In this document: one piece after another, positions 1-64,000 of the stretch | How the letters are laid out: the number at the start of each line of letters is the position of its first letter | Position numbering within the stretch: the stretch's first letter is position 1 | DNA from: Thermodesulfatator indicus DSM 15286 | Lineage (GTDB): Bacteria > Desulfobacterota > Thermodesulfobacteria > Thermodesulfobacteriales > Thermodesulfatatoraceae | DNA length: 64,000 bases | Direction of reading: 5' to 3' | Assembly (NCBI RefSeq): GCF_000217795.1 | Contig: NC_015681.1 | Location: forward strand, 1,665,244 to 1,729,243 | The notes under the pieces: generated by a model | What the model saw: only the letters and a program-made list of their open reading frames with translations | Database searches by the model: none | What the model was told of the DNA's origin: nothing | Made by a program: the position numbers and the translations under genes

Positions 1-144
1 CATCTAATTACAATTTTATGTCAAATGTTTTACTGTTTTTTAAACTAAAATTTACATTTATGAATTTGTGATATAGGAAAGTAATGGTCGATCCCTCTTG
101 AGATTTCTTTTTTATTTCTTATTTTCAACTTTAAGGAGGTGCTT

Positions 145-426
145 ATGGGGATTGAGCCTGAAGACATTATAAAAAAAGAAGTAGTTACTGGTTTATCAGT
201 AGGTTTAGGACTAGCTTATGTATTACCCAAATTACTACCTGTTTTTGGTCAAGCTGCCAAACCTATTATTAAAGGTATGATGAAAGGTTCTATTATTGCC
301 TATGAAAAAGGTAGAGAAACTTTGGCAGAACTGACTGAGACTTTAGAAGACTTATGGGCAGAAACAAAAGCTGAGCTAGAAGAAGAAATTGCGTCTCAAA
401 GCGGAGGAAAAAAGGATGCCGAGTAA
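145..426 (+). CDS. DUF5132 family small membrane-associated protein
   Basis: A 93-residue protein that opens with a hydrophobic, Gly-rich stretch (about residues 14-47, with GLSVGLGLAYVLP) followed by YEKGRE and an acidic, probably helical tail. This layout is what I recall of DUF5132 proteins, whose function is unknown. The ATG at 145 is chosen over the GTG at 139 because AAGGAGG at 133-139 sits five bases before it. The gene overlaps the next one by 11 bp, so the two are probably translated together. Its place beside HMA_2 proteins and a P-type ATPase suggests a structural or accessory role in a membrane ion system; that role is inferred. The family call rests on remembered sequence pattern, not a search. 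Confidence 0.72.
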   Translation: MGIEPEDIIKKEVVTGLSVGLGLAYVLPKLLPVFGQAAKPIIKGMMKGSIIAYEKGRETLAELTETLEDLWAETKAELEEEIASQSGGKKDAE

Positions 427-871
427 GCCTGAGGCCTTTGTTGTTCATAGTCTTAAAGGACGGGTCAGGCTTAAAGCCCCAGCTCTTAAAAATCGCCCAA
501 AAGAATTAGATCATATTATTTCAACCATTGATAGTCTTGAAAACGTTAAAAAGGTATCAGGTAATCCCCAAACCGGAAGTATCCTTTTGGAATACGAAGG
601 AAGCCCTCAAGTTTTTTGGAATAAACTTCGTGAGCTCGATGTTTTGGACATAAAAAAGGCCGAAGAAGTGGCGGTGAAGTCACAGTTACAAACCGTCTTC
701 AAGAAAGCAGACGAAGCTATAAAAGAAAGTTCCCATTATCGTTTAGATTTAGGAACATCAGTTGGACTTGCTTGTGTAGCGGTAGGCCTTTATCAGCTTT
801 TAAGGGGGAGAACGAATCTTCCCTCTTGGTATACGGCTTTTTGGTACTCCCTTCATTTTTTTAAAAAATAA
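416..871 (+). CDS. HMA_2-like domain protein with C-terminal membrane helix
   Basis: A 151-residue protein. Residues 8-80 resemble a heavy-metal-associated (ferredoxin-fold) domain of the HMA_2 type: an N-terminal strand with HSLKGRVRLKAP, then NVKKVSGNPQTGSILLEY. The usual metal-binding CxxC is absent; an H-x3-G-R-V-R motif occupies the first loop. A hydrophobic helix at about residues 113-131 suggests membrane anchoring. The ATG at 416 follows GGAGG at 403-407 and overlaps the upstream stop. The same HxxxGRxR motif recurs at the N terminus of the ATPase (1651-4650) and in the protein at 5872-6243. It is probably a partner or regulator of that ATPase; what it binds cannot be told from sequence. 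Confidence 0.78.
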   Translation: MPSKPEAFVVHSLKGRVRLKAPALKNRPKELDHIISTIDSLENVKKVSGNPQTGSILLEYEGSPQVFWNKLRELDVLDIKKAEEVAVKSQLQTVFKKADEAIKESSHYRLDLGTSVGLACVAVGLYQLLRGRTNLPSWYTAFWYSLHFFKK

Positions 872-885
872 TAAGGAGGTAAGTT

Positions 886-1641
886 ATGGCTGAAGAAAAA
901 AAAGAAATACTGGAAGCGTCTCAGTCCTCTACGGGTTTAAATATTCCAAACCCTTTTTCTCTTCTTGGAACTGCAGGTCGAGCCGTAAAAGATGGAATTG
1001 TTAGTAGCCTTAAAGGCTTACAAGAGATTGAAGCCGAAATTATTACTCTTACCCGCAACACTATAATCGATGTTTTGAGAGCCGCAGGAGATGTCACCAA
1101 AGAGGGAATAAATGTTATTGCAGATACCATGAAAGGGGCTATCCAGGCCACCGAAGAAGTTGGCACTGGGGCTATAATGAGTGTTAAAAGTGTGGCAAAA
1201 GGATTGATCCTGGGTGTCCACGAAGTAGGTGGCGATGTTGTTAAAGCCGCTTCTGAAATTGCCAGAGATGCCGTAAAAAATGCCGCTGCTGTGGGAGCGG
1301 ATGTAGCCGAAGTAGCTCGTCGTACTGTAGAAGGAATAATTGAAGCTACCCGCGAAATAGGTGGAAATGTTGAGGAAGTGGCTAAAGCAGCGGTAACTGG
1401 AGCAGTAGAAGGTGCCAGTGAAATCAGCAAAACAGCTACCACTTCTGTTAAAGAAGTACTTGTCGGAGTAGTAGGTAGCACTAAAGAAGTGTTAAGCACT
1501 GCTTTGCCAAAAGGGGCCAAGTCAACTCAAGAAAAAGAACCAGAAATTATTGAAGTTAAGGCTTCGACTCCTAAGTCAGAGAATACCGAAACTAAAGAAA
1601 CGAAGAAAGAAACTAAGTCTAAAGGCAATAAAAAGTCTTAG
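886..1641 (+). CDS. Protein of six tandem 22-residue amphipathic repeats, phasin/apolipoprotein-like
   Basis: A 251-residue protein that I cannot assign to a named family. Residues 61-192 form six uninterrupted 22-residue repeats (61-82, 83-104, 105-126, 127-148, 149-170, 171-192). Their common core is G-A-[IV]-x2-A-x-E-[VI]-G followed by V-x2-V-A. Small, hydrophobic and charged residues alternate with 11-residue half-periodicity, as in exchangeable lipid-binding helices (apolipoproteins, phasins, some LEA proteins). There are no membrane spans and no cysteines. The tail (about 205-251) is Lys/Glu/Thr-rich and probably disordered. An AAGGAGG site at 872-878 precedes the ATG. It lies between HMA_2 genes and is probably co-transcribed. 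A coat on a lipid or polymer surface is inferred. Confidence 0.8.
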   Translation: MAEEKKEILEASQSSTGLNIPNPFSLLGTAGRAVKDGIVSSLKGLQEIEAEIITLTRNTIIDVLRAAGDVTKEGINVIADTMKGAIQATEEVGTGAIMSVKSVAKGLILGVHEVGGDVVKAASEIARDAVKNAAAVGADVAEVARRTVEGIIEATREIGGNVEEVAKAAVTGAVEGASEISKTATTSVKEVLVGVVGSTKEVLSTALPKGAKSTQEKEPEIIEVKASTPKSENTETKETKKETKSKGNKKS

Positions 1642-1650
1642 TTATTGCCA

Positions 1651-4650
1651 ATGGCCTCACTAGAACTTCAAAAGATTCATGAGCTCAGGGGCCGCGTGCG
1701 TTTTAGGGCCCCTGTGCTTTATCGGGCGTTTCACTTAAAGGATTATCTTGAAGGAGTCCTTTCCAGGAACGGTCACATAAAAAAAGTTAAGGTTAATCCT
1801 TTAACGGCTACTATTTTGCTTGTTTTCAAACCTGATATACCAATTGAAAAGATAGAGGCTGAACTTAAATCCTACCTTGAAAAACTGCCAAGTCCTTCTG
1901 AGGTGAAAAAACTAAAAAGTGAAGCTAAGCCGGTAGTTGCATCTTTAAAAGAAGACGGCCCCCCGTGGCATACTATGCCGGTTGAAGAAGTTTTAAAGCT
2001 CCTTGGTACTGATAAAGAAAAAGGGCTTGCCCGTAAAACTTACGAAAAACTTTTACAAAAATACGGCCCAAATATTCTTCCTGAGATAACCCCCAGAACC
2101 GGCTGGGAGATTTTTTTTGAGCAAATAAAAAGTGTACCAGTAGCTATTTTGGGCGTGGCGGCTGGAATTTCCCTTTTTACCGGAGGGATTATTGACGCGG
2201 TGGCCATTTTGTGTGTGGTAGGTTTAAACGCCTACATAGGCTACAAAACCGAAGCCGAAGCAGAAAGAACTATAAGTTCGCTTAAAAAACTTCTTCATCC
2301 TGAAGCCCTGGTTATACGAGAAGGCAAAGTTCATCGCGTTCCGGCTGAAACCATTGTTCCAGGAGACATTTTTCTTTTACGCCCGGGGGACTATGTTCCC
2401 GCTGATGGACGCATTATAGAGGCGGAAAGGTTAAGCATTGACGAATCGGCTCTAACCGGTGAGAGCCTACCAGTGGTCAAGACGGAAAAACCCCTTCCTC
2501 CCAATGAAACCTATCCTCTCGCTGACCGGGTCAACATGTGTTTTATGGGTACGCTGGTGCTTGGGGGGCATGGCAAGGCCGTAGCCGTAGCCACCGGTAA
2601 GGATACAGAGATCGGACGCATTCAGCTTTCACTGGCAGAAGCAAGGCCTCCTGAGACTTCCATAGAAAAACAACTTGATGAAATGGGCACCAAGCTGGTG
2701 GTGCTTTCAGGGGCCCTTTGCGGAGCGGTTTTTGTACTGGGAGTTATGAGGGGTTTTGGCTTTCTTGAAATGCTTAATACGGCTTTATCTTTGGCCGTGG
2801 CGGCAGTGCCTGAGGGGCTCTCTACAGTCGCTACGACCACCCTTGCCCTTGGTGTGCGTGAAATGAAAAAAGAAAACATAGTGGTAAGGCGCCTCTCGGC
2901 CATAGAGGCCCTTGGTTCGGTTCAGGTGATGTGCCTTGATAAAACCGGCACCATTACCGAAAACCGTATGACGGTAACTGAAGTTAGCTGTGGTAAGTCT
3001 TATAAACCAAAAGATTTAGAAAACAGGTATTTGAATTTTTCGCCAGCCCCGCAAATTCTTTTTGAAGAGGCCCAGGACGAGCTTTTGTCTTTGTTGGCGG
3101 TATGTGTACTCTGTAATGAAAGCGAAGTGGTAAAAAACGGCGAAAAGCTTTCCTTTAGGGGTACGCCTACCGAGACGGCTCTTCTTGAAATAGCCTTTAA
3201 AGCCGGTCTTGATATTGAAGCCTTACGAAAGGCCTTTCCCAGGGTGCGTATTGTGCATCGGGCGGAAAACCGTCTTTACATGGTGACGGTTCATTCCCTG
3301 CCTTCAGGTAAGTTCCTTTACGCTATAAAAGGAATGCCAACGCAAGTACTTGGGCTTTGTGGGCAGGTTTTAAAAGGTGGCCGTCTTTATCCTCTTGATG
3401 AAGAGGAACGTATTGAACTTACCAATTTAAATGACCAGCTAGCCGTGCGGGGTTTAAGGGTACTTGGAGTGGCCTTTGGTATTTCTGATGACCCCGAAAT
3501 AGACCTTGACCTAAAAGGCGAGGCTCCCTGGTGTGAAAACTTCGTGTGGCTTGGCTTCGTAGGTATGGAAGATCCAATTCGTCCAGGTATTAAAGATCTT
3601 ATTTCACTTTTACACCAAGCGGGTATCCGCACCGTAATGATAACTGGAGATCAGGCTCCCACGGCTTATGCTATCGGCAAGGCCATAAACATAAGTGGTC
3701 AAGACGAACTTGTTATTCTCGATTCTTCTGACTTTTCGCATTTAAACCCCGAGGCCTTTAAAGGGCTCTTGAAAAGGGTATCTGTTTTTTCAAGGGTGAG
3801 CCCGGCTGACAAGCTACGTATTGTCCAAGCCTTTCAGGACTTAGGCCTTAAGGTAGCCATGACAGGCGATGGTATTAACGACATTCCGGCGCTTAAAGCG
3901 GCAGACATAGGGGTTACTACCGGAAGTGGCACTGATGTGGCCAAAGAAGTAGCAGACATAATTATCGAAGACGATCAACTTGGCACCATGGTGCTGGCGG
4001 TGGAAAAAGGCCGTATCATTTACAAAAACATTCGCAAGTCCCTTGAATTTTTGCTTTCTACCAACATTAGTGAGATAATGGTTTCAGTTTCAGCCAATCT
4101 AGCTGGCCTTGGCCAACCTTTGAATCAGATGCAGCTCCTCTGGATTAACCTGGTAACAGATGTTTTCCCTGGGCTTGCGCTTTCCCTTGAGCCGGCTGAG
4201 CCTGGCATTATGAAGGAGCCTCCCAGGGATCCCCAAAAACCCATCATGGATACTAACGACTTTAAAAGGCTTTCTTTGCAGGCATCGGTTATATCGGGAG
4301 CCTCTCTTTTCCCGTATGTTTATGGCCTGGTGAGATATGGACGCGGTCCTAAGGCCAGTACCCTTTCTTTCCTTTCTCTTACCGCCTCTCAGTTATTACA
4401 CACTTTGAACTGTCGCAGCGAAAAGCTTACTTTTCTTGAAAATTCAGCTCTTCCGAAAAATCCACACTTGGCCAAGTGTATGTGGGGAACTGCAGCGGCG
4501 CATAGTTTATTTTTCTTGCCTCCGATTAGAAAAGTTTTAGGGTTAAGCCCTCTAGGGCTAATTGATACAGTGCTAGTGGCGGCCACTTCGTTTGGTTCTT
4601 TGTTTTTTAACGCCTTTTTAAAAAAAGTTATCCGAGAGGGGCATTTATGA
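1651..4650 (+). CDS. P2-type (Ca2+-ATPase-like) cation pump with N-terminal HMA_2 domain
   Basis: A 999-residue P-type ATPase. Residues 1-80 are an HMA_2-like domain with HELRGRVRFRAP and no CxxC. The cation-ATPase N-terminal domain follows (from about 108), then TGES (269-272) in the A domain, PEGL in TM4 (from 387), the phosphorylated Asp430 in DKTGT, and TGDGIND. TM5 has N805 and E808, and TM6 has N833, T836 and D837 within NLVTD. These match the SERCA/PMR1 calcium-site ligands, unlike the CPx motif of P1B heavy-metal pumps. Ca2+ or Mn2+ is the likely cargo by family knowledge. The ATG at 1651 is preferred to TTG at 1645; neither has a clear ribosome site, so coupling to the upstream gene is likely. 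Its stop overlaps the next start (ATGA). Confidence 0.92.
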   Translation: MASLELQKIHELRGRVRFRAPVLYRAFHLKDYLEGVLSRNGHIKKVKVNPLTATILLVFKPDIPIEKIEAELKSYLEKLPSPSEVKKLKSEAKPVVASLKEDGPPWHTMPVEEVLKLLGTDKEKGLARKTYEKLLQKYGPNILPEITPRTGWEIFFEQIKSVPVAILGVAAGISLFTGGIIDAVAILCVVGLNAYIGYKTEAEAERTISSLKKLLHPEALVIREGKVHRVPAETIVPGDIFLLRPGDYVPADGRIIEAERLSIDESALTGESLPVVKTEKPLPPNETYPLADRVNMCFMGTLVLGGHGKAVAVATGKDTEIGRIQLSLAEARPPETSIEKQLDEMGTKLVVLSGALCGAVFVLGVMRGFGFLEMLNTALSLAVAAVPEGLSTVATTTLALGVREMKKENIVVRRLSAIEALGSVQVMCLDKTGTITENRMTVTEVSCGKSYKPKDLENRYLNFSPAPQILFEEAQDELLSLLAVCVLCNESEVVKNGEKLSFRGTPTETALLEIAFKAGLDIEALRKAFPRVRIVHRAENRLYMVTVHSLPSGKFLYAIKGMPTQVLGLCGQVLKGGRLYPLDEEERIELTNLNDQLAVRGLRVLGVAFGISDDPEIDLDLKGEAPWCENFVWLGFVGMEDPIRPGIKDLISLLHQAGIRTVMITGDQAPTAYAIGKAINISGQDELVILDSSDFSHLNPEAFKGLLKRVSVFSRVSPADKLRIVQAFQDLGLKVAMTGDGINDIPALKAADIGVTTGSGTDVAKEVADIIIEDDQLGTMVLAVEKGRIIYKNIRKSLEFLLSTNISEIMVSVSANLAGLGQPLNQMQLLWINLVTDVFPGLALSLEPAEPGIMKEPPRDPQKPIMDTNDFKRLSLQASVISGASLFPYVYGLVRYGRGPKASTLSFLSLTASQLLHTLNCRSEKLTFLENSALPKNPHLAKCMWGTAAAHSLFFLPPIRKVLGLSPLGLIDTVLVAATSFGSLFFNAFLKKVIREGHL

Positions 4651-5837
4651 GAAAAAACTTTATTTTTACTTCCTCTTCCGTAACAGATGGCCATCCAGAC
4701 AAGCTTTGTGACCAGATAAGTGACGCCATTGTTGACCGCTTTTTACAGCAAGATCCTCTGGCCTCGGTAATTGCTGAGTGTGCAGTGTCTCAAGGGCTTT
4801 TATTTCTGGCGGTGAGATTTTCCTCTGTAGCTTTAATAGATGTGCCTTACATCGCCCGCTGGGTGATAAATGAGGTTGGCTATCGCTCGCCAAATTTTAG
4901 TGCCCGGAACTGTACTATTCTCACCAGTATAAATGAGCAGCCCCTTGACGAAGAAAGACGTGTGCCTGATGAAGAGCTTGACGACGAAAAGATAGAACGT
5001 ATCAAAGTCCGTAACCAGGCTAATGTTTTTGGTTACGCTTGTGACCACACGCCTTCTCTCATGCCTCTTCCCATTGTTTTGGCCCACAAATTAGCCAGAC
5101 GCTTGACCACCGTTAGACTTTCCAGCTTATTACCTTATCTTTCGCCAGACGGTAAAACTCAGGTAGGAGTAGAATTTCGCGATGGGCGTCCATACGCTAT
5201 ATCGTCTTTAATGATTCTAGCTTGTATAGCGGAAAAAATGAACGAACAAAAAGTGAAGGCCGAGATTTACGAACAGGTGATAAAACCGGCCTTTCAGGGA
5301 GAAGAAATAAGGCCTGATGACAAAACCTTTGTTGATATTCGTATTATCTATGACCCACAGGGTTGTGGTCCTATGCTTCATTCTGGATTAACCGGACGTA
5401 AAAATGCCGTTGACACTTACGGTGAATACGCTCGTCACAGTGGAGCCGCTTTAAGTGGTAAAGACCCTACGCGTATAGATAGGGTAGGGGCCTACGCGGC
5501 GCGATATGCGGCCAAAAATGTGGTAGCGGCAGGGCTTGCCAAAGAGTGTGAAGTGCATCTTAGTTATGCCATCGGCCGTTCACGTCCGGTAAGTATAACT
5601 GTGAATACTTTTGGAACGGGAATTATTCCAGATGAAAGAATAGAAGAGCTCGTTAAAAAGCATTTTGACTTTCGGCCAGCAGCTATTCAAAAGCAATTTG
5701 CTCTTCGTAAGCTACCTTCTCAGTTCAAGGGCGGTTTTTACCAAAAACTTGCGGCTTTTGGGCACATGGGTCGTATGGACCTTGCTGCTCCCTGGGAGAG
5801 AACAGATAAAAAAGACCTCCTCAAAGAGGAGGCCTAA
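4647..5837 (+). CDS. metK: Divergent methionine adenosyltransferase (MetK family)
   Basis: A 396-residue MetK homologue of normal length. It keeps GHPDK (His16, Asp18), the potassium-site Glu44, NVFGYACDHT, SGLTGRK and SGKDP. By hand alignment with E. coli MetK it differs at key methionine contacts. The Glu of VGGEI is Arg57, the Asp of MGDCGLTG is His245, and the second Lys of SGKDPSK is Arg276. The first conserved Glu in FTSES is Ser, and the mobile loop lacks the usual GQDI/QGVD text. It may use another substrate, or be regulatory or inactive. Its ATG overlaps the ATPase stop by four bases, so it belongs to that operon, an unusual place for a housekeeping metK. A normal copy may exist elsewhere. 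Confidence 0.8.
   Translation: MRKNFIFTSSSVTDGHPDKLCDQISDAIVDRFLQQDPLASVIAECAVSQGLLFLAVRFSSVALIDVPYIARWVINEVGYRSPNFSARNCTILTSINEQPLDEERRVPDEELDDEKIERIKVRNQANVFGYACDHTPSLMPLPIVLAHKLARRLTTVRLSSLLPYLSPDGKTQVGVEFRDGRPYAISSLMILACIAEKMNEQKVKAEIYEQVIKPAFQGEEIRPDDKTFVDIRIIYDPQGCGPMLHSGLTGRKNAVDTYGEYARHSGAALSGKDPTRIDRVGAYAARYAAKNVVAAGLAKECEVHLSYAIGRSRPVSITVNTFGTGIIPDERIEELVKKHFDFRPAAIQKQFALRKLPSQFKGGFYQKLAAFGHMGRMDLAAPWERTDKKDLLKEEA
5806..5833 (-). terminator. Intrinsic terminator for the minus-strand HMA_2 operon
   Basis: On the minus strand the sequence folds as GCCTCCTC-TTT-GAGGAGGT followed by CTTTTTT, an eight-base stem with a U tract. It lies about 40 bp beyond the stop of the gene at 5872-6243 and inside the last codons of the convergent metK-like gene. 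The U tract exists only in the minus direction. Confidence 0.7.
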
Positions 5838-5871
5838 CCAAGGGAGGTGAAGCAGGGAAGGCGGGCAGTTT

Positions 5872-6243
5872 CTATATAATTAAACTTAGAAAAGAAAGCC
5901 CAGTTCCTCTTAAAACTTGATCTGATACTAAACCAAATATAGCCCTACCGGCCTGTTTACCTATTTTTTCTACGTGTTTTTGTAATATTGTTTCGCAACC
6001 AACGGCTAAACGACTGTTAAAATAGCCTTCTTTTTCAAGGGCCTGAACTATCTCTTCAGCATCAATCACTGCTGGATTGTAATTTATTACAATACTGCCC
6101 GTAAGAGTGTTGGTGTTGACCGAAGTAACCCCTCCAAGGTGCATTATAAAATCTTTTATTAACTCAGCCGCGGCTTCGTTGTTTTTAATTATTGGTGTTC
6201 GGAGACGAATACGCCCCTTCACTTTGTGCAGGTAATACGACAT
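5872..6243 (-). CDS. HMA_2-like domain protein
   Basis: A 123-residue protein with the same N-terminal motif (HKVKGRIRLRTP) as the two HMA_2 domains on the opposite strand. It is followed by GGVTSVNTNTLTGSIVINYNP and an alpha/beta pattern expected of the fold. There is no CxxC. Residues about 95-123 form a helix ending in a short hydrophobic tail (GLSFLSLII), perhaps a weak membrane contact. GGAGGAAAATA precedes the ATG on the minus strand. The zinc-ribbon gene upstream overlaps it by 59 bp, so the two form one small operon converging on metK. Three HMA_2 domains within 6 kb suggests that they assemble together; this is inference. Confidence 0.75.
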   Translation of the reverse strand: MSYYLHKVKGRIRLRTPIIKNNEAAAELIKDFIMHLGGVTSVNTNTLTGSIVINYNPAVIDAEEIVQALEKEGYFNSRLAVGCETILQKHVEKIGKQAGRAIFGLVSDQVLRGTGLSFLSLII

Positions 6244-6523
6244 TATTTTCCTCCTCCAAAGCTATTTTTAAATAGGTGGAACACTCAGGATATCTGGAGC
6301 AACGCCAACGTATAAACTTTTGTGTTTTCATATAAACATACATTTTTTGTCCGCATTGAGGACAAGATGGTCTTTTAATAGAATTAGGTTTCGATTTTTC
6401 GGTAAACTGTTTGTTGCATACCAGGCAGCGATAGCGCTGTAATCCGTCTTTGGTTTTTCCATAGCGATTATAAGCCTGAGAGCCACAAAATGGACATTTT
6501 ATTGCTTTCATTTTGTTTTCCAT
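6185..6523 (-). CDS. Double zinc-ribbon protein (InsA-like plus topoisomerase-type C4 finger)
   Basis: About 112 residues from the ATG at 6523; the ATG at 6511 is also possible, and upstream TTG codons are less likely. The first ribbon reads CPFCGSQAYNRYGK then QRYRCLVCNKQF, the pattern of InsA/IS1-type N-terminal fingers. The second reads CPQCGQKMYVYMK then RWRCSRYPEC, like the C4 fingers at the C terminus of topoisomerase I. There is no transposase catalytic domain, so this is a small nucleic-acid-binding protein, possibly a regulator of the HMA_2 gene it overlaps. The start is uncertain because no strong ribosome site is visible. Confidence 0.62.
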   Translation of the reverse strand: MENKMKAIKCPFCGSQAYNRYGKTKDGLQRYRCLVCNKQFTEKSKPNSIKRPSCPQCGQKMYVYMKTQKFIRWRCSRYPECSTYLKIALEEENNVVLPAQSEGAYSSPNTNN

Positions 6524-6630
6524 TTGGCTAAAACTGTAGAAGGAATTTTTGAAAGAAAAGTTTAGGCTTTTTGACAATTCCGTTACAAATTCAGTTGGCT
6601 CTTCAAAAGTTTACGAAGAAGCATATTTTA

Positions 6631-6645
6631 GGGACAGGCAAAAAT
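6631..6645 (+). repeat. REP-like motif GGGACAGGCAAAAAT
   Basis: A single copy of the dispersed GGGACAGGC(A)AAAATT motif, just before the PHA-granule-region gene. The same core recurs at 8416-8434, 9007-9027, 9055-9071, 37337-37355, 37818-37851 and 51164-51198. Confidence 0.5.
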
Positions 6646-6661
6646 AATTAAGGGGTTTTCC

Positions 6662-6934
6662 ATGGCGGATTTAAAGATAAAAAGGTCTCACTCTCAGGAC
6701 CCTGAAAAATTAAAAGAAATTTTTGAAAAAAATTTTGGTCCAAAGGCTGAAAAATACGGAGTCAAAGTTAAATGGGAAGGGTTAAAGGCTAGGTTAGACG
6801 GCCCAGTAAAAGGTGAGCTTCGCATTGAACCAGAGGAGATCATTCTTGAAGCTAAACTTAGCTGGACGGCCAAGCTTTTCAAAGGAAAAATTGAAGAGGA
6901 AATTAATAAAACTCTTGATGAAGTTTTAGCTTAG
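6662..6934 (+). CDS. Polyhydroxyalkanoic acid system (PHA_gran_rgn) family protein
   Basis: A 90-residue soluble protein beginning MADLKIKRSHS, with KWEGLKARL and a C-terminal LFKGKIEEEINKTLDEVL. This order of motifs (I-x-R-S-H, then WEG, then LKG-x-IE-x-EI) matches the PHA_gran_rgn family, found next to polyhydroxyalkanoate granule genes in proteobacteria. Its biochemical role is unknown. No PHA synthase is visible in the window. Its 3' end overlaps the convergent radical SAM gene by nine bases. Near the repeat protein at 886-1641 it adds a second granule-type protein to the region, but its promoter is probably separate. Confidence 0.78.
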   Translation: MADLKIKRSHSQDPEKLKEIFEKNFGPKAEKYGVKVKWEGLKARLDGPVKGELRIEPEEIILEAKLSWTAKLFKGKIEEEINKTLDEVLA

Positions 6935-7894
6935 AACGCTGGTATTAATTGGGTCTGGTTCGCCTAGGTATTTGCCCTGCCAGAGGTCGCGGTTAAGAAG
7001 GGTTTCTTCTATTAAGCGCAGGGTTTTAGTTTTTTCGCGGGCCCAGCCTGGGGCTACTAGTTCGTCAGGACGGGGGTCTCCGGTGAGGCGCTGAATGACT
7101 ACCCGCCACGGAAGCATGGCCAAGGCCTCACAGACTAGGTCAACATATTCATTTTGGGCCAGCGGCTTGTATTGGCCTTCGCGGTAGAGTTTTTCCATCA
7201 TGGTACCACTAACAACGTAAAGCTCGTGAAACTTAAGGCCGTCTATAGGAAGGCTGGCCAATTTTTCTATGGTTTCAAGCATCTGGGTAGGAGTTTCCCC
7301 TGGTAGGCCAAATATCACATGGGTGCACACCAGAAGGCTTTTTCTTTTAGCTAATTCCAGGGCCTTGACGAAATCTTCGTAAGTGTGACCGCGGTTTATA
7401 AAGGCCAAAGTTTGGTCATGGGCGCTCTGAAGCCCCATTTCAAGCCAGACCATAAGCCCCTTATTTTTGTAAGAAGTGAGGAGTTCTACGACTTCTTTGT
7501 TAACGCAGTCAGGCCTGGTGCCTATGGCTAAACCTACGACGCGTTCGTCAACCAGAGATTCGTCGTAAAGTTTTTTAAGCTTCTCAACCGGGGCGTAAGT
7601 ATTGGAAAAGGCCTGAAAATAGGCGATGAATTTTTTTACTTTGTAACGTTTGGCCAGACGCTCCATGCCGTTAAGCATTTGTTTTTTAACGCTGATTCCT
7701 TTTTGGGCTTCCCCGGTGCCTGAGCCAAGGGCGTTACAATAAATGCAACCGCCAGAAGAGATAGTGCCGTCTCTATTAGGGCAGGTAAGGCCGGCGTCTA
7801 TGGTTACTTTCTGCACCCTTTCGCCAAAGTGCTTGCGCAAAAAGGCATTTAGCGAGTGATAGCGTTTTTGAGCTAAAAGTTTGTTTAGTTTCAT
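6926..7894 (-). CDS. TIGR01212-type radical SAM protein (YhcC-like)
   Basis: About 323 residues. The radical SAM cluster motif is CPNRDGTISSGGCIYC, a CxNRDGxxxxGGCxxC form typical of the YhcC/TIGR01212 family, followed by GSGTGEAQKGI. Later motifs include LEMGLQSAHDQTL and HVIFGLPGET. The physiological substrate of the family is unsettled. The ATG at 7894 (MKLNKLLAQKRYHSLN) is chosen because this is the usual family start and because the upstream open frame runs into a repeat element at 7911-8103. It stands alone, convergent with the PHA_gran_rgn gene. Confidence 0.85.
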   Translation of the reverse strand: MKLNKLLAQKRYHSLNAFLRKHFGERVQKVTIDAGLTCPNRDGTISSGGCIYCNALGSGTGEAQKGISVKKQMLNGMERLAKRYKVKKFIAYFQAFSNTYAPVEKLKKLYDESLVDERVVGLAIGTRPDCVNKEVVELLTSYKNKGLMVWLEMGLQSAHDQTLAFINRGHTYEDFVKALELAKRKSLLVCTHVIFGLPGETPTQMLETIEKLASLPIDGLKFHELYVVSGTMMEKLYREGQYKPLAQNEYVDLVCEALAMLPWRVVIQRLTGDPRPDELVAPGWAREKTKTLRLIEETLLNRDLWQGKYLGEPDPINTSVLS

Positions 7895-7910
7895 CAAAAT
7901 TATTCTAAAG

Positions 7911-8103
7911 GAGACTTCTGCAAAATTCAAAAAGCATAGATTAATCCCACGGCGAAACTTTTGCTCGAGAGAGTTGTTTTGGCTGCTGGGCAGTCTCACG
8001 TGACTATACTAAAACTCTCACTGCGAGTAACCAGACGCGCCCTGCCATTTACCATATTAGTTATAGTGAGCCTGTATGAGCGAAGCTATTTTGTAAAGGT
8101 CTT
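7911..8103. repeat. MITE-like repeat, family A, with IS-type terminal inverted repeats
   Basis: It starts GAGACTTCTGCAAAATTC and ends ATTTTGTAAAGGTCTT, an imperfect inverted repeat close to the ends of the IS at 46055-47277. The interior (CACGGCGAAACTTTTGC, GCTGGGCAGTCTCAC) matches the larger copies at 42056, 58026 and 60010. No open frame of its own is visible. It lies just upstream of the radical SAM gene and may affect its promoter. Confidence 0.5.
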
Positions 8104-8127
8104 ATGAAGTTAGTTTAGCAAAAAAGT

Positions 8128-8991
8128 CTATTTTAAATTGACAAGTAAAGAACCAGTTAAGTTTATGTTTTTTCTTCGTTTGTGTTTAAATCGCAGGAAT
8201 TGTTGGAATTTGTTTGAGACTTCCGTTATAAACTGTTGAGTTCCAATAGCAATACTTTCACTAAAATATTTCATTCTATATCTGAATTTTTGAGGATTAT
8301 CAAATTTTTCTGATTCACCGATTCCGCCTTTGCCGTGAACAAATTCCCGATAAAGTTTGAATTTTTCTTGATCGGACTTGCCAGCATAGGAGGGGAGACC
8401 TAGATCTAGCGATAGAAAATTTTCGCCTGTCCCTCTTCTTGCCCGGTATCCCAGCGAACACCAGCGATAGTCTTCTGGCTTTTCTACTATTCCCGCCCGC
8501 ACTGGGTTCAATTCAATGTAGGCTAGGCAGTTGAGTAGAGCTTCACCGGTTTCGATGATTACGGATTTGAATCTGTCCGCCCAGAAATAACCTTTGCGGT
8601 CAACGCGTTTGTTAAACCAGCGAGAGAAGCGCTGCTTGATGTCTTGTATATAACGGGAAAGGCTGGCTAACCTAGTTCGCCATCTAGCGATTAATTCTTC
8701 GTAGATGAAGACCTTACGTTTGTCGCGGTAGTAAAGCTTGATGCGGCGGATTACTTCTTCGTCGGAAAACTGGTTTTCAGGGAGCATACGGCAGAGTAGG
8801 TGGAAGTGGTTCCCCATGATGGCAAAGCCATAAACTTCAACGAAATAGACTTGCGAGAGCCAGCGAATAAGATTGAGCAGGTGGTCTTTTTCTTCGTTAC
8901 CAAGGACGTCATGACCTGGTAAGGCTGTACGCGAGATGACATGATAAGCCGCTTTTGGATGGTTGGTAAGTAAGCGAGGGATTCTTGGCAT
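8128..8991 (-). CDS. REP-associated tyrosine transposase (Y1_Tnp / IS200-like)
   Basis: About 287 residues from the ATG giving MPRIPRLL. The HUH motif is in GFAIMGNHFHLL. YHVISR near the N terminus, GYFWADRFKS and AYIELNPVRAGIV are typical of the TnpA-REP (RAYT) branch, single-strand HUH nucleases that process REP palindromes. The Tyr nucleophile is probably in the segment around RYIQDIKQRFSRWFNKR, but I cannot fix it. CAGGAGGTTTG precedes the start on the minus strand. Copies of GCCTGTCCC with an adjoining AAAATTT lie just upstream (9007-9071) and even inside the gene (8416-8434), the expected REP context. It appears intact. Confidence 0.85.
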   Translation of the reverse strand: MPRIPRLLTNHPKAAYHVISRTALPGHDVLGNEEKDHLLNLIRWLSQVYFVEVYGFAIMGNHFHLLCRMLPENQFSDEEVIRRIKLYYRDKRKVFIYEELIARWRTRLASLSRYIQDIKQRFSRWFNKRVDRKGYFWADRFKSVIIETGEALLNCLAYIELNPVRAGIVEKPEDYRWCSLGYRARRGTGENFLSLDLGLPSYAGKSDQEKFKLYREFVHGKGGIGESEKFDNPQKFRYRMKYFSESIAIGTQQFITEVSNKFQQFLRFKHKRRKNINLTGSLLVNLK

Positions 8992-9006
8992 ATTCAAACC
9001 TCCTGC

Positions 9007-9071
9007 AAAAATTTTCGCCTGTCCCTTTTATCGGAAGTGTTGGGTTTTGACTTTAAAATTTCGCCTGTCCC
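9007..9071. repeat. Two tandem REP-like motifs beside the RAYT transposase
   Basis: AAAATTTTCGCCTGTCCCTT at 9008-9027 and AAAATTTCGCCTGTCCC at 9055-9071 are near-identical direct copies 47 bp apart, directly upstream of the transposase. The sequence matches the other REP-like sites of the window in reverse complement. Confidence 0.6.
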
Positions 9072-9112
9072 AAGCTCGCCAAGTGGAGCAAAAAATGCTA
9101 AGTTAGCGAGCT

Positions 9113-9952
9113 ATGGAGATAGCAAAACCATACCTTAAAAAAAGTGTGCAACCAGAGTTTAATGAACCAGTCTCTTTTTTGCAGGAACTGGCCTCTTCTT
9201 TAGGTGTTTCAGGGGATTTACAAGAGCTGCGAGAAAATGAAATGTTACTTTCTTTGGCCAGCCTTGTCCTTGAAGTGCGGCTTGATAGTGAAAGTCCGTT
9301 TTTTAAATTTCTAGAGCAACAGCCCTGCCGCGTAAATATCGACAAGCTCGAAAAGAAACACTATCTACTTTCAGGAACGATTAAAGACTTGAGGCTCCTT
9401 TATCAGGAACTTAAAGAACAAAAAGTGGCCAAGGCCCTGCTCATTTTCCTCTGTAATTTTTTCCCCTCTCTTTTTGAAGACCTGTGGCCTAAAAGGGGTC
9501 TGGTGCAGCCACTTGGCATTGAGTTTAGTTTGTTGCCCAAAAAGGAATTTGAGAATTTAGACTTATCTATAAAACTGCGCCACGCCTATTTCCTTTCTAC
9601 CTTTCAGGTAGCTTTCAGAGATCTATCTTATCTTTACGAGCTAGACATAAAACCTGTAATTTTAGAAAAGATGCCTGAAACTTATGTCCTGACTCAAGAA
9701 GAGTCACCGGTTAAGGCTTTAAGTGAAAAATTGTTCAATCTTTTGCAAGAATTCCCTGAAGATGTTTCTTCTCTTTTTTATCCGGTTGTTTACGGGGTTA
9801 AAGGGTTTTTATATCAACCTTTAATTCAATACATGGCCTTTTTGACCCGCTTTTTAGCCGAAGAAAAGCATCCTTTAAGAGAGGCTTCCTTAGAACTTTT
9901 GGCTGAACTCAAAGAAATTTATCCTGAACCTTTTGGACTTATTCCGGTATAA
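9113..9952 (+). CDS. Protein of unknown function
   Basis: A 279-residue, Leu/Glu-rich soluble protein that I do not recognise. It looks all-helical: long amphipathic stretches, no membrane span, no signal peptide, only two cysteines and no catalytic motif. Segments such as KHYLLSGTIKDLRLLYQELKEQ and ASLELLAELKEIYPEP suggest an alpha-solenoid or scaffolding fold. The ATG at 9113 lacks a clear ribosome site. It ends 11 bp before aconitase and is probably in the same transcript. A TorD-like chaperone fold is one possibility for a helical protein of this size, but I see no specific motif for it. Confidence 0.6.
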   Translation: MEIAKPYLKKSVQPEFNEPVSFLQELASSLGVSGDLQELRENEMLLSLASLVLEVRLDSESPFFKFLEQQPCRVNIDKLEKKHYLLSGTIKDLRLLYQELKEQKVAKALLIFLCNFFPSLFEDLWPKRGLVQPLGIEFSLLPKKEFENLDLSIKLRHAYFLSTFQVAFRDLSYLYELDIKPVILEKMPETYVLTQEESPVKALSEKLFNLLQEFPEDVSSLFYPVVYGVKGFLYQPLIQYMAFLTRFLAEEKHPLREASLELLAELKEIYPEPFGLIPV

Positions 9953-9963
9953 AGGAGGCACCT

Positions 9964-11904
9964 ATGGGACTCACCGTAGCGGAAAAACTCATTGAAACTC
10001 ACTTGGTCTCTGGTTCTCTGAAAAGAGGAGAACCAATAGCCATAAAAATAGACCAGACTTTGACCCAGGACGCTACCGGCACCATGGCCTATCTTGAGTT
10101 TGAGGCTATTGGTATTCCCCGGGTAAAGACTGAACTTTCTGTTTCCTACGTGGATCATAATCTTTTGCAAACTGATTTTCGTAATGCCGATGACCACCGC
10201 TTTTTGCAAAGCATAGCCGCCAAGTACGGCCTCTGGTTTTCCAGGCCTGGAAACGGCATCTGCCACCAGGTTCATCTTGAGCGCTTTGCAAGGCCGGGCA
10301 AAACCTTGCTTGGTTCAGATTCCCATACTCCTACTGCCGGTGGCTGTGCCATGCTAGCTATAGGGGCTGGTGGGCTTGATGTGGCTATGGCCATGGCTGG
10401 AAAGCCCTTTCACCTAATAATGCCCCGCATTATAGGGGTTCATCTTACTGGTAAGCTTCCACCCTGGGTTTCGGCAAGAGACGTAGCCCTCTGGATGCTG
10501 CGTAAGCTCACGGTTAAAGGAGGGCTTGGCAAAATTATTGAATACTTTGGCGAGGGGTTATCTTCTCTTTCAGTGCCTGATAGGGCCACTATCGCCAACC
10601 TTGGCACTGAAATGGGTGCTACTACTTCTGTTTTCCCTTCAGACAAAATAACCCTTGCCTGGCTTAAAGCTCAAGGGCGAGACGAAGAATGGCAAGAGCT
10701 TTTAGCTGACCCTGAGGCTAAATACGACGAAATTATTGAGCTTGACTTATCTTCCCTTGAACCACTGGCCGCCTGTCCTTCTTCACCTGATAATGTTAAG
10801 CCGGTAACCGAGCTTGAAGGCCTTCCTGTGGCTCAGGTCATTGTGGGCTCCTGTGCCAATTCTTCTTTGCGGGATTTACTGGTGGTCGCCAAGGCCTTAA
10901 AAGGCAAAAAAGTACATCCTTCGGTTTCTTTTGAGATTAATCCTGGCTCACTTCAGGTGCTTGAAAATCTAGACGTCCTGGGAGCCTTGCAGGACTTAAT
11001 TCATGCCGGAGCGAGAATTCATCAAAGCGGTTGCCTTGGCTGTATTGGCATGGGCCAAGCCCCGGCTACAGGTACTATTTCTTTGCGCACCTTTACCCGC
11101 AATTTCCCCGGCCGTTCGGGTACTAAAAACGATCAGGTTTATCTGGTAAGCCCAGAAGTGGCGGTAGCTGCAGCCTTAACCGGTGAATTTACTGACCCGA
11201 GGAAACTTGGTGCTTATCCAGAAATTGGGCTTCCTGAGCGCTTTATCATAAACGATGCCCTTCTTCTGCCTCCGCTTCCAGAAGAGCAGGCCGCCAAAGT
11301 GGAAATCATAAGAGGCCCTAATATTGTGCCTCTGCCTCAGTTTGAACCCATGCCTGAAGAGTTGCGCTGTCAGGTGTTGTTAAAAGTAGGTGACAATATT
11401 ACTACCGACCACATTATGCCCGCAGGGGCCAAGATTCTTCCTCTGCGCAGCAATCTCCCCGCTATCAGTGAATATGTATTCTCAAATATTGATCCGGAAT
11501 TTGCTAAAAAAGCCCTGGCCTTAAAAGAGCAGGGCAGATGGATAGCCGTAGTAGGTGGTGAGAACTACGGCCAGGGTTCTTCACGTGAGCACGCCGCGCT
11601 TGCCCCAAGATACTTAGGGGTTAGAGCTAAACTGGCCAAAAGCTTTGCCAGAATTCATAAGGCCAACCTTATAAATTTTGGTATTCTTCCAGTTACTTTC
11701 GCTGATCCTGATGATTACGAAAAAATATCCCAGGGAGATGAACTAATCTTTAAAAAGGTAAGACAAGTGCTTTCTGAGGGAAGAGATAGGCTTGAAATTG
11801 AAATTCTCGGTAAAGGAACTATTTACGGAAAGATTGACCTTACCGAAAGAGACAGGCAAATAATCCTAGCTGGCTCTTTATTAAATTTAGCTAAGGAAGG
11901 CTAA
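9964..11904 (+). CDS. Aconitate hydratase, Aquifex-type
   Basis: A 646-residue aconitase, converting citrate and isocitrate in the cytoplasm. The N-terminal half holds GSDSHTPTAGGCAML. The 4Fe-4S ligands are the Cys in VGSCANSS and the pair in GCLGCIG. The C-terminal swivel domain has GDNITTDHIMPAG and GENYGQGSSREHAAL. The length of about 650 residues, shorter than AcnA (about 890), fits the Aquifex-type aconitase family rather than isopropylmalate isomerase, whose two halves are usually separate. AAAGGAGGCACCT precedes the ATG. It points to a citrate-cycle segment, oxidative or reductive; direction cannot be told here. Its stop overlaps the next start (TAATG). Confidence 0.9.
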   Translation: MGLTVAEKLIETHLVSGSLKRGEPIAIKIDQTLTQDATGTMAYLEFEAIGIPRVKTELSVSYVDHNLLQTDFRNADDHRFLQSIAAKYGLWFSRPGNGICHQVHLERFARPGKTLLGSDSHTPTAGGCAMLAIGAGGLDVAMAMAGKPFHLIMPRIIGVHLTGKLPPWVSARDVALWMLRKLTVKGGLGKIIEYFGEGLSSLSVPDRATIANLGTEMGATTSVFPSDKITLAWLKAQGRDEEWQELLADPEAKYDEIIELDLSSLEPLAACPSSPDNVKPVTELEGLPVAQVIVGSCANSSLRDLLVVAKALKGKKVHPSVSFEINPGSLQVLENLDVLGALQDLIHAGARIHQSGCLGCIGMGQAPATGTISLRTFTRNFPGRSGTKNDQVYLVSPEVAVAAALTGEFTDPRKLGAYPEIGLPERFIINDALLLPPLPEEQAAKVEIIRGPNIVPLPQFEPMPEELRCQVLLKVGDNITTDHIMPAGAKILPLRSNLPAISEYVFSNIDPEFAKKALALKEQGRWIAVVGGENYGQGSSREHAALAPRYLGVRAKLAKSFARIHKANLINFGILPVTFADPDDYEKISQGDELIFKKVRQVLSEGRDRLEIEILGKGTIYGKIDLTERDRQIILAGSLLNLAKEG

Positions 11905-14582
11905 TGCGCATTTTAAACAAACTTATAATTTTACTATTTGCTCTCTTTGGTCTTTTTATTGTTTTAGGGAAGCCTTTTGTTTATTACTACACTGATTACC
12001 TGTGGTATCATGATCTGGGTTTTGAACGGGTCTTCTTTCTTAAGTTCTGGCTCCAGAGTTTGCTTTTTTTTGTAATTGGTGGTTTAACAGGCGTTCTTTT
12101 TTACTTAAACGGCTATCTGGTCCATAAAACAGCGGTTAAAACCGGGGCCTTTGCCGATTTCTTTGACCCCAGGTTTCGGATTTGGGTAGGCGAAAAATAT
12201 CGTCTGCTTTTAAAGCTAATTTCTTTGGTTCTGGCCATTATTTTAGGTCTTTCCGCGGCCCCTTTCTGGGAAGAGGCTATCCTTTTTGTAAAGGCAACTC
12301 CTTTCGCCAAAGCTGACCCACTTTTGGGTCTGGATATCTCTTTTTATGTATTTAAGCTCCCCTTTTTGCGCTATTTGGCCAACTTTGGATTTGTTCTCTG
12401 GGTTTTATGTGCTGGCACCGGCTTTTTTCTTTTTCTGGTGCTTGGTCATATCAGAAGCTCCCAGACCAGTAAGCTAGTTCTCACCACGCCTTTCAGGCGA
12501 TATCTGGCCTTGATGCTTGCCCTTTTCTTTTTGCGCTTGGCCTTTGATCTATGGCTTGACAGGGCGGACTTACTTTTTGACGAACGAGGAGTGGTCTTTG
12601 GGGCAGGTTTTACTGAGGCCAAGGTAATGCTACCCGTGCTAAATGCCCTGGTAATAGTTTCTCTGGTCTCAGCGGTATTGGCGGCTATTTTTGTTTTTCG
12701 CCCCCGTAAAGAGATTTTGATTGGCCTGGTCCTGGCTTACGCCGGGCTTTATTTTGTGGGGCTTAAGTTTTTACCTGGCGTAGTTCATAAATACATCGTT
12801 CAACCAAACGAGCTTGAGCGAGAAAAGAAATACCTGGCTTACGAAATAAAAGCTACTAGAGAAGCCTTTGGCCTGGACAAGGTAGATGAACAGGAATTTA
12901 AATTCGGGCCTCCTCTTACCAAAGAAGTTCTAGCCCGCAATCAAGATACCATCAAAAATATAAGGCTTTGGGACCATCAGCCTTTGCTTGAAACTTTCAG
13001 CCAAATTCAAGAAATTCGTACTTATTACAAATTTATTTCTGTAGATAATGACCGCTATAAAATTAATAATGAATTGCGTCAGGTGATGTTATCCGCCCGC
13101 GAACTTTCTTATGAAGATTTACCAAGCCGTTCCTGGATTAATGAACATTTAGTTTATACTCACGGTTATGGTTTGACTTTAGGTGTTGTCAATGAAGTTA
13201 CCGAAGAAGGTTTACCTAAACTGTTGATTAAAGATATCCCGCCGGTTTCAGAGTGTGACTTAGAAGTCAAACAACCTGCCATTTATTTTGGAGAAATTGC
13301 TAACGAATATGTGATTGTGCGCACTAAAGCGAGAGAATTTGATTATCCCGCTGGAGAAGAAAATGTTTACACGACTTATAACGGAACCACGGGAGTAAGT
13401 ATCGGTTCACTTCCCAGAAGGCTCCTTTTTGCTATTCGTTTTGGTTCAAGCAAGATTCTTTTGTCTGGAGACATTACTTCAGAAAGTAAAATTCTTTACC
13501 ATCGTTCCGTTGCTGAACGGGTTCGTAAGGCGGCTCCTTTTATTTTCTTTGATGCTGACCCTTATCTCGTTATTGGTAATGACGGAAGGCTTTTCTGGTT
13601 TGTAGATGGCTATACAGTATCTAATCGTTATCCTTACTCTCGTCGAGTTAAGGGAGTAGGCAATTACGTGAGAAACTCTGTGTTGGCCGTAGTTGATGCC
13701 TACAACGGCAATATTTCTTTCTACTTAAAAGATGCCACCGACCCGATAATTAGAACTTATGCCAAGATTTTTCCGGGCATGTTTAAGCCTATTACCGATT
13801 TGAGAGAAGACTTACGTCGTCATATAAGGTATCCCCATAAATTATTTTTGCTTCAGGCCAAGCTTTTTGGGGCCTATCACATGGAAGATCCGCGGGTTTT
13901 TTATAACCAGGAAGACCTTTGGGAAATACCTAAGAGCCTTCGTGATGAGCGCCGTTATATGAAGCCTTATTACACCATAATGAAGCTTCCTGGTGAGGAT
14001 AAGGCGGAATTTATTTTAATGATACCTTTTAACCCGGCCAAAAAGCACAATTTGGCGGCCTGGATGTGTGTGCGCTGTGATCCTGAAAATTATGGCCAGA
14101 TGCTGGTTTATCGTTTCCCCAAACAAAAACTGGTTTATGGGCCACAGCAGATTGAGAGCCGTATTAACCAGGACCCTGAGATTTCGCGCCAGCTTTCTCT
14201 GTGGGATCAGCGCGGTAGCAGGGTAATCCTTGGAACCCTTCTTATTATTCCCATTGAAGGTAATTTACTTTATGTTCAGCCGCTATATTTGAAGGCGGAG
14301 TCAGGTCAGATTCCAGAGCTTAAACGGGTTATTGTGGCCTATGAGAACGAGATAAAGATGGCGCCTACCCTTGAAGGGGCTTTAAACGCCATATTCGGCG
14401 AGATTGAAAAGAAGCCTAAGGCTACGGCTCAGATGCAAAAGATTCGCCAGGAAATACTTCCTTCTTTAAAGCCTATTTTTGATATTTATCTTCAGGCTGA
14501 AGAGGCCTTAAAGCAGGGTGATCTTGAAAAATTTGGAAGACTCTGGCGCAAACTGGGAGAATTATTGAAGAATAAACCTTAA
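11904..14582 (+). CDS. UPF0182 family membrane protein
   Basis: An 892-residue protein with about seven membrane helices in the first 300 residues, then a large soluble domain that is probably extracytoplasmic. The start (GKPFVYYYTDYLWYHDLGFERVFF) and internal motifs such as LDISFYVFKLPF, FKFGPPLTKEVL and NPAKKHNLAAWM fit the UPF0182 (COG1615) family, whose function is unknown. Length is normal for the family. Its ATG overlaps the aconitase stop, so it is translated with it, though no functional link is known. No terminator is evident; repeat-like DNA follows. Confidence 0.88.
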   Translation: MRILNKLIILLFALFGLFIVLGKPFVYYYTDYLWYHDLGFERVFFLKFWLQSLLFFVIGGLTGVLFYLNGYLVHKTAVKTGAFADFFDPRFRIWVGEKYRLLLKLISLVLAIILGLSAAPFWEEAILFVKATPFAKADPLLGLDISFYVFKLPFLRYLANFGFVLWVLCAGTGFFLFLVLGHIRSSQTSKLVLTTPFRRYLALMLALFFLRLAFDLWLDRADLLFDERGVVFGAGFTEAKVMLPVLNALVIVSLVSAVLAAIFVFRPRKEILIGLVLAYAGLYFVGLKFLPGVVHKYIVQPNELEREKKYLAYEIKATREAFGLDKVDEQEFKFGPPLTKEVLARNQDTIKNIRLWDHQPLLETFSQIQEIRTYYKFISVDNDRYKINNELRQVMLSARELSYEDLPSRSWINEHLVYTHGYGLTLGVVNEVTEEGLPKLLIKDIPPVSECDLEVKQPAIYFGEIANEYVIVRTKAREFDYPAGEENVYTTYNGTTGVSIGSLPRRLLFAIRFGSSKILLSGDITSESKILYHRSVAERVRKAAPFIFFDADPYLVIGNDGRLFWFVDGYTVSNRYPYSRRVKGVGNYVRNSVLAVVDAYNGNISFYLKDATDPIIRTYAKIFPGMFKPITDLREDLRRHIRYPHKLFLLQAKLFGAYHMEDPRVFYNQEDLWEIPKSLRDERRYMKPYYTIMKLPGEDKAEFILMIPFNPAKKHNLAAWMCVRCDPENYGQMLVYRFPKQKLVYGPQQIESRINQDPEISRQLSLWDQRGSRVILGTLLIIPIEGNLLYVQPLYLKAESGQIPELKRVIVAYENEIKMAPTLEGALNAIFGEIEKKPKATAQMQKIRQEILPSLKPIFDIYLQAEEALKQGDLEKFGRLWRKLGELLKNKP

Positions 14583-14585
14583 TCT

Positions 14586-14740
14586 TAGGCGAAGCAGCCT
14601 CCGTGGCGATTTCTAGGACTCCTGCGCCCGCGTTCGGGACAGTGATTACTTTGTCGGCCCTGCGGGCCTTCCCGTAATGACCCGGCTGGGCCACTTAGCT
14701 GCCGCTACTATGGAGGCTTTGTGAAAGCTTTGTCGTGAAA
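14586..14740. repeat. Degenerate GC-rich palindromic repeat
   Basis: This stretch contains GCGAAGCAGCCTCCGTGGCGA and GCGCCCGCGTTCGGGACAG, decayed relatives of the family A interior (GCGAAGCAGTC, GTGGCGAT, CGCTCGGGACA). GGCCCTGCGGGCC is a local palindrome. No gene is seen. Confidence 0.4.
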
Positions 14741-14806
14741 AAATGCACGGATTAATGCAAAGGTTTTATTGTTGTTGCTTTTAAGGCCTTAGATTATATT
14801 AAAATT

Positions 14807-15247
14807 ATGCTGTTATTCTTGGTTTTTCTATTCTTTCTAGGGATAATTGAACCGGTTTTTGCTGTTCAGGTTCACGGTCCTCCCGAAGGCTTTTACTCTC
14901 ATATGCTCGCTCACGTTATTTTTGTGGTAGCTATACTATTTCTTCTTTACTTTTTACGTCAGAATCCTGAAGGAAAAATTCAGCCATGGCGTTATTTCCG
15001 TTGGTCTTTATTCTTTTTTTTGTTGTGGAATTTAGACGCGATGGCTGCCCATTTTTTAAAAAGAGAATTGCCAGAGGAAGCTTTTTATTTGCCAGCTAAT
15101 CCTTTTGAACATGTATTATTAGGCCCATTAAGCTGGAAGAAATGGGCCTTCTATATTACTCATTTAGACCATTTACTTTGTGTTCCTGCTATGTTTTTTC
15201 TAATGCAGAGTTTAAGGCATTTTTATTATACAAAAAGAGACTTATGA
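14807..15247 (+). CDS. His-rich membrane protein paired with a sensor kinase
   Basis: A 146-residue protein with a cleavable-looking signal (residues 1-21, ending VFA) or first helix, then about three more hydrophobic segments. Conserved-looking polar residues sit near the membrane: HGPPEGFYSHMLAH, WNLDAMAAH and HLDHLLC. Such paired His could bind haem or a metal, which is inference. I recall similar proteins next to PAS kinases in delta-proteobacteria but know no named family. Its stop overlaps the kinase start in ATGA, so it is probably the input component of that two-component system. Codon use here and in the next two genes looks more AT-rich than in the nuo genes. Confidence 0.65.
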   Translation: MLLFLVFLFFLGIIEPVFAVQVHGPPEGFYSHMLAHVIFVVAILFLLYFLRQNPEGKIQPWRYFRWSLFFFLLWNLDAMAAHFLKRELPEEAFYLPANPFEHVLLGPLSWKKWAFYITHLDHLLCVPAMFFLMQSLRHFYYTKRDL

Positions 15248-16794
15248 ACTCTCTTCCTTTATACCCTATATATTCCGTAGATTTTTTGGGCTCTTTTTTG
15301 ATGCTTTTGCTCTCTTTTGCTACTTTGGGTTATGCAAGAAGATTAAGGAAAGAACATCCTAAAAGTGTTCTTTTTATTTATCTTTTCGGTTTATCTACCG
15401 CTTTTGTTGCCTTTTCTATTTCTAGAAGCATTGGTCATATGCTTCGTTTTATTTTTATTTATGCTGGAGTAGCTAATTGGTGGAAATCGTTAGCTCCAAT
15501 TTCTGGAAGTTTAAATTCGATCTGTTTTGTAACTATAGCTGCTCTTTCTTTTGTCTATCCTAGTGTTCAGCATGTTATAGCACTTGTTAGATCAGATGCT
15601 GAAAAGTTAAGAAAAGCTAAAGAAGATTTAGAAAGAATTAATCAGGAATTAAGAGAATTACACCAGACATTAGAAGATAAGGTTCGTCAAAGAACTCAAG
15701 AACTTTTGGTTTCTGAGAGTAAATTTAGGCGATTATTTGAATCTTCTGGAGAAGCTATTTTTTTCTGTGATTCACAGGGAAGAATTTCAGATATTAATCC
15801 AAGTGGAGTAGCTTTACTTGGATTTAATGATAAGAATGAACTCATTGGTCAGCCGATGGTGAACTTTTTTGCCGAAAAGAAAGATTGGCAAGAATATGTT
15901 AGAACTACGTGTCAAAGTGGATTTATTAAGGATTTTGAGACTAAATTAATAGCCAAAGATGGCCAAGAAAAATATGTCATTATTACTGCCCATGCTACTA
16001 AAAAATCTAGTGGTTGCAAAATAGGTTTTGAAGGAATAGCGAAAGATATTACTAGCTATCGTAAGATGACTGAAAAATTAATTTATTCAGAGAAAATGGC
16101 TTCACTTGGCCAATTGGCTTCAGGTATCGCACATGAAATTAATACTCCTCTTAATATAATCTTAGGCTATGCCCAAATGCTTAAAAAAGACTTTAAAGAT
16201 AAGCCGGATGTATTTGAAGAATTATCTATAATTGAATCTCAGGCTGAAGTTTGTAAGAAGATAGTGTCTGACTTATTAAGTTTTGCTAGATCTTCTGATA
16301 AATCTTATTCTAAATTGGATATTTCGGTTAATGACTGTATTTTGCAAACAGTTGATATTGTCAAGCATACTTTTGAAAGAGATGGAATAAAATTTTATTT
16401 AGAATTGTCTAAAGATATTCCTTATATTGAAGCTGATCCTGATAAATTGCGTCAGGTTTTTCTTAATTTATTGAATAATAGTAGAGATGCTATTGGTAAT
16501 AATGGTTTGATCTTTATTAAAACTTATCTAGAAGATAAATCTCTTGTTGTAGAATTTGGAGATAATGGTTGTGGTATCTCTCCGGATATTAAAGATAAAA
16601 TTTTTGATCCATTTTTTACGACTAAGCCTCCTAGAAAAGGAACGGGATTAGGTTTATCTGTGTCATATGGCATTATCCAGGAACATAATGGAAAATTTGA
16701 AGTTTATTCTCCTCCAAAAAATCCATATCATCTGAGCTTAGGCTTAAAAACAGTATTTGTTATTACTCTTCCTACTGATGATAAATCTTCTTAA
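15244..16794 (+). CDS. Membrane PAS sensor histidine kinase
   Basis: A 516-residue kinase. About three membrane helices span residues 10-115, then a coiled coil (about 118-155), one PAS domain (about 160-275), a HisKA domain with [19 protein letters not shown], and HATPase_c with the N box [11 protein letters not shown]1 DNGCGIS and G2 GTGLGLS. His in HEINTP is the phosphorylation site. The ATG at 15244 overlaps the preceding gene's stop (ATGA) and is preferred to upstream starts, which would read into that gene. It lies 11 bp before an NtrC-type regulator, its evident partner. The stimulus may be a sulfur species or redox state, judged only from the target genes downstream. Confidence 0.9.
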
Positions 16795-16805
16795 GGGAGT
16801 TTTTT

Positions 16806-18194
16806 ATGGAACCTAAAATTTTAGTAGTTGACGATGAGCCTCATATGACGAGAATGCTTAAACGTCTTTTTAAAGAAATTTCTAATGCAGAAATTAAGAC
16901 ATCTTTATCTGGGGAAGAGGCACTTCAACTATTATCGAAATTTTCGCCAGAAGTTGTTGTGACTGATATAAAAATGGAAGGTATTGATGGCATAGTGTTA
17001 TTAAAAGAAATTCTGAAAATCGATCCCACTATTTCTGTTATCCTTATTACTGGCTATGGCACTGTCGAAATGGCTGTAGAGGCACTAAAAGCTGGTGCTT
17101 ATGATTTTATTCAAAAGCCTTTTGATAGCGATCATATTTTACATGTTGTTAAGAGAGCTTTAGAAAGAACTCATCTTTTAAGAGAAAACTTGCGCTTAAG
17201 GGATCAAGTTTTTTCTTGTGCCTGGGAAAAATTGGGCATTATAGGTGAATCTCCAGCTATTAAACGTATTCTAAATATAGTTGAAAGAATAGCTCCTACT
17301 GATGTTCCAGTCTTAATAAGAGGGGAGTCTGGTACAGGCAAGGAACTTATTGCCAGAGCTATTCATGTTTTAAGTGAAAGGCGAGAAAAAGAGATGGTTG
17401 TAGTGAATTGTCCTGCTGTCCCAGAACATATTTTAGAATCGGAGCTTTTTGGCTATTTAAAAGGTGCTTTTACCGGAGCGAATTCAGATAAAAAAGGGCT
17501 TTTCCAAATGGCAAATGGTTCTACTATCTTTTTGGATGAAATAGGAGATATTTCTTTAAATGTTCAGACTAAATTATTAAGAGTTTTACAAGAAAAAGAA
17601 ATTAGACCACTAGGTTCTACAAAAACTATCTCTGTTGATGTAAGAATAATTGCTTCCACCAATCAAGATTTGGAAGCAAAAATAAAACGAGGAGAATTTA
17701 GAGAGGATCTCTATTATCGTTTAAATGTCGTTACTTTAGAATTGCCCCCTTTAAAAGAAAGAAAAGAAGATATATTGCCTTTAGCATATCATTTCTTAAA
17801 AAAATATTCTGAAAAATATCAACGACCAATTGAAGGGTTTAGTTCGGAGGCCTTAGAGTTTTTGGTAAATAATCCTTGGCCTGGAAATATTAGAGAACTT
17901 CAGAATGTTATTAGGAGAGCAGTCTTATTATGTCAGGGAAATGAAATAAAACTCTTGGATCTAATGGATAAAAAAATAGAAATTATGCCGAATTGCTTTG
18001 ATATCCTTTTTGATAAGCCCTATGTTCAAGCTAAAAAAGAATTAGTTGAGAAATTTTCGCGCAACTATATAGAAAAACTTCTTTCAAAGACTCAAGGCAA
18101 TGTTACCCAAGCTGCACGTCTGGCAGGCATGGAAAGACAAGCTTTTCAGCGTTTAATGCGTCAATTTCAGATTAAATCTGAAGATTTTCGTTAG
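16806..18194 (+). CDS. Sigma-54-dependent response regulator (NtrC family)
   Basis: A 462-residue activator in three parts. The receiver (1-120) has DDEP, the phosphoacceptor Asp in VVVTDIKMEG and the Lys in FIQKPF. The AAA+ domain (about 145-380) has Walker A GESGTGKE, the sigma-54 contact GAFTGA and Walker B FLDEIGD. The C-terminal Fis-type helix-turn-helix is NVTQAARLAGMERQAFQRLM. It should turn RpoN-dependent promoters on when phosphorylated by the preceding kinase. A -24/-12 promoter and a GTTGCA/TGCAAC palindrome lie directly downstream, so the TSUP gene at 18451 is its likely target. Confidence 0.93.
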   Translation: MEPKILVVDDEPHMTRMLKRLFKEISNAEIKTSLSGEEALQLLSKFSPEVVVTDIKMEGIDGIVLLKEILKIDPTISVILITGYGTVEMAVEALKAGAYDFIQKPFDSDHILHVVKRALERTHLLRENLRLRDQVFSCAWEKLGIIGESPAIKRILNIVERIAPTDVPVLIRGESGTGKELIARAIHVLSERREKEMVVVNCPAVPEHILESELFGYLKGAFTGANSDKKGLFQMANGSTIFLDEIGDISLNVQTKLLRVLQEKEIRPLGSTKTISVDVRIIASTNQDLEAKIKRGEFREDLYYRLNVVTLELPPLKERKEDILPLAYHFLKKYSEKYQRPIEGFSSEALEFLVNNPWPGNIRELQNVIRRAVLLCQGNEIKLLDLMDKKIEIMPNCFDILFDKPYVQAKKELVEKFSRNYIEKLLSKTQGNVTQAARLAGMERQAFQRLMRQFQIKSEDFR

Positions 18195-18199
18195 AGTTC

Positions 18200-18226
18200 G
18201 TTGCACCTGCAACAAAAAAGTTGCAC
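18200..18226 (+). promoter_or_regulatory. Putative enhancer site for the sigma-54 activator
   Basis: GTTGCACCTGCAAC (18200-18213) is a palindrome with half-sites GTTGCA and TGCAAC. A third half-site, GTTGCAC, follows at 18220-18226. It sits about 85-110 bp upstream of the sigma-54 promoter, the usual distance for an NtrC-type upstream activating sequence. Confidence 0.65.
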
Positions 18227-18308
18227 TACTCGCTTCTAATTTTTTCTTTCTTTCATTGGAAATTCCTTAAATTGGGGGTTTTTTCCCTTTCAAGTAGTTT
18301 TTAAATTT

Positions 18309-18324
18309 TGGCCTCTATTTTGCT
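18309..18324 (+). promoter_or_regulatory. Sigma-54 (-24/-12) promoter
   Basis: TGGCCTCTATTTTGCT matches the TGGC-N8-TTGC[AT] pattern with the invariant GG (18310-18311) and GC (18322-18323) separated by exactly ten bases. It is about 127 bp upstream of the TSUP start and lies between that gene and the gene for an RpoN activator. Confidence 0.75.
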
Positions 18325-18450
18325 TATCAGTTTAAAGAAGACTTATTTGTATTTGGAAAAAGTACAAGGGGGGTGAGATATCAAAGAGTTAGAAATTTCG
18401 GTTCCAATTGATAGGCAAATCTTTTTAAGAACTTTTAAGGAGGAGGAGGA

Positions 18451-19740
18451 ATGGATCGTATAAGAAAATTTTCTAAACTTTTGATGCCTGTCTTTATCGT
18501 ATTGGTAGTTGCCTGGATTTATTGTCTTTATTCTGGAGTGCAGGCTTCAGAAGAAGCTAAGCAAATGGCTAATGAGGCCCAAAAAGCAGCTGCTGCCGGA
18601 GTTGCTGCCACTAAGGCTGCTGGAGAGGTAGCTGGTTGTAATCTTTTGCTTAATAACGATTTGGGCTTAAAGGGCAAATTAGGTGCTATAATCGCTAAAA
18701 CCCCGGTTTGCACGCCCACTTGTACGGAAGGCTGCGTAGATCCCAATGCCCCTCGCGGCTATCTAGGAATTCCCGGGGCCCCGAAACCTAGCCCTATAGG
18801 CGGTCTTCTCTGGGCTATTTGGGTAGGTTGGATCTTTTCAACGGTAGGTGCTTTCGGCGGTATTATGGCGGGTGTTGGTCATATTACCATTTTTGGTCTG
18901 GCTAATTACGCCAAAAGCTTCAAGAAAACCAATCCAGCTCTCAACAAGTTTCTAACTGATACTATACGTGTATCGAACATGTTCTTAGTGGGATTAAGCG
19001 CTTTCGTTTCTACGGTGAACTACTGGCGAATGAAGCGTATTGTTTGGCCTTTGGCCATAGCTTTGGCTATTGGTGCGGTAGGTGGAGCCTTTGGTATTGC
19101 TGAGCTTACAGCCGGAAAAATTAGTTTGAAATCATACATTGGTTACTTTGGTTTGGCCGTTTTTGCCGTAGCTGGTTTTATGTTTTACGGTACCACCGAG
19201 CGGGCCCGTGCTAAAAGAAAAGCTGCTCGCGAAGCGGCCAAGCGTTTTGAAGAAGCGGCTAAAAAAGGCGGTGAGGCCGAAGGTGTTAAAGTCGTCTCTT
19301 TTGGTCTGACTAAGTGTGTATTCACCTTCTACGGAGTAGAGTTTAAGTTTAACCCCCTTCTAGCCGCTTTCGGTGGCTTGGTGATCGCTACCATAGCGGT
19401 TTTCTTAGGTATAGGTGGTGGATTCTTGTTGGTTCCGTTTATGACCGACGTGGTTAAGCTTCCTATGTTCATCGTAGCTGGTACTTCTGCTTTTGTTGTT
19501 CTCATTAAGATGATTATGGGTATTTTTACTTACATGGTTCTTAAAGGTGTTCAGGTATGGTGGCCCCTTATCGGCACGGAGCTAGTAGGTATTTTTATTG
19601 GTTCTATGGTAGGGCCTCGTACTCAGAAATACATTCCTGACATTTGGTTGAAGAGACTCTTCGTAGTGTTAGCCATCTATGTAGGCCTTAGATATACCTC
19701 CAAGGGCTTCTTGGGGAAGAGCATCGTACCTCCTTATTAA
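18451..19740 (+). CDS. TauE/SafE-family (TSUP) transporter
   Basis: A 429-residue membrane protein of the sulfite exporter TauE/SafE type. After one N-terminal helix (about 10-30) there is an unusual segment with an Ala-rich helix and four cysteines (63, 87, 91, 95), probably outside the membrane. Seven to eight helices follow. The C-terminal half has FLGIGGGFLLVPFM and AGTSAFVVL, the classic TSUP repeat. A long basic helix (about 250-275) splits the halves. It probably moves sulfite, sulfonate or another sulfur anion, by family. GGAGGAGGA precedes the ATG, and a sigma-54 promoter lies upstream. Confidence 0.88.
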   Translation: MDRIRKFSKLLMPVFIVLVVAWIYCLYSGVQASEEAKQMANEAQKAAAAGVAATKAAGEVAGCNLLLNNDLGLKGKLGAIIAKTPVCTPTCTEGCVDPNAPRGYLGIPGAPKPSPIGGLLWAIWVGWIFSTVGAFGGIMAGVGHITIFGLANYAKSFKKTNPALNKFLTDTIRVSNMFLVGLSAFVSTVNYWRMKRIVWPLAIALAIGAVGGAFGIAELTAGKISLKSYIGYFGLAVFAVAGFMFYGTTERARAKRKAAREAAKRFEEAAKKGGEAEGVKVVSFGLTKCVFTFYGVEFKFNPLLAAFGGLVIATIAVFLGIGGGFLLVPFMTDVVKLPMFIVAGTSAFVVLIKMIMGIFTYMVLKGVQVWWPLIGTELVGIFIGSMVGPRTQKYIPDIWLKRLFVVLAIYVGLRYTSKGFLGKSIVPPY

Positions 19741-19750
19741 GTCAAATTAT

Positions 19751-19775
19751 AGGGGGCCACTGGCCCCCTCCTTTT
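19751..19775 (+). terminator. Hairpin between TSUP and the next gene
   Basis: AGGGGGCC-ACT-GGCCCCCT followed by CCTTTT, an eight-base GC stem. The U tract is short, so it may act as a partial terminator or a 3' stabiliser that sets TSUP expression above the downstream genes. Confidence 0.6.
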
Positions 19776-19785
19776 AGGAGGAATT

Positions 19786-20418
19786 ATGCAAGATTGGATT
19801 ATATATTTAGACAAAGTTTTTTTGCCTTTTTACCGCCTACTTTCAGATCCAGTGTTAGCTTATTTTCTCGGAACGTTTATTTTAGCGGTTATATGTGTCT
19901 TTTTAGGTGAGTTTTTAGTAGGTATAGCTTTTTATGCTAATCGACATTATGTAAAAAAATTAACCGATGACCTAGTTAATTGGAATAATCTTTCTGTTGA
20001 AGCAGTTAAAAAGGGAGACACAGAGGCTTATCATACTTTTAATAAAGAAGCTAATGAAGTTTATGGTAAGCTTTTTTTTCTAACTATTGCTCATTCAGCG
20101 GCTTTTTTAATTCCTATTCCTTTTGTGCTTGCCTGGATGCAATTTAAATTTGGTGGTGTGGAGTTTCCTTTGCTTTTTAATGTGCCTTTTATTGGCAATA
20201 GTGTAAGCTATATATTTACCTTTATCGTTTTATATCTACCAGCTTATTGGCTTTTTAAAAAAGTAAAAAATAGGCTTCCTATTTATCGTTATTTTAATCA
20301 AATAATGCAAGAAAGTAGTGAAGCTGTGAAGGAAATGAAAAGTTTAGCTGATTTGTTGGAAGAACGCGTCAAAGCTTCAAAGGCTAAACATAAAAATATT
20401 GTTAAATCAAAAGCTTAA
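19786..20418 (+). CDS. Small membrane protein, possibly Oxa1/EMC3-like
   Basis: A 210-residue protein with helices at about residues 22-50, 95-118 and 130-165. A charged helical segment (55-90) lies between the first two and a basic C-terminal helix at the end. One long helix, a cytoplasmic helical hairpin with EAVKKGDTEAYHTFNKEANE, then a pair of helices recalls the YidC/EMC3/DUF106 superfamily. This is a shape match only. It follows the TSUP gene after a hairpin, with AGGAGGAATT before the ATG, and may assist that transporter. Function unknown. Confidence 0.6.
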   Translation: MQDWIIYLDKVFLPFYRLLSDPVLAYFLGTFILAVICVFLGEFLVGIAFYANRHYVKKLTDDLVNWNNLSVEAVKKGDTEAYHTFNKEANEVYGKLFFLTIAHSAAFLIPIPFVLAWMQFKFGGVEFPLLFNVPFIGNSVSYIFTFIVLYLPAYWLFKKVKNRLPIYRYFNQIMQESSEAVKEMKSLADLLEERVKASKAKHKNIVKSKA

Positions 20419-20428
20419 GGGGGAGGTT

Positions 20429-22525
20429 ATGGGAGAGAAAAGAACAGTTTATTCCATATGTGGTATGTGCTCGGTTAGATGCCCCATCGCCGTAGAAGTT
20501 GAAGACAATGAAGTTCTCTGGATTTCAGGCAATCCTCACGACCAGGGCATAAAAACCGGAATTTGTGCCAAAGGTATTGCTGGTCGGACCTTGCTAAAGG
20601 ATACCGAAAGACCACTTTCCCCTTTGATAAGAGAAGGTGAGAGAGGTTCTGGAAAGTGGCGCAGTGTCAGCTGGGACGAGGCCTTGGATTACGTAGCTGA
20701 CAAACTTAAAAAGATAATAGACGAATACGGGGGGCGGGCGGTTCTTTTAAGTGACCGAGGCGGGCCTTTCGGGGAATACCGAAAGGCCTTTCTCAAGGCT
20801 ATAGGATCACCGAACTACTGTAATCATGATGTTACCTGTGCCATGTCAGTAAACCATGCGGCCCTTTCTCTTTTTGGTTTTGGGAGGAAGACTCTTAACT
20901 ACGATTACAAAAATGCCAAGCATATTATTCTTTATGGCCGCAACATCATGGAAGCCATAAAGATAAAAACTACCAAAGCGGTGCTGGATGCTTTGGATAA
21001 AGGAGCCAAGCTGACTTATATTGACCCGCGCTATAGTGTTACGGCTTCTAAAGCTACTCGCTGGTGGAAAATCTGGCCCGGAACTGACTATGCCCTTAAT
21101 TTGGCCCTAATTCACATACTTATTAAAGAAAGCCTTTACGATAAAGAGTTTGTATCGCGCTGGTTAGATGGTTTCGAGCACTTGGCTAATTTTGTTGAGC
21201 CTTACACCCCCGAGTGGGCGGAAAAGGAAACCGGGATTCCTGCTCATGAAATGTATGAATTTTGTCGTGAAGTGGCCCAAGATGCCCCGCACGTAATCTT
21301 TCATCCTGGCTGGATGAGGGCCCGTTACTTACAGGCCTTCTGGGAAATCAGAACTACCTATCTGTTGAATATTTTGTTGGGAGCAATAGAAGTTCCAGGC
21401 GGCCTTTTCTTTATGAAAGGGCCGGGGGATGCCGGTAAAAAAGGCCTTAATAGCATCGGAGAGAACCTGCCCAAAGTAGAAGAAAAGCGGGCCGACGGAG
21501 TGGGCTGGAAGTATCCTCACATCAATAAAGGGCCAGGATTGTTGCACCGAGCCTTTGAAGCCATAAAAACCGGAGATCCTTATCCGCTTAAGGCTTACTT
21601 TGTCCATCGTCATGATCCTTTGACGGGCCTGCCTGACCCCGAAGCCCAGGTAGAAATATTTAAAAACCTGGATTTACTCGTGGTAATAGATGTTAACTGG
21701 AGTGAAACCTCTAAATACGCTGACGTTATTTTGCCGGAGTGCACTTATCTTGAACGCTCTGATCTTATCGCTACGCAAAAAGGGCTAAAACCCGGCTTTC
21801 GTATAAGGACAGCGGCTATTAAGCCTCAATACGATACCAAGCCTGGTTGGTGGATATACTTACAGTTAGCCAAACGCTTGGGGAAAGGGGAACATTTCCC
21901 CTATGAAACCATTGAAGATCTGTGGCAGAAACAACTTGAGGGTACTGGCGTTTCGGTAGAAGATATACAGAAAAAGGGATTTATTTCTTTAACAGACAAA
22001 CCAATTTGGTATGACCGTGAGGAAAAACTTCCCTTTAAGACAGCTTCAGGAAAAATTGAGATTATCGCCAAAAAGTGGGAGGAAGCTGGTATCCCTTCCT
22101 TAAAACCCTATGAGTCACCCGAAAAACCACCTGCTGGAAAGTTCAGGTTACTCTTTGGTCGTTGTGCCTGGCAGACACACGGCATGTGGCAAAACAATCC
22201 GGCTCTGCATCCTTATCTCAAGGAGAATGTTCTCTGGATTAATGACCAGGTGGCCAAAGAAATGGGTCTTAAAACCGGAGACACAGTAATCGTTAGAAAC
22301 GGAAATTATGAAAAGAAAATAAAGATTTTTGCCACTGAGCTCATACATCCAGAAGCCGTCTATATGCTCCATGGTTTTGGCCGGACCGTGCCTCAACAGA
22401 CCAGGGCTTATCAAAAGGGTGTGGCTGACCAGAGGCTGGAGATAGGCTTGCTAGATGTATATGACCCAGCTGGTGGAGCTAACGCCCTTTGTGAATGTTT
22501 TATAGAAGTTGAACCAGTAAAGTAA
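20429..22525 (+). CDS. Molybdopterin oxidoreductase, thiosulfate/polysulfide reductase-like
   Basis: A 698-residue catalytic subunit of the DMSO reductase superfamily carrying a bis-pterin Mo or W cofactor. Cys11, Cys14, Cys18 and Cys46 (CGMCSVRC, then ICAKG) bind the N-terminal 4Fe-4S cluster. Cys137 in VTCAMS is the likely metal ligand, as in PsrA/PhsA-type enzymes. The molybdopterin domain (WYDR, then TASGKIEI) and C-terminal dinucleotide-binding domain (MWQNNPALHP, then GDTVIVRNG) are present. There is no twin-arginine signal, so it should act in the cytoplasm, unlike typical PsrA or PhsA. The ATG at 20429 follows GGGGGAGGTT. With the ferredoxin next to it and the TSUP gene, a sulfur-compound reductase or oxidase is likely; substrate unproven. 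Confidence 0.85.
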   Translation: MGEKRTVYSICGMCSVRCPIAVEVEDNEVLWISGNPHDQGIKTGICAKGIAGRTLLKDTERPLSPLIREGERGSGKWRSVSWDEALDYVADKLKKIIDEYGGRAVLLSDRGGPFGEYRKAFLKAIGSPNYCNHDVTCAMSVNHAALSLFGFGRKTLNYDYKNAKHIILYGRNIMEAIKIKTTKAVLDALDKGAKLTYIDPRYSVTASKATRWWKIWPGTDYALNLALIHILIKESLYDKEFVSRWLDGFEHLANFVEPYTPEWAEKETGIPAHEMYEFCREVAQDAPHVIFHPGWMRARYLQAFWEIRTTYLLNILLGAIEVPGGLFFMKGPGDAGKKGLNSIGENLPKVEEKRADGVGWKYPHINKGPGLLHRAFEAIKTGDPYPLKAYFVHRHDPLTGLPDPEAQVEIFKNLDLLVVIDVNWSETSKYADVILPECTYLERSDLIATQKGLKPGFRIRTAAIKPQYDTKPGWWIYLQLAKRLGKGEHFPYETIEDLWQKQLEGTGVSVEDIQKKGFISLTDKPIWYDREEKLPFKTASGKIEIIAKKWEEAGIPSLKPYESPEKPPAGKFRLLFGRCAWQTHGMWQNNPALHPYLKENVLWINDQVAKEMGLKTGDTVIVRNGNYEKKIKIFATELIHPEAVYMLHGFGRTVPQQTRAYQKGVADQRLEIGLLDVYDPAGGANALCECFIEVEPVK

Positions 22526-22543
22526 AACATGAGGAGGTAGCAA

Positions 22544-23068
22544 ATGGCTAAATATTATATTTATCATAATCCCCAGAGGTGTATTGGTTGCTTGGCTTGT
22601 GAGCTTAGTTGTACTGATTGGAAAGGTTTGCCTTTTGGTTCGGCTAACTGTCGTATTTTTCGTTTCGGGCCGGAGAAAATTCACGGTAAAGAAAATATGA
22701 CTTTTATTTATAACTCTTGCTTTCATTGTGAGAGGGCTTTTTGTGTAGAAGCCTGCCCTACGGGGGCTCTTTTTAAAAGAAATGAAGACGGGATTGTGGC
22801 CTTTAAAGAGGATTTGTGTATTGGCTGTCGGGCCTGTATAATGGCCTGTCCCTGGGGTATTCCTCAGTGGAATTCATTAAAAGGCACTATTCACAAATGT
22901 GATTATTGCGTAGAGCGCCTCGATAAAGGTCTTGAACCCGCCTGTGTTACTCGTTGTCCGATGGAGGCCCTAAAATTCGTAAAGGTAGAAGATGTGAGCA
23001 AACTAAAGCGCACTTCTTGGTTGAAAGAGACATTTAAAAAAGACGTAGCTCATGCAGCGGAGTTTTAA
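22544..23068 (+). CDS. Four-cluster 4Fe-4S electron-transfer subunit (PsrB/PhsB-like)
   Basis: A 174-residue protein with four cysteine groups: CIGCLACELSC, CFHCERAFCVEACP, CIGCRACIMACP and CDYCVERL with ACVTRCP. This is the DmsB/PsrB-type arrangement of four 4Fe-4S clusters. It starts 18 bp after the molybdopterin subunit with GAGGAGG before the ATG, so it should carry electrons to or from that enzyme. No membrane anchor subunit follows, in keeping with a soluble cytoplasmic complex. It is a paralogue of the protein at 23239. Confidence 0.9.
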   Translation: MAKYYIYHNPQRCIGCLACELSCTDWKGLPFGSANCRIFRFGPEKIHGKENMTFIYNSCFHCERAFCVEACPTGALFKRNEDGIVAFKEDLCIGCRACIMACPWGIPQWNSLKGTIHKCDYCVERLDKGLEPACVTRCPMEALKFVKVEDVSKLKRTSWLKETFKKDVAHAAEF

Positions 23069-23169
23069 GCTCGCATAAATTTTCACAAATTTTTAATAAT
23101 TAACTTAAAAATGAAAGAAATTGAGATTTTTTTTGGGGTTCTTTATTTAGGAATTATTAATTATTTGTA

Positions 23170-23199
23170 TTGACAAAATTGAATTTTAATGGATGAAAT
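23170..23199 (+). promoter_or_regulatory. Possible sigma-70-type promoter of the nuo operon
   Basis: TTGACA at 23170-23175 and TGAAAT at 23194-23199 with an 18-bp spacer, 40 bp upstream of the gene at 23239. The -35 box is perfect and the -10 box is weak. The surrounding DNA is very AT-rich. Confidence 0.45.
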
Positions 23200-23238
23200 A
23201 AGGCGTCCGTTGAAAATAAAGGATCTTTAGGAGGTTAA

Positions 23239-23772
23239 ATGAAAAGCTATACTATTGAGCACGATCCATCAAAATGTGACGGATGCCAAAAATGTGTAGA
23301 AGCTTGTCAAAAAGGGCATAATTTGCCAAAGGGGGTTTCTAACTGTCGTATTCTCAAGTTACGAGTAGTAAAAGATGGTGAAGTAAAAGATATGTATGCC
23401 TATTTTTCTTGTATGCAATGTAAAAAACCCAAGTGTGCTGACGCTTGCCCTACAGGGGCTATGTACAGAGAAAACGACATAGTTTTTATAAATAGACAAC
23501 TTTGTGTAGGATGTCTCAATTGTATTTTTGCCTGTCCCTGGGGTGTTCCAGTTTTTGACGAAGTGAACGGGTTAGTTACCAAATGCGATTTGTGTTATGA
23601 TCGGGTAAAGGCTGGTAAAAAACCTTACTGTGTTGAAGCATGTCCTAATGAAGCTTTAGTGGTTAAAGAGAAAAAGGCTCCAGCAAAAAAGGCGGCTAAG
23701 AAGCCTAAGGCTAAGGCTTCGGCTAAGGCTAAAACACAAATATCAGAATCTCCGACCTCTAACGCTGGATAG
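23239..23772 (+). CDS. Four-cluster polyferredoxin with Lys/Ala-rich tail, linked to complex I
   Basis: A 177-residue protein with four 4Fe-4S motifs: CDGCQKCVEAC, CMQCKKPKCADACP, CVGCLNCIFACP and CDLCYDRV with YCVEACP. From about residue 145 the chain becomes a basic, low-complexity tail of Lys, Ala and Pro (KKAPAKKAAKKPKAKASAK) ending SESPTSNAG. AGGAGG precedes the ATG. It ends 11 bp before nuoA and has its own likely promoter, so it is the first gene of the complex I operon. Since NuoE, NuoF and NuoG are absent, it is a good candidate to deliver electrons to complex I; this is inference. The tail could dock on the enzyme or the membrane. Confidence 0.85.
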   Translation: MKSYTIEHDPSKCDGCQKCVEACQKGHNLPKGVSNCRILKLRVVKDGEVKDMYAYFSCMQCKKPKCADACPTGAMYRENDIVFINRQLCVGCLNCIFACPWGVPVFDEVNGLVTKCDLCYDRVKAGKKPYCVEACPNEALVVKEKKAPAKKAAKKPKAKASAKAKTQISESPTSNAG

Positions 23773-23783
23773 GAGGAGTATAG

Positions 23784-24152
23784 ATGGAAGTATCTCTCAG
23801 CTTAAAATACATCCCGATTTTGATAACAGCTCTTATCGTTTTCGTTATCGGTTTGGCCATGGTAATTATTAATCAGATATTGGGGCCCAAACGGCCTTAT
23901 GCCGAAAAATACCTCGCCTACGAGTGCGGTCTTCCCCCTACAGGCGAAACGAGACATAGATTTGATATTAAGTTCTATGCTATAGCTATCCTTTTTGCTG
24001 TGTTTGATGTGGAGGCAGTTTTTCTCTATCCTTGGGCCATCACCTTTGATCAGATAGGCTTTTTTGCTTACGTAGAAATGGTAGTTTTTATCGCTCTTCT
24101 TTTAGTGGCCTATTTTTACGCCTGGATCAGGGGAGGTTTTCAATGGGATTAA
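23784..24152 (+). CDS. nuoA: NADH-quinone oxidoreductase-type subunit A
   Basis: A 122-residue membrane subunit with three helices. The conserved loop [31 protein letters not shown] matches NuoA, including the Cys-Gly region that moves in the active/deactive transition, then [15 protein letters not shown] in TM2. AGGAGGAGTATAG precedes the ATG. Its last codons overlap the nuoB start by ten bases. Confidence 0.95.
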
Positions 24153-24655
24153 AAGGCACTGTAAAAGTCGCAGAAGGTATACAGCAGGTTCCAGGTACAG
24201 GAGTTTATGTTACCACCTTCGATAAAATTATAAATTGGGCTCGGGCTGGTTCTATGTGGCCGGTTACTTTTGGCTTGGCCTGATGTGCCATTGAGATGAT
24301 GGCCGCAGGTGCGAGCCACTTTGACTTAGACCGCTTTGGCATAATTTTCAGGGCTTCTCCGCGTCAGGCTGACGTATTGATTGTGGCTGGAACAGTTACC
24401 AAGAAAATGGCCCCTATTGTGCGTCGGGTTTATGACCAGATGCCTGAGCCTCGCTATGTCATTGCCATGGGAAGTTGTGCGTGTTCAGGGGGAGTTTTTA
24501 GAACTTATTCTACGGCGCAGGGTTGTGATGAGTTTTTGCCCGTAGATGTCTATATTCCTGGTTGCCCTCCAAGGCCTGAGGCCTTGCTTGAAGGCCTTAT
24601 GAAGCTTCAGCAAAAGATCCGTAGTGAACATAACCGGTGGGGCAGTTTTCGCTAA
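24143..24655 (+). CDS. nuoB: Complex I subunit B with in-frame TGA at an N2-cluster cysteine; candidate selenoprotein
   Basis: Reading from the ATG at 24143 (GGGAGG at 24131-24136, six bases upstream) gives a full-length NuoB of 170 residues interrupted only by TGA at 24281-24283, codon 47. The context is [19 protein letters not shown]. In NuoB this position is the first of two adjacent Cys that ligate cluster N2, so TGA stands exactly where Cys is invariant. The other ligands are intact: Cys48, the first Cys of MGSCACSGG, and [10 protein letters not shown] hairpin at 24300-24318 (TGGC CGC, loop AGGT, GCG A GCCA) begins 16 bases after the TGA, like bacterial SECIS elements. A nonsense mutation or sequencing error is the alternative. 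An internal start at 24296 would lose both N2 residues and has no ribosome site. Confidence 0.85.
24300..24318 (+). promoter_or_regulatory. Putative SECIS hairpin downstream of the nuoB TGA
   Basis: TGGC-CGC-AGGT-GCG-A-GCCA folds into a seven-base-pair stem with one bulged A and an AGGU loop. The loop begins 23 nt after the TGA, within the spacing seen for bacterial SECIS elements. The apex GCAGGT is the same as in the E. coli fdhF SECIS (GCAGGTCTGC). The sequence also encodes conserved Ala-Ala-Gly-Ala-Ser, so chance pairing is possible. Confidence 0.5.
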
Positions 24656-24664
24656 GGAGGCGGT

Positions 24665-25267
24665 ATGTTGGCGATAGAGATGCTAAAAGAAAACTTTCCA
24701 GACGAAATCATCGAAGAAGGAGAAAGTGCTGGCCAGCCCTATGTGGTGGTTAAAAAAGAAAAAATTGTAGAAATTTTGAGATTTTTGCATGATAAACCAG
24801 AATTGTTGTTTGATCATTTGGCAGATCTCACCGCGGTTGACTGGTTTAAAAAGAAAACCCCGCGGTTTGAGATAGTCTATAACCTCTTTTCCATTCGCTA
24901 TAAGCAATTTTTAAGGGTCAAGGCTCAAGTTTCAGAAGAAGATCCACAGATTGATTCAGTCACATCTATATGGAAAGTGGCCAATTGGTTTGAGCGCGAA
25001 GTCTATGACATGTTCGGTATTACCTTTAAAGGGCATCCTGACTTGCGGCGCCTAATTATGCCTGAGGATTGGCAGGGTTATCCTTTACGCAAAGAGCACC
25101 CACTGGCCTTAGAAGGCGAAAGCGAATGGCAGGAATATAAAAAACTAAAAGAAAAGGCCAAAGAGTTTGCCCAATATGATTGGTACCAGCGAATTCCTCA
25201 AGGCCAAAAAGATATGACTGAAAGCCTGCCTGAAGAACAGGAGGAAGCCGATGCCACAAGCGCTTGA
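24665..25267 (+). CDS. nuoC: Complex I subunit C (30 kDa type)
   Basis: A 200-residue peripheral-arm subunit. The signature WFEREVYDMFGITFKGHPDLRRL and DWQGYPLRKEHPL near residues 108-150 is diagnostic of NuoC. It is a separate gene, not fused to NuoD. A Glu-rich tail follows the core. AGGAGGCGGT precedes the ATG, and its 3' end overlaps nuoD by 17 bases. Confidence 0.94.
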   Translation: MLAIEMLKENFPDEIIEEGESAGQPYVVVKKEKIVEILRFLHDKPELLFDHLADLTAVDWFKKKTPRFEIVYNLFSIRYKQFLRVKAQVSEEDPQIDSVTSIWKVANWFEREVYDMFGITFKGHPDLRRLIMPEDWQGYPLRKEHPLALEGESEWQEYKKLKEKAKEFAQYDWYQRIPQGQKDMTESLPEEQEEADATSA

Positions 25268-26483
25268 GATTATAAAAAAGCAAATTGATGCTGAAGAGTG
25301 GGATGAGCCTTACTACGTAAATATGGGGCCTCAGCACCCAGCTACCCACGGAGTGCTGAGATTATTTCTTGAGCTAGATGGTGAATATATTATTCATTGT
25401 GATCCCATTATAGGTTACTTGCATAGAGGTATAGAAAAATTAGGAGAAACCTTTACTTATTCCCAGAATATAGTTCTTACTGACCGTCTGGACTATATTG
25501 CTTCCGCGGCTAATAACGTAGGCTATTGTTTGGCCGTGGAAAAACTCATGGGTCTTGAAGTGCCACGCCGGGCCCAGATCCTTAGAGTAATTGTGTGTGA
25601 AATGGCCCGTATTGCCAGCCATTTGTTATGGCTAGCTACCCACGCCTTAGACATCGGGGCCATGACGGTCTTCCTCTATTGTTTTAGAGATCGTGAATGG
25701 CTTCTTAATATCTTTGAAGAAATATGTGGAGCACGCCTTACTCATACTTATCCCTGTATCGGTGGGGTACGCCTAGATTTTACGCCTCATATTATTGAAG
25801 AACTCTATAAGTTTACCGAGGAGTTTCCCAATCGTATCCCAGAATATGAAACTCTTATTGACGTTAACCGTATATGGCTTAAGAGAACCAAAGGCGTTGG
25901 CGTAGTTTCTGCAGAAAAGGCGGTAAACCTGGGTTTAACTGGGCCTTCCCTTAGAGGTTCTGGTGTCCGTTACGATCTTCGTAAAACGGTTCCCTATCTC
26001 ATTTACGATGAGCTTGATTTTGAAATGGCGGTGGAATACGAGGGCGATGTGTACGCAAGATACCGGGTGCGTATGAAAGAGATGCGTGAGTCTAACAAAA
26101 TTATCCGTCAATGTCTCGATAAATTGGCAGAGTGTGAGGGCGAGCCAGTCATAGCGGAAGATGCTCCAGGACTATTTATGCCGTTTAATAAACCCAAAAA
26201 GCCTCAAGCGGCCCCTCACCCTAAGAAAATTTATTTGATAAAAGGAGTGGAAGTTCCGGTAGTGCCTGAAGGTGATGTTTATGTAGCTACGGAAGTCCCC
26301 AAAGGTGAACTGGGTTTTTACATTGTGAGCGATGGCTCAGGGCACCCCTGGCGTATGCGCATAAGGACTCCTTCATTTGTGCACATATCTGCTATTCCTG
26401 ACCTATGTGAAGGTCAGATGGTAGCCGACATTATCGCCGTCATAGGCTCTATAGACATTGTTTTGGGAGAATGTGATAGATAG
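25251..26483 (+). CDS. nuoD: Complex I subunit D (49 kDa type)
   Basis: A 410-residue subunit that forms the quinone pocket with NuoB. NMGPQHPATHGVLRL, GYLHRGIEKLGE and the C-terminal DIVLGECDR are typical. The hydrogenase-type Ni ligands are absent, as expected. An internal segment (about 315-345, NKPKKPQAAPHPKKIYLIKG) carries a short Pro/Lys-rich insertion, longer than in E. coli by eye. It directly contacts the unusual subunit B. Confidence 0.95.
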   Translation: MPQALEIIKKQIDAEEWDEPYYVNMGPQHPATHGVLRLFLELDGEYIIHCDPIIGYLHRGIEKLGETFTYSQNIVLTDRLDYIASAANNVGYCLAVEKLMGLEVPRRAQILRVIVCEMARIASHLLWLATHALDIGAMTVFLYCFRDREWLLNIFEEICGARLTHTYPCIGGVRLDFTPHIIEELYKFTEEFPNRIPEYETLIDVNRIWLKRTKGVGVVSAEKAVNLGLTGPSLRGSGVRYDLRKTVPYLIYDELDFEMAVEYEGDVYARYRVRMKEMRESNKIIRQCLDKLAECEGEPVIAEDAPGLFMPFNKPKKPQAAPHPKKIYLIKGVEVPVVPEGDVYVATEVPKGELGFYIVSDGSGHPWRMRIRTPSFVHISAIPDLCEGQMVADIIAVIGSIDIVLGECDR

Positions 26484-26494
26484 AGAGGTTAGCC

Positions 26495-27508
26495 ATGGAT
26501 GTACAGGGAGCATATAACGCTGCTAATTACTTTTTGTTAAAGTACTTGGGTATTTCTTTGTTTAAGGCCTTAATAGTTGTTGTAGTTGCTCTTTTACACG
26601 TGGCCTATATCACGTATGTGGAACGAAAAGTAATAGGGCGCATGCAGCAAAGGCTTGGGCCTAATAGGGTAGGGCCACGAGGTCTGCTTCAGCCCATCGC
26701 TGACGTTTTAAAGCTCATTACCAAGGAAGATATTATTCCGAGCTCGGTTGATAGCCGCTGGGTCTTTATCATTGCTCCTTTCATCAGCCTAGTAGCTGGA
26801 GCCACAAGTTTAGCGGTAATTCCCATATGGAAAAATTTTGTGGTAACTAACGTTAACGCTTCTCTTCTAGTTGTTTTGGCTATGAGCTCTCTTTCTTCCT
26901 TTGGAGTTATTCTGGCTGGTTGGGCCTCTAACTCGCGTTATAGCTTTCTTGGTGGTCTTCGGGCTGGAGCGCAGGTGGTTAGCTACGAGATAGCCATGGC
27001 CCTTTCTTTAGTTGGGGTAATGATGCTAGCTGGTTCCATGAATCTTACGGAAATCGTTAAGGCCCAGATAGCAAGCCCCTTTAAAATATACGCCATCCCC
27101 CAAATTATTGGCTTTTTCGTTTTCATGATAGCGGCTATTGCCGAGACCAACCGTACTCCCTTTGACCTTCCTGAAGCGGAAACCGAACTGGTAGCTGGAT
27201 ACTTCGTTGAATATAGCGGTATTAGGTTTGCGCTCTTTTACCTCGCGGAATATTTCGGCATGGTGGTCATGTCCATGCTGGCGGTAGTGTGTTACCTGGG
27301 TGGCTGGTATGGCCCTTTTGATATCCCTGGTCTTCCCATGTTTTGGTTTTTACTAAAGCTTTATTTTCTCATCTTTTTCTACATTTGGGTAAGGGCCACA
27401 CTTCCTCGTTATCGTTATGACCAGCTAATGGGATTGGGCTGGAAAGTGCTTATTCCGCTTTCTCTTTTAAACATAGTGATCACCGGGTTCATAAAGATTT
27501 TGGTTTAG
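26495..27508 (+). CDS. nuoH: Complex I subunit H
   Basis: A 337-residue membrane subunit with eight helices that joins the peripheral and membrane arms. YVERKVIGRMQQRLGPNRVGPRG and the quinone-loop motif ETNRTPFDLPEAETELVAGY are diagnostic. It starts 11 bp after nuoD. Length and motifs are normal. Confidence 0.96.
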   Translation: MDVQGAYNAANYFLLKYLGISLFKALIVVVVALLHVAYITYVERKVIGRMQQRLGPNRVGPRGLLQPIADVLKLITKEDIIPSSVDSRWVFIIAPFISLVAGATSLAVIPIWKNFVVTNVNASLLVVLAMSSLSSFGVILAGWASNSRYSFLGGLRAGAQVVSYEIAMALSLVGVMMLAGSMNLTEIVKAQIASPFKIYAIPQIIGFFVFMIAAIAETNRTPFDLPEAETELVAGYFVEYSGIRFALFYLAEYFGMVVMSMLAVVCYLGGWYGPFDIPGLPMFWFLLKLYFLIFFYIWVRATLPRYRYDQLMGLGWKVLIPLSLLNIVITGFIKILV

Positions 27509-27537
27509 AAGCAGAGTAGAAAAGAGCAGGAGGCGCT

Positions 27538-28074
27538 ATGGGTTTAATTAAGACAGTCTTTCTCACAGAGATAATGAAGGGGTTGTCTCTTACCCTTCGT
27601 AAGCTTTTTGCTAAACCGGTTACCATTCAATACCCAGAAGTTAGAAAAGAGCCCGCTCCTGGTTTTAGAGGCCGTCATGCCCTGGTGCGTGACCCTGAAA
27701 CTGGAAAAGACCGCTGTGTAGGATGTTACCGCTGTGCCCAGGTCTGCCCTTCTCGTTGTATTTTTATTGAAACTGAACGCGATCCTGAAACCAGAAAGCG
27801 TATAGTAACCCGCTACGATATAGATGCCTTGCGCTGTGTTTATTGTGCTTTTTGTGTGGAAGTATGTCCGGTAAACGCTTTAGTGCTTACAGAATTTTAC
27901 GAGTATTCAGGTTACAGTCGCGAAGAGCTTTACTTTACCAAAGAAAAGTTATTGCAAAATTGGGATGAATTTATCGTAACGCAGAAGCGGCCATATTTTA
28001 ATCCTTTCTGGAAACCTCGCGGAGTGCCAGAAAAGATGCTTCCTGGACCAAAAAGAAAGGCGGAGGGTATCTAA
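27538..28074 (+). CDS. nuoI: Complex I subunit I (two 4Fe-4S clusters)
   Basis: A 178-residue ferredoxin-like subunit with clusters N6a and N6b in CVGCYRCAQVCP and CVYCAFCVEVCP. The N-terminal amphipathic helix (LIKTVFLTEIMKGLSLTLRK) lies on the membrane. CAGGAGGCGCT precedes the ATG. Because NuoEFG are missing, these clusters are the first ones in the complex and should accept electrons from an external donor. The last base overlaps nuoJ. Confidence 0.95.
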   Translation: MGLIKTVFLTEIMKGLSLTLRKLFAKPVTIQYPEVRKEPAPGFRGRHALVRDPETGKDRCVGCYRCAQVCPSRCIFIETERDPETRKRIVTRYDIDALRCVYCAFCVEVCPVNALVLTEFYEYSGYSREELYFTKEKLLQNWDEFIVTQKRPYFNPFWKPRGVPEKMLPGPKRKAEGI

Positions 28075-28610
28075 TGGAAGCCTTGTTATCAAAGATAGTT
28101 TTTCTGTATTTGGCGGCGGTGATTATAGCTACGTCTATTTTGGTAATTACTAACCGTAACGCGGTGCACGCCGTGTTATGGATGTTGGTCATGTTCTTTC
28201 ATCAGGCGGTACTCTTTATCACTCTTGATGCTGAATTTTTAGCCGCTATTCAGATAATTGTCTATGCCGGTGCGGTTTTAGTGCTGTTTTTGTTTGTGGT
28301 TTATATGATCAACCTGCGCACCGAACTCAAAATAAAAAATTTCATGGATTTTTGGCCAGCTGCGCTTCTCGTATCCATTGCTTTACTCATTTTGATAGCC
28401 AAAGGAATCGGCTCTCTTAAATTACCAGCACCAGTTGGAGACATGACACCTGAACGTATTCTGGCCGAAGGCCACGCCAAGATTTTGGGCAAGGCCCTTT
28501 TTACTGAACATATTCTTTCCTTTGAAGTGGTAGGTGTGCTTTTGTTGGTGGCGGTTCTGGGTGCCGTGGTGCTTACTAGACGAATTCGCATGAAAGGAGA
28601 AGAGGCATGA
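28074..28610 (+). CDS. nuoJ: Complex I subunit J
   Basis: A 178-residue protein with five predicted helices. NAVHAVLWMLVMFFHQAVLF and the TM3 motif IVYAGAVLVLFLFVVYMI match NuoJ. It is packed between nuoI and nuoK with overlaps on both sides. Confidence 0.93.
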   Translation: MEALLSKIVFLYLAAVIIATSILVITNRNAVHAVLWMLVMFFHQAVLFITLDAEFLAAIQIIVYAGAVLVLFLFVVYMINLRTELKIKNFMDFWPAALLVSIALLILIAKGIGSLKLPAPVGDMTPERILAEGHAKILGKALFTEHILSFEVVGVLLLVAVLGAVVLTRRIRMKGEEA

Positions 28611-28909
28611 TTCCTGTTTCGTGGTTTGTTTTTTTAACTCTTATTCTTTTTAGTATCGGTGCCTTGGGTTTTATGGTCAGGCGCAATGTTATCATAATGC
28701 TTATGTGCGTGGAAATAATGCTAAATGCAGTCAACATTAGCCTGGTGGCATTTGGAAGAGCGCTTGAGCATACTGTGGCTCACGTTTTGGTGTTTTTCGT
28801 CATCGCGATTGCCGCGGCAGAGGCGGCCATTGGCCTGGCTTTAGTAGTGCTTCTTTTTAAGAAAACTAGGGAAGTACACATGGACGAATTTCGTATCTTA
28901 AAGGGGTAA
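28607..28909 (+). CDS. nuoK: Complex I subunit K
   Basis: A 100-residue, three-helix subunit. The conserved proton-path glutamates are present in LMCVEIMLNAVN and AAAEAAIGLALVV. GGAGAAGAGGC precedes the ATG, which overlaps the nuoJ stop in ATGA. Confidence 0.95.
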   Translation: MIPVSWFVFLTLILFSIGALGFMVRRNVIIMLMCVEIMLNAVNISLVAFGRALEHTVAHVLVFFVIAIAAAEAAIGLALVVLLFKKTREVHMDEFRILKG

Positions 28910-28912
28910 CCT

Positions 28913-30865
28913 ATGGAATACGTAATCTGGATACCGCTATTACCGTTAATGGCAGCTACGATAACTTTGATTTTTGGGCGTTGGTATATCAGGAAGCAGG
29001 CTCACTGGTTACCTTGTATAGCGGTGTTTGGGTCTTTTCTCCTTTCATTTAAGGCCCTTTTGGAGGTTATTGGTGGAGCCAGGGCCAATTTTGACCTTTA
29101 TTCCTGGGTTATTGCCGACACTTTTCACGCGGCTATAGGTTTCCAGATTGACCCTCTTTCGGTTTTGATGCTCGCCATGGTCTCTTTTCTTTCGTTTTTG
29201 ATTCATGTCTATTCTATAGGTTACATGGAAGATGACCCGGGTTACTATCGTTTCTTTGCCTATATATCCCTCTTTACTTTTTCCATGTTGATGCTTGTTT
29301 CGGCCAACAACTTCTTGCAGCTCTTCTTTGGTTGGGAAGCGGTGGGTCTTTGTTCTTATCTCTTGATTGGCTTCTGGTATCAGAAAAAGAGTGCGGCTGA
29401 TGCGGCCAAAAAGGCCTTTATTGTCAACCGCTTTGGTGATTTTGGCTTTGCCCTGGGTGTTTTTCTGGTCTTTTTAACCTTTGGAACCATCTACTATGAC
29501 GATGTTTTTGCCAGAGTGCACGAAATCGCCCATACCACGGTCAATGTCTTAGGAGTTGAAGTCCTTTTGGCCACGCTAATAGCGGTGCTACTCTTTTGTG
29601 GGGCTATGGGTAAAAGTGCCCAGTTTCCGCTACACGTCTGGTTGCCTGACGCTATGGAAGGTCCCACTCCTGTTTCGGCTTTGATTCACGCCGCTACCAT
29701 GGTAACGGCCGGTGTATTTATGGTGTGTCGCTGCCACGAGATATTTGAACTCTCTCACGTGGCTATGGCCATAGTGGCGGCGGCAGGAATGATCACTTGT
29801 TTCATGGCCGCGACCATTGCACCTACTCAATTCGATATAAAAAGAGTTATTGCTTACTCCACCCTTTCTCAGCTTGGCTACATGTTTATGGCCTGTGGGG
29901 TAGGGGCCTTTGCCGCGGGTATGTTTCATCTGTTTACCCACGCTTTTTTTAAGGCCCTTCTCTTTCTTGGAGCAGGAAGCGTCATGCACGCCATGCACCA
30001 TGCTCCTGACCCTACAGACATGCGCTATATGGGCGGCTTAAGAAAGTATATGCCCATAACCTTTGCTACTTTTCTGATTGCCTCACTTTCTATTTCCGGA
30101 ATTCCAGGGCTGGCGGGCTTTTTCAGTAAAGACGAAATTCTCTGGCTTTCTTTTGTTTCTGAATACCCCTGGGGCAAACTGGTATGGTTTGTGGGAACCT
30201 TGGTGGCAGGTCTTACAGCTTTTTACTCTTTTCGCGTAGTTTTCATGACCTTCTTTGGTGAGTTTCGCGGCAAAGAAGTGCTTCACGGTCACGAACCTCA
30301 CGAGTCTCCGCCGGTGATGACCATACCATTGATGATTTTAGCCGTGGGTGCGGTGGTTACCGGCTGGTTAGGAGTGCCACATGTCCTTGGTGGCCATAAC
30401 CATTTCGCCAAGTTCTTAGAGCCGGTTCTCGGGCATCCTCATGAATATTTGCCCTACTGGCTTTACGGCAAAAAAGAATGGCTTGAGCTTTTCTTGATGG
30501 CCATTTCAGTGGGAGTTGGGGTGCTTGGTATAGCTGTAGCTTATGTAGTTTACATCAAGAAACCCGAACTTCAGCGTTTTATTCCAGAGAGATTCCCGGC
30601 TCTTTATCGTTATCTCTATAACAAGTGGTACTGGGATGAAATTTATGACGCTACTATTGTCAAGCCTACCTTTTTTACCGCGCGGTCTATTGTGCAGGGT
30701 GTAATTGATTCCATACTCATTGAAGGTGTGGTAAACGGGGTGCCTGATCTTTTGAGGCGAGGTGGAGCATCTTTAAGGCGGCTTCAAAATGGAGTGGTGC
30801 AGACCTATGCTTTGATTATGGCCACTGGTGCCGCCATAGTTTTATTGCTGGTTTATTTCTTTTAG
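28913..30865 (+). CDS. nuoL: Complex I subunit L, antiporter-like
   Basis: A 650-residue antiporter-like subunit with about 16 helices. FFGWEAVGLCSYLLIGFWY carries the TM5 Glu, and KSAQFPLHVWLPDAMEGPTPVSALIHAATMV carries the TM7 Lys and following His. The long amphipathic C-terminal helix region ends the protein. Length is slightly above E. coli NuoL (613), with extra residues in the loop around EVLHGHEPHESP. Confidence 0.95.
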   Translation: MEYVIWIPLLPLMAATITLIFGRWYIRKQAHWLPCIAVFGSFLLSFKALLEVIGGARANFDLYSWVIADTFHAAIGFQIDPLSVLMLAMVSFLSFLIHVYSIGYMEDDPGYYRFFAYISLFTFSMLMLVSANNFLQLFFGWEAVGLCSYLLIGFWYQKKSAADAAKKAFIVNRFGDFGFALGVFLVFLTFGTIYYDDVFARVHEIAHTTVNVLGVEVLLATLIAVLLFCGAMGKSAQFPLHVWLPDAMEGPTPVSALIHAATMVTAGVFMVCRCHEIFELSHVAMAIVAAAGMITCFMAATIAPTQFDIKRVIAYSTLSQLGYMFMACGVGAFAAGMFHLFTHAFFKALLFLGAGSVMHAMHHAPDPTDMRYMGGLRKYMPITFATFLIASLSISGIPGLAGFFSKDEILWLSFVSEYPWGKLVWFVGTLVAGLTAFYSFRVVFMTFFGEFRGKEVLHGHEPHESPPVMTIPLMILAVGAVVTGWLGVPHVLGGHNHFAKFLEPVLGHPHEYLPYWLYGKKEWLELFLMAISVGVGVLGIAVAYVVYIKKPELQRFIPERFPALYRYLYNKWYWDEIYDATIVKPTFFTARSIVQGVIDSILIEGVVNGVPDLLRRGGASLRRLQNGVVQTYALIMATGAAIVLLLVYFF

Positions 30866-30877
30866 GAGGGCATAGAT

Positions 30878-32422
30878 ATGGAAGTGGCCTTGCGTATGTC
30901 TGATTTTCCTTTGTTATCGCTCATAATATGGCTTCCGGTAGTAGGGTCAGCTATTCTTCTGGCCTTACCCAGAAATGACCGCCTTATTCGCTGGTTTACT
31001 CTGACCGTAGCCGTTGCTGACTTTTTGGCTTCTCTTCCCTTGTTTTTCTCCTTTGACAAAAGTTTTCCAGGGATGCAATTTGTAGAAAAACATTCCTGGA
31101 TTAAGGCCTGGAATATCTCTTACTTTCTAGGGGTTGACGGTATAAGCGTACTTCTGGTGCTTCTTTCCACATTGGTAACTATTCTTTGTGTCTTGATTTC
31201 CTGGGAGTCCGTAACCGAGAAGGTCAAGGAGTTTCATATCGCCCTCCTTTTGACTTCAGCGGCCATGATTGGCGTTTTTTGTTCGCTTGATTTGTTCCTC
31301 TTTTATCTTTTCTGGGAGGCCATGCTTATCCCCATGTATCTGATAATTGGTATATGGGGTGGGCCTAATAGACTTTACGCCACCATTAAGTTTTTCCTTT
31401 ATACCCTGGTGGGTTCCGTATTGATGCTAGTCGGGATTATTTTTCTCTATCTCAAGGCCGGAACTTTCAATATCCTTGAGATAATGAACCTTGGTCTTCC
31501 TTACAAGATGCAGTTCTGGTTATTCTGGGCTTTCTTTGCCGCTTTTGCAGTTAAAGTGCCCATGTGGCCGGTGCATACCTGGTTGCCAGACGCTCACACC
31601 GAGGCCCCCACGGCTGGCTCTGTAATCCTTGCTGGTATCCTTATTAAGATGGGAGCTTATGGTTTCCTTCGTTTTTCACTTTCTTTCTTCCCTGTGGCCG
31701 CCAAGGAAATGATGATTCCCATGCTTTTGCTATCAGCCATCGCTATTGTTTACGGCGGTATTATCTGTTTGGCCCAAACAGACCTTAAGCGTCTTATTGC
31801 TTATAGTTCTGTGAGTCACATGGGTTTTATTACGTTAGGTATATTTTCTTTGAATGGTAACGCGGTAGAAGGGGCTATCCTTCAGATGATCAACCACGGC
31901 ATCGTGACCGGGGCCCTCTTTATGTGTGTAGGCGTGGTTTATGATCGTACTCATACTCGAGCTATTAAAGATTACGGGGGGCTTGCCACGATAATGCCGG
32001 TTTATGCGGCTTTCTTTATGGTGTTTACGCTGGCTTCGGTGGGGCTTCCTGGTACTAACGGTTTTATAGGTGAATTCCTCGTACTTTTGGGAACTTTTGC
32101 TTCTAAAAAGTGGGCGGCGGTCCTTGGTACTACGGGTATAATTATTGGGGCGACTTACATGCTTCGTCTCTATCAGCAGGTATTTTTCCAGGAAGTTAAT
32201 CCTAAAGTAGCTGGTCTTCCCGACCTGAAAATGAGGGAATTTATTGCCCTAGTCCCCATGATTATTCTCGTTCTCTGGATTGGTTTTTATCCAACACCTT
32301 TCCTAGGTTTTATGCATGAATCAGTGCGCTCTTTGCTTGACCATGTGCACAATGCTTCTGGTGACATAATGCCTGTTAGCGAAATCATAAAGGAGGGAAT
32401 AAATGTGGTCATCCCTTCCTAG
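30878..32422 (+). CDS. nuoM: Complex I subunit M, antiporter-like
   Basis: A 514-residue proton-channel subunit. LFWEAMLIPMYLIIGIWGG holds the TM5 Glu, and VPMWPVHTWLPDAHTEAPTAGSV the TM7-8 motif. RLIAYSSVSHMG is present. GGAGGGCATAGAT precedes the ATG, and its last 20 bases overlap nuoN. Confidence 0.95.
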   Translation: MEVALRMSDFPLLSLIIWLPVVGSAILLALPRNDRLIRWFTLTVAVADFLASLPLFFSFDKSFPGMQFVEKHSWIKAWNISYFLGVDGISVLLVLLSTLVTILCVLISWESVTEKVKEFHIALLLTSAAMIGVFCSLDLFLFYLFWEAMLIPMYLIIGIWGGPNRLYATIKFFLYTLVGSVLMLVGIIFLYLKAGTFNILEIMNLGLPYKMQFWLFWAFFAAFAVKVPMWPVHTWLPDAHTEAPTAGSVILAGILIKMGAYGFLRFSLSFFPVAAKEMMIPMLLLSAIAIVYGGIICLAQTDLKRLIAYSSVSHMGFITLGIFSLNGNAVEGAILQMINHGIVTGALFMCVGVVYDRTHTRAIKDYGGLATIMPVYAAFFMVFTLASVGLPGTNGFIGEFLVLLGTFASKKWAAVLGTTGIIIGATYMLRLYQQVFFQEVNPKVAGLPDLKMREFIALVPMIILVLWIGFYPTPFLGFMHESVRSLLDHVHNASGDIMPVSEIIKEGINVVIPS

Positions 32423-33836
32423 CTTCGTAGCGGTTTATCCTGAGATTTTGTTGGTAGTGGTGGCCAGTATCATGGCCTTGATTGATCGCTGGGTTAAGCT
32501 GAAAGATGTATTTGCCTGGATTACGGTGGCTACCTCTTTGCTGGCCTTGATTATGGTCTTTGCCGTGGAAGGAGCGGTGTTTGGTAATAGTTATGCGGCA
32601 GATACTTACGGCCTCTTTTTTAAGATGATTTTCCTCTTAGTTTTAATTATGGTTACGCTTCTTTCACCGGGCTATAACCGCATGGTTGGTATACATTTTG
32701 GAGAGTATTACGCGCTCCTAATGTTTGCGGTTACCGGTATGATGCTCATGGCCTCAAGTAAAGACCTTATCCTTCTTTTTCTTGGCCTTGAGCTTATGTC
32801 TCTTTCAGTGTACGTGCTAGCCGGGCTTCTTTATAGTGACTTGCGTTCCCTTGAAGGGGCCATGAAATACTTTTTACTAGGGGCTTTTTCTTCGGCTTTC
32901 CTCCTACTAGCCATAACTTTTCTTTATGGTCTAACAGGTACTACTTATATTGACGTTATAGCTAAAAAAGTCTTTTATCCTGGACTTGCTGACAATACAG
33001 CCCTTCTTTTGTCTGCGGCTCTTTTTGCCGTAGCCTTTGGTTTTAAAGTGGCTCTGGTGCCATTTCATATGTGGTCTCCTGATGCCTATGAAGGGGCTCC
33101 CACTTCGGTTACCGCCTTTATGGCTGTAGGCCCAAAAGCAGCAGGTTTTGCCGCCATGGGGCGGGTATTTGTAGAAGCCCTTTATAATGCCCGGGTTGAT
33201 TGGGTGGAATTTCTGGTTCCGCTAGCTTTGGTGACTATGTTTGTGGGAGCAATTCTTTCTTTGGTCCAGACCAATATCAAAAGGCTTTTGGCCTATTCTT
33301 CTATAACAAATGCCGGTTATGCCGTGCTTGGTATTATTGCCGCCAGTCAAGAAGGTATGGCGGCCACTATGCTTTATCTTTTGCTTTATCTTTTTATGAC
33401 TACAGGCGCTTTTGGGGTCGTTACGCTTTTCCGTCAAAAAGACTTTCTTGGCGAAGAAATAGCCGATTATCAAGGCCTTTCTAAAACTCACCCCTGGGTA
33501 GCTTTGGTAATGCTCATTTTTCTCTTTTCACTGGTGGGTATTCCTCCCACTGCAGGTTTTATCGGGAAGTTTTTTGTTTTTAAGGCTGCCTATCAGGCAG
33601 GTCATCATCTCCTGGTAATAGGAGCGGTTTTAGCCAGTGCCATTGCCGCATACCCTTACCTCCGTATCGTTATGCTCATGTACATGAAAGAGCCTGAAAA
33701 AGACCTAGCGGTCAACGTAACCCCTTATGTTTTTGCAGGTCTTCTCATTTCCGTGGTTGGCGTTTTGGTCCTTGGAGTTTATCCTGAGCCAGTTATTAAT
33801 TTTGCGCGAGCCTGCTGTGCTGGCTTGATTCCTTAG
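32403..33836 (+). CDS. nuoN: Complex I subunit N, antiporter-like
   Basis: A 477-residue subunit with about 14 helices. LGLELMSLSVYVLAG, KVALVPFHMWSPDAYEGAPTSVTAFM and RLLAYSSITNAGY match NuoN. It is the last gene of the operon and is followed by a strong terminator. AAGGAGGG precedes the ATG inside the end of nuoM. Confidence 0.95.
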   Translation: MWSSLPSFVAVYPEILLVVVASIMALIDRWVKLKDVFAWITVATSLLALIMVFAVEGAVFGNSYAADTYGLFFKMIFLLVLIMVTLLSPGYNRMVGIHFGEYYALLMFAVTGMMLMASSKDLILLFLGLELMSLSVYVLAGLLYSDLRSLEGAMKYFLLGAFSSAFLLLAITFLYGLTGTTYIDVIAKKVFYPGLADNTALLLSAALFAVAFGFKVALVPFHMWSPDAYEGAPTSVTAFMAVGPKAAGFAAMGRVFVEALYNARVDWVEFLVPLALVTMFVGAILSLVQTNIKRLLAYSSITNAGYAVLGIIAASQEGMAATMLYLLLYLFMTTGAFGVVTLFRQKDFLGEEIADYQGLSKTHPWVALVMLIFLFSLVGIPPTAGFIGKFFVFKAAYQAGHHLLVIGAVLASAIAAYPYLRIVMLMYMKEPEKDLAVNVTPYVFAGLLISVVGVLVLGVYPEPVINFARACCAGLIP

Positions 33837-33846
33837 GATAGTTTAA

Positions 33847-33876
33847 AATGGGCACGCTTGACCGTGCCCATTTTCC
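33847..33876 (+). terminator. Intrinsic terminator after the nuo operon
   Basis: AATGGGCACG-CTTGAC-CGTGCCCATT is a perfect ten-base-pair stem with a six-base loop, followed by TTCCCTCTTATTTTC. It begins ten bases after the nuoN stop. Confidence 0.85.
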
Positions 33877-33945
33877 CTCTTATTTTCTATCTTCCGTTTT
33901 TAATGTATTCTCTAGCAAATTTATAGTGTCTCTTATGGAGGTTTT

Positions 33946-35694
33946 ATGCCGCTAAAAAGTTACGTTTTGCGGGATCATCTAGGGATATTCACTATTGGTG
34001 AAATGATCAACAGGTCAGCCAAAGTTTACGGGCCTAAAAGGGCTTTAAGTGTATATCGTGATGGTAAATGGCAGCATCTCACTTATAGAGAACTTGGAAA
34101 AAGAGTAAATCTTTTGGCAAGGGCCCTTAGTGGTTTAGGGATAAAAAGGGGGCAATGTTGTGCCATCTTGGGGCCAAATTCACCTGAGTGGGGGCAGGCT
34201 TATCTTGCTATTACTAGCCTTGGGGCCATAGCCGTGCCCATTGATCCGGCTTTGAAGCCACACGAGTTTAAACATATATTGGAAGACACAGAAACCAAGG
34301 TGGTTTTTGTGGCCACTAAGTTCCTTGAAGATATACTTGAAATAAATGAAGACATATCTTTAAAGCACATAATTGTCCTCGATTCTCCTAAAGTTTCTAA
34401 GAAAAAAATATCAGGCTTTGAGGAATTTTTGCTTGAAGGGCAAAAAGCAAAAGGAAAAATCAAAGCCCCTAAACTCTCTGATGTAGCGGCTATCATTTAT
34501 ACTTCAGGAACTACAGGTAAGGCCAAAGGGGTAATGTTAACTCATGAAAATATTATGTCAGACGTAGCTTTAATTTACCAGGTGGTTGATTTAGTACCAG
34601 GAAATACCATCCTTTCAGTTTTACCTATCCACCACACATTAGAATGTACAGGTGGCTTTTTGTTACCCCTTTATGCCGGGTTAAATATTTATTACGCACG
34701 TAGCTTGAAATCTCGCGAAATTATCGAAGATTTGCGTACAGCTAAGGCTTCGGTAATGATAGGCGTTCCCCTTTTGTATCAAAAGATGTTAGAAGGCATT
34801 GAACGCAAGATAAAACAGGCTCCTTTGCCCAGGAAGACTTTGTTTAAAGGACTCTTGAAAGTAGTGGAGCTGGCTGAAAGAGTTGGTAAAGACGAAGAGG
34901 CAGCAAAAGCCCTATTTGCTAAGCTTCGTGAAAAAGCAGGACTTGGGCACTTAAAGTATTTTGTCTGTGGAGGGGCACCGCTTCCTCCTTTTGTGCCTCA
35001 AAAGTTTAAACGTTTGGGCATAAAAATTATTCAGGGCTATGGCCTTACCGAGGCTAGCCCGGTGCTTACTCTAAATCCCATTTTTAGGCCCAAGGCCACC
35101 AGTGTAGGGGTTCCTATCCCTCAGGTGGAAGTAAAAATAGATAATCCCAACGAAAGCGGTGTGGGAGAGCTTTGTTTTAAGGGGCCTATGGTAATGAAAG
35201 GTTATTATAAAAACCCCGAGGCCACTAAAGCAGTCATAGATGACGAGGGTTTTCTTCATACAGGAGACTTAGGTTATGTGGATGAAGAGGGTTATGTCTA
35301 TGTATGTGGCCGGGCCAAGAACGTAATTGTAACTCCAGCGGGCAAAAACGTTTATCCTGAGGAAGTGGAGTTTGAGCTTGACCGTAGGCCTTTTATCCTG
35401 GAAAGCATGGTCTATGGGATTCCTACTGAGCGGGGCGGAGAAGAAGTAGCGGCGGTGATAGTGCCTGATTACGAAGAAATTGATCGCCATTTTTCTGGCA
35501 AGCAATTAAGCGAAGAAGACGTGCGAGACTTGATAGCCAAGGAAGTCAAAAGAGCCATGGAAAACGTGGCTACTTATAAGAGGGTGAAGCAGTTTGTTAT
35601 CTGGGACGAAGAATTGCCAAAAACTTCTACCCGCAAAATTAAACGCCATCATGTCTTGCCCGTGGTGCTTAATATGGCAAAGCAGGCTAAATAA
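33946..35694 (+). CDS. AMP-forming long-chain acyl-CoA synthetase
   Basis: A 582-residue adenylating enzyme. The P-loop-like motif is YTSGTTGKAKGVMLTHEN (about 182-199), GYGLTEASPVL is motif A5, HTGDLGYVDEEGYVYVCGR is A7-A8, and TSTRKIKRH near the end carries the catalytic Lys. FadD-type enzymes activate fatty acids as acyl-CoA through acyl-AMP. Exact chain length cannot be read. TGGAGGTTTT precedes the ATG. It stands alone between a terminator and a 148-bp gap. Confidence 0.9.
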   Translation: MPLKSYVLRDHLGIFTIGEMINRSAKVYGPKRALSVYRDGKWQHLTYRELGKRVNLLARALSGLGIKRGQCCAILGPNSPEWGQAYLAITSLGAIAVPIDPALKPHEFKHILEDTETKVVFVATKFLEDILEINEDISLKHIIVLDSPKVSKKKISGFEEFLLEGQKAKGKIKAPKLSDVAAIIYTSGTTGKAKGVMLTHENIMSDVALIYQVVDLVPGNTILSVLPIHHTLECTGGFLLPLYAGLNIYYARSLKSREIIEDLRTAKASVMIGVPLLYQKMLEGIERKIKQAPLPRKTLFKGLLKVVELAERVGKDEEAAKALFAKLREKAGLGHLKYFVCGGAPLPPFVPQKFKRLGIKIIQGYGLTEASPVLTLNPIFRPKATSVGVPIPQVEVKIDNPNESGVGELCFKGPMVMKGYYKNPEATKAVIDDEGFLHTGDLGYVDEEGYVYVCGRAKNVIVTPAGKNVYPEEVEFELDRRPFILESMVYGIPTERGGEEVAAVIVPDYEEIDRHFSGKQLSEEDVRDLIAKEVKRAMENVATYKRVKQFVIWDEELPKTSTRKIKRHHVLPVVLNMAKQAK

Positions 35695-35842
35695 TTAACA
35701 GCTAAAATTGGAACATCCCAAAGAGCCGGCTAGAAGTTTAACCACCAAAGATAGAGCGTTTGAGATGTGTTGATACCTCCTAATTTATAAGTGATAGAAA
35801 GAGGGCTTTTCAAAGGTATTTAAAAGTTTTATTTTGTCGAAC

Positions 35843-36244
35843 ATGAGTGAAAATTATCATGTGCCCCATAGATTGCCGCCATGGGTCCCCTGGTTTGCCT
35901 TTTTGGTAGGGCTCACCGGGGCCATTTCCCTAAGGTTAATTCTTATTGCCAAAGCTTACCGTCCAGAACTTATAACGGTTTTCTGGTATATAGGCGTACT
36001 TGGTAATATGTTATTTTTTATGTTTCGGGCTTACGTTACCGGCCGTCGCAAAAAAACCATTGAAGAACTGGACTTACTAAATAAACTCAAACACCGGCGT
36101 GAGCTTTCAGATGAGGATTTCGAAGCTTTGCAATATCTGGTAACAAGTATCAAAGTTTCCAAAGAAAGATGGAATTATTTCATTATATTTTTCTTTTCTA
36201 TGCTGGCCATAATATGGGATTTATGGTTGAGGTTTAAGCCATGA
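35843..36244 (+). CDS. Small membrane protein of unknown function
   Basis: About 133 residues. Two hydrophobic segments (about 16-38 and 44-62) are followed by a charged helical region (RRKKTIEELDLLNKLKHRRELSDEDFEAL) and a third helix (about 110-128). I recognise no family. The ATG at 35843 is preferred to TTG at 35834; neither has a clear ribosome site. Its stop overlaps the YggS-type gene start by four bases (ATGA region), so the two are co-translated. Confidence 0.65.
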   Translation: MSENYHVPHRLPPWVPWFAFLVGLTGAISLRLILIAKAYRPELITVFWYIGVLGNMLFFMFRAYVTGRRKKTIEELDLLNKLKHRRELSDEDFEALQYLVTSIKVSKERWNYFIIFFFSMLAIIWDLWLRFKP

Positions 36245-36933
36245 GCATCAAAGAACGTTTGGAGATTATTCTTGAAAAAATTGCCAAGGCCGCAGACAAA
36301 GCGGGCCGAAAACCTGAAGAGGTAAAACTCCTTGGGGCTTCAAAAACTCAGCCTCCTGAAAAAATTCGCGAAGCCTTTGCGGCAGGCCTTTCCCTATTTG
36401 GCGAAAATTATGTGCAGGAGGCCAAGAAGAAAAAAGAGGCTTTGACTGATCTCCCTTTAACATGGCATCTAATAGGCTATCTTCAGCGTAACAAGGCCAA
36501 AGACGCTTTAAAGATATTTGACCTTATTGAGACTGTTGACCGAGAGGCTATTGCCACTGAACTTGAAAAACGCGCGGCCAGGCTTGAAAAAGTTGTCCCG
36601 GTTTTCATTGAAGTTAACGTAGGCGGTGAGGAAACAAAAGCAGGTGTTGCGCCTGAAGAGCTTCCAGCTCTGGTTGAATGTGTGCTAGGTCTTTCTCATC
36701 TTCGTCTAGAAGGCTTGATGACTATTCCTCCTTATCGAGAAGATCCTGAAGAAGTTAGGCCTTTTTTTGTCCGTTTGAGAGAACTCAAAGAAGACCTTGA
36801 GCGGCGTTTTCCTGAAGCCAAATTTCGCGAACTTTCTATGGGTATGAGCCACGATTTTCATGTGGCCGTAGAAGAAGGGGCTACTATTGTGCGGGTGGGG
36901 ACAGCCCTTTTTGGCCCTCGCCCTAAAAAGTAA
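36241..36933 (+). CDS. YggS-family PLP-binding protein
   Basis: A 230-residue alanine-racemase-fold protein of the PLPBP/YggS type, which controls pyridoxal phosphate levels. LLGASKTQPPEKIREAF carries the PLP Lys. LFGENYVQEA, WHLIGYLQRNK, EVNVGGEETKAG, LSMGMSHDF and VRVGTALFG are all conserved family motifs. Length is typical. There is no proC or yggT beside it here. Confidence 0.94.
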   Translation: MSIKERLEIILEKIAKAADKAGRKPEEVKLLGASKTQPPEKIREAFAAGLSLFGENYVQEAKKKKEALTDLPLTWHLIGYLQRNKAKDALKIFDLIETVDREAIATELEKRAARLEKVVPVFIEVNVGGEETKAGVAPEELPALVECVLGLSHLRLEGLMTIPPYREDPEEVRPFFVRLRELKEDLERRFPEAKFRELSMGMSHDFHVAVEEGATIVRVGTALFGPRPKK

Positions 36934-37013
36934 CGTAATTCAGAGCAGTTTCACCTTGTTATAAAGTCCTGTGAGGGTTTCTCCCAGTACATTTTCACCA
37001 CCCGCTCAACCAC

Positions 37014-37781
37014 TCAACCACTCAACTTTTCTACAAACCTCAAGGCATCTTCTTTCATGTAAGTGTTATTAAAAAGCACCACTATCTGGGAGGCCTTAGT
37101 TTTAAGGAGCCAGTTTTTTAACTGATTTAGTTCTTCATCTCGGTAACGGTAGCTATAAATTAACTTGCCACGTTCGTCTTTTTGACCATGCAATCTTAGA
37201 TAAAGAAAATCAAGCCGTGGAAAGAAATACTCTCGCAAATTTGGCCATAGAAACGGATCAAAAACCGGAATAACTCCCAGGGAAACGTTGAGTTCGTCAA
37301 GTAAATCTAAATCCTCCCAGCGGATTTCAATTCCTTGGGGACAGGCAAAAAATTTAGAAGCCTCATTGAAAAAATTTTTGAAGTTTTCTTTTTGAGAGCC
37401 ACATGCGGCTGGCAGCTGAAACAAAATAAAATCCGCTAGGAGTTTTTCAGCGAGTTCTTTTGTTTTTTTAAGGTAATTCCTGGTAAAGTCATTAAATTTT
37501 AAACAACCCACCAAGTCTTTTATCTTTTTTCTTTCCTCTGGTCCGAATTCCGAGCGTTTCCAGGTGGGAGAATTAACGGGATGAGTAAAAAGCTGATGGA
37601 CTTTGAAACTAACAAACGCCCCTTTTTCTTTCCCGATAGCGATATATTTATGCCAGTTTGAAACCTGTCTTTCTCCTGGAAATTTATAAAAGGTGGCGTT
37701 TATTTCCAAGGCAGAATAAGTATCAAAAAACTTTTTCCAGGAAACCACCTGGCCACAAGTTCCCACGTAAAATTTTTTCAT
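37014..37781 (-). CDS. DUF72 family protein (YecE-like)
   Basis: About 255 residues of the DUF72 TIM-barrel family. MKKFYVGTCGQ near the start, YSALEINATFYKFP, FVSFKVHQLFTHP and the C-terminal VVLFNNTYMKEDALRF fit. The function of the family is unknown. The ATG at 37781 is chosen because GGGAGGACGACGAAG precedes it; the frame continues upstream but through a repeated, REP-like stretch. It is divergent from dtd. Confidence 0.85.
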   Translation of the reverse strand: MKKFYVGTCGQVVSWKKFFDTYSALEINATFYKFPGERQVSNWHKYIAIGKEKGAFVSFKVHQLFTHPVNSPTWKRSEFGPEERKKIKDLVGCLKFNDFTRNYLKKTKELAEKLLADFILFQLPAACGSQKENFKNFFNEASKFFACPQGIEIRWEDLDLLDELNVSLGVIPVFDPFLWPNLREYFFPRLDFLYLRLHGQKDERGKLIYSYRYRDEELNQLKNWLLKTKASQIVVLFNNTYMKEDALRFVEKLSG

Positions 37782-37796
37782 CTTCGTCGTCCTCCC

Positions 37797-37851
37797 TGGA
37801 TTGATTTTTTGCCCTGGATTGATTTTTTGCCTGTCCCTCCTAGGCAAAAAA
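37797..37851. repeat. Tandem 18-bp repeat and REP-like hairpin
   Basis: CTGGATTGATTTTTTGCC is present twice in tandem. It runs into GCCTGTCCC, and TTTTTTGCCT (37823-37832) pairs with AGGCAAAAAA (37842-37851) to form a ten-base stem. It lies between the divergent DUF72 and dtd genes. The GCCTGTCCC core is that of the window's REP-like family. Confidence 0.55.
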
Positions 37852-37877
37852 TTTTTCACTATTAAGATAATCATTCC

Positions 37878-38327
37878 ATGAGAGCGGTTATTCAGCGGGT
37901 AAAGCAAGCTTCTGTCACCGTAGAAGGCCAGGAGGTGGCGGCTATTGGTCAGGGATTCCTGGTATTGGTAGGTGTTTCTAAAGAAGATACAATAAAAGAT
38001 ATTGATTATTTGGCGCGAAAAATCGTAAATTTACGCGTTTTTGAAGACGAAAAGGGCAAATTGAATCTCTCTTTAAAAGATATTTCAGGTGAAGTGCTTT
38101 TGGTTTCTAACTTTACTCTCTATGGGGATTGCCGTAAAGGAAATCGTCCATCTTTTGCTAAGGCTGCTCCGCCAGAGCTTGCCGAAAAACTTTATCTTTC
38201 ACTAGCTGAGGCCATAAAAGCCGAAGGGGTTCCTGTAAAGACAGGAAAGTTCCGAGCCTACATGGAAATATCACTTATAAACGACGGCCCTGTCACTTTA
38301 CTACTTGATAGTCAGAAGAGTTTCTAA
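37878..38327 (+). CDS. dtd: D-aminoacyl-tRNA deacylase
   Basis: A 149-residue proofreading enzyme that removes D-amino acids from t[38 protein letters not shown] (the SQ-x-TLY region, here SN) and [11 protein letters not shown] carry the family motifs, including the cross-subunit Gly-Pro of GPVT. Length is typical. Its stop overlaps the prmA start by one base. Confidence 0.94.
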
Positions 38328-39142
38328 TGGAGTACCGAAAAGGCCAGAACTTATTTTTACACGTAAAGCTTGCCAGAGATAGCTTTTTATCACGGGAAAA
38401 ATTGCAGGCCCTTAATCCTCTCTTTCTTTTTGAAGATCACGAAAAATTTATTTTGGTTTTTCCGGCAAATGACATAGATGATGTTTTAAAACGTCTCTCT
38501 TTTGCTTTCCCTCAAGCTGATATCCTTGAAACCGGTCTTTTCCCTACTGAAAAACCGGTAAGTGGCTATCGTCTTGCTTATACTGACGAACTTTCTATTG
38601 TTTCTCCTGGTGAAGGCGTTGAGCCCAAACCAGGAGAGCTTGTTATAAAGAGTGATCTTTCCTTTGGCAGCGGTTTTCACCCTACTACTTCATTATGCGT
38701 AGAGCTTTTAGCTTCAACTTTGAGAGAAAAACAGGCGATGAAAATTTTTGACCTGGGCACAGGAAGCGGCATCCTGGCTCTCTGTGCCGCTAAACTTGGA
38801 GCAAGAGCTGTTCTTGCTGCTGATATTGACTACCGCGCCACAGTCGAGGCCCGCCAAAATGTCCTGGCCAATGGCTATGAAGCACAAATTTTGGTGGTTC
38901 ATGGTTCTTACGATTGCGCTCGCCCGGGTTTTTTTGACCTGGTTCTCGCTAACCTGACTATCAGTACTATTTTGACTATTGGTAAAGCCTTGCCGCCGCT
39001 TTTAAAACCAGGCGGCTCTCTTATCCTTTCGGGGTTTACTGCTGGCCAGATTGAAGAAGTAATGAACCTTTTTCCTGAGGGCCGTTTAGCAGCTCAAAAA
39101 GTCAAGGAAGGTTGGGCTGCCCTTAAAGTAAATTTTTTATAG
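38327..39142 (+). CDS. prmA: Ribosomal protein L11 methyltransferase-like
   Basis: A 271-residue SAM-dependent methyltransferase. GSGFHPTTSLCVELL, the SAM-binding FDLGTGSGILALCAAKLGA and VLANLTISTI match PrmA. It is coupled to dtd by a one-base overlap. About 20 residues shorter than E. coli PrmA by eye, mainly in the N-terminal recognition domain, as in many non-proteobacterial forms. Confidence 0.85.
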   Translation: MEYRKGQNLFLHVKLARDSFLSREKLQALNPLFLFEDHEKFILVFPANDIDDVLKRLSFAFPQADILETGLFPTEKPVSGYRLAYTDELSIVSPGEGVEPKPGELVIKSDLSFGSGFHPTTSLCVELLASTLREKQAMKIFDLGTGSGILALCAAKLGARAVLAADIDYRATVEARQNVLANGYEAQILVVHGSYDCARPGFFDLVLANLTISTILTIGKALPPLLKPGGSLILSGFTAGQIEEVMNLFPEGRLAAQKVKEGWAALKVNFL

Positions 39143-39261
39143 ACTACCTTGTTGCGAATTTGCGTTCCTGGCAGTGATACATTGGTAATTGGTTGCTGGA
39201 GTTGGTTGCGAGCAAACTGCTGAAAGATTTCTTTAACTTTTCTTTGGGACAGAGGGACTAA

Positions 39262-39393
39262 ATCAAGCGAGCAAGCGAAGAGCCAGAAAGAGACTGGAAA
39301 GAAAAGGCAAAGTTAAGGTTTAGATATTTGAGGGAGCTTGCCAAGGAAAATTCTCGTCTGGCGGAAATTTTGCGTCAGTATAGACTTCTTTAA
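39262..39393 (+). pseudogene. Orphan C-terminal gene remnant
   Basis: An open stretch of 43 codons without a start encodes EEPERDWKEKAKLRFRYLRE then ELAKENSRLAEILRQYRLL and a stop. It reads like the charged helical end of a larger protein, perhaps a mobile-element protein, but I cannot name the parent. The rest of 39143-39430 is low-complexity DNA with no other gene. Confidence 0.35.
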
Positions 39394-39432
39394 AATAAAC
39401 TAGTAGCGCATTTTAAGAGTTTGGGTTAAGTT

Positions 39433-39475
39433 ATTAGCGCCTTATGCGCAGGAGGCGGGAAATCCCCTCCTGGGC
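39433..39475 (+). promoter_or_regulatory. Structured leader of rpsO
   Basis: GCGCCTTATGCGC and CAGGAGGCGGGAAATCCCCTCCTG (39449-39472) form two adjacent hairpins 30-60 bp before the rpsO start. S15 mRNA leaders are often structured for autoregulation, so a binding site for S15 is plausible; it could also end a transcript from prmA. Confidence 0.4.
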
Positions 39476-39502
39476 TTAAATTTATATTTAGGAGGTTTTG
39501 AA

Positions 39503-39772
39503 ATGGCTTTTGACGCAGAGGTAAAAAAAGAAATTATTGAAAAGTTTGCCAGACACCCCAATGACACTGGCAGCCCTGAGGTGCAGATTGCTTTGCTTAC
39601 TGCCCGCATCAAGCACCTGGAAAACCATTTTAAGATTCACAAAAAGGACCATCATTCTCGTCGTGGGCTTTTAAAGCTGGTTGGTCAGCGCAGGCGGCTG
39701 CTTAATTATCTCAAAAAGACTGACTTTGAACGTTACCGTAATATCGTTAAAGCACTAGGTCTTAGAGCTTAG
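39503..39772 (+). CDS. rpsO: 30S ribosomal protein S15
   Basis: An 89-residue S15. [39 protein letters not shown] and [16 protein letters not shown] are diagnostic. TAGGAGGTTTTGAA precedes the ATG. It is followed by a strong terminator and then pnp, the common rpsO-pnp order. Confidence 0.98.
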
Positions 39773-39775
39773 TCT

Positions 39776-39802
39776 AAAAGGCGGACTCAAGTCCGCCTTT
39801 TT
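39776..39802 (+). terminator. Intrinsic terminator after rpsO
   Basis: AAAAGGCGGACT-CA-AGTCCGCCTTTT with a following T tract, a stem of at least ten base pairs just after the rpsO stop. pnp follows, so read-through or a separate promoter must supply it. Confidence 0.85.
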
Positions 39803-39852
39803 TATTTTGAACTCCCGACTTTACAAACAAAAAATAAACAAGAGGTGAAGAT

Positions 39853-41979
39853 ATGCACAAAGTAGAAAAAGAATTTGCCGGTCGTAAGTTTTCTCTTGAG
39901 ACCGGAAAGGTAGCCAAACAGGCCCACGGGGCCATCTGGGCTACCTATGGCGACACCGTGGTTTTAGTTACGGTAGTGGCCTCAGAAGAAGCCAAAGATG
40001 TTGATTTTTTGCCTTTAAGCGTGGAATATCAGGAAATGTATTACGCCGCTGGGCGTATCCCGGGAAGTTATTTCCGCCGCGAAGTGGGAAAGGGTAGTGA
40101 AAAAGAAATTATCACCGCTCGGCTTATTGACCGTCCCATAAGGCCACTTTTCCCCAAGGGCTGGTGTTATGAAACCCAGATAATAGCCACGGTTCTTTCC
40201 CTTGATCCTGAAGTCGACCCTGATGTAGTGGCCATTACTGCGGCCTCAGCGGCGCTTGAAGTTTCGCACATTCCCTTTGAGGGCCCTATTGCGGCGGTAA
40301 GGGTAGGGCGCATAAACGGTGAGTTTGTCGTAAATCCGCCAGCTTCTTTCCTTAAACAGAGTGATATGAACTTGGTGGTGGTGGGTAGCGAAGAGGCTAT
40401 TGTCATGGTGGAAGGTATGGCCAATGAAGTTCCTGAAGAGATTGTTCAAGAGGCCATCTTTTTTGCCCATGAACAAATTAAGCCCCTGTTAGCTTTACAG
40501 AAAGAACTAAAAGAAAAAGCTGGCAAACCCAAGATAGCTTTTGAAGAGCCAGCCGTTGATGAAGAGCTTAAGAAAAAGGTACGCGAGCTGGCCGAAGAAG
40601 GCTTAAAAGAGGTAATCACTACCGCCCAAAAAGTAGCTCGCAATAAGAGACGCAAAGAGGTCTTTAAGAAGGTTCTGGAGGCCCTTGGCGAAGAGGCTGT
40701 TGGTAGAGAAGCTGAAGTGAGAGAATATTTTGAAGAGTTTGAAAAGGAACTCCTTCGTGCCATGCTAATAAAAGAAAACCGTCGCATAGATGGCCGCGGC
40801 CCGGAAGATATTCGTCCCATTTGGGCTGAAGTATCAGTTTTGCCACGTACCCACGGCTCGGTAATTTTTACCCGTGGCGAGACCCAGGTGCTTACCGTAG
40901 CCACCCTGGGTAGCCCTGAGGAAGAGCAGCGCATTGACATGCCGGGTGAAGAAGTCTTTAAGCATTTCATCCTTCACTATAATTTTCCACCCTTTTGCGT
41001 AGGCGAGGTCAAGCCATTGAGAGGGCCATCGCGGCGGGAAATCGGCCACGGTATGCTGGCTGAGCGGGCCCTAACCCCTGTGGTGCCCAGCGAAGATGAA
41101 TTCCCCTACACCATCAGAGTGGTCTCTGATGTACTTGAGTCTAATGGTTCTTCTTCAATGGCCACGGTTTGCGGGGCTACCCTTTCCCTTATGGACGCCG
41201 GAGTTCCCATTAAGGCCATGGTGGCTGGCATTGCCATGGGGCTTATCAAAGAAGATGACCAGGTGGTTATTTTAACTGATATTCTTGGCGACGAAGACCG
41301 CATGGGAGACATGGACTTTAAAGTGGCGGGTACGGAAAAAGGCGTCACCGCCCTCCAAATGGATATTAAAATTACCGGTATTACCCAGGACATAATGAGT
41401 CGGGCTTTGGCCCAGGCTAAAAAAGCCAGGTTTTTTATCCTAGAAAAAATGCGCGAAGTCCTTCCTGAGCCCAGGGAGAAGCTCTCTGCTTACGCGCCTA
41501 AAGTTCTCACGGTGACCATAAATCCAGAAAAGGTGCGTGACCTGATCGGCCCGGGAGGCAAGACTATAAAAGGCATAATTTCCGCTTGTGGTGACGTAAA
41601 AATAGACGTGGATGACAAGACCGGCGTAGTGAGGATTTATTCATCTTCGTCTGAGGCTGCGGAAAAGGCAGCCAAAATGGTAAAAGAAGTTACCCAAGAG
41701 GCCGAAGTAGGAAAGCTTTACCTAGGCAAGGTCACCAGAGTGGCTGACTTTGGCGCCTTTGTAGAGATTTTCCCTGGTACAGAAGGCCTGGTGCATATAT
41801 CTCAACTTGATAATCGTAGGGTTAAAAACGTGACGGATATATTGAAAGAGGGCGATGAAGTCCTGGTTAAAGTTATTGATATTGATAAAATGGGTCGTAT
41901 TAAACTATCCCGCAAGGCGGCCCTTTCTGAGTCTATTAAAGAAGTAGAAGCTACCGAAGAAAATAAAGAACAAGAATAA
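39853..41979 (+). CDS. pnp: Polyribonucleotide nucleotidyltransferase
   Basis: A 708-residue phosphorolytic 3'-5' exoribonuclease. Two RNase PH domains (about 1-230 and 310-540) flank an all-helical linker. FKVAGTEKGVTALQMDIK carries the active-site Asp of the second PH domain. A KH domain (about 553-610, RDLIGPGGKTIKGI) and an S1 domain (about 620-690, YLGKVTRVADFGAFVEIFPG) follow. Length is typical, and it is preceded by rpsO. Confidence 0.97.
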   Translation: MHKVEKEFAGRKFSLETGKVAKQAHGAIWATYGDTVVLVTVVASEEAKDVDFLPLSVEYQEMYYAAGRIPGSYFRREVGKGSEKEIITARLIDRPIRPLFPKGWCYETQIIATVLSLDPEVDPDVVAITAASAALEVSHIPFEGPIAAVRVGRINGEFVVNPPASFLKQSDMNLVVVGSEEAIVMVEGMANEVPEEIVQEAIFFAHEQIKPLLALQKELKEKAGKPKIAFEEPAVDEELKKKVRELAEEGLKEVITTAQKVARNKRRKEVFKKVLEALGEEAVGREAEVREYFEEFEKELLRAMLIKENRRIDGRGPEDIRPIWAEVSVLPRTHGSVIFTRGETQVLTVATLGSPEEEQRIDMPGEEVFKHFILHYNFPPFCVGEVKPLRGPSRREIGHGMLAERALTPVVPSEDEFPYTIRVVSDVLESNGSSSMATVCGATLSLMDAGVPIKAMVAGIAMGLIKEDDQVVILTDILGDEDRMGDMDFKVAGTEKGVTALQMDIKITGITQDIMSRALAQAKKARFFILEKMREVLPEPREKLSAYAPKVLTVTINPEKVRDLIGPGGKTIKGIISACGDVKIDVDDKTGVVRIYSSSSEAAEKAAKMVKEVTQEAEVGKLYLGKVTRVADFGAFVEIFPGTEGLVHISQLDNRRVKNVTDILKEGDEVLVKVIDIDKMGRIKLSRKAALSESIKEVEATEENKEQE

Positions 41980-41990
41980 AATTATGGAGC

Positions 41991-42024
41991 AACCAAGATA
42001 CCCGCTCAAACGGGTATCTTGGTT
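41991..42024. terminator. Hairpin after pnp
   Basis: AACCAAGATACCCG-CTCAAA-CGGGTATCTTGGTT is a perfect 14-base-pair stem, 12 bases beyond the pnp stop. The following sequence is A-rich, not U-rich, so termination may be weak and the hairpin may mainly protect the 3' end. Confidence 0.65.
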
Positions 42025-42055
42025 AAAAATAGCTTCTGCAAGCCTTAAATTTTTA

Positions 42056-42509
42056 GAGACCTTTGCAATTCAAGATAGAGATTGAGATCGCCACGGCGAG
42101 ACTTTCCCCTCGCGAGAGTGTTACTTCGACTGCTGGCGCAGCCTCTTGAGTTATCAGCTTCTACTATCAGCTATCAGCTATCTACTATCGGCTACGTTGT
42201 CACTGCGAGCGAAGCGAAGCAGTCTCTGCACCAATAGCTATCTGCCATCAGCCATTTGCCATTTAGTTACTGCGAGGAGCCGAAGGAGATCCCTTCGCTG
42301 GCGCTCGGGACAGGGATTGCTTCGCCACTTCGTGGCTCGCAATGACTTTCTTTCGTTGTCACTGTGCGCCATTTTCCTTTCTGTTACTACGAGTCCCTTT
42401 TTCTTTGTCACTACGAGGAGCGCGAATGCGCGACGAAGCATCTCGTGCACCACCAGCCACAAGCCATCGTATGGGCGAAGCAGTTTCTTAAAAACATTTT
42501 ACAAAGGAG
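42056..42509. repeat. Family A MITE-like repeat array
   Basis: It starts GAGACCTTTGCAATTC and ends CATTTTACAAAGGAGG, matching the ends of the IS at 46055-47277. The interior is a patchwork of short palindromes: CTATCAGCTATCTACTATCGG repeats, CACTGCGAG...GAAGCAGTCTC and GATCCCTTCGCTGG units. Long open frames across it have no coding character. It fills the gap between pnp and the CheX gene. Confidence 0.6.
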
Positions 42510-42596
42510 GACGGCTAATTAACCTTGTTTTTCCTTCAAGTGAAGAAAACTTTCTGCCGATAAAAGAAAAGACTTCATTAAAAAAGGAGTGTAGAT

Positions 42597-43070
42597 ATGG
42601 CCACGGTGCTTGAAGCGCTGGTTTCTTCGGTAAGCGAAGTTATAAAGACTTATACCGGGCTTGAGCCTAAACCAGGAAAGGCCTTTGTGCGTACGGAGCC
42701 TACGGCCCTTGGAGAGGTCTCAGCGGTAAACGGGCTGGCTGGTTCGGGGTTTACGGGAATGCTTACCGTTACCTTTTCTCAGGAGTGTTTGTTCAAAATT
42801 CTTTCGGCCCTTTTTGGAAGTGAACCTGAAAGCTTAAATGACGAGGTTTGTGACGCGGCTGGTGAGCTTGCCAACCAGATCTGCGGAGCCTTCAGGCGGC
42901 GTTTTGAAGAGCAGGGTATTTCTCTTCAAGCGGCGGTGCCGGTAATTGTTACGGGTAAGGGGCATTCTATAACGCCTCTTTGTGCCAGCCAGCGCATGGC
43001 CATACCTTTTGAAGTTGACGGTACCAAGATGGTCGTAGAGCTTTGCCTTGATAAAAAGTCCAAAACTTAA
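42597..43070 (+). CDS. cheX: CheX-like CheY-P phosphatase
   Basis: A 157-residue protein of the CheC/CheX/FliY family. The single catalytic motif is in DAAGELANQICGAFRRRF (the E-x2-N of CheX). The N-terminal region with GLAGSGFTGMLTVTFS matches the CheX dimer fold. It would dephosphorylate CheY-like receivers in chemotaxis. No other chemotaxis genes are beside it, although a chemoreceptor lies at 62215. AAAGGAGTGTAGAT precedes the ATG. Its stop overlaps the convergent flavoprotein gene by four bases. Confidence 0.82.
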   Translation: MATVLEALVSSVSEVIKTYTGLEPKPGKAFVRTEPTALGEVSAVNGLAGSGFTGMLTVTFSQECLFKILSALFGSEPESLNDEVCDAAGELANQICGAFRRRFEEQGISLQAAVPVIVTGKGHSITPLCASQRMAIPFEVDGTKMVVELCLDKKSKT

Positions 43071-43678
43071 GGAGAAGGGTCTCGCACCAGAGGCCAGGTT
43101 TCTGGTGGGGTCCCTTCTCCCACGGCTTTGCCCAGCGCATAGGCCTCTTTGAGGGCGCTTGGGTGTTTTTTAATGTCTCCTTTTTTTTCTATGCCCCGGT
43201 AAAAAAGCCCGCCTTCATAGCGGGCGTAAACCGCGTCAAAAAAGTATCTTATAACTCTTTGGGCGCCTTCAAAGAGCTTTTTGCCTTTGGTAGCCCCGAG
43301 AGAAAGAAATATCCCCTGTTTTTCACGGCCAAAGGGAGGTTCTTTTTTGAGAACGTATTTACACACCCAGCGGGCCTGGCTTCGTTCCACCAGGGCCTGG
43401 GTGCGTGAAGATATGTTGTAAAAAAAGATAGGCGAGGCCATGACTATTACGTCAGCAGCATCAATTTTGGGGTAAATGTTTTTCATGTCATCAGAGATTA
43501 CACATTCACCAGTGTCATCACATTCGCCGCATTCTATACAGGGGCCAATCTCAACGCGATATAAATATATTTTTTCAATGATGGCTCCTGCTTCCTCCGC
43601 TCCTTTTAAAAAAGAATCCAGGAGTAAATCTGTGTTACCGCCTATTCTAGGACTACCCTGAAAGGCCAAAATTTTCAT
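43067..43678 (-). CDS. Flavodoxin-fold NAD(P)H-dependent FMN protein with Cys motif
   Basis: A 203-residue protein of the NADPH-dependent FMN reductase / iron-sulfur flavoprotein type. FQGSPRIGGNTDLLLDSFL is the FMN phosphate loop, and MASPIFFYNISSRTQALVERSQ the flavin ring loop. The segment CIECGECDDTGEC has Cys spaced x2-x2-x5, which may bind a 4Fe-4S cluster as in Isf-type proteins. It would act in cytoplasmic redox chemistry in an anaerobe. It starts just upstream of and co-directional with wtpC, five bases away. Confidence 0.84.
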   Translation of the reverse strand: MKILAFQGSPRIGGNTDLLLDSFLKGAEEAGAIIEKIYLYRVEIGPCIECGECDDTGECVISDDMKNIYPKIDAADVIVMASPIFFYNISSRTQALVERSQARWVCKYVLKKEPPFGREKQGIFLSLGATKGKKLFEGAQRVIRYFFDAVYARYEGGLFYRGIEKKGDIKKHPSALKEAYALGKAVGEGTPPETWPLVRDPSP

Positions 43679-43682
43679 TTTG

Positions 43683-44378
43683 TTATCTACTTTCCATATA
43701 TTTTTCTAAGTTATTCATCAGGTTAAAAAATTCTTTTAAAGTTTTGGAGTCTTGTGGCGCTCGAATTTTTCCTTTTTCAATAACCAATATTTTTTCTCCT
43801 AAGGATATAGCCTCAAATGGATCATAGGTTACGTGGAGTATAGTTAGTTTAAATTTTTCATGAATTTTCTTTAAGAATTTTACTAGTTTTACTTTTAAAT
43901 CAAAGTCAAGGCTGGATAGAGGTTCATCAAGAAGAAATATCTCTGGTGTTGAAAGAATAGCCCTGGCCAGAGCAACTCTTTGTTTTTCTCCTCCACTCAG
44001 TACGCGTGGTTTTTTATCTATAAGCTTTTCCAAGCCAAATTCTTTAACTATGTCCTTTATAAAGAAATTATTCGGCTGTTTTCTTTTGCACCTAAACGGA
44101 TATTCCAGGTTTTGTCTTACAGTCATGTGAGGGAACAATCCCAGGCTTTGGGGTAGATAGACCACAGGTCTATCCTCTGGGGGCAAAGGGGTGAGATCTT
44201 TTTCGTTATAGATTATCTTCCCTTGGTCTGGCAGTTCAAAGCCTGCAATTAACCGCAAAGTCAGGCTTTTGCCCGCTCCACTTGGGCCAAGAAGGATGCT
44301 GTAACTTCTTGGGTTGATAGTGAATTGGGCTTTCAGTTCAAAAGATGGATATTTTTTCTTAACATCGACTTTCAGCAT
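43683..44378 (-). CDS. wtpC: Tungstate/molybdate ABC transporter ATP-binding protein
   Basis: A 231-residue ATPase. Walker A is GPSGAGKS, the signature LSGGEKQRVALARAI, and Walker B EIFLLDEPLSSLD. The short length without a molybdopterin-binding C-terminal domain and the gene order with a WtpA-like binding protein point to the Wtp/Mod type. It overlaps the permease gene by 20 bases. It may be non-functional for uptake because the binding-protein gene is broken. Confidence 0.85.
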   Translation of the reverse strand: MLKVDVKKKYPSFELKAQFTINPRSYSILLGPSGAGKSLTLRLIAGFELPDQGKIIYNEKDLTPLPPEDRPVVYLPQSLGLFPHMTVRQNLEYPFRCKRKQPNNFFIKDIVKEFGLEKLIDKKPRVLSGGEKQRVALARAILSTPEIFLLDEPLSSLDFDLKVKLVKFLKKIHEKFKLTILHVTYDPFEAISLGEKILVIEKGKIRAPQDSKTLKEFFNLMNNLEKYMESR

Positions 44379-45153
44379 ATCGTTTGCTCAAATAGAAAAG
44401 GACAAAAAAGAGTATTAAGGAAACTACTATTACAAGCACTGTTACAGGCCTGGCCGAGGTGAGGCCATACTGTTCAAATCGATCAAGCATGATAATAGGC
44501 GCTGTTTTAGGATAATAAGCGATAACCAGCAAAGCGCCTACTTCGCTAATACTTCTTGCAAAGGCAAGTACTGCTCCTCTTAAAATAGCGGGAAAGGCTA
44601 GCGGAAGAGTTATATGCCAAAATGTGTAAGAAGGAGAAGCTCCAAGACTGCGGGAGACCATTTCAATATCCTCTTCTACGTTATCAAACCCGGTTATGGC
44701 TGCGCCTATTACAAAAGAAAGGCTGACAAAAAGCATAGCTATTATTACGCCGTAAATGGTATCTGTAAAAGTGATGTGGAATAAAGAAAAAAACTTCCCG
44801 ACAGTAGTCCTAGGATTAAGAAGGGAAAGCAAGGCTATTCCTGCGGCTACGTGAGGAATAGCCACTGGAAGGTTTATTATGCTTTCAACAAAAGACTTTC
44901 CTTTAAATTCAGATCTGGCTAGCAGATAAGCTAGGGGCACCCCTAAAAGACAACCCAAAATAGTGGCCCACAAGGCGCCCCATAGCGAAGTGAAAATAGC
45001 TTTCCAAACAGCTTGATCTTTTAAAGTTTCAATTAGTCTTTCTGCAGAAACTTTTATAAATATGTGTAGAATAGGCGCAATTATAAACAATAAGCAAATT
45101 ATGCCTATAATCCAGAAAAATTTGGTTTTAAAACTTTTTTGAAACCTTATCAT
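44359..45153 (-). CDS. wtpB: Tungstate/molybdate ABC transporter permease
   Basis: A 264-residue permease with six helices. The EAA-type loop EDIEMVSRSLGASPSYTFWHITLPLAFPAI and GVPLAYLLARSEFKGK fit ModB/WtpB. It lies between wtpA and wtpC, after a hairpin at 45179-45207. It looks intact. Confidence 0.85.
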   Translation of the reverse strand: MIRFQKSFKTKFFWIIGIICLLFIIAPILHIFIKVSAERLIETLKDQAVWKAIFTSLWGALWATILGCLLGVPLAYLLARSEFKGKSFVESIINLPVAIPHVAAGIALLSLLNPRTTVGKFFSLFHITFTDTIYGVIIAMLFVSLSFVIGAAITGFDNVEEDIEMVSRSLGASPSYTFWHITLPLAFPAILRGAVLAFARSISEVGALLVIAYYPKTAPIIMLDRFEQYGLTSARPVTVLVIVVSLILFFVLFYLSKRYAESRC

Positions 45154-45178
45154 ATTTTCAGTATTTATTTTGTGGAGA

Positions 45179-45207
45179 AGGTATTGGGGGCGTTACCCCC
45201 AATACCT
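45179..45207 (-). terminator. Hairpin between wtpA and wtpB
   Basis: AGGTATTGGGGG and CCCCCAATACCT form a 12-base stem around a five-base loop. Read on the minus strand it follows the wtpA stop by three bases. It lacks a good U tract, so it is probably a partial terminator or processing site of the kind that separates binding-protein genes from permease genes. Confidence 0.6.
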
Positions 45208-46054
45208 CTTTTATTCTGCTTTTATTTCCTCAGCCGGGAAGATAGGTGTTTGATAACACTTTTCAAGGATTTCTTTGCCTTCTTTTCCGGTAACAAAGTC
45301 TTCCCATAACTTAGCTTCTTTAGGATGTGGAGCGGTTTTTAAAGCAGCTATTCCGTAAACAATGGGTTTTCCTTTAATTAACTTACCATTGGCCAGTCTG
45401 ATTTTACTTTTTGCGTAAAAATCTTTTTCTTTAATGCTGCTTAAATTAATAGCTTCAGGTAGCTCTATGTACTTTAAGTGATGCTGTAAAACTACGCTCT
45501 TGTAGAGGAAAAGATAATCAATGGCTCCGCTTTCTAAAAGAGCAACTAAATCTACTTCTTTAGGCCTGATAATAAGCTTTTCCGTATTTATTTTTAATTC
45601 CTTTGGAGCGATGAATAGAAGACTATCTTCTGTTTTTTTTCATTTAATATTTGTATTTTTGCCCAAAAGGTTTTCAAGAATAGCAGGGTTTTTATAGTGA
45701 AGAGAAGCAAGCCCAATACTTATAACGGTTCTATAACCGCACGGGTCTTCATTTGGATTAGAGAACCCGAATTTTACTCCCGGCTTGGTAAGGATCTCAT
45801 ACCAATTGTTTGAATTTATTTCATTTGCGTATTTTGAGTCTTTAGTGAAGCAAAGTACTAGTTCATTTTTGGCAAAGAGTTTTACATGATCTGCATATTT
45901 GGGAAACATCATTTTAGGAATAAGGGTATAGTCTGCTACGGCTACTACATCACAAGGTTTGTGAAGTTCTATTACTTTTCTTACTGCTCTAACACTACCA
46001 CTTGACTCTCTTTGAACGTCAATATATGGGTATTTCTTTTCAAAAGCTTCTTCC

Positions 46055-47277
46055 GAGACCTTTGCAAAATTTGTTGAATAGTAATATTTCTCATGATAAA
46101 TCTACTTAAAAACTAAAGGAGCTACATTTATGTTCAGAGAAAACAATACAAATCTAACTATAGGCGAACATCTTATCTATCAAAACTTGCCTGATGACAT
46201 CTTGGCTCGTATCAATAAACTCATCAATTGGGATCCTTTTCAACAAATCCTCGCTTCTCTTCATCCTTCTAAAGTTGGACGCAAGGCTTATAACCCCGTC
46301 CAGATGCTAAAAATCCTCATCATTCAACAAATCTACGGCCACTCTGACCCGGAAATGGAACTTATGCTCAAAGGCAACCTCTTCTACCGTCGCTTCCTTG
46401 GCCTCTCTGCTATTGACCCCGTTCCTGACTACTCTACTATATCTCGCTTCCGTTCTGATCTCAAATCCTTGAACCTTTATCGTAGGTGCTTTGAAGAACT
46501 TAAACGGCAGCTCGCTCAGAAGGGTTTTGAACTTCGCTCTGGCAAAATCATTGATGCTCGTCTGGTTAAAGCGGCTAGACGTCCTGGCAAGGATGATGAT
46601 GCCTCTTTTATCAAAAAAGGCAAAAAGACTGTCTACGGCTACAAAGACCATATTGCTATTGACGTTAAAAATGAGTTTGTTTCAGAGTTCGTTTGCACAC
46701 CAGCTAACGTGCACGATTCCCAAGTTCTTGATGAATTACTTGAAGGAGAAGAGGCAAGTGTTTTTGCAGATAAAGCTTATGATAAGCAAGAGTTAAGGAG
46801 GAGGTGTCGTAAGAAGGGGATATTTTGTGGAGTTTTAGCAAAGGCCAGGAGGAATAGGCCCCTTTCGGCCAGACAGAAGAAGAGGAATCGAATTTTTTCT
46901 CGTATAAGGGCCAAGGTAGAGCGAGTATTTGGCATTTTTTCCTTACATCTTCAGAGGGAGAAGGCGAGATATGTGGGACTATTTGCCAACGAAATTCATT
47001 TATTTTTAACCTGTTTTACGTATAATCTTTTGAATTTAGCGTGGCAGACGAGGAGAAAGGAGGCGATTTAGAAGGAAAAATTGAATAGATAAAAGATAAT
47101 AGGATAATACTGCGATGAAGGAGGAAATAATAAGGAAAATATGATTAAAACCTGTAAAAATTAAGAAATTTTGAAGGAGAAGAGAAAAGCAAAAGGGATA
47201 GAAATCAGAAATTTTTGCTTTAATGGCCAAAACGGAGAATAGAAAACAAAATTAAAATTATTTTTTTCAAAGGTCTC
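46055..47277 (+). mobile_element. IS5-type insertion sequence inside wtpA
   Basis: A 1,223-bp element. Its ends are GAGACCTTTG (46055-46064) and CAAAGGTCTC (47268-47277), a perfect ten-base inverted repeat that continues imperfectly. The flanks carry a direct 6-bp duplication TCTTCC (46049-46054 and 47278-47283). One transposase gene fills most of it. The intact ends, intact gene and clean duplication suggest a recent insertion. Confidence 0.9.
46130..47071 (+). CDS. IS5-family DDE transposase
   Basis: A 313-residue transposase. The N-terminal DUF772-type domain has RKAYNPVQMLKILIIQQIYG and MLKGNLFYRRFLGLS. The DDE core has GKIIDARLVK (first Asp), VFADKAYDKQELRRR (second Asp) and IRAKVERVFGIFS (Glu region). 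It begins 75 bp inside the left end of the IS. Overall length and order match IS5-group transposases; the subgroup is uncertain. The frame is intact, so the element may be active. Confidence 0.88.
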   Translation: MFRENNTNLTIGEHLIYQNLPDDILARINKLINWDPFQQILASLHPSKVGRKAYNPVQMLKILIIQQIYGHSDPEMELMLKGNLFYRRFLGLSAIDPVPDYSTISRFRSDLKSLNLYRRCFEELKRQLAQKGFELRSGKIIDARLVKAARRPGKDDDASFIKKGKKTVYGYKDHIAIDVKNEFVSEFVCTPANVHDSQVLDELLEGEEASVFADKAYDKQELRRRCRKKGIFCGVLAKARRNRPLSARQKKRNRIFSRIRAKVERVFGIFSLHLQREKARYVGLFANEIHLFLTCFTYNLLNLAWQTRRKEAI

Positions 47278-47451
47278 TCTTCCATTTTAGCGAAAGGAAC
47301 AGAGAGACTCCCTGCGTGAAAAACTTTTAAAGTTATTTTCTCCGCAAAAGCATTCCTGCTTAAACATACGGAACCAAATAAGCATACACAAAACAGGAAA
47401 AATAAAAGAACCAAGTATTTCATGCTACCCTCCTTTTGGCTTTTTAAATTT

Positions 47452-47660
47452 GAGCGTTTTTGGATGAAAAAGTGTCATCGCTGGCATAATAGCCAAAGCG
47501 AAGTAACCCTCGCTGTTACGGCGAGGCCCCGTTTCCCTTTTTCGTCATTGCGAGCCACGAAGTGGCGAAGCAATCCAAGAGATCCCTTCGCTGCGCTCGG
47601 GACAAAGATTGCTTTGGGACTACGCCCCTCGTATGACTGCAATTGTCGCCTTTTTAAGAT
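47452..47660. repeat. Family B repeat copy 1, upstream of wtpA
   Basis: It begins GAGCGTTTTTGGATG and has CGCTGGCATAATAGCCAAAGCG, CTGTTACGGCGAGGCCCCG and TGCGAGCCACGAAGTGGCGA, ending AATTGTCGCC. The layout matches the copies at 54081, 54276, 60260 and 62041. It begins about 30 bp upstream of the wtpA start and may have displaced its promoter. Confidence 0.55.
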
Positions 47661-47788
47661 TGTTTCAGAATTACTAAAACGATTATCATAAAATGTCAAT
47701 ATAAGCTAATTTAGGAAATTTTTTAGAAAATTAAAATTTTTAAATACCTAAAATTACTGCAAATTACTATTAATCTGGTAGGGTTTTA

Positions 47789-47894
47789 ATGTCCCTGGTT
47801 TCCGCTTAAGCGGGAGTCTGTCTGCAGAGGCAACCTCTTATATGACCTAGAGCCTGAATATTTTTTCATTCATTGGGTTAAGTGATCGGGACAT
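47789..47894 (+). ncRNA. Candidate structured leader RNA, unclassified
   Basis: ATGTCCC (47789-47795) pairs with GGGACAT (47888-47894) to close a multibranch fold. Inside are CCGC/GCGG (47802-47813, palindromic), AGAGG-CAA-CCTCT (47826-47838) and TGAAT/ATTCA (47855-47872) hairpins. It is 72 bp upstream of the MBL gene start. I do not match it to a known riboswitch class. The seven-base closing pair could also be a small inverted-repeat element. Confidence 0.4.
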
Positions 47895-47965
47895 GAGTTG
47901 GTTTTTGTTTTTGTGTCTTTTAAAATGAAATTACATAAGTAAGGTATATAAGTAAGGAGGCCGTT

Positions 47966-48796
47966 ATGGAACTAAAGATTACCATTTTAGTAGAAAATAG
48001 TGTTATCTATCCTTTTGATGTATTGGGAGAACATGGATTTAGTGTGTTTATAGAAATGAAAGATTTCAGTTTTTTATTTGATACCGGGCAAGGAAAAGCT
48101 CTGATAAACAATTCTTTAGCATTAAAAAAAGATTTAAGGACTATAAAGTTTCTTTATCTTTCCCATGGCCATTATGATCATACAGGAGGGTTAGTAGAGC
48201 TTCTTAAGGTAAAATCTCCTCTGGATATTTATGCTCATCCTGACATATTTCTTGAACGCTACTGGATCAAAGAAGATATAAAAAAGTATATAGGAATACC
48301 TTTCCCTAGATTTTATTTAGAAAACTTAGGTGCCAAATTCGTTCTTCATAGAGAATTTCAAGAAATTGCACCAAACGTATTTTCCTCTGGAGAAGTAAAA
48401 AGAGAAACACCATTTGAAAAGATAGACAAAGAAATGAAGAAAAAAGTAGAAGGTCAATTGGTTCAAGATGATATTCTTGATGACTATTCTTTAGCTATTA
48501 AGACTAAAAAAGGACTTGTGATTATCCTTGGTTGTGCCCATTCAGGTATGGTTAATGTTATAAATCATTTTGTGCAGCAAACGGGTATTGACCAAATATA
48601 TGCTGTTATAGGTGGTACTCATCTGGGGTTTGCCGATGAGGAGCAACTCGAAGAGACAATTAAAGTTTTAAAAGATTACGAAATTGCCAAATTAGGTGTT
48701 TCTCACTGTACAGGGCTTACCGCTTCCGCCAAAATCTTTAATAGTTTTAGGGAAAAGTTCTTCTTTGCTTCAGTAGGTGCAGTGCTGGAAGTGTAA
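47966..48796 (+). CDS. Metallo-beta-lactamase-fold hydrolase (COG1237 type)
   Basis: A 276-residue MBL-fold protein. LFDTGQGKALINNS and the metal motif LSHGHYDHTGGL are present, then ILGCAHSGMVNVINH, GGTHLGFADEEQ and GVSHCTG. These fit the COG1237 group, which includes an archaeal pterin-ribofuranosyl-aminobenzene phosphate synthase; the bacterial role is unclear. AAGGAGGCCGTT precedes the ATG. A possible structured leader lies upstream. Confidence 0.85.
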   Translation: MELKITILVENSVIYPFDVLGEHGFSVFIEMKDFSFLFDTGQGKALINNSLALKKDLRTIKFLYLSHGHYDHTGGLVELLKVKSPLDIYAHPDIFLERYWIKEDIKKYIGIPFPRFYLENLGAKFVLHREFQEIAPNVFSSGEVKRETPFEKIDKEMKKKVEGQLVQDDILDDYSLAIKTKKGLVIILGCAHSGMVNVINHFVQQTGIDQIYAVIGGTHLGFADEEQLEETIKVLKDYEIAKLGVSHCTGLTASAKIFNSFREKFFFASVGAVLEV

Positions 48797-48844
48797 TACT
48801 AATACTTTTTGTTGCTTTCTTTTAAATGTGTTAAATACTCGTAC

Positions 48845-49708
48845 ATGCCTGGCCAGGATACTTTCGCCATAAAAGTGGAAAATCTGGTTAAACGCTACGG
48901 GGTTATAACGGCCCTTAAAGGTATATCCTTTACCATCAAATCAGGGGAGCTTTTTGCTCTCCTTGGCCCTAACGGAGCTGGGAAAACTACTACTATTCGA
49001 ATCCTCTGTGGTCTTACCAGGCCTACCGGAGGTCAGGCCTTTTTTTATGAAGTAGATGTTTTTAAAGAGCCAATTCAGGCCAAAAAAATGGTAGGGCTTG
49101 TCCCTCAGGCCATTAACCTTGACCTGGAATTAACCCTTAAGGAAAATCTCCTTATTCATGGTCTTCTTTTTGGCTTAAGTCGTGAGCAAATTCGTAAACG
49201 CTCTTACGAACTATTACGTTTTGCTGAACTCTGGGATAGGGCTAATGAAAAAGTCAAAACCCTTTCTGGGGGTATGAGAAGAAGGCTACTTATCATAAGG
49301 GCTCTTCTTCATCAGCCACGAATTCTCTTTTTAGATGAACCTACCGTAGGGCTTGACCCTCATATCAGGCGCAAATTGTGGGGGCTTATAAAAAGCATTC
49401 AACAGAAGGGTACAACTATTTTGCTAACCACCCATTACATAGAAGAAGCGGAATTCCTGGCCGATCGGGTAGCTTTTATAAACGCCGGTCGTTTGGTGGC
49501 TATAGATACCCCTCAGGCCCTTATGAAACAGCTGGGGGAATATGCTGTGGATATTGTCCGAGGAACAGAACTCGAGACCAAATTTTTCCCCGACCGTAAG
49601 GCAGCCGAAGAATTTAGCTTGAAACTTTCAAATGAAGTTGAGTCTGTTATCCTCAGACGCATAAACCTTGAAGACGCCTTTGTGTATTTTACTGGACGTA
49701 AAGTATGA
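48845..49708 (+). CDS. ABC-2-type exporter ATP-binding protein
   Basis: A 287-residue ATPase. Walker A is GPNGAGKTTT, the signature LSGGMRRRLLIIRAL, and Walker B RILFLDEPTVGLD. The C-terminal region after residue 210 is of the DrrA/CcmA/NodI export type. The ATG at 48845 is preferred to an earlier TTG; no ribosome site is clear. Its stop overlaps the permease start by four bases (ATGA). Confidence 0.9.
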   Translation: MPGQDTFAIKVENLVKRYGVITALKGISFTIKSGELFALLGPNGAGKTTTIRILCGLTRPTGGQAFFYEVDVFKEPIQAKKMVGLVPQAINLDLELTLKENLLIHGLLFGLSREQIRKRSYELLRFAELWDRANEKVKTLSGGMRRRLLIIRALLHQPRILFLDEPTVGLDPHIRRKLWGLIKSIQQKGTTILLTTHYIEEAEFLADRVAFINAGRLVAIDTPQALMKQLGEYAVDIVRGTELETKFFPDRKAAEEFSLKLSNEVESVILRRINLEDAFVYFTGRKV

Positions 49709-50439
49709 AAGGTTTTCTGGCTGTTTATTTGCGAGAGCTTTTTATTATCTGGCATCGTCTGCCACGAATGCTACTTTCTTTTTCTGTTTCTCCTATTCTT
49801 TATCTAGTTGCCTTTGGTTTTGGTCTAGGGAAACACCTTGAAGTGGGAGGAAGACCTTATCTTGAATTTCTTATCCCAGGGTTGGTGGCCGCTTCTTCCA
49901 TGACCCAGGGTTTTGGCATAAATGTAGAAATAAACGTGGCCCGTTTTTATCTAAAAGTTTTTGAAGAGTTTCAAGCAGCTCCTATTTCAAATCTGGCTTA
50001 TGTGCTGGGAGAGATCCTGGCAGGGGTTACCCGGGCTTTTATTTCGGTACTCATAATAATCCTTGTCACTCTGGTAGCTGGAGTTTCCCTTAATTTCGGT
50101 TTTTATTTCTGGTTGGGCGTATTTCTAAACGCCTTTATTTTTGCCAGCCTGGGTGTGGCGTCAGCCATGTTAATCAAGGCACATTCTGACCAGGCCCTTA
50201 TCAGTAACTTCATCATTACTCCTATGGTTTTCCTGGGAGGAACATTTTTTCCGGTAGAAAACATGCCCGGGCCTGTTCAATGGTTATTAAAGGCCCTCCC
50301 CTTAACCCATGCTTCTCACATGATAAGGTCAGCGGCTTACGGAGAGGGCCTTATACCGTCTTCCTTGGTTATTTTGTTAGTTCTTTCTGTTTTAGGCCTG
50401 GTTTTGGCCTATCGTTCTGTTGATAAAGCCAGAGATTAA
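49705..50439 (+). CDS. ABC-2-type permease
   Basis: A 244-residue membrane protein with six helices. The pattern FLIPGLVAASSMTQGFG and FFPVENMPGPVQWLLKALPLTHA is typical of the ABC-2 family, such as NodJ/DrrB. It forms an exporter with the preceding ATPase; the substrate (drug, polysaccharide or lipid) cannot be inferred. It overlaps the convergent regulator gene by four bases. Confidence 0.9.
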   Translation: MKGFLAVYLRELFIIWHRLPRMLLSFSVSPILYLVAFGFGLGKHLEVGGRPYLEFLIPGLVAASSMTQGFGINVEINVARFYLKVFEEFQAAPISNLAYVLGEILAGVTRAFISVLIIILVTLVAGVSLNFGFYFWLGVFLNAFIFASLGVASAMLIKAHSDQALISNFIITPMVFLGGTFFPVENMPGPVQWLLKALPLTHASHMIRSAAYGEGLIPSSLVILLVLSVLGLVLAYRSVDKARD

Positions 50440-51056
50440 GCTTCTTTAAGTTTTTGAGCTAAGTAATGTAAGAGCACACGCGGATGATCTATCGGTCCTT
50501 CGTGCTCACGCACTATATTGTCTAGGGCCTTACCGTCAACGACGAGTCCTGCCAGCCGCTCAGCTACTTCTTCAGGGTCAGCCGGCCAGGATAGACCCTT
50601 AATACGTACCAGGACTTCGGCTGGCCAGCCTACTCCGAGAACTTTAGCGCTTTCTTGAAGCACAGCCGAGAAGAAAACCAGGGCATCTCGGCCTTCTTTT
50701 ATCTCTTTGTAAGCCAGCTTGGCCAGGCCGCCTGCCGTATGGGCTCGGGGAGTTTTTTCCTGAAGCTCTCCCTCAAGCTTCTTTAAAACCAGTTCAGGCT
50801 CCGCTCGCAAAATATTGCGTACGGTTTGGCGGGTAAGACCTAGAAATTCGGCGATGTCATCTTCGGTTTTAAAGGCTTCTTCGGCCAGTACTATGGCGTA
50901 AGAGGCCTCCATCAAGCTGGTAATCCAGGTAAGGTTGCGATATTCAATCAACTTACGCGGGCCACCTATGATCTCAAGGGCCTTTAAAAAAACCCTTATG
51001 GCCATGGCATCTACGTCAAACTCTTTGATTTCTTGCGGTCCAATTATTACTGGCAT
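50436..51056 (-). CDS. Regulatory protein with TIGR03879-like (KaiC-neighbour) domain
   Basis: A 206-residue soluble protein. Residues about 45-100 include WITSLMEASYAIVLAEEAFK and DDIAEFLGLTRQTVRNILRAEPE, a helix-turn-helix that I associate with TIGR03879, a domain in proteins encoded beside KaiC-like ATPases in archaea and thermophiles. The rest is helical, with WPADPEEVAERLAGLVVDGKAL. AGGAGGTGGAAT precedes the ATG. No KaiC gene is in the window. DNA binding is likely; targets are unknown. Confidence 0.6.
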   Translation of the reverse strand: MPVIIGPQEIKEFDVDAMAIRVFLKALEIIGGPRKLIEYRNLTWITSLMEASYAIVLAEEAFKTEDDIAEFLGLTRQTVRNILRAEPELVLKKLEGELQEKTPRAHTAGGLAKLAYKEIKEGRDALVFFSAVLQESAKVLGVGWPAEVLVRIKGLSWPADPEEVAERLAGLVVDGKALDNIVREHEGPIDHPRVLLHYLAQKLKEA

Positions 51057-51163
51057 ATTCCACCTCCTGATATGCTTTTTGCTATAAAAATGGGCACGAT
51101 TTTAAAAAAAGCCAGCCTTAAATTTGATTTCGCTAGCTTTCGGTTAACACACTAACAGATGGC

Positions 51164-51198
51164 GGGGACAGGCAAAAAAGAAAAAATTGCCTGTCCCT
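51164..51198. repeat. Inverted REP-like pair (REPIN-like hairpin)
   Basis: GGGGACAGGCAAAAAAG at 51164-51180 faces ATTGCCTGTCCCT at 51186-51198, giving a stem of about 11 pairs (GGGACAGGCAA with TTGCCTGTCCC) around an A-rich loop. It is the only face-to-face pair among the window's GGGACAGGC motifs, the structure processed by RAYT transposases. Confidence 0.6.
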
Positions 51199-51220
51199 AA
51201 ATTTGTTCTATATTATGGGC

Positions 51221-52198
51221 ATGAAAACTCTTGTTAATGATTATTCCCTTTTAGAAATTGCCAGGCAAAAAAAACATCATCTGCCTGATGGCCGTTTTAA
51301 AAACCCCTGGTTGCCTTATGAAGCTCCAAAGCTTGCCAAAATATTTAAATGGAAGCTTTCTCATTTAGTCACTAAAGAAAATAATCATATTCCCGTTATT
51401 TATCCGTCTCCAGGGCTTCTCCAAGAAACTGAAGGGCCAATTATCTCTTTTCTGGCCCATAACACCGTTTTTCTAAGGCTTGGAGGGAAGAACTTTCTTT
51501 TTGATCCTATTTTTGGCAACATAAGTGGTATTATCAAAAGGCACACTCCGCCTCCGATATTGCCCGAAAAGCTTCCTCCTATTGACTTTGTTATATATAG
51601 CCACGCCCACCGTGACCATTTAGATCTTCAAAGCTTACAAAGGCTCCCTGGAAATCCCAAAGTTATAACGCCGCTCAAGTTTTCCCTTTACCTAAAAAAT
51701 TCCAATCATGAACTCGACTGGTTTGACGAATACGAAGAGGCGGGGTTTCTCATCAGGGCTGTGCCCGTGCAACACTGGTCCAAAAGAAACATAGGCGATA
51801 CAAACCTTGCCCTCTGGGCCGGGTTTATCATAGAAACGCCAGGTTTTAAGGTCTTTTTCGGTGGTGATACCGGTTATTTTTTCGGATTTAAAGAAATAGG
51901 AGATCTTTTCGGCCCGTTTGATTTAGCTCTGGTCCCGGCAGGGGCTTATCTCCCGCGAGAGTTAATGAGGCCCTTTCACTTAAGCCCAGAGGAAGCTGTT
52001 AAAGTTTGTATGGACATTAACGCCAAGTTTGGCATGCCAATCCATTGGGGGGCTTATAAGCTTGGCGACGAAGCCCTTGATGATCCTCCTAAACTCTTTA
52101 AAAAATACGCCTTAAACAGAGGGTTTAAACCCCTGATTATTTATCCTGGTGAAGTGGCTTATATAGAAAACGGAAAGCCTTTTTTTCTCACTTCTTGA
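51221..52198 (+). CDS. NAPE-PLD/RomA-like metallo-hydrolase
   Basis: About 325 residues from the ATG at 51221; 51215 is also possible, and no ribosome site helps. The MBL metal motif is SHAHRDHLD. FLAHNTVFLRLGGKNFLFDPIF, then PVQHWSKRN, FFGGDTGYF and PIHWGAYKL are typical of the NAPE-PLD/RomA branch, phosphodiesterases that may act on lipids. The bacterial substrate is unknown. Its 3' end overlaps the convergent pabB-pabC gene. Confidence 0.86.
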   Translation: MKTLVNDYSLLEIARQKKHHLPDGRFKNPWLPYEAPKLAKIFKWKLSHLVTKENNHIPVIYPSPGLLQETEGPIISFLAHNTVFLRLGGKNFLFDPIFGNISGIIKRHTPPPILPEKLPPIDFVIYSHAHRDHLDLQSLQRLPGNPKVITPLKFSLYLKNSNHELDWFDEYEEAGFLIRAVPVQHWSKRNIGDTNLALWAGFIIETPGFKVFFGGDTGYFFGFKEIGDLFGPFDLALVPAGAYLPRELMRPFHLSPEEAVKVCMDINAKFGMPIHWGAYKLGDEALDDPPKLFKKYALNRGFKPLIIYPGEVAYIENGKPFFLTS

Positions 52199-54047
52199 AA
52201 AGATGGCTAACTGCTAAAAGGCCTCTTACGGTGTTTCCCACAAAGATTTTTTCTGCCTGGTAAAGGTCGGCTAGGTAGAGTTCTTTTTCATAAGCTTTGC
52301 CGGCGCTTAAAAGGCTTTCCCGCAAAACCCCTGGCAAAAGGCCAAGTTTAGCTGGCGGGGTATATAATTTGCCGTTAATTTGCAGAAAAATGTTTGAAAT
52401 AGTCCCTTCAAGCAGTCTTTCTTTTTCGTCGTAAAAAACTACTTCAAAGAGGCCATTTTTTTTAGCAAAATCCTGCCAGCGATTGAACCAATGGCGATAA
52501 GTTGTTTTATGTAGAAGAAATTTTTTAGGTGGTACGTAGTCTTTTTTTACCAGCGCAATTTTTATTTCTTTCGGAGGCGAGGGTAGGGGGTAAGCCTCAA
52601 GCTTTAAGCGCCCGTCTTCTCTTAAGAGCAGACGAAGTTTTGCCGGTTTATCAAGAGTTTTAAAAACCTCTTGAAGAAGCGCTAAAAGGGCCTTTTCATC
52701 TAGAGGGAAACCAAAATAAGCAGCCGAGGTTTTAAGGCGTGAGAGATGAAAAGAAAGGAGTTTTACGTCTTCTCCTGGATCAAATCTTATTGTTTCTATT
52801 AATTCAAAATAGGGGGCCTTGTCTTTTAAAAATTTGGCCTTAAGAAGGCTTTCTTCGTATTCTTTTTCCGGATTACTATCCCAGACAATTCCCGAACCTA
52901 TGCCGAACTCCCCTTGGCCTTGACTCAAAGCCAGGGTGCGAATAGCCACATTAAAAACCATCTCTTTTTGAGGAGAAATAAAGCCAATGGCTCCTGTATA
53001 AACGCCTCTTGGTTCGGTTTCGAGTTCAGAAATTATCTCCATGGTGCGGATCTTTGGAGCGCCAGTTACCGAGCCACACGGAAAAAGCGCCTTGAATATG
53101 TCTAAAAGACTAAAATTTTTAAGCTTTCCTTTGACGGTTGAAGTCATTTGCAAAACGGTTTCATATTTTTCCACTTCAAATAGTTTGGGCACCCATACGC
53201 TCCCTTTTTCGCAAACACGGCCCAGGTCATTCCGCAAGAGATCAACAATCATTACGTTTTCCGCCTGGTTTTTGGTGTCAGAAGAGAGAAAAGCAGCAAG
53301 CTTTTCGTCTTCTGAAAGATTGTCCCCGCGGGAAGCCGTGCCCTTCATAGGCCTGGTGAAAATGTTTCCCTCTTTTACCCTGATGAAAAGCTCAGGCGAA
53401 AAACTCAGCACTTGAAATTCAGGCGTTTTTATAAGCGCTCCGTAAGAAACCCTTTGCTTGCGTCTCAGGGCCAGGTACCAGGATAGGGTGTCTCCCTTGA
53501 AAGAAAAATGATATTTCATGGTAAAGTTTACCTGATAGGTATCTCCTGAGGCAATGTAGCCTTTGATTTGCCTGATTTTTGAAATGTATTCTTCTTGAGC
53601 GAGAGAAAGTTTAAGATTTTGCAGTTCAGGCTCTTCGGCCTCGCCAAAACAAACTCCTTTAGCCTCAAAGATTTGCGGATGTTTAAAGGCCGCGAGAAAT
53701 ACCAGCGGCAAAAAATGAGGCTCTTTATAACAGGAAGTCAGTTTTTTATCCAAAAAGTAGCCGAACTCATAGGAAAAAAAGCCTGCCAGCCATAATCCTT
53801 CTGAAAGGGCCTCCTCAAGTTTGCGGAAAAAAACTGCCAGATCATCTCCCGGTTTAAATAGGAGAATTTTAACTGGGTCAATAAAATAAAAATGCCTGTT
53901 TTCTTCGCCGCTAACCCGAGATGTGTCTAAAAACACCAGAAAATCTCGCTTATAGCCTTCCTTAAGAAGACTTTTTAGATCCAAAAGATTTGAAGGTTCA
54001 AATTCTTTAATAAAAAAAGGAGTATTTAGGTTTTCCCTGGTCCGCAT
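52188..54047 (-). CDS. pabBC: Aminodeoxychorismate synthase component I fused to aminodeoxychorismate lyase
   Basis: A 619-residue fusion for p-aminobenzoate (folate) synthesis. Residues about 1-375 are PabB: RPMKGTASRG with the PabB-type Lys where TrpE has Ala, DLLRNDLGRVC, and FPCGSVTGAPKIRTMEII. Residues about 385-619 are a PLP lyase (PabC): LHKTTYRHWFN carries the PLP Lys, then DEKERLLEGTISNIF and GLLPGVLRESLL. One protein thus makes and cleaves aminodeoxychorismate; a PabA glutaminase must be elsewhere. The start has no clear ribosome site. Confidence 0.94.
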   Translation of the reverse strand: MRTRENLNTPFFIKEFEPSNLLDLKSLLKEGYKRDFLVFLDTSRVSGEENRHFYFIDPVKILLFKPGDDLAVFFRKLEEALSEGLWLAGFFSYEFGYFLDKKLTSCYKEPHFLPLVFLAAFKHPQIFEAKGVCFGEAEEPELQNLKLSLAQEEYISKIRQIKGYIASGDTYQVNFTMKYHFSFKGDTLSWYLALRRKQRVSYGALIKTPEFQVLSFSPELFIRVKEGNIFTRPMKGTASRGDNLSEDEKLAAFLSSDTKNQAENVMIVDLLRNDLGRVCEKGSVWVPKLFEVEKYETVLQMTSTVKGKLKNFSLLDIFKALFPCGSVTGAPKIRTMEIISELETEPRGVYTGAIGFISPQKEMVFNVAIRTLALSQGQGEFGIGSGIVWDSNPEKEYEESLLKAKFLKDKAPYFELIETIRFDPGEDVKLLSFHLSRLKTSAAYFGFPLDEKALLALLQEVFKTLDKPAKLRLLLREDGRLKLEAYPLPSPPKEIKIALVKKDYVPPKKFLLHKTTYRHWFNRWQDFAKKNGLFEVVFYDEKERLLEGTISNIFLQINGKLYTPPAKLGLLPGVLRESLLSAGKAYEKELYLADLYQAEKIFVGNTVRGLLAVSHLFKK

Positions 54048-54080
54048 AGTTTTAGTCTAACAATCAGAAATTTAATAATC

Positions 54081-54262
54081 CGAGCGTTTTTTAGGTAATA
54101 AAATATCATCGCTGATGTAATCGCTAAAGTGAAGTAATCTTTACTGTCACGACGAGGCCTCGTTTCCCTTTTTCGTCATTGCTAGCCACGAAGTGGCGAA
54201 GCAACGCTCTCGCGAGGCGACGCGGTTGCCGTGGCGATCCCTGAGATCCCTTCGCTGCGCTC
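54081..54262. repeat. Family B repeat copy 2
   Basis: It begins CGAGCGTTTTTTAGGTAATA, then ATCATCGCTGATGTAATCGC, ACGAGGCCTCGTTTCCC and GAGATCCCTTCGCTGCGCTC. It lies 3' of the peptide-transporter operon and 5' of pabBC, in tandem with copy 3. Confidence 0.55.
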
Positions 54263-54275
54263 ACATAGTATTAAT

Positions 54276-54431
54276 CCGAATGTTTTTTACACGACAAAGT
54301 ATTGCCGCTGACATAATCGCTAAAGTAAAATAACCTTCGCTGTCACTGTAGGCCTCGTTAGAGATCGAAGCAGTCTCAGGGATTGCTTCGCTTCGCTCGC
54401 AATGACCGCTCTTATCGCTTATTTAGTGAAC
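54276..54431. repeat. Family B repeat copy 3
   Basis: It begins CGAATGTTTTTTACACGACA and continues GTATTGCCGCTGACATAATC, then GGGATTGCTTCGCTTCGCTC and CTTATTTAGTGAAC. It is nearly identical to copy 4 at 60260-60415. Confidence 0.6.
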
Positions 54432-54452
54432 TTATTAATTAATAAAGAAGGC

Positions 54453-55334
54453 CTAAGCAAATAGGTGGCAGCGAACCTTTCGGCCATTTACAGTTACCAT
54501 CTCGGGTGAGGTAAGGCATTTGGGGCCCTTTTTAGGGCACTTGTCGTAAAACCTACATCCCCCAGGCGGTTTTTCTGTTGACTCAGGAGGCTCCTTAACG
54601 CCTTTTAGTAGCATCTCGGTATAAGGATGAAAGGGACTTTCAAAGACATCCACCCCTTCTTCCACAATTTGGCCGGCATACATGACGGCCGTTCTATGGG
54701 CTACTATTTTAGCCAGCTCAAGGTCGTGGGTAATAAATAGATAACTTAGGCCAAACTTCTCCTGCAACGCCAGTAGCATCCTTGCGATGGCGGCTTGAAC
54801 CGACATATCCAGCATGGAAGTGGGTTCATCACAGACAATAAACTTTGGCCTTAGAGATATGGCCCGCGCAATCATCACCCTTTGCAGTTCTCCACCGCTT
54901 AGCTCGTGAGGATAGCGGTAAAGGTGTTCTTCACGGAGACCTACCATTTCAATGAGTTTAAGAAGTGTGTTTTTGCTGGCGTCAAGACCGTGAATTCTTA
55001 AAGGCTCGGCGAGACTGCTGTAAATTTTCCACAAAGGGTCTAAAGAATCCTCTGGATGCTGAGGAATTAGTTGCATTTTCTTGCGCATTTTTCGGAGGTC
55101 TTTCTTCTTCATTTTGGTTAGCTCGTGGCCGTTAAAATGAATTTCTCCTTTAGTTGGCTGCATTAGCATTAAAAGCAGACGGCCAAGACTTGATTTTCCA
55201 CTTCCGCTTTCTCCTACAAGGGCCAATATTTCTCCCTGTTTTATTTCAATATCAACGTTGTCAACGGCATTGACTCTTTGTTTTGATAACAGGCCTGAAG
55301 TAAAAATTTTGGAAAGTCCTTTCGCTTTAAGCAT
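54453..55334 (-). CDS. Peptide/nickel ABC transporter ATP-binding protein (OppF/DppF type)
   Basis: A 293-residue ATPase. Walker A is GESGSGKS, the signature LSGGELQRVMIARAI, and Walker B FIVCDEPTSMLD. The C-terminal oligopeptide/dipeptide domain has CRFYDKCPKKGPKC with Cys spacing typical of OppD/F. It is the last gene of the operon read from 59944 down, overlapping the previous ATPase gene by eight bases. Confidence 0.9.
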   Translation of the reverse strand: MLKAKGLSKIFTSGLLSKQRVNAVDNVDIEIKQGEILALVGESGSGKSSLGRLLLMLMQPTKGEIHFNGHELTKMKKKDLRKMRKKMQLIPQHPEDSLDPLWKIYSSLAEPLRIHGLDASKNTLLKLIEMVGLREEHLYRYPHELSGGELQRVMIARAISLRPKFIVCDEPTSMLDMSVQAAIARMLLALQEKFGLSYLFITHDLELAKIVAHRTAVMYAGQIVEEGVDVFESPFHPYTEMLLKGVKEPPESTEKPPGGCRFYDKCPKKGPKCLTSPEMVTVNGRKVRCHLFA

Positions 55335-56253
55335 AAAGCCAGCACCTTACCTGACCATTAAAGGGGGGTTCTTCAAAACATTTATCCGTAGCGTAATCAC
55401 ATCTGGGTCTGAAGCGGCAGCCTTTAGGCGGATCTATCATACTGGGCGAGAGGCCTTTTATGGGTTTTAATCCCTTTGAAGGCAATGACTCAAGCAGGGC
55501 CTTTGAATACGGATGAAGCGGAGAGTTAAAAAATGTCTCCGCTTTGGCCACCTCTACTACCTGACCGCAATACATCACCGCTACTCTATCCGCCAATTTT
55601 TCAGCAAAGGGCAGATCATGGGTGATAATAAGAAGCGATGGTTTATGGTTATTCCTGATTTTTCTGAAGAGCTCTATCACTCTGATTTTTTTGGTGGCAT
55701 CAACTCCCTTAGTGGGTTCGTCGGCAATAATGAGCTTGGGCCTGGTTGAAGTGCCCATGGCTACCAGGGCCCTTTGTCTCATGCCACCGCTATATTGATG
55801 GGGATATTGTTTAGCCCTTTTCTCAGGAGGCCTTATGTCAAAGAATCTGAGCAAGTCTATAGCCTTTTGCCAGGCTGTCTTTCTCCCATAACCGAGATGG
55901 ACTTCCATGGGTTCTGCAATTTGAAAACCTACTTTCAAAACTGGATTTAAAGAAGAAGATGGATTTTGAGGAACCCAGGCAATTTCTTGGCCTCTTATGT
56001 CTTTCATTTTTTCTTCAGGTAATTCCAGAAGGTTAAAGCCATTGAAGTCAATTCGTCCACCTATTTTTATGTTGCTAGGGAGCAGTTTCAAAATGGCCAT
56101 GCCAAGGACGGATTTTCCGCTTCCGCTTTCTCCAATTAAGGTAAGCACTTCGTTTTCTTTTACTTCAATGCTGGCTCTGTCAACGGCCTTTACCGTGATC
56201 TCTTCTAGCATGAAGTGAACACTCAAGTTTTTGACGTTAAGCAAGCTCTTCAT
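55327..56253 (-). CDS. Peptide/nickel ABC transporter ATP-binding protein (OppD/DppD type)
   Basis: A 308-residue ATPase. Walker A is GESGSGKSVLG, the signature YSGGMRQRALVAMG, and Walker B LIIADEPTKGVD. The C terminus has GCRFRPRCDYATDKC. It pairs with the OppF-type subunit. Its start overlaps the permease gene by four bases. Confidence 0.9.
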   Translation of the reverse strand: MKSLLNVKNLSVHFMLEEITVKAVDRASIEVKENEVLTLIGESGSGKSVLGMAILKLLPSNIKIGGRIDFNGFNLLELPEEKMKDIRGQEIAWVPQNPSSSLNPVLKVGFQIAEPMEVHLGYGRKTAWQKAIDLLRFFDIRPPEKRAKQYPHQYSGGMRQRALVAMGTSTRPKLIIADEPTKGVDATKKIRVIELFRKIRNNHKPSLLIITHDLPFAEKLADRVAVMYCGQVVEVAKAETFFNSPLHPYSKALLESLPSKGLKPIKGLSPSMIDPPKGCRFRPRCDYATDKCFEEPPFNGQVRCWLYA

Positions 56254-57074
56254 AGTTCATGCCTGGCCTTGGGATTTAGTATGTCTTTAAGCCCGTCACC
56301 TAAAAGGGTGAAGGAAAAGACTGTGAGCACAATGGCAAGGCCTGGGAAAACTGACCACCACCAGGCCACTCTGAGATAGACTCTACCCTCGTTTAGCATG
56401 GTTCCCCACTCGGGAGTAGGGGGTTGGGCTCCAAGCCCTAAAAAACCCAGAGCTGCAAGAGATAAAACGGCGTGCCCCAGGTGAAGCATGGCAATAGTTA
56501 CCACCGGAGAAAGGACATTGGGTAAGATGTGTTTGATTATCAGGCCAAAGTCACTAAGGCCTGCTGCTCTCGCCATTTCCACGAATTGTCTTTCCTTTAT
56601 GGAAAGGACTGAGCCCCTTACCACCCGTGCGTATTTAATCCACCCAAGAACTACCAGAGCCAGGGCTGAGTTGAAAAGCCCCGGCCCCAGGGCTCCAACG
56701 ATTACCAGAGCCAGAATCAGCTCTGGTAAAGCTAGAAACACATCTATGATGCCAATGGTTATTTTATCTACTTTTTTGAAAAATCCGGAAATAAGCCCGA
56801 TAAATATCCCGATTATTACGGATAAGCTGACAATGAGAAGGCTTATGGCCAAATCTATTTGGGCTGCATGAAAAACTCTGGCCAAAAGGTCTCTTCCGAG
56901 ATTATCAGTGCCAAAGGGATGTTTTAGGCTTGGAGGCTGTAAGCTATTCTGTAGATTGATGGCTGTAGGGTCAGAGGTAAAGGGAGAAAACAAAATCATA
57001 GAAAGAAGAAGCAAGAGGATAAACAGCCCTGCCACAATAGCCCTGTGCCTCAAACACTTTTTAATCACTTTCAT
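56250..57074 (-). CDS. Peptide/nickel ABC transporter permease (DppC/NikC type)
   Basis: A 274-residue permease with five to six helices. HPFGTDNLGRDLLARVFHAA and EMARAAGLSDFGLIIKHILPN (the EAA loop) identify the DppC/NikC family. LGFLGLGAQPPTPEWGTML near the C terminus is conserved. It overlaps the preceding permease gene by 14 bases. Confidence 0.92.
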   Translation of the reverse strand: MKVIKKCLRHRAIVAGLFILLLLLSMILFSPFTSDPTAINLQNSLQPPSLKHPFGTDNLGRDLLARVFHAAQIDLAISLLIVSLSVIIGIFIGLISGFFKKVDKITIGIIDVFLALPELILALVIVGALGPGLFNSALALVVLGWIKYARVVRGSVLSIKERQFVEMARAAGLSDFGLIIKHILPNVLSPVVTIAMLHLGHAVLSLAALGFLGLGAQPPTPEWGTMLNEGRVYLRVAWWWSVFPGLAIVLTVFSFTLLGDGLKDILNPKARHEL

Positions 57075-58017
57075 CTCCGTATTTGACTCTGGGATCTAAA
57101 AAGCGATAAGAGAAGTCAACCAGAATATTTACCAGGGAAAACATAATAGCGATAAAAACTACACATCCCTGGATCATAGGAATATCTCTAACTTCTATGG
57201 AATCAGCCAAGAGTTTACCAATGCCAGGCCAGCCAAATACTGTTTCAACAATTACCGTGCCACTTAGCAGATGGCCTATTTGTAGTCCAATCATGGTTAC
57301 CACGGGAATAAGAGCATTTCTTAGAGCGTGCCTGTAAAGAATTGTCTTTTCGGCAAGGCCTTTGGCCCTGGCGGTGATTATGTAATCCTGCCTTAAAACG
57401 TCTAGTAGGCTTGCCCGGGTTAATCTCACCGTTATGGCTGACATGCCTGCAGCTAGCGTAATAGCGGGCAAAATAAGGTGAGCTAAACTGCCAAACCCCG
57501 CTACTGGTAAAAGATCAAGATAGAGGGAAAAGAATAAGATGAGTATTAAGGCCAGCCAAAAATTGGGAACAGATATAAAGAAGGCCGAATAAGTAAGACA
57601 GGCGTAGTCCCAAAAGCTGTTGGGCCTGGCTGCTGATAAAATCCCTAAGGGTATAGCGACAATCACGGAAAGAAGAGTAGCGGTAATGGCCAGTAAGGCC
57701 GTGGCCGGAAGCCTGGTCAAAATTTCTTGCGTTACCGGAAGCCCGGAAACATAAGAGCAACCAAGATCTCCATGTACGGCCTTTGAGAGCCACTTTAAAT
57801 ATAAAACTACACCTGGGGCGTTGAGTTCAAAGACATCTTTAACTTGTTCAATTTCTTGTTTGGTTGGCGAGTATTCTTCCTCGCCAACCAATATCTTTTT
57901 TACGATTACTTCAGCAGTGTCTCCAGGAGAAGCCAAAAGTAAAAAGAAAGTGAGCGCAGAAGTAGCCACTACTACTAGAACCGCTATGAACAAACGTTTT
58001 AAAAGATAAATCAGCAT
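57061..58017 (-). CDS. Peptide/nickel ABC transporter permease (DppB/NikB type)
   Basis: A 318-residue permease. The first helix (RLFIAVLVVVATSALTFFL), PGDTAE, and the EAA loop DYIITARAKGLAEKTILYRHALRNALIPV fit the DppB/NikB family. It is separated from the binding-protein gene by a family A repeat of about 370 bp (58026-58395), so expression may be uncoupled from it. Confidence 0.92.
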   Translation of the reverse strand: MLIYLLKRLFIAVLVVVATSALTFFLLLASPGDTAEVIVKKILVGEEEYSPTKQEIEQVKDVFELNAPGVVLYLKWLSKAVHGDLGCSYVSGLPVTQEILTRLPATALLAITATLLSVIVAIPLGILSAARPNSFWDYACLTYSAFFISVPNFWLALILILFFSLYLDLLPVAGFGSLAHLILPAITLAAGMSAITVRLTRASLLDVLRQDYIITARAKGLAEKTILYRHALRNALIPVVTMIGLQIGHLLSGTVIVETVFGWPGIGKLLADSIEVRDIPMIQGCVVFIAIMFSLVNILVDFSYRFLDPRVKYGDESD

Positions 58018-58025
58018 TTACCCTA

Positions 58026-58400
58026 CAAGACCTTTGTAAAATTCAAAAAATATAGGTTGAAATCGTCACGGCACCGCTGGCGCCTCGCGATAGGGATTGC
58101 TTCGGCCGTTGTTACTGCCCAGCCATCGGCCACGTTGTCACTGCAAGGGCCGTTTTCATCTTGTCGCTGCGAGGAGCTGTCCAGGAAGATCCCTTCGCTG
58201 CACTCGGGACAGGCGAAGCAATCCCTGCGCCAATAGCCATCTACCATCGGCCATCTGCCATACCGTCACTGCGAGGAGCCGGAGGCGACGAAGCAGTCCC
58301 TAACATGTTACCAGTTGCCATCAGCCATCGGCCATCCACCATCTAGTCACTGCGAGCCCTCTCTCGTAAGGGCGAAGCAGTCTCTTAAACAAAGCTTTTG
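58026..58400. repeat. Family A MITE-like repeat inside the transporter operon
   Basis: It begins AAGACCTTTGTAAAATTC and ends near CAAAGCTTTTGCGAAC. The interior has CACGGCACCGCTGGCGCCTCG, CATCGGCCACGTTGTCACTG and GAGGCGACGAAGCAGTC units shared with 42056-42509 and 60010-60442. It lies between the binding-protein and permease genes. No gene is visible in it. Confidence 0.55.
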
Positions 58401-58411
58401 CGAACTGCAAT

Positions 58412-59944
58412 TTATTTAGCTACGTAAATTTCCGGATTAAGCATGTAATCATGAGCTACAGGATTAAACTTGAAGCCTTTAACGTAATCTCTGTAAACGA
58501 CCAGTACCTTATAAAAAGCAATATGAATCAAGGGCAAGTCTTTAAGGGCTAGTTCCTGGACCTTGTCGTAAATCTTTTTTCGTTCTTGTTGGTCAAAGGT
58601 GGTGAGCCCCTTTTCAAGTAATTTGTCCATTTCAGGATTGTTATAACCCCAAGTATTAGTAGAGCCTTTAGAATGATAGATTTTTCTTAGGTAGTAATCA
58701 GGGTCAGGTACCATGGCCAGGTGATAGGCCGAAAGTTTCATGTCGTATTTTTTCATGTATTTGCCAATGGCACTCCAGTCAAGCACTCTTACCTCTGCTT
58801 TTATACCTACATTTTTAAGAAAGGCCTGAATGGTTTCAGCCATAGGTTTAAGCCCTGGCCTTTGAGGATAGGTGTAAATGGTTACGTGAAATTCTTTTCC
58901 ATTCTTTTCTAAAATGCCGTCGTTATCTGTATCTACCCAGCCGGCCTCTTTTAGAAGCTCTTTCGCCTTTTTAGGGTTGTAATCGTAGCCAGAGACATTG
59001 TTGTTGGCCCACCAGAGAGAGGGAAGAATGATCCCCTTGGCAGGCTCAGCACATCCGTGAAGGACTATTTGGGCTATTGATTTCTTATCAATGGCGTAGC
59101 TTATGGCTTTTCTTACGCGGACATCTTCGTAAGGAGTGCCGTGCAGGCTGCCAAAGGTTAGCTGATAGACTCTGGCGGTGGGATGAATTTCTAATTTGAT
59201 CCCCTTTTCCCTGGAGAGTCTTTCTACGTCTCCATAAGGCACATCACAGGTAAAATCTATTTCTCCTTTTTCCACAGCCACTTCTCTTGAAGCTGGGTCA
59301 GGAATGGCTTTTATGATAAGCTCGTCAAGTTTGGGTTTCCCCTGCCAGTAATCTTTGAATCCTTTTAAATAGAGGGTTTCAGTGGCGGGATTCCATTTTA
59401 CCAACATGAAAGGCCCTGTGCCTATAGGTTTGGTGATGACGCCGTTTTTGTCCATCTCAGAATGGGGAGAAACTATAGAAACTTTTGAGTAGTGAAGAGT
59501 AGCGGGAAAAGCAGCGTAAGGTCCTTCGGTTATAAAATCAATGGTGTAATCATCTATAACTTTTATTTCTTTAATTTTGGTAAGGGACTTTATGGAAGGG
59601 TCTTTTAAGGCCCTTTCAATGGCCCACTTTACGTCTCCTGCCTTCATTTCACTCCCGTCGTGGAATTTTACTCCTTTTCTCAGATAAAACCGCCAGTGGG
59701 TGGGGCTTAGTTGCTTCCAGGATTTGGCAAGCCCCGGCCTGAGAGAAAAGTCCGGATCGGCCTCTACCAGGTTTTCGGTGATCAGAGCCTTTTCTTTTAC
59801 AAGTGTTCCCTTTTTGACAGGGTCAACCCCTCTGATATTCCACATTTCTCCTACTTTGAGTTCGTTTTTGGCCTCACAAACCGGAGAAAAAGCCAAAGCA
59901 GACACTAATAAAAACAAAATAACAACTACCGACCTTATTTTCAT
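58412..59944 (-). CDS. Peptide/nickel-type ABC transporter substrate-binding protein
   Basis: A 510-residue extracytoplasmic family-5 solute-binding protein. Signal peptide residues 1-24 (VVVILFLLVSALAFSPVCEA) end before KNELKVGEMWN. LRPGLAKSWK, FYLRKGVKFHDGSEMKAGDVKWAIERAL and DVRVRKAISYAIDKKSI are family motifs. The close resemblance to the NikA/DppA group makes a metal chelate or a peptide possible; sequence alone does not decide. The ATG at 59944 follows GAGGAGGTAAGC and gives a proper signal peptide. It is the first gene of the minus-strand operon, before a repeat. Confidence 0.9.
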   Translation of the reverse strand: MKIRSVVVILFLLVSALAFSPVCEAKNELKVGEMWNIRGVDPVKKGTLVKEKALITENLVEADPDFSLRPGLAKSWKQLSPTHWRFYLRKGVKFHDGSEMKAGDVKWAIERALKDPSIKSLTKIKEIKVIDDYTIDFITEGPYAAFPATLHYSKVSIVSPHSEMDKNGVITKPIGTGPFMLVKWNPATETLYLKGFKDYWQGKPKLDELIIKAIPDPASREVAVEKGEIDFTCDVPYGDVERLSREKGIKLEIHPTARVYQLTFGSLHGTPYEDVRVRKAISYAIDKKSIAQIVLHGCAEPAKGIILPSLWWANNNVSGYDYNPKKAKELLKEAGWVDTDNDGILEKNGKEFHVTIYTYPQRPGLKPMAETIQAFLKNVGIKAEVRVLDWSAIGKYMKKYDMKLSAYHLAMVPDPDYYLRKIYHSKGSTNTWGYNNPEMDKLLEKGLTTFDQQERKKIYDKVQELALKDLPLIHIAFYKVLVVYRDYVKGFKFNPVAHDYMLNPEIYVAK

Positions 59945-60009
59945 GCTTACCTCCTCAAATTTGCTATTTTTACTGAATAAGTGACACAACACGTAAGATA
60001 TGTCAAGTA

Positions 60010-60442
60010 GAGACTTTTGCAAAATTGAGAATATAAATTGGGATGACCATGGCGACCATGGCGCCTGGCACCTCGCGAGATTGCTTAGGCCGCTGGCGCA
60101 ACCTTTTGCGCTAACAGCTATCGGCTACGTTGTCACTGCAAGGAGCCGAAGGCGAGAAGCATTTTTTGCGCCAATAACTATCTACCATCGGCCATCTGCC
60201 AGTAGCCAATCACCATCTAGTCACTGCGAGCCCGCAGGGCGAAGCAGTCTATTATTAATCCGAGTGTTTTTTACACGACAAAGTATTGCCGCTGACATAA
60301 TCGCTAAAGTAAAATAACCTTCGCTGTCACTGCGAGGCCTCGTTAGAGGTCGAAGCAGTCTCAGGGATTGCTTCGCTTCGCTCGTAATGACTCAATTGTC
60401 GCCTATTTAGTGACCAATAAGTAAAGCGTTTTGCAAAGGTCA
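60010..60442. repeat. Family A repeat with nested family B copy 4
   Basis: It begins GAGACTTTTGCAAAATTGAG and ends GTTTTGCAAAGGTCAC, inverted copies of the IS5-type ends. A family B unit (60260-60415: CGAGTGTTTTTTACACGAC to ATTTAGTGACC) lies inside, so B moved into A or the two moved together. It fills the gap upstream of the binding-protein gene and 3' of the hybrid kinase. No gene is seen. Confidence 0.6.
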
Positions 60443-60525
60443 CCTTTACTTGCGAGCCTTGTGAGAGGAAAAGCGTCCTTGTGGTGACCCAAAAATGTGT
60501 CGATGACTTCAGAATTTTTTAAAAT

Positions 60526-62019
60526 TTATGGCTGGGGTTCGTTGGGATGGTTTTCCAGAGTATTCATGATTACTTCCAGAAGGTTTTCCATTTCAAAGGG
60601 TTTTTGAATTACGATACCATCTTTGGTATTGATAAGGTCGGCGATAGAGCCAGTGATAAAAATAATATTTAAACTGGGGAATTTGTCTTTAGCTACTCTT
60701 GCAATTTTAGTTCCTTTCCCTCCGGGAATATGCATATCAGTGATAAGAAAATCTATATTAGATGAAGTTTCTATTATGTTAATAGCTTCTTCAAAATCAG
60801 CAGCCTGAAAGACTTTAAATCCTTTTTCTCTTAAAAATTCTGTTAGTATATTTCTAATAATTTCTTCGTCCTCTACGACTAATATTGTAATAAGTCTAAA
60901 CTTGTTTAGCTTTATAGTTTTTAAAGGAAATAATAAAACAAAAGTTGTTTCTTTTTCTTTGTTGTCAAGAAAAATTTTTCCGCCCATCTCTTCGATAGAT
61001 TCTTTACTGAAAGTCAAGCCAAGACCAGTTCCCGCCTTTTGGGTGGTGAAATTTAGTTTGAAAATTTTTTCTTTTATATTTTCTGGTATGCCTGGCCCTG
61101 AATCAACAATCTTTACTTTGATATATTCTCCTTCTCGTTTACTTTCAATTTTGATGGTTCCTTTTCCTTTTATTGCTTGATAGGCGTTGGTAATTATATG
61201 TTCTAAAATTTGTTCTATAATATGTTCTTTTCCAGTAATTTTAGGTAAATTCTCTTCTAAATTTAATTTTATAGTCAAATTTTCTTGTTTAATCCTGTGT
61301 ACTTGTTTTTTAATGAGTTCATTTATGTCAACCTTTATTTTGCTAGCAAAGCTTCTTTTGAAATGTATTTCCAAAAAATCTTTAGTTGTTTTTTCTCCTT
61401 CTTGGCTTGTTTTAATGATGTCTTTCAAGTATTTGTCTTTATCTTTTCGGTGTATCAGGCCTTTTTCAGCGGAAAACGATATATTTTGTAATGTATTTTT
61501 TATGTTATGGATAAGAGCTTGAGATGTTTTTTGGCATTCTTTTATGGTTTCTTCTTTTGTTTTTTCTAGGTTGATTATATTACCTATGATATGGGCTATG
61601 CTAAATAAAAATATTAATTCTTCTTGAGTTAATTTTGATTGTCTTGCTTCGTTTTCTAAGAGGATCAATCCTGTTAAATTTTTCTGCCTTGTTATAGGAA
61701 TTAATGCTATTAATCCTTTTGATTTATCTGAAGTTATCAGTTCTCCAATAATATTTATAGCCTTTTCTCTTTCTAGCTTTTCAAGCCATTCTCCTTTTAC
61801 TTTATCTAAAAGTCTTTTGTTATTAAGACCTTCAAAATTAGTAATTACTTTATTCTTTTCTTCGATAAAAATTAAAAATATTTTTTTAGTATCAAAAATT
61901 TTTTCTATTAATGATAGTATTTCTTGTATTTTTTCTTCGTTTTTTTTGGCTTTTTCAGCAATTTTTCCTATTTTATAAATTTGATAAATCAAGTTATTTT
62001 CTATCTTTTTGCCAAACAT
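60526..62019 (-). CDS. Soluble hybrid histidine kinase with C-terminal receiver
   Basis: A 497-residue cytoplasmic protein. Residues about 20-160 resemble a GAF sensor domain. The kinase core has LIHNIKNTLQNISFSAEKG (the H region), HIITNAYQAIKGKG (N box), DSGPGIPE (G1) and GTGLGLTFS (G2). Residues about 378-497 are a receiver with VVEDEE, the phosphoacceptor Asp in FLITDMHIPGGKG and the Lys in IQKPFE. There are no membrane spans. GAGGAACTAAC precedes the ATG. It is AT-rich and Lys-rich. It follows the chemoreceptor gene on the same strand, with a repeat between them. No output domain is present, so a partner protein is needed. Confidence 0.9.
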   Translation of the reverse strand: MFGKKIENNLIYQIYKIGKIAEKAKKNEEKIQEILSLIEKIFDTKKIFLIFIEEKNKVITNFEGLNNKRLLDKVKGEWLEKLEREKAINIIGELITSDKSKGLIALIPITRQKNLTGLILLENEARQSKLTQEELIFLFSIAHIIGNIINLEKTKEETIKECQKTSQALIHNIKNTLQNISFSAEKGLIHRKDKDKYLKDIIKTSQEGEKTTKDFLEIHFKRSFASKIKVDINELIKKQVHRIKQENLTIKLNLEENLPKITGKEHIIEQILEHIITNAYQAIKGKGTIKIESKREGEYIKVKIVDSGPGIPENIKEKIFKLNFTTQKAGTGLGLTFSKESIEEMGGKIFLDNKEKETTFVLLFPLKTIKLNKFRLITILVVEDEEIIRNILTEFLREKGFKVFQAADFEEAINIIETSSNIDFLITDMHIPGGKGTKIARVAKDKFPSLNIIFITGSIADLINTKDGIVIQKPFEMENLLEVIMNTLENHPNEPQP

Positions 62020-62040
62020 GTTAGTTCCTCTACATTATTA

Positions 62041-62197
62041 ACCTGAGCGTTTTTAGGTAACAAAGAGTTATTGCTGACATAATCGCCAAGGCGAAGTAAC
62101 CCTCGTTGCCACGGCGAGGCCACGTTAGAGGTCGAAGCAGTCTCAGGGATTGCTTCGCTTCGCTCGCAATGACTTAATTGTCGCCTATTTAGTGACC
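62041..62197. repeat. Family B repeat copy 5
   Basis: It begins CCTGAGCGTTTTTAGGTAAC and has ATTGCTGACATAATCGCC, CGTTAGAGGTCGAAGCAGTC and GGGATTGCTTCGCTTCGCTC, ending TCGCCTATTTAGTGACC. TTATTAA and TTAATAA flank it. It separates the chemoreceptor and hybrid kinase genes. Confidence 0.6.
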
Positions 62198-62214
62198 TCA
62201 TTAATAATAACCCA

Positions 62215-63366
62215 TTAATAAATCTTATAATCATTGGTCATTTCTCTTAGATGCAAGGCCAGTTTATTCATGTCTTCAGCGGCCTGTTTTATACCCACAA
62301 TAGAGCTTTCCGCTTCTTCGGTTCTACTTTTAAGGTTGTTATTCATATTCATGATATTTGATAGTTCTCCAGCAATACTGCCTGTATTGTGTATTATTTC
62401 TTGAGTAACGGCAGTTTGTTCTTCAATGGCTGAGGCGATACTTCCTGCTCTTTCAACGGTTTTTTCCATAGTGTTTAATAAAGTCTGGCTGGTTTCGCGC
62501 AATTTCATGCCTTTTTCCACCAGGTTTTCCACCCAGGCCCTGATTTGGTCTGTCGATTGGGCCGTTTGTCTTGATAGTTCTTTGATCTCACTGGCTACCA
62601 CGGCAAAGCCCTTACCAGCCTCCCTCGCTCGAGCCGCTTCTATGGTGGCGTTTAAAGCTAAGAGATTAGTCTGGTCAGCAATATCTTGGATTATATCAGC
62701 TGCGTGTTTGATGTGTTCAATTTCTTTTAGAAGGCTTTCCATCAGTTCACTATTGAGAGAGGCCTGGTCACTGGTGCTCTGGCTCTCTTCAGCAGTGGTG
62801 GCTGTATTTTGAGAAATTTCTGAAATAGCGGCACTCAATTCCTGAACGCTGCGGTTAGCCAAATCTAGTTGTTCGCTAATCTGTTCCGTAAAAGAGGCTA
62901 GCTTTTTGACTTCCTTAAAGGTTTCTTTAGAATGCTGGGTAACCTGTTCAGCAATGGCTGAGAATTCTTCAGAGCCTGAGGCAATTTGTTCAATGCCTTC
63001 TTTGACTTCTTTTAAGATTTGATTGCTATTTTCTATAGTTTGATTAAAGTACTTGGCCAGGATATGAATTTCATTTTGGCTATTAGGTATTTCTTTAGCG
63101 CTTTCTGTAAAATCTTTTTGGCTTATCTTTTTCATTACCGAGATAAGTGCCTGGGCTTCTTCTTCAAGTTTTTTGCCAATGTAAAGACATAACCCCAACC
63201 CTATAAAAAAAGATATTATAAAAATACCTAATTCTGTCAAGACAACTTCTTTTTCCTTGTTTAATAAGAAAAATTGAATGCCAATGCTTATACTCCATAG
63301 GGTAAACACTAAACCCATAATAATTAGTAGTATGTTTTTGGTTTTGAGTGTCATTAATCTAGTCAC
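62215..63366 (-). CDS. Methyl-accepting chemotaxis protein without periplasmic sensor
   Basis: A 383-residue chemoreceptor. Two membrane helices (about 11-34 and 42-63) are joined by only a few residues, so there is no periplasmic ligand domain. The signalling domain has the hairpin tip [36 protein letters not shown]. The GTG at 63366 is chosen because GGGAGGGG ends five bases before it, whereas the ATG at 63354 is too far from any site. It lies divergent from an RHH gene across an operator-rich gap. Confidence 0.88.
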
Positions 63367-63486
63367 TTGCCCCTCCCGCTTTTTTTCATTATTTTTGATT
63401 CACTTTTGATTGTTTTTTTAACGGTTTTTAGATTTTTATCGTCGGATAGAGATAATAGTTTAATACTTTTTGTATTTTTTGGTTGT

Positions 63487-63503
63487 CATCATATTTAATG
63501 AAC
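63487..63503 (+). promoter_or_regulatory. Operator-like site 1, CATCAT-N5-ATGAAC
   Basis: CATCATATTTAATGAAC, the first of three copies in the intergenic region between the divergent chemoreceptor and RHH genes. It is 121 bp upstream of the chemoreceptor start. Confidence 0.55.
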
Positions 63504-63573
63504 CCTAAATATTTATGGTTAGTTTATTTGTATAAATTTTGTCAAATATAATAGGATTAAGTTTTTGTTTTAG

Positions 63574-63590
63574 CATCATACTTGATGAAC
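63574..63590 (+). promoter_or_regulatory. Operator-like site 2, CATCAT-N5-ATGAAC
   Basis: CATCATACTTGATGAAC, identical to site 1 in both half-sites, with a different five-base spacer. It starts 87 bp from the start of site 1. Confidence 0.55.
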
Positions 63591-63709
63591 TAGTTATTTT
63601 AATGTTTTCTTAACTACTTTTACCAAAATACTACTTGACTAACATAAAAAATATGCTACGGCAGTAAATATCCAAATAAAAATTGTAAACTTTTTGTAAC
63701 TCTGTCTAG

Positions 63710-63726
63710 GTTCATTGTAAATGATG
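63710..63726 (-). promoter_or_regulatory. Operator-like site 3, inverted, near the RHH promoter
   Basis: GTTCAT-TGTAA-ATGATG is the same motif in reverse. A possible -10 box, TATAAA (63735-63740), lies just downstream, so a protein bound here could block transcription of the RHH gene at 63800. Confidence 0.55.
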
Positions 63727-63799
63727 AACTATTGTATAAATTTAAGAATTTTTCTAAACTACCGAAAAGGGGTGAAATTATTGTTTTTAAGGAGGGGAT

Positions 63800-64000
63800 A
63801 TGCCTACAAAACAACCTCGGCTTTGTATTGTGCTTGAAGAAGAAGTTTATCAGCGGATTAGAAAGCTTTCTCAGGTGAAAGGAAAATCTATGTCTGCGGT
63901 GGTAGCCGAGCTTATTAATAAGGCCCTTGACCTTGAGGAAGATTTACTGTTATTAGACTATTTGTCTCAAAGAGATGAAAAAGATATAATACAGGAAGAT
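63800..64000 (+). CDS. Ribbon-helix-helix (CopG/Arc-type) regulator, partial at window end
   Basis: The first 67 codons of a gene that runs off the window. PRLCIVLEEEVYQRIRKLSQ then GKSMSAVVAELINKAL is a beta strand followed by two helices, the RHH DNA-binding fold, as in CopG-like repressors and antitoxins. An acidic helix starts after residue 50. AAGGAGGGG precedes the ATG. The three CATCAT-N5-ATGAAC sites upstream are its likely operators, suggesting autoregulation. Whether a toxin or metal-response domain follows cannot be seen. Confidence 0.8.
   Translation, partial: MPTKQPRLCIVLEEEVYQRIRKLSQVKGKSMSAVVAELINKALDLEEDLLLLDYLSQRDEKDIIQED

Follow-up and report, generated by a model that had tools for sequence, protein, structure and literature searches.

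NtrC enhancers have the form TGCACC-N5-GGTGCA and often stand in tandem before a -24/-12 promoter. The locus described here resembles them in its outer TGC...GCA dyad, which is likewise often tandem, and differs in its N6 spacer (18 bp in all, against N5 and 17 bp) and its inner letters AAC/GTT. Of the sigma-54 operons of D. vulgaris, nine code for TSUP or PSE transporters; the sigma-54 activators (EBPs) DVU0110 and DVUA0057 both bind in front of a TSUP operon, and the DVU2956 site, tested by gel shift, consists of three half-sites (accessible part of PMC4641369). As reported there, the EBP gene here lies beside its target, the site is upstream of the -24/-12 element and the regulon appears small; unlike in D. 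vulgaris, a putative 146-aa partner and a molybdoenzyme operon are present. No 18-bp TGCAAC-N6-GTTGCA dyads were seen in the accessible part of PMC4641369, its motif figures apart. LuxO is reported to bind TTGCAWWWTGCAA, with a 3-bp spacer (accessible part of PMC10162802). The half-site letters TTGCA/TGCAA are shared with our locus, but the LuxO-type UAS TTGCA-W3-TGCAA is not found: the spacer is CC here and 1-4 bp in orthologs, and there is a constant N6 dyad. Psr/Tsr-type enzymes have been proposed in Thermosulfurimonas dismutans (accessible part of PMC4911364). Literature searches of one open-access library for sigma-54 and TSUP in sulfate-reducing bacteria returned PMC4641369 alone; none was found on sulfur disproportionation with sigma-54 and molybdopterin, on EBP with sigma-54 and thiosulfate reductase, or on TauE with molybdopterin oxidoreductase in Desulfobulb, and the accessible parts of PMC12316311 and PMC3333781 hold nothing on these genes. 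The switch is ordinary in kind, and sigma-54 control of TSUP operons is already known from Desulfovibrio.

The stretch analyzed (the window) is 64,000 nucleotides of Thermodesulfatator indicus DSM 15286, G000:C1:1665244-1729243 on a single-contig genome of 2,322,224 bases. A 146-aa gene, a kinase gene and the EBP gene are followed, after a 256-bp gap in which the ORF list has no gene, by genes for TSUP, M210, a PhsA-like molybdoenzyme and two Fe-S proteins. The genes beyond the Fe-S proteins are, from their translations, presumably nuo. The ORF list contains no ORF of at least 100 aa that starts between the leader box and TSUP. The kinase start at 15244 was picked for its overlap with the preceding stop. 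The same locus occurs in the near relative Thermodesulfatator autotrophicus S606, whose EBP is 88% identical. The features are as follows.

14807-15247, + strand: 146-aa hydrophobic, mostly helical protein without a Pfam or NCBIfam match
15244-16794, + strand: sensor histidine kinase, hydrophobic helical N-terminus followed by PAS, HisKA and HATPase_c (domain matches)
16806-18194, + strand: NtrC-type sigma-54 activator (EBP) with receiver, AAA+ with GAFTGA, and Fis-type HTH (domain matches)
18200-18205, + strand: half-site 1, GTTGCA, read as what remains recognisable of an upstream dyad, its right half
18208-18225, no strand: dyad TGCAAC-AAAAAA-GTTGCA, the best-supported candidate operator (all 16 orthologs have N6 when the spacing is free to vary)
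18309-18324, + strand: -24/-12 (sigma-54) promoter TGGCCTCTATTTTGCT (pattern counts and conservation)
18368-18376, + strand: leader box GGGGGGTGA, Shine-Dalgarno-like, kept in TSUP leaders
18451-19740, + strand: TSUP (TauE/SafE) transporter, PF01925, first gene of the putative controlled operon
19786-20418, + strand: M210, a 210-aa hydrophobic protein without a family, conserved behind TSUP in related loci
20426-22525, + strand: molybdopterin oxidoreductase, PhsA-like (domain matches, NCBIfam PhsA)
22544-23068, + strand: 4Fe-4S electron-transfer protein (Pfam and NCBIfam matches)
23239-23772, + strand: second 4Fe-4S protein (domain match and gene order)

By domain criteria the EBP is an NtrC-family sigma-54 activator. 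Its matches to PF00158 (Sigma54_activat, 241.4 bits), PF00072 (Response_reg, 100 bits) and PF02954 (HTH_8, 28.7 bits) are all over cut-off, and GAFTGA is present in the translation. The initial annotation had named a kinase and an NtrC-type activator, and the domain matches bear out both. More specific identities were rejected: AtoC is the best NCBIfam match of the EBP, but at 450.4 bits against an equivalog cut-off of 714, and the kinase scores 250.5 bits against 646 for AtoS. Sigma-54 itself is encoded in the genome (PF04552). The transporter belongs to TSUP (PF01925, 77.1 bits against a cut-off of 32.6). The molybdoenzyme finds its best NCBIfam match, PhsA, among the PhsA-type thiosulfate/polysulfide reductases, yet its 575.5 bits fall below the equivalog cut-off of 694, and its operon holds a TSUP gene.

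The candidate regulatory letters begin just after the EBP stop. GTTGCACCTGCAAC lies at 18200-18213, A6 at 18214-18219 and a further GTTGCA at 18220-18225, and the array GTTGCA-CC-TGCAAC-AAAAAA-GTTGCA spans 18200-18225. These letters, and those of the -24/-12 element at 18309-18324, stand between EBP and TSUP exactly as first described. The exact palindrome GTTGCA-N2-TGCAAC has one copy in the genome, and the four other places that fit it with one mismatch are all within ORFs. Near matches in the window with up to three mismatches number 15 against 22.6 expected, and there the perfect copy alone stands out.

The boundaries of the motif were examined in the 16 best EBP places from a search of 60 relatives (58-100% identity): nine loci of one family, ours included, a single locus of a second and six of a third. 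Every one of the 16 has three half-sites behind the EBP stop. A three-half-site fit with free spacings (0-8 for the first, 0-12 for the second) reached 15-18 of 18 at each locus, the single best each time, whereas 320 shuffles gave at most 14. The spacer between half-sites 1 and 2, the palindrome, is 1 bp in seven loci, 2 bp in six, 3 bp in two and 4 bp in one. Half-sites 2 and 3 are 6 bp apart in all 16; loci of the second and third families have other letters in this spacer. Letter conservation gives no preference to half-site 3: it is perfect in seven loci, half-site 1 in 11 and half-site 2 in 10. Eleven of the 16 loci have an exact TGC-N12-GCA core. G005/G006 and G029/G032 are not independent because each pair has identical site letters.

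A four-half-site fit with free spacing was applied to ten chosen loci; the half-site letters for G010 and the paralogs were taken from their own sequence. Two N6 dyads are the single best arrangement, above shuffles, in six of the ten: 6-1-6 in L251, which belongs to another family, 6-2-6 in G010 and G023, 6-4-6 in G021, and 6-1-6 in L062 and L077, which hold a paralogous activator in our genome and in G007. L253 has 6-1-6 among four ties, our own locus and G018 give no 6-x-6 best (four ties each), and the third paralog locus, L078, has one dyad only. An outer left half at N6 is recognisable in three of the 16 orthologs (G010, G021 and G023) and not in our own or the 12 others. These data are read most simply as a tandem pair of 18-bp dyads, TGCAAC-N6-GTTGCA, separated by 1-4 bp, with the 18-bp dyad as the candidate binding unit. 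The palindrome would then be a junction, made of the right half of the first dyad and the left half of the second. The basis of this reading is the unvarying N6, together with the loci that have four half-sites. The bare TGCAAC-N6-GTTGCA with up to one mismatch matches in 39 of the 60 relatives, many of them outside the order, so the 18-mer alone is not specific.

More distant loci were also inspected. Eighteen EBP relatives with a divergent 146-aa gene carry other half-sites, such as TGCCGC...GCGGCA. TGC-N12-GCA occurs in 11 of them, but N17 occurs in 14 and N3 in 13; this set is compatible with the N6 dyad and not decisive, because two other spacings outnumber N12. The 80 named EBP relatives are a mixed set: six are already among the 16, and L193 is L077. 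Nine other deltaproteobacterial loci (L148, L158, L159, L165, L168, L171, L178, L201 and L205) have 146-aa and kinase genes that run divergently from the activator gene; behind the activator come A-tract inverted repeats and a transporter-like gene; eight of the nine have a TGGCA-N6-TTGC element, and five of the nine listings have a molybdoenzyme further on.

Downstream of the array, TTGGCCTCTATTTTGCT occupies 18308-18324, with GG at 18310-18311, N10, and GC at 18322-18323. The element begins 83 bp beyond the dyad at 18208-18225. The pattern TGGC-N7-TTGCW occurs six times in the window against 1.5 expected and at 61 places in the genome against 16 for the reversed control. With such counts a single match is only moderately convincing alone, and the case for a promoter rests on conservation across orthologs and on the aligned leaders. 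TGG, one C and TTGC are invariant in nine of nine aligned same-family leaders, and the invariant columns of the nine-genome intergenic alignment outside the gene ends lie nearly all in the half-sites, the -24/-12 element and the leader box. A simple scorer placed a -24/-12-like element 72-86 bp past half-site 3 in 15 of the 16 ortholog loci; in G009 it chose one 163 bp away, and a nearer one exists (TGGCCTCCAACTTGC). Elements outside our own family can be imperfect (-12 part TTGA in G010, -24 part GGGTC in G021). The element had been called textbook. It is present and conserved, but its TGGCCTC-N4-TTGCT departs from TGGCACG-N4-TTGCT, and that wording was a little strong.

A box RGGRGGTGA, conserved in the nine TSUP leaders, lies 75 nt upstream of the TSUP start. 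It occurs at 18368-18376 in the window and also in the leader of the paralogous operon (L062, 5654-5662; L077, 6719-6727). None of the 30 other -24/-12 matches examined, among the 61 in the genome, has the box within 160 nt. The box is perhaps an mRNA-stabilising or standby ribosome site.

The targets behind the 16 EBPs differ. Nine are TSUP operons, six are operons with an 840-858-aa molybdoenzyme 25-28% identical to that of the window, and one is a 247-aa gene with a 966-aa molybdoenzyme. A molybdoenzyme is present in 12 of 12 ortholog loci whose contig extends far enough, and those in the seven loci of the second and third families are 25-31% identical to the window's. Seven of the 16 TSUP genes examined are not beside this EBP; upstream of them the site fit is 10-13, the level of shuffles, compared to 18 for our own, and three of these upstream regions (G020, G028 and G046) keep GG-N10-GC with TTGC. 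The half-sites are all GTGGCA in G010 and TTGGCA in the better paralog dyads, and such joint shifts are expected if each activator has its own letters. Judged by these comparisons, the site goes with the activator gene, whichever target lies behind it.

Several further loci were noted in passing. In L062 (G000:C1:432000-442000; the region at 4085-7807) the paralogous activator, about 50% identical, has two tandem 18-bp dyads after its stop, and beyond them are a TGG-N10-type element, small genes and a 538-aa membrane protein. The latter resembles a YeiH/PSE exporter. The single dyad of the paralog in L078 (G004, 6100-6391) precedes the start of a different gene, not an L062-type operon; this gene resembles, by eye, an ORF at 8128-8997 of the window that we take to be transposase-like. 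In L046 (G015), before 1501, a TSUP gene directly follows the end of an activator-like gene that, by eye, seems to have no Fis-type HTH. L079 (G000:C1, about 109489, 111699 and 113933) holds three similar tandem units of about 2.2 kb with 183-188-aa proteins, and a 461-469-aa protein follows two of the three.

Parts, conservation, the constant N6, the linkage of site to activator and the rarity of the site are observed directly in the DNA. The 16 orthologous loci back the earlier view that kinase, activator, site, -24/-12 element and operon form one sigma-54 control module. We infer from the sequences the binding, the phosphorelay, the action of an oligomer, the extent of the operon, the signal and the substrate. 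The locus is probably a dedicated two-component sigma-54 switch, in which candidate EBP dimers on the 18-bp N6 dyad would drive the TSUP-molybdoenzyme operon. The membrane-anchored kinase, possibly together with the 146-aa His-rich protein, would sense a signal (our guess is either a sulfur compound or the redox state of the quinones) and phosphorylate the activator. Activator dimers would bind the dyad TGCAAC-N6-GTTGCA and, more weakly, a second upstream dyad of which only the right half GTTGCA is left here. The oligomer would touch RNA polymerase-sigma54 at -24/-12, leading to transcription of TSUP, M210, the PhsA-like molybdoenzyme and the Fe-S proteins.

The initial annotation had proposed that the activator recognises GTTGCA-N2-TGCAAC, next to which lies an additional half-site. 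One dimer would then bind the palindrome in a LuxO-like manner (TTGCA-Nx-TGCAA), and the third half-site would be accessory. Half-sites 1 and 2 are the best conserved by letter; our locus and G007 have a perfect palindrome, more loci have one with other spacers, and a 3-bp spacer like that of the LuxO site (accessible part of PMC10162802) is present in G018 and G033. However, a spacer range of 1-4 bp would change the angle between the half-sites on the helix by about 100 degrees, whereas half-sites 2 and 3 keep N6 throughout and N6 dyads flank the palindrome on both sides in six of the ten fitted loci. The palindrome is thus a rather improbable binding unit, and the proposed motif probably gives way to tandem dyads. 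It is highly improbable that the repeats belong to another regulator or to an intrinsic terminator at the end of the activator transcript. TGCAAC-A6-GTTGCA could pair into a hairpin of 6 bp, and the predicted folding of the region is somewhat stronger than that of shuffles (z about -2), but a terminator scan found none, the site tracks the EBP through target changes and is absent before the seven TSUP genes elsewhere, and the half-site letters change together.

TGCAAC-N6-GTTGCA with up to two mismatches occurs at 11 places in the genome compared to 17 for the reversed control. Nine of the ten places besides our own were examined; not one of them lies within 300 bp of a -24/-12 match, and eight of the nine are inside ORFs of at least 90 aa. 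A genome scan had been advised for further sites near -24/-12 promoters, and in the places examined it revealed no second close site before such an element and no wider regulon. Given one exact site and no excess of near matches, the activator looks dedicated to one operon. Control of further operons through sites too degenerate for a pattern search is unlikely against these counts, although working sites may vary, orthologous sites differing from the window's at up to three of 18 letters, and most D. vulgaris EBPs have one to four operons (accessible part of PMC4641369).

On the sensor side, an alignment of 13 orthologs of the 146-aa protein shows 20 invariant columns, with H23, H32, H36, H82, H122 and C125 among them, and a profile of the protein matches 79 of 395 genomes of the phylum. 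Its gene adjoins a kinase gene in 19 of the best 20 loci outside the order, and nine of those 20 have an EBP of 45-57% identity nearby. Among the loci outside the order, L251 has two tandem N6 dyads, L253 has degenerate dyads with ties and L267 has one isolated TGC-N12-GCA behind the EBP; no N6 dyads were found behind the EBP in L263, L266, L268, L269 and L270, and none was seen in L265, which is the contig of L150. The predicted fold of the 146-aa protein is mostly helical (mean pLDDT 78.7, pTM 0.68), and a search of the model against a PDB library gave no convincing match (best E 2.2). The kinase has the invariant residues S61-R62 and G65-H66 and model helices at 8-38, 44-74 and 79-105, in a model that is weak overall (pTM 0.36). 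It is possible that the 146-aa protein is the sensor input partner of the kinase, and its invariant histidines perhaps hold heme, a metal or quinone. We tentatively suggest, as a conjecture, that the 146-aa protein, kinase, activator and tandem 18-bp operator may be a transferable cassette of an undescribed sensor class, placed before distantly related molybdoenzyme operons in Thermodesulfobacteriota lineages, with a paralogous activator on dyads of other letters driving a putative sulfate-exporter operon.

For arrays of tandem dyads in general, the lesson is that the palindrome which looks tightest may be only the place where two sites meet. For this organism, the analysis yields a corrected, testable candidate operator for an uncharacterised activator, linked to a single PhsA-like molybdoenzyme/TSUP operon. 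Across loci the sensor, the activator and the site are kept as a unit even where other target genes follow, so the module can aid the search for the signal and for what such operons do.
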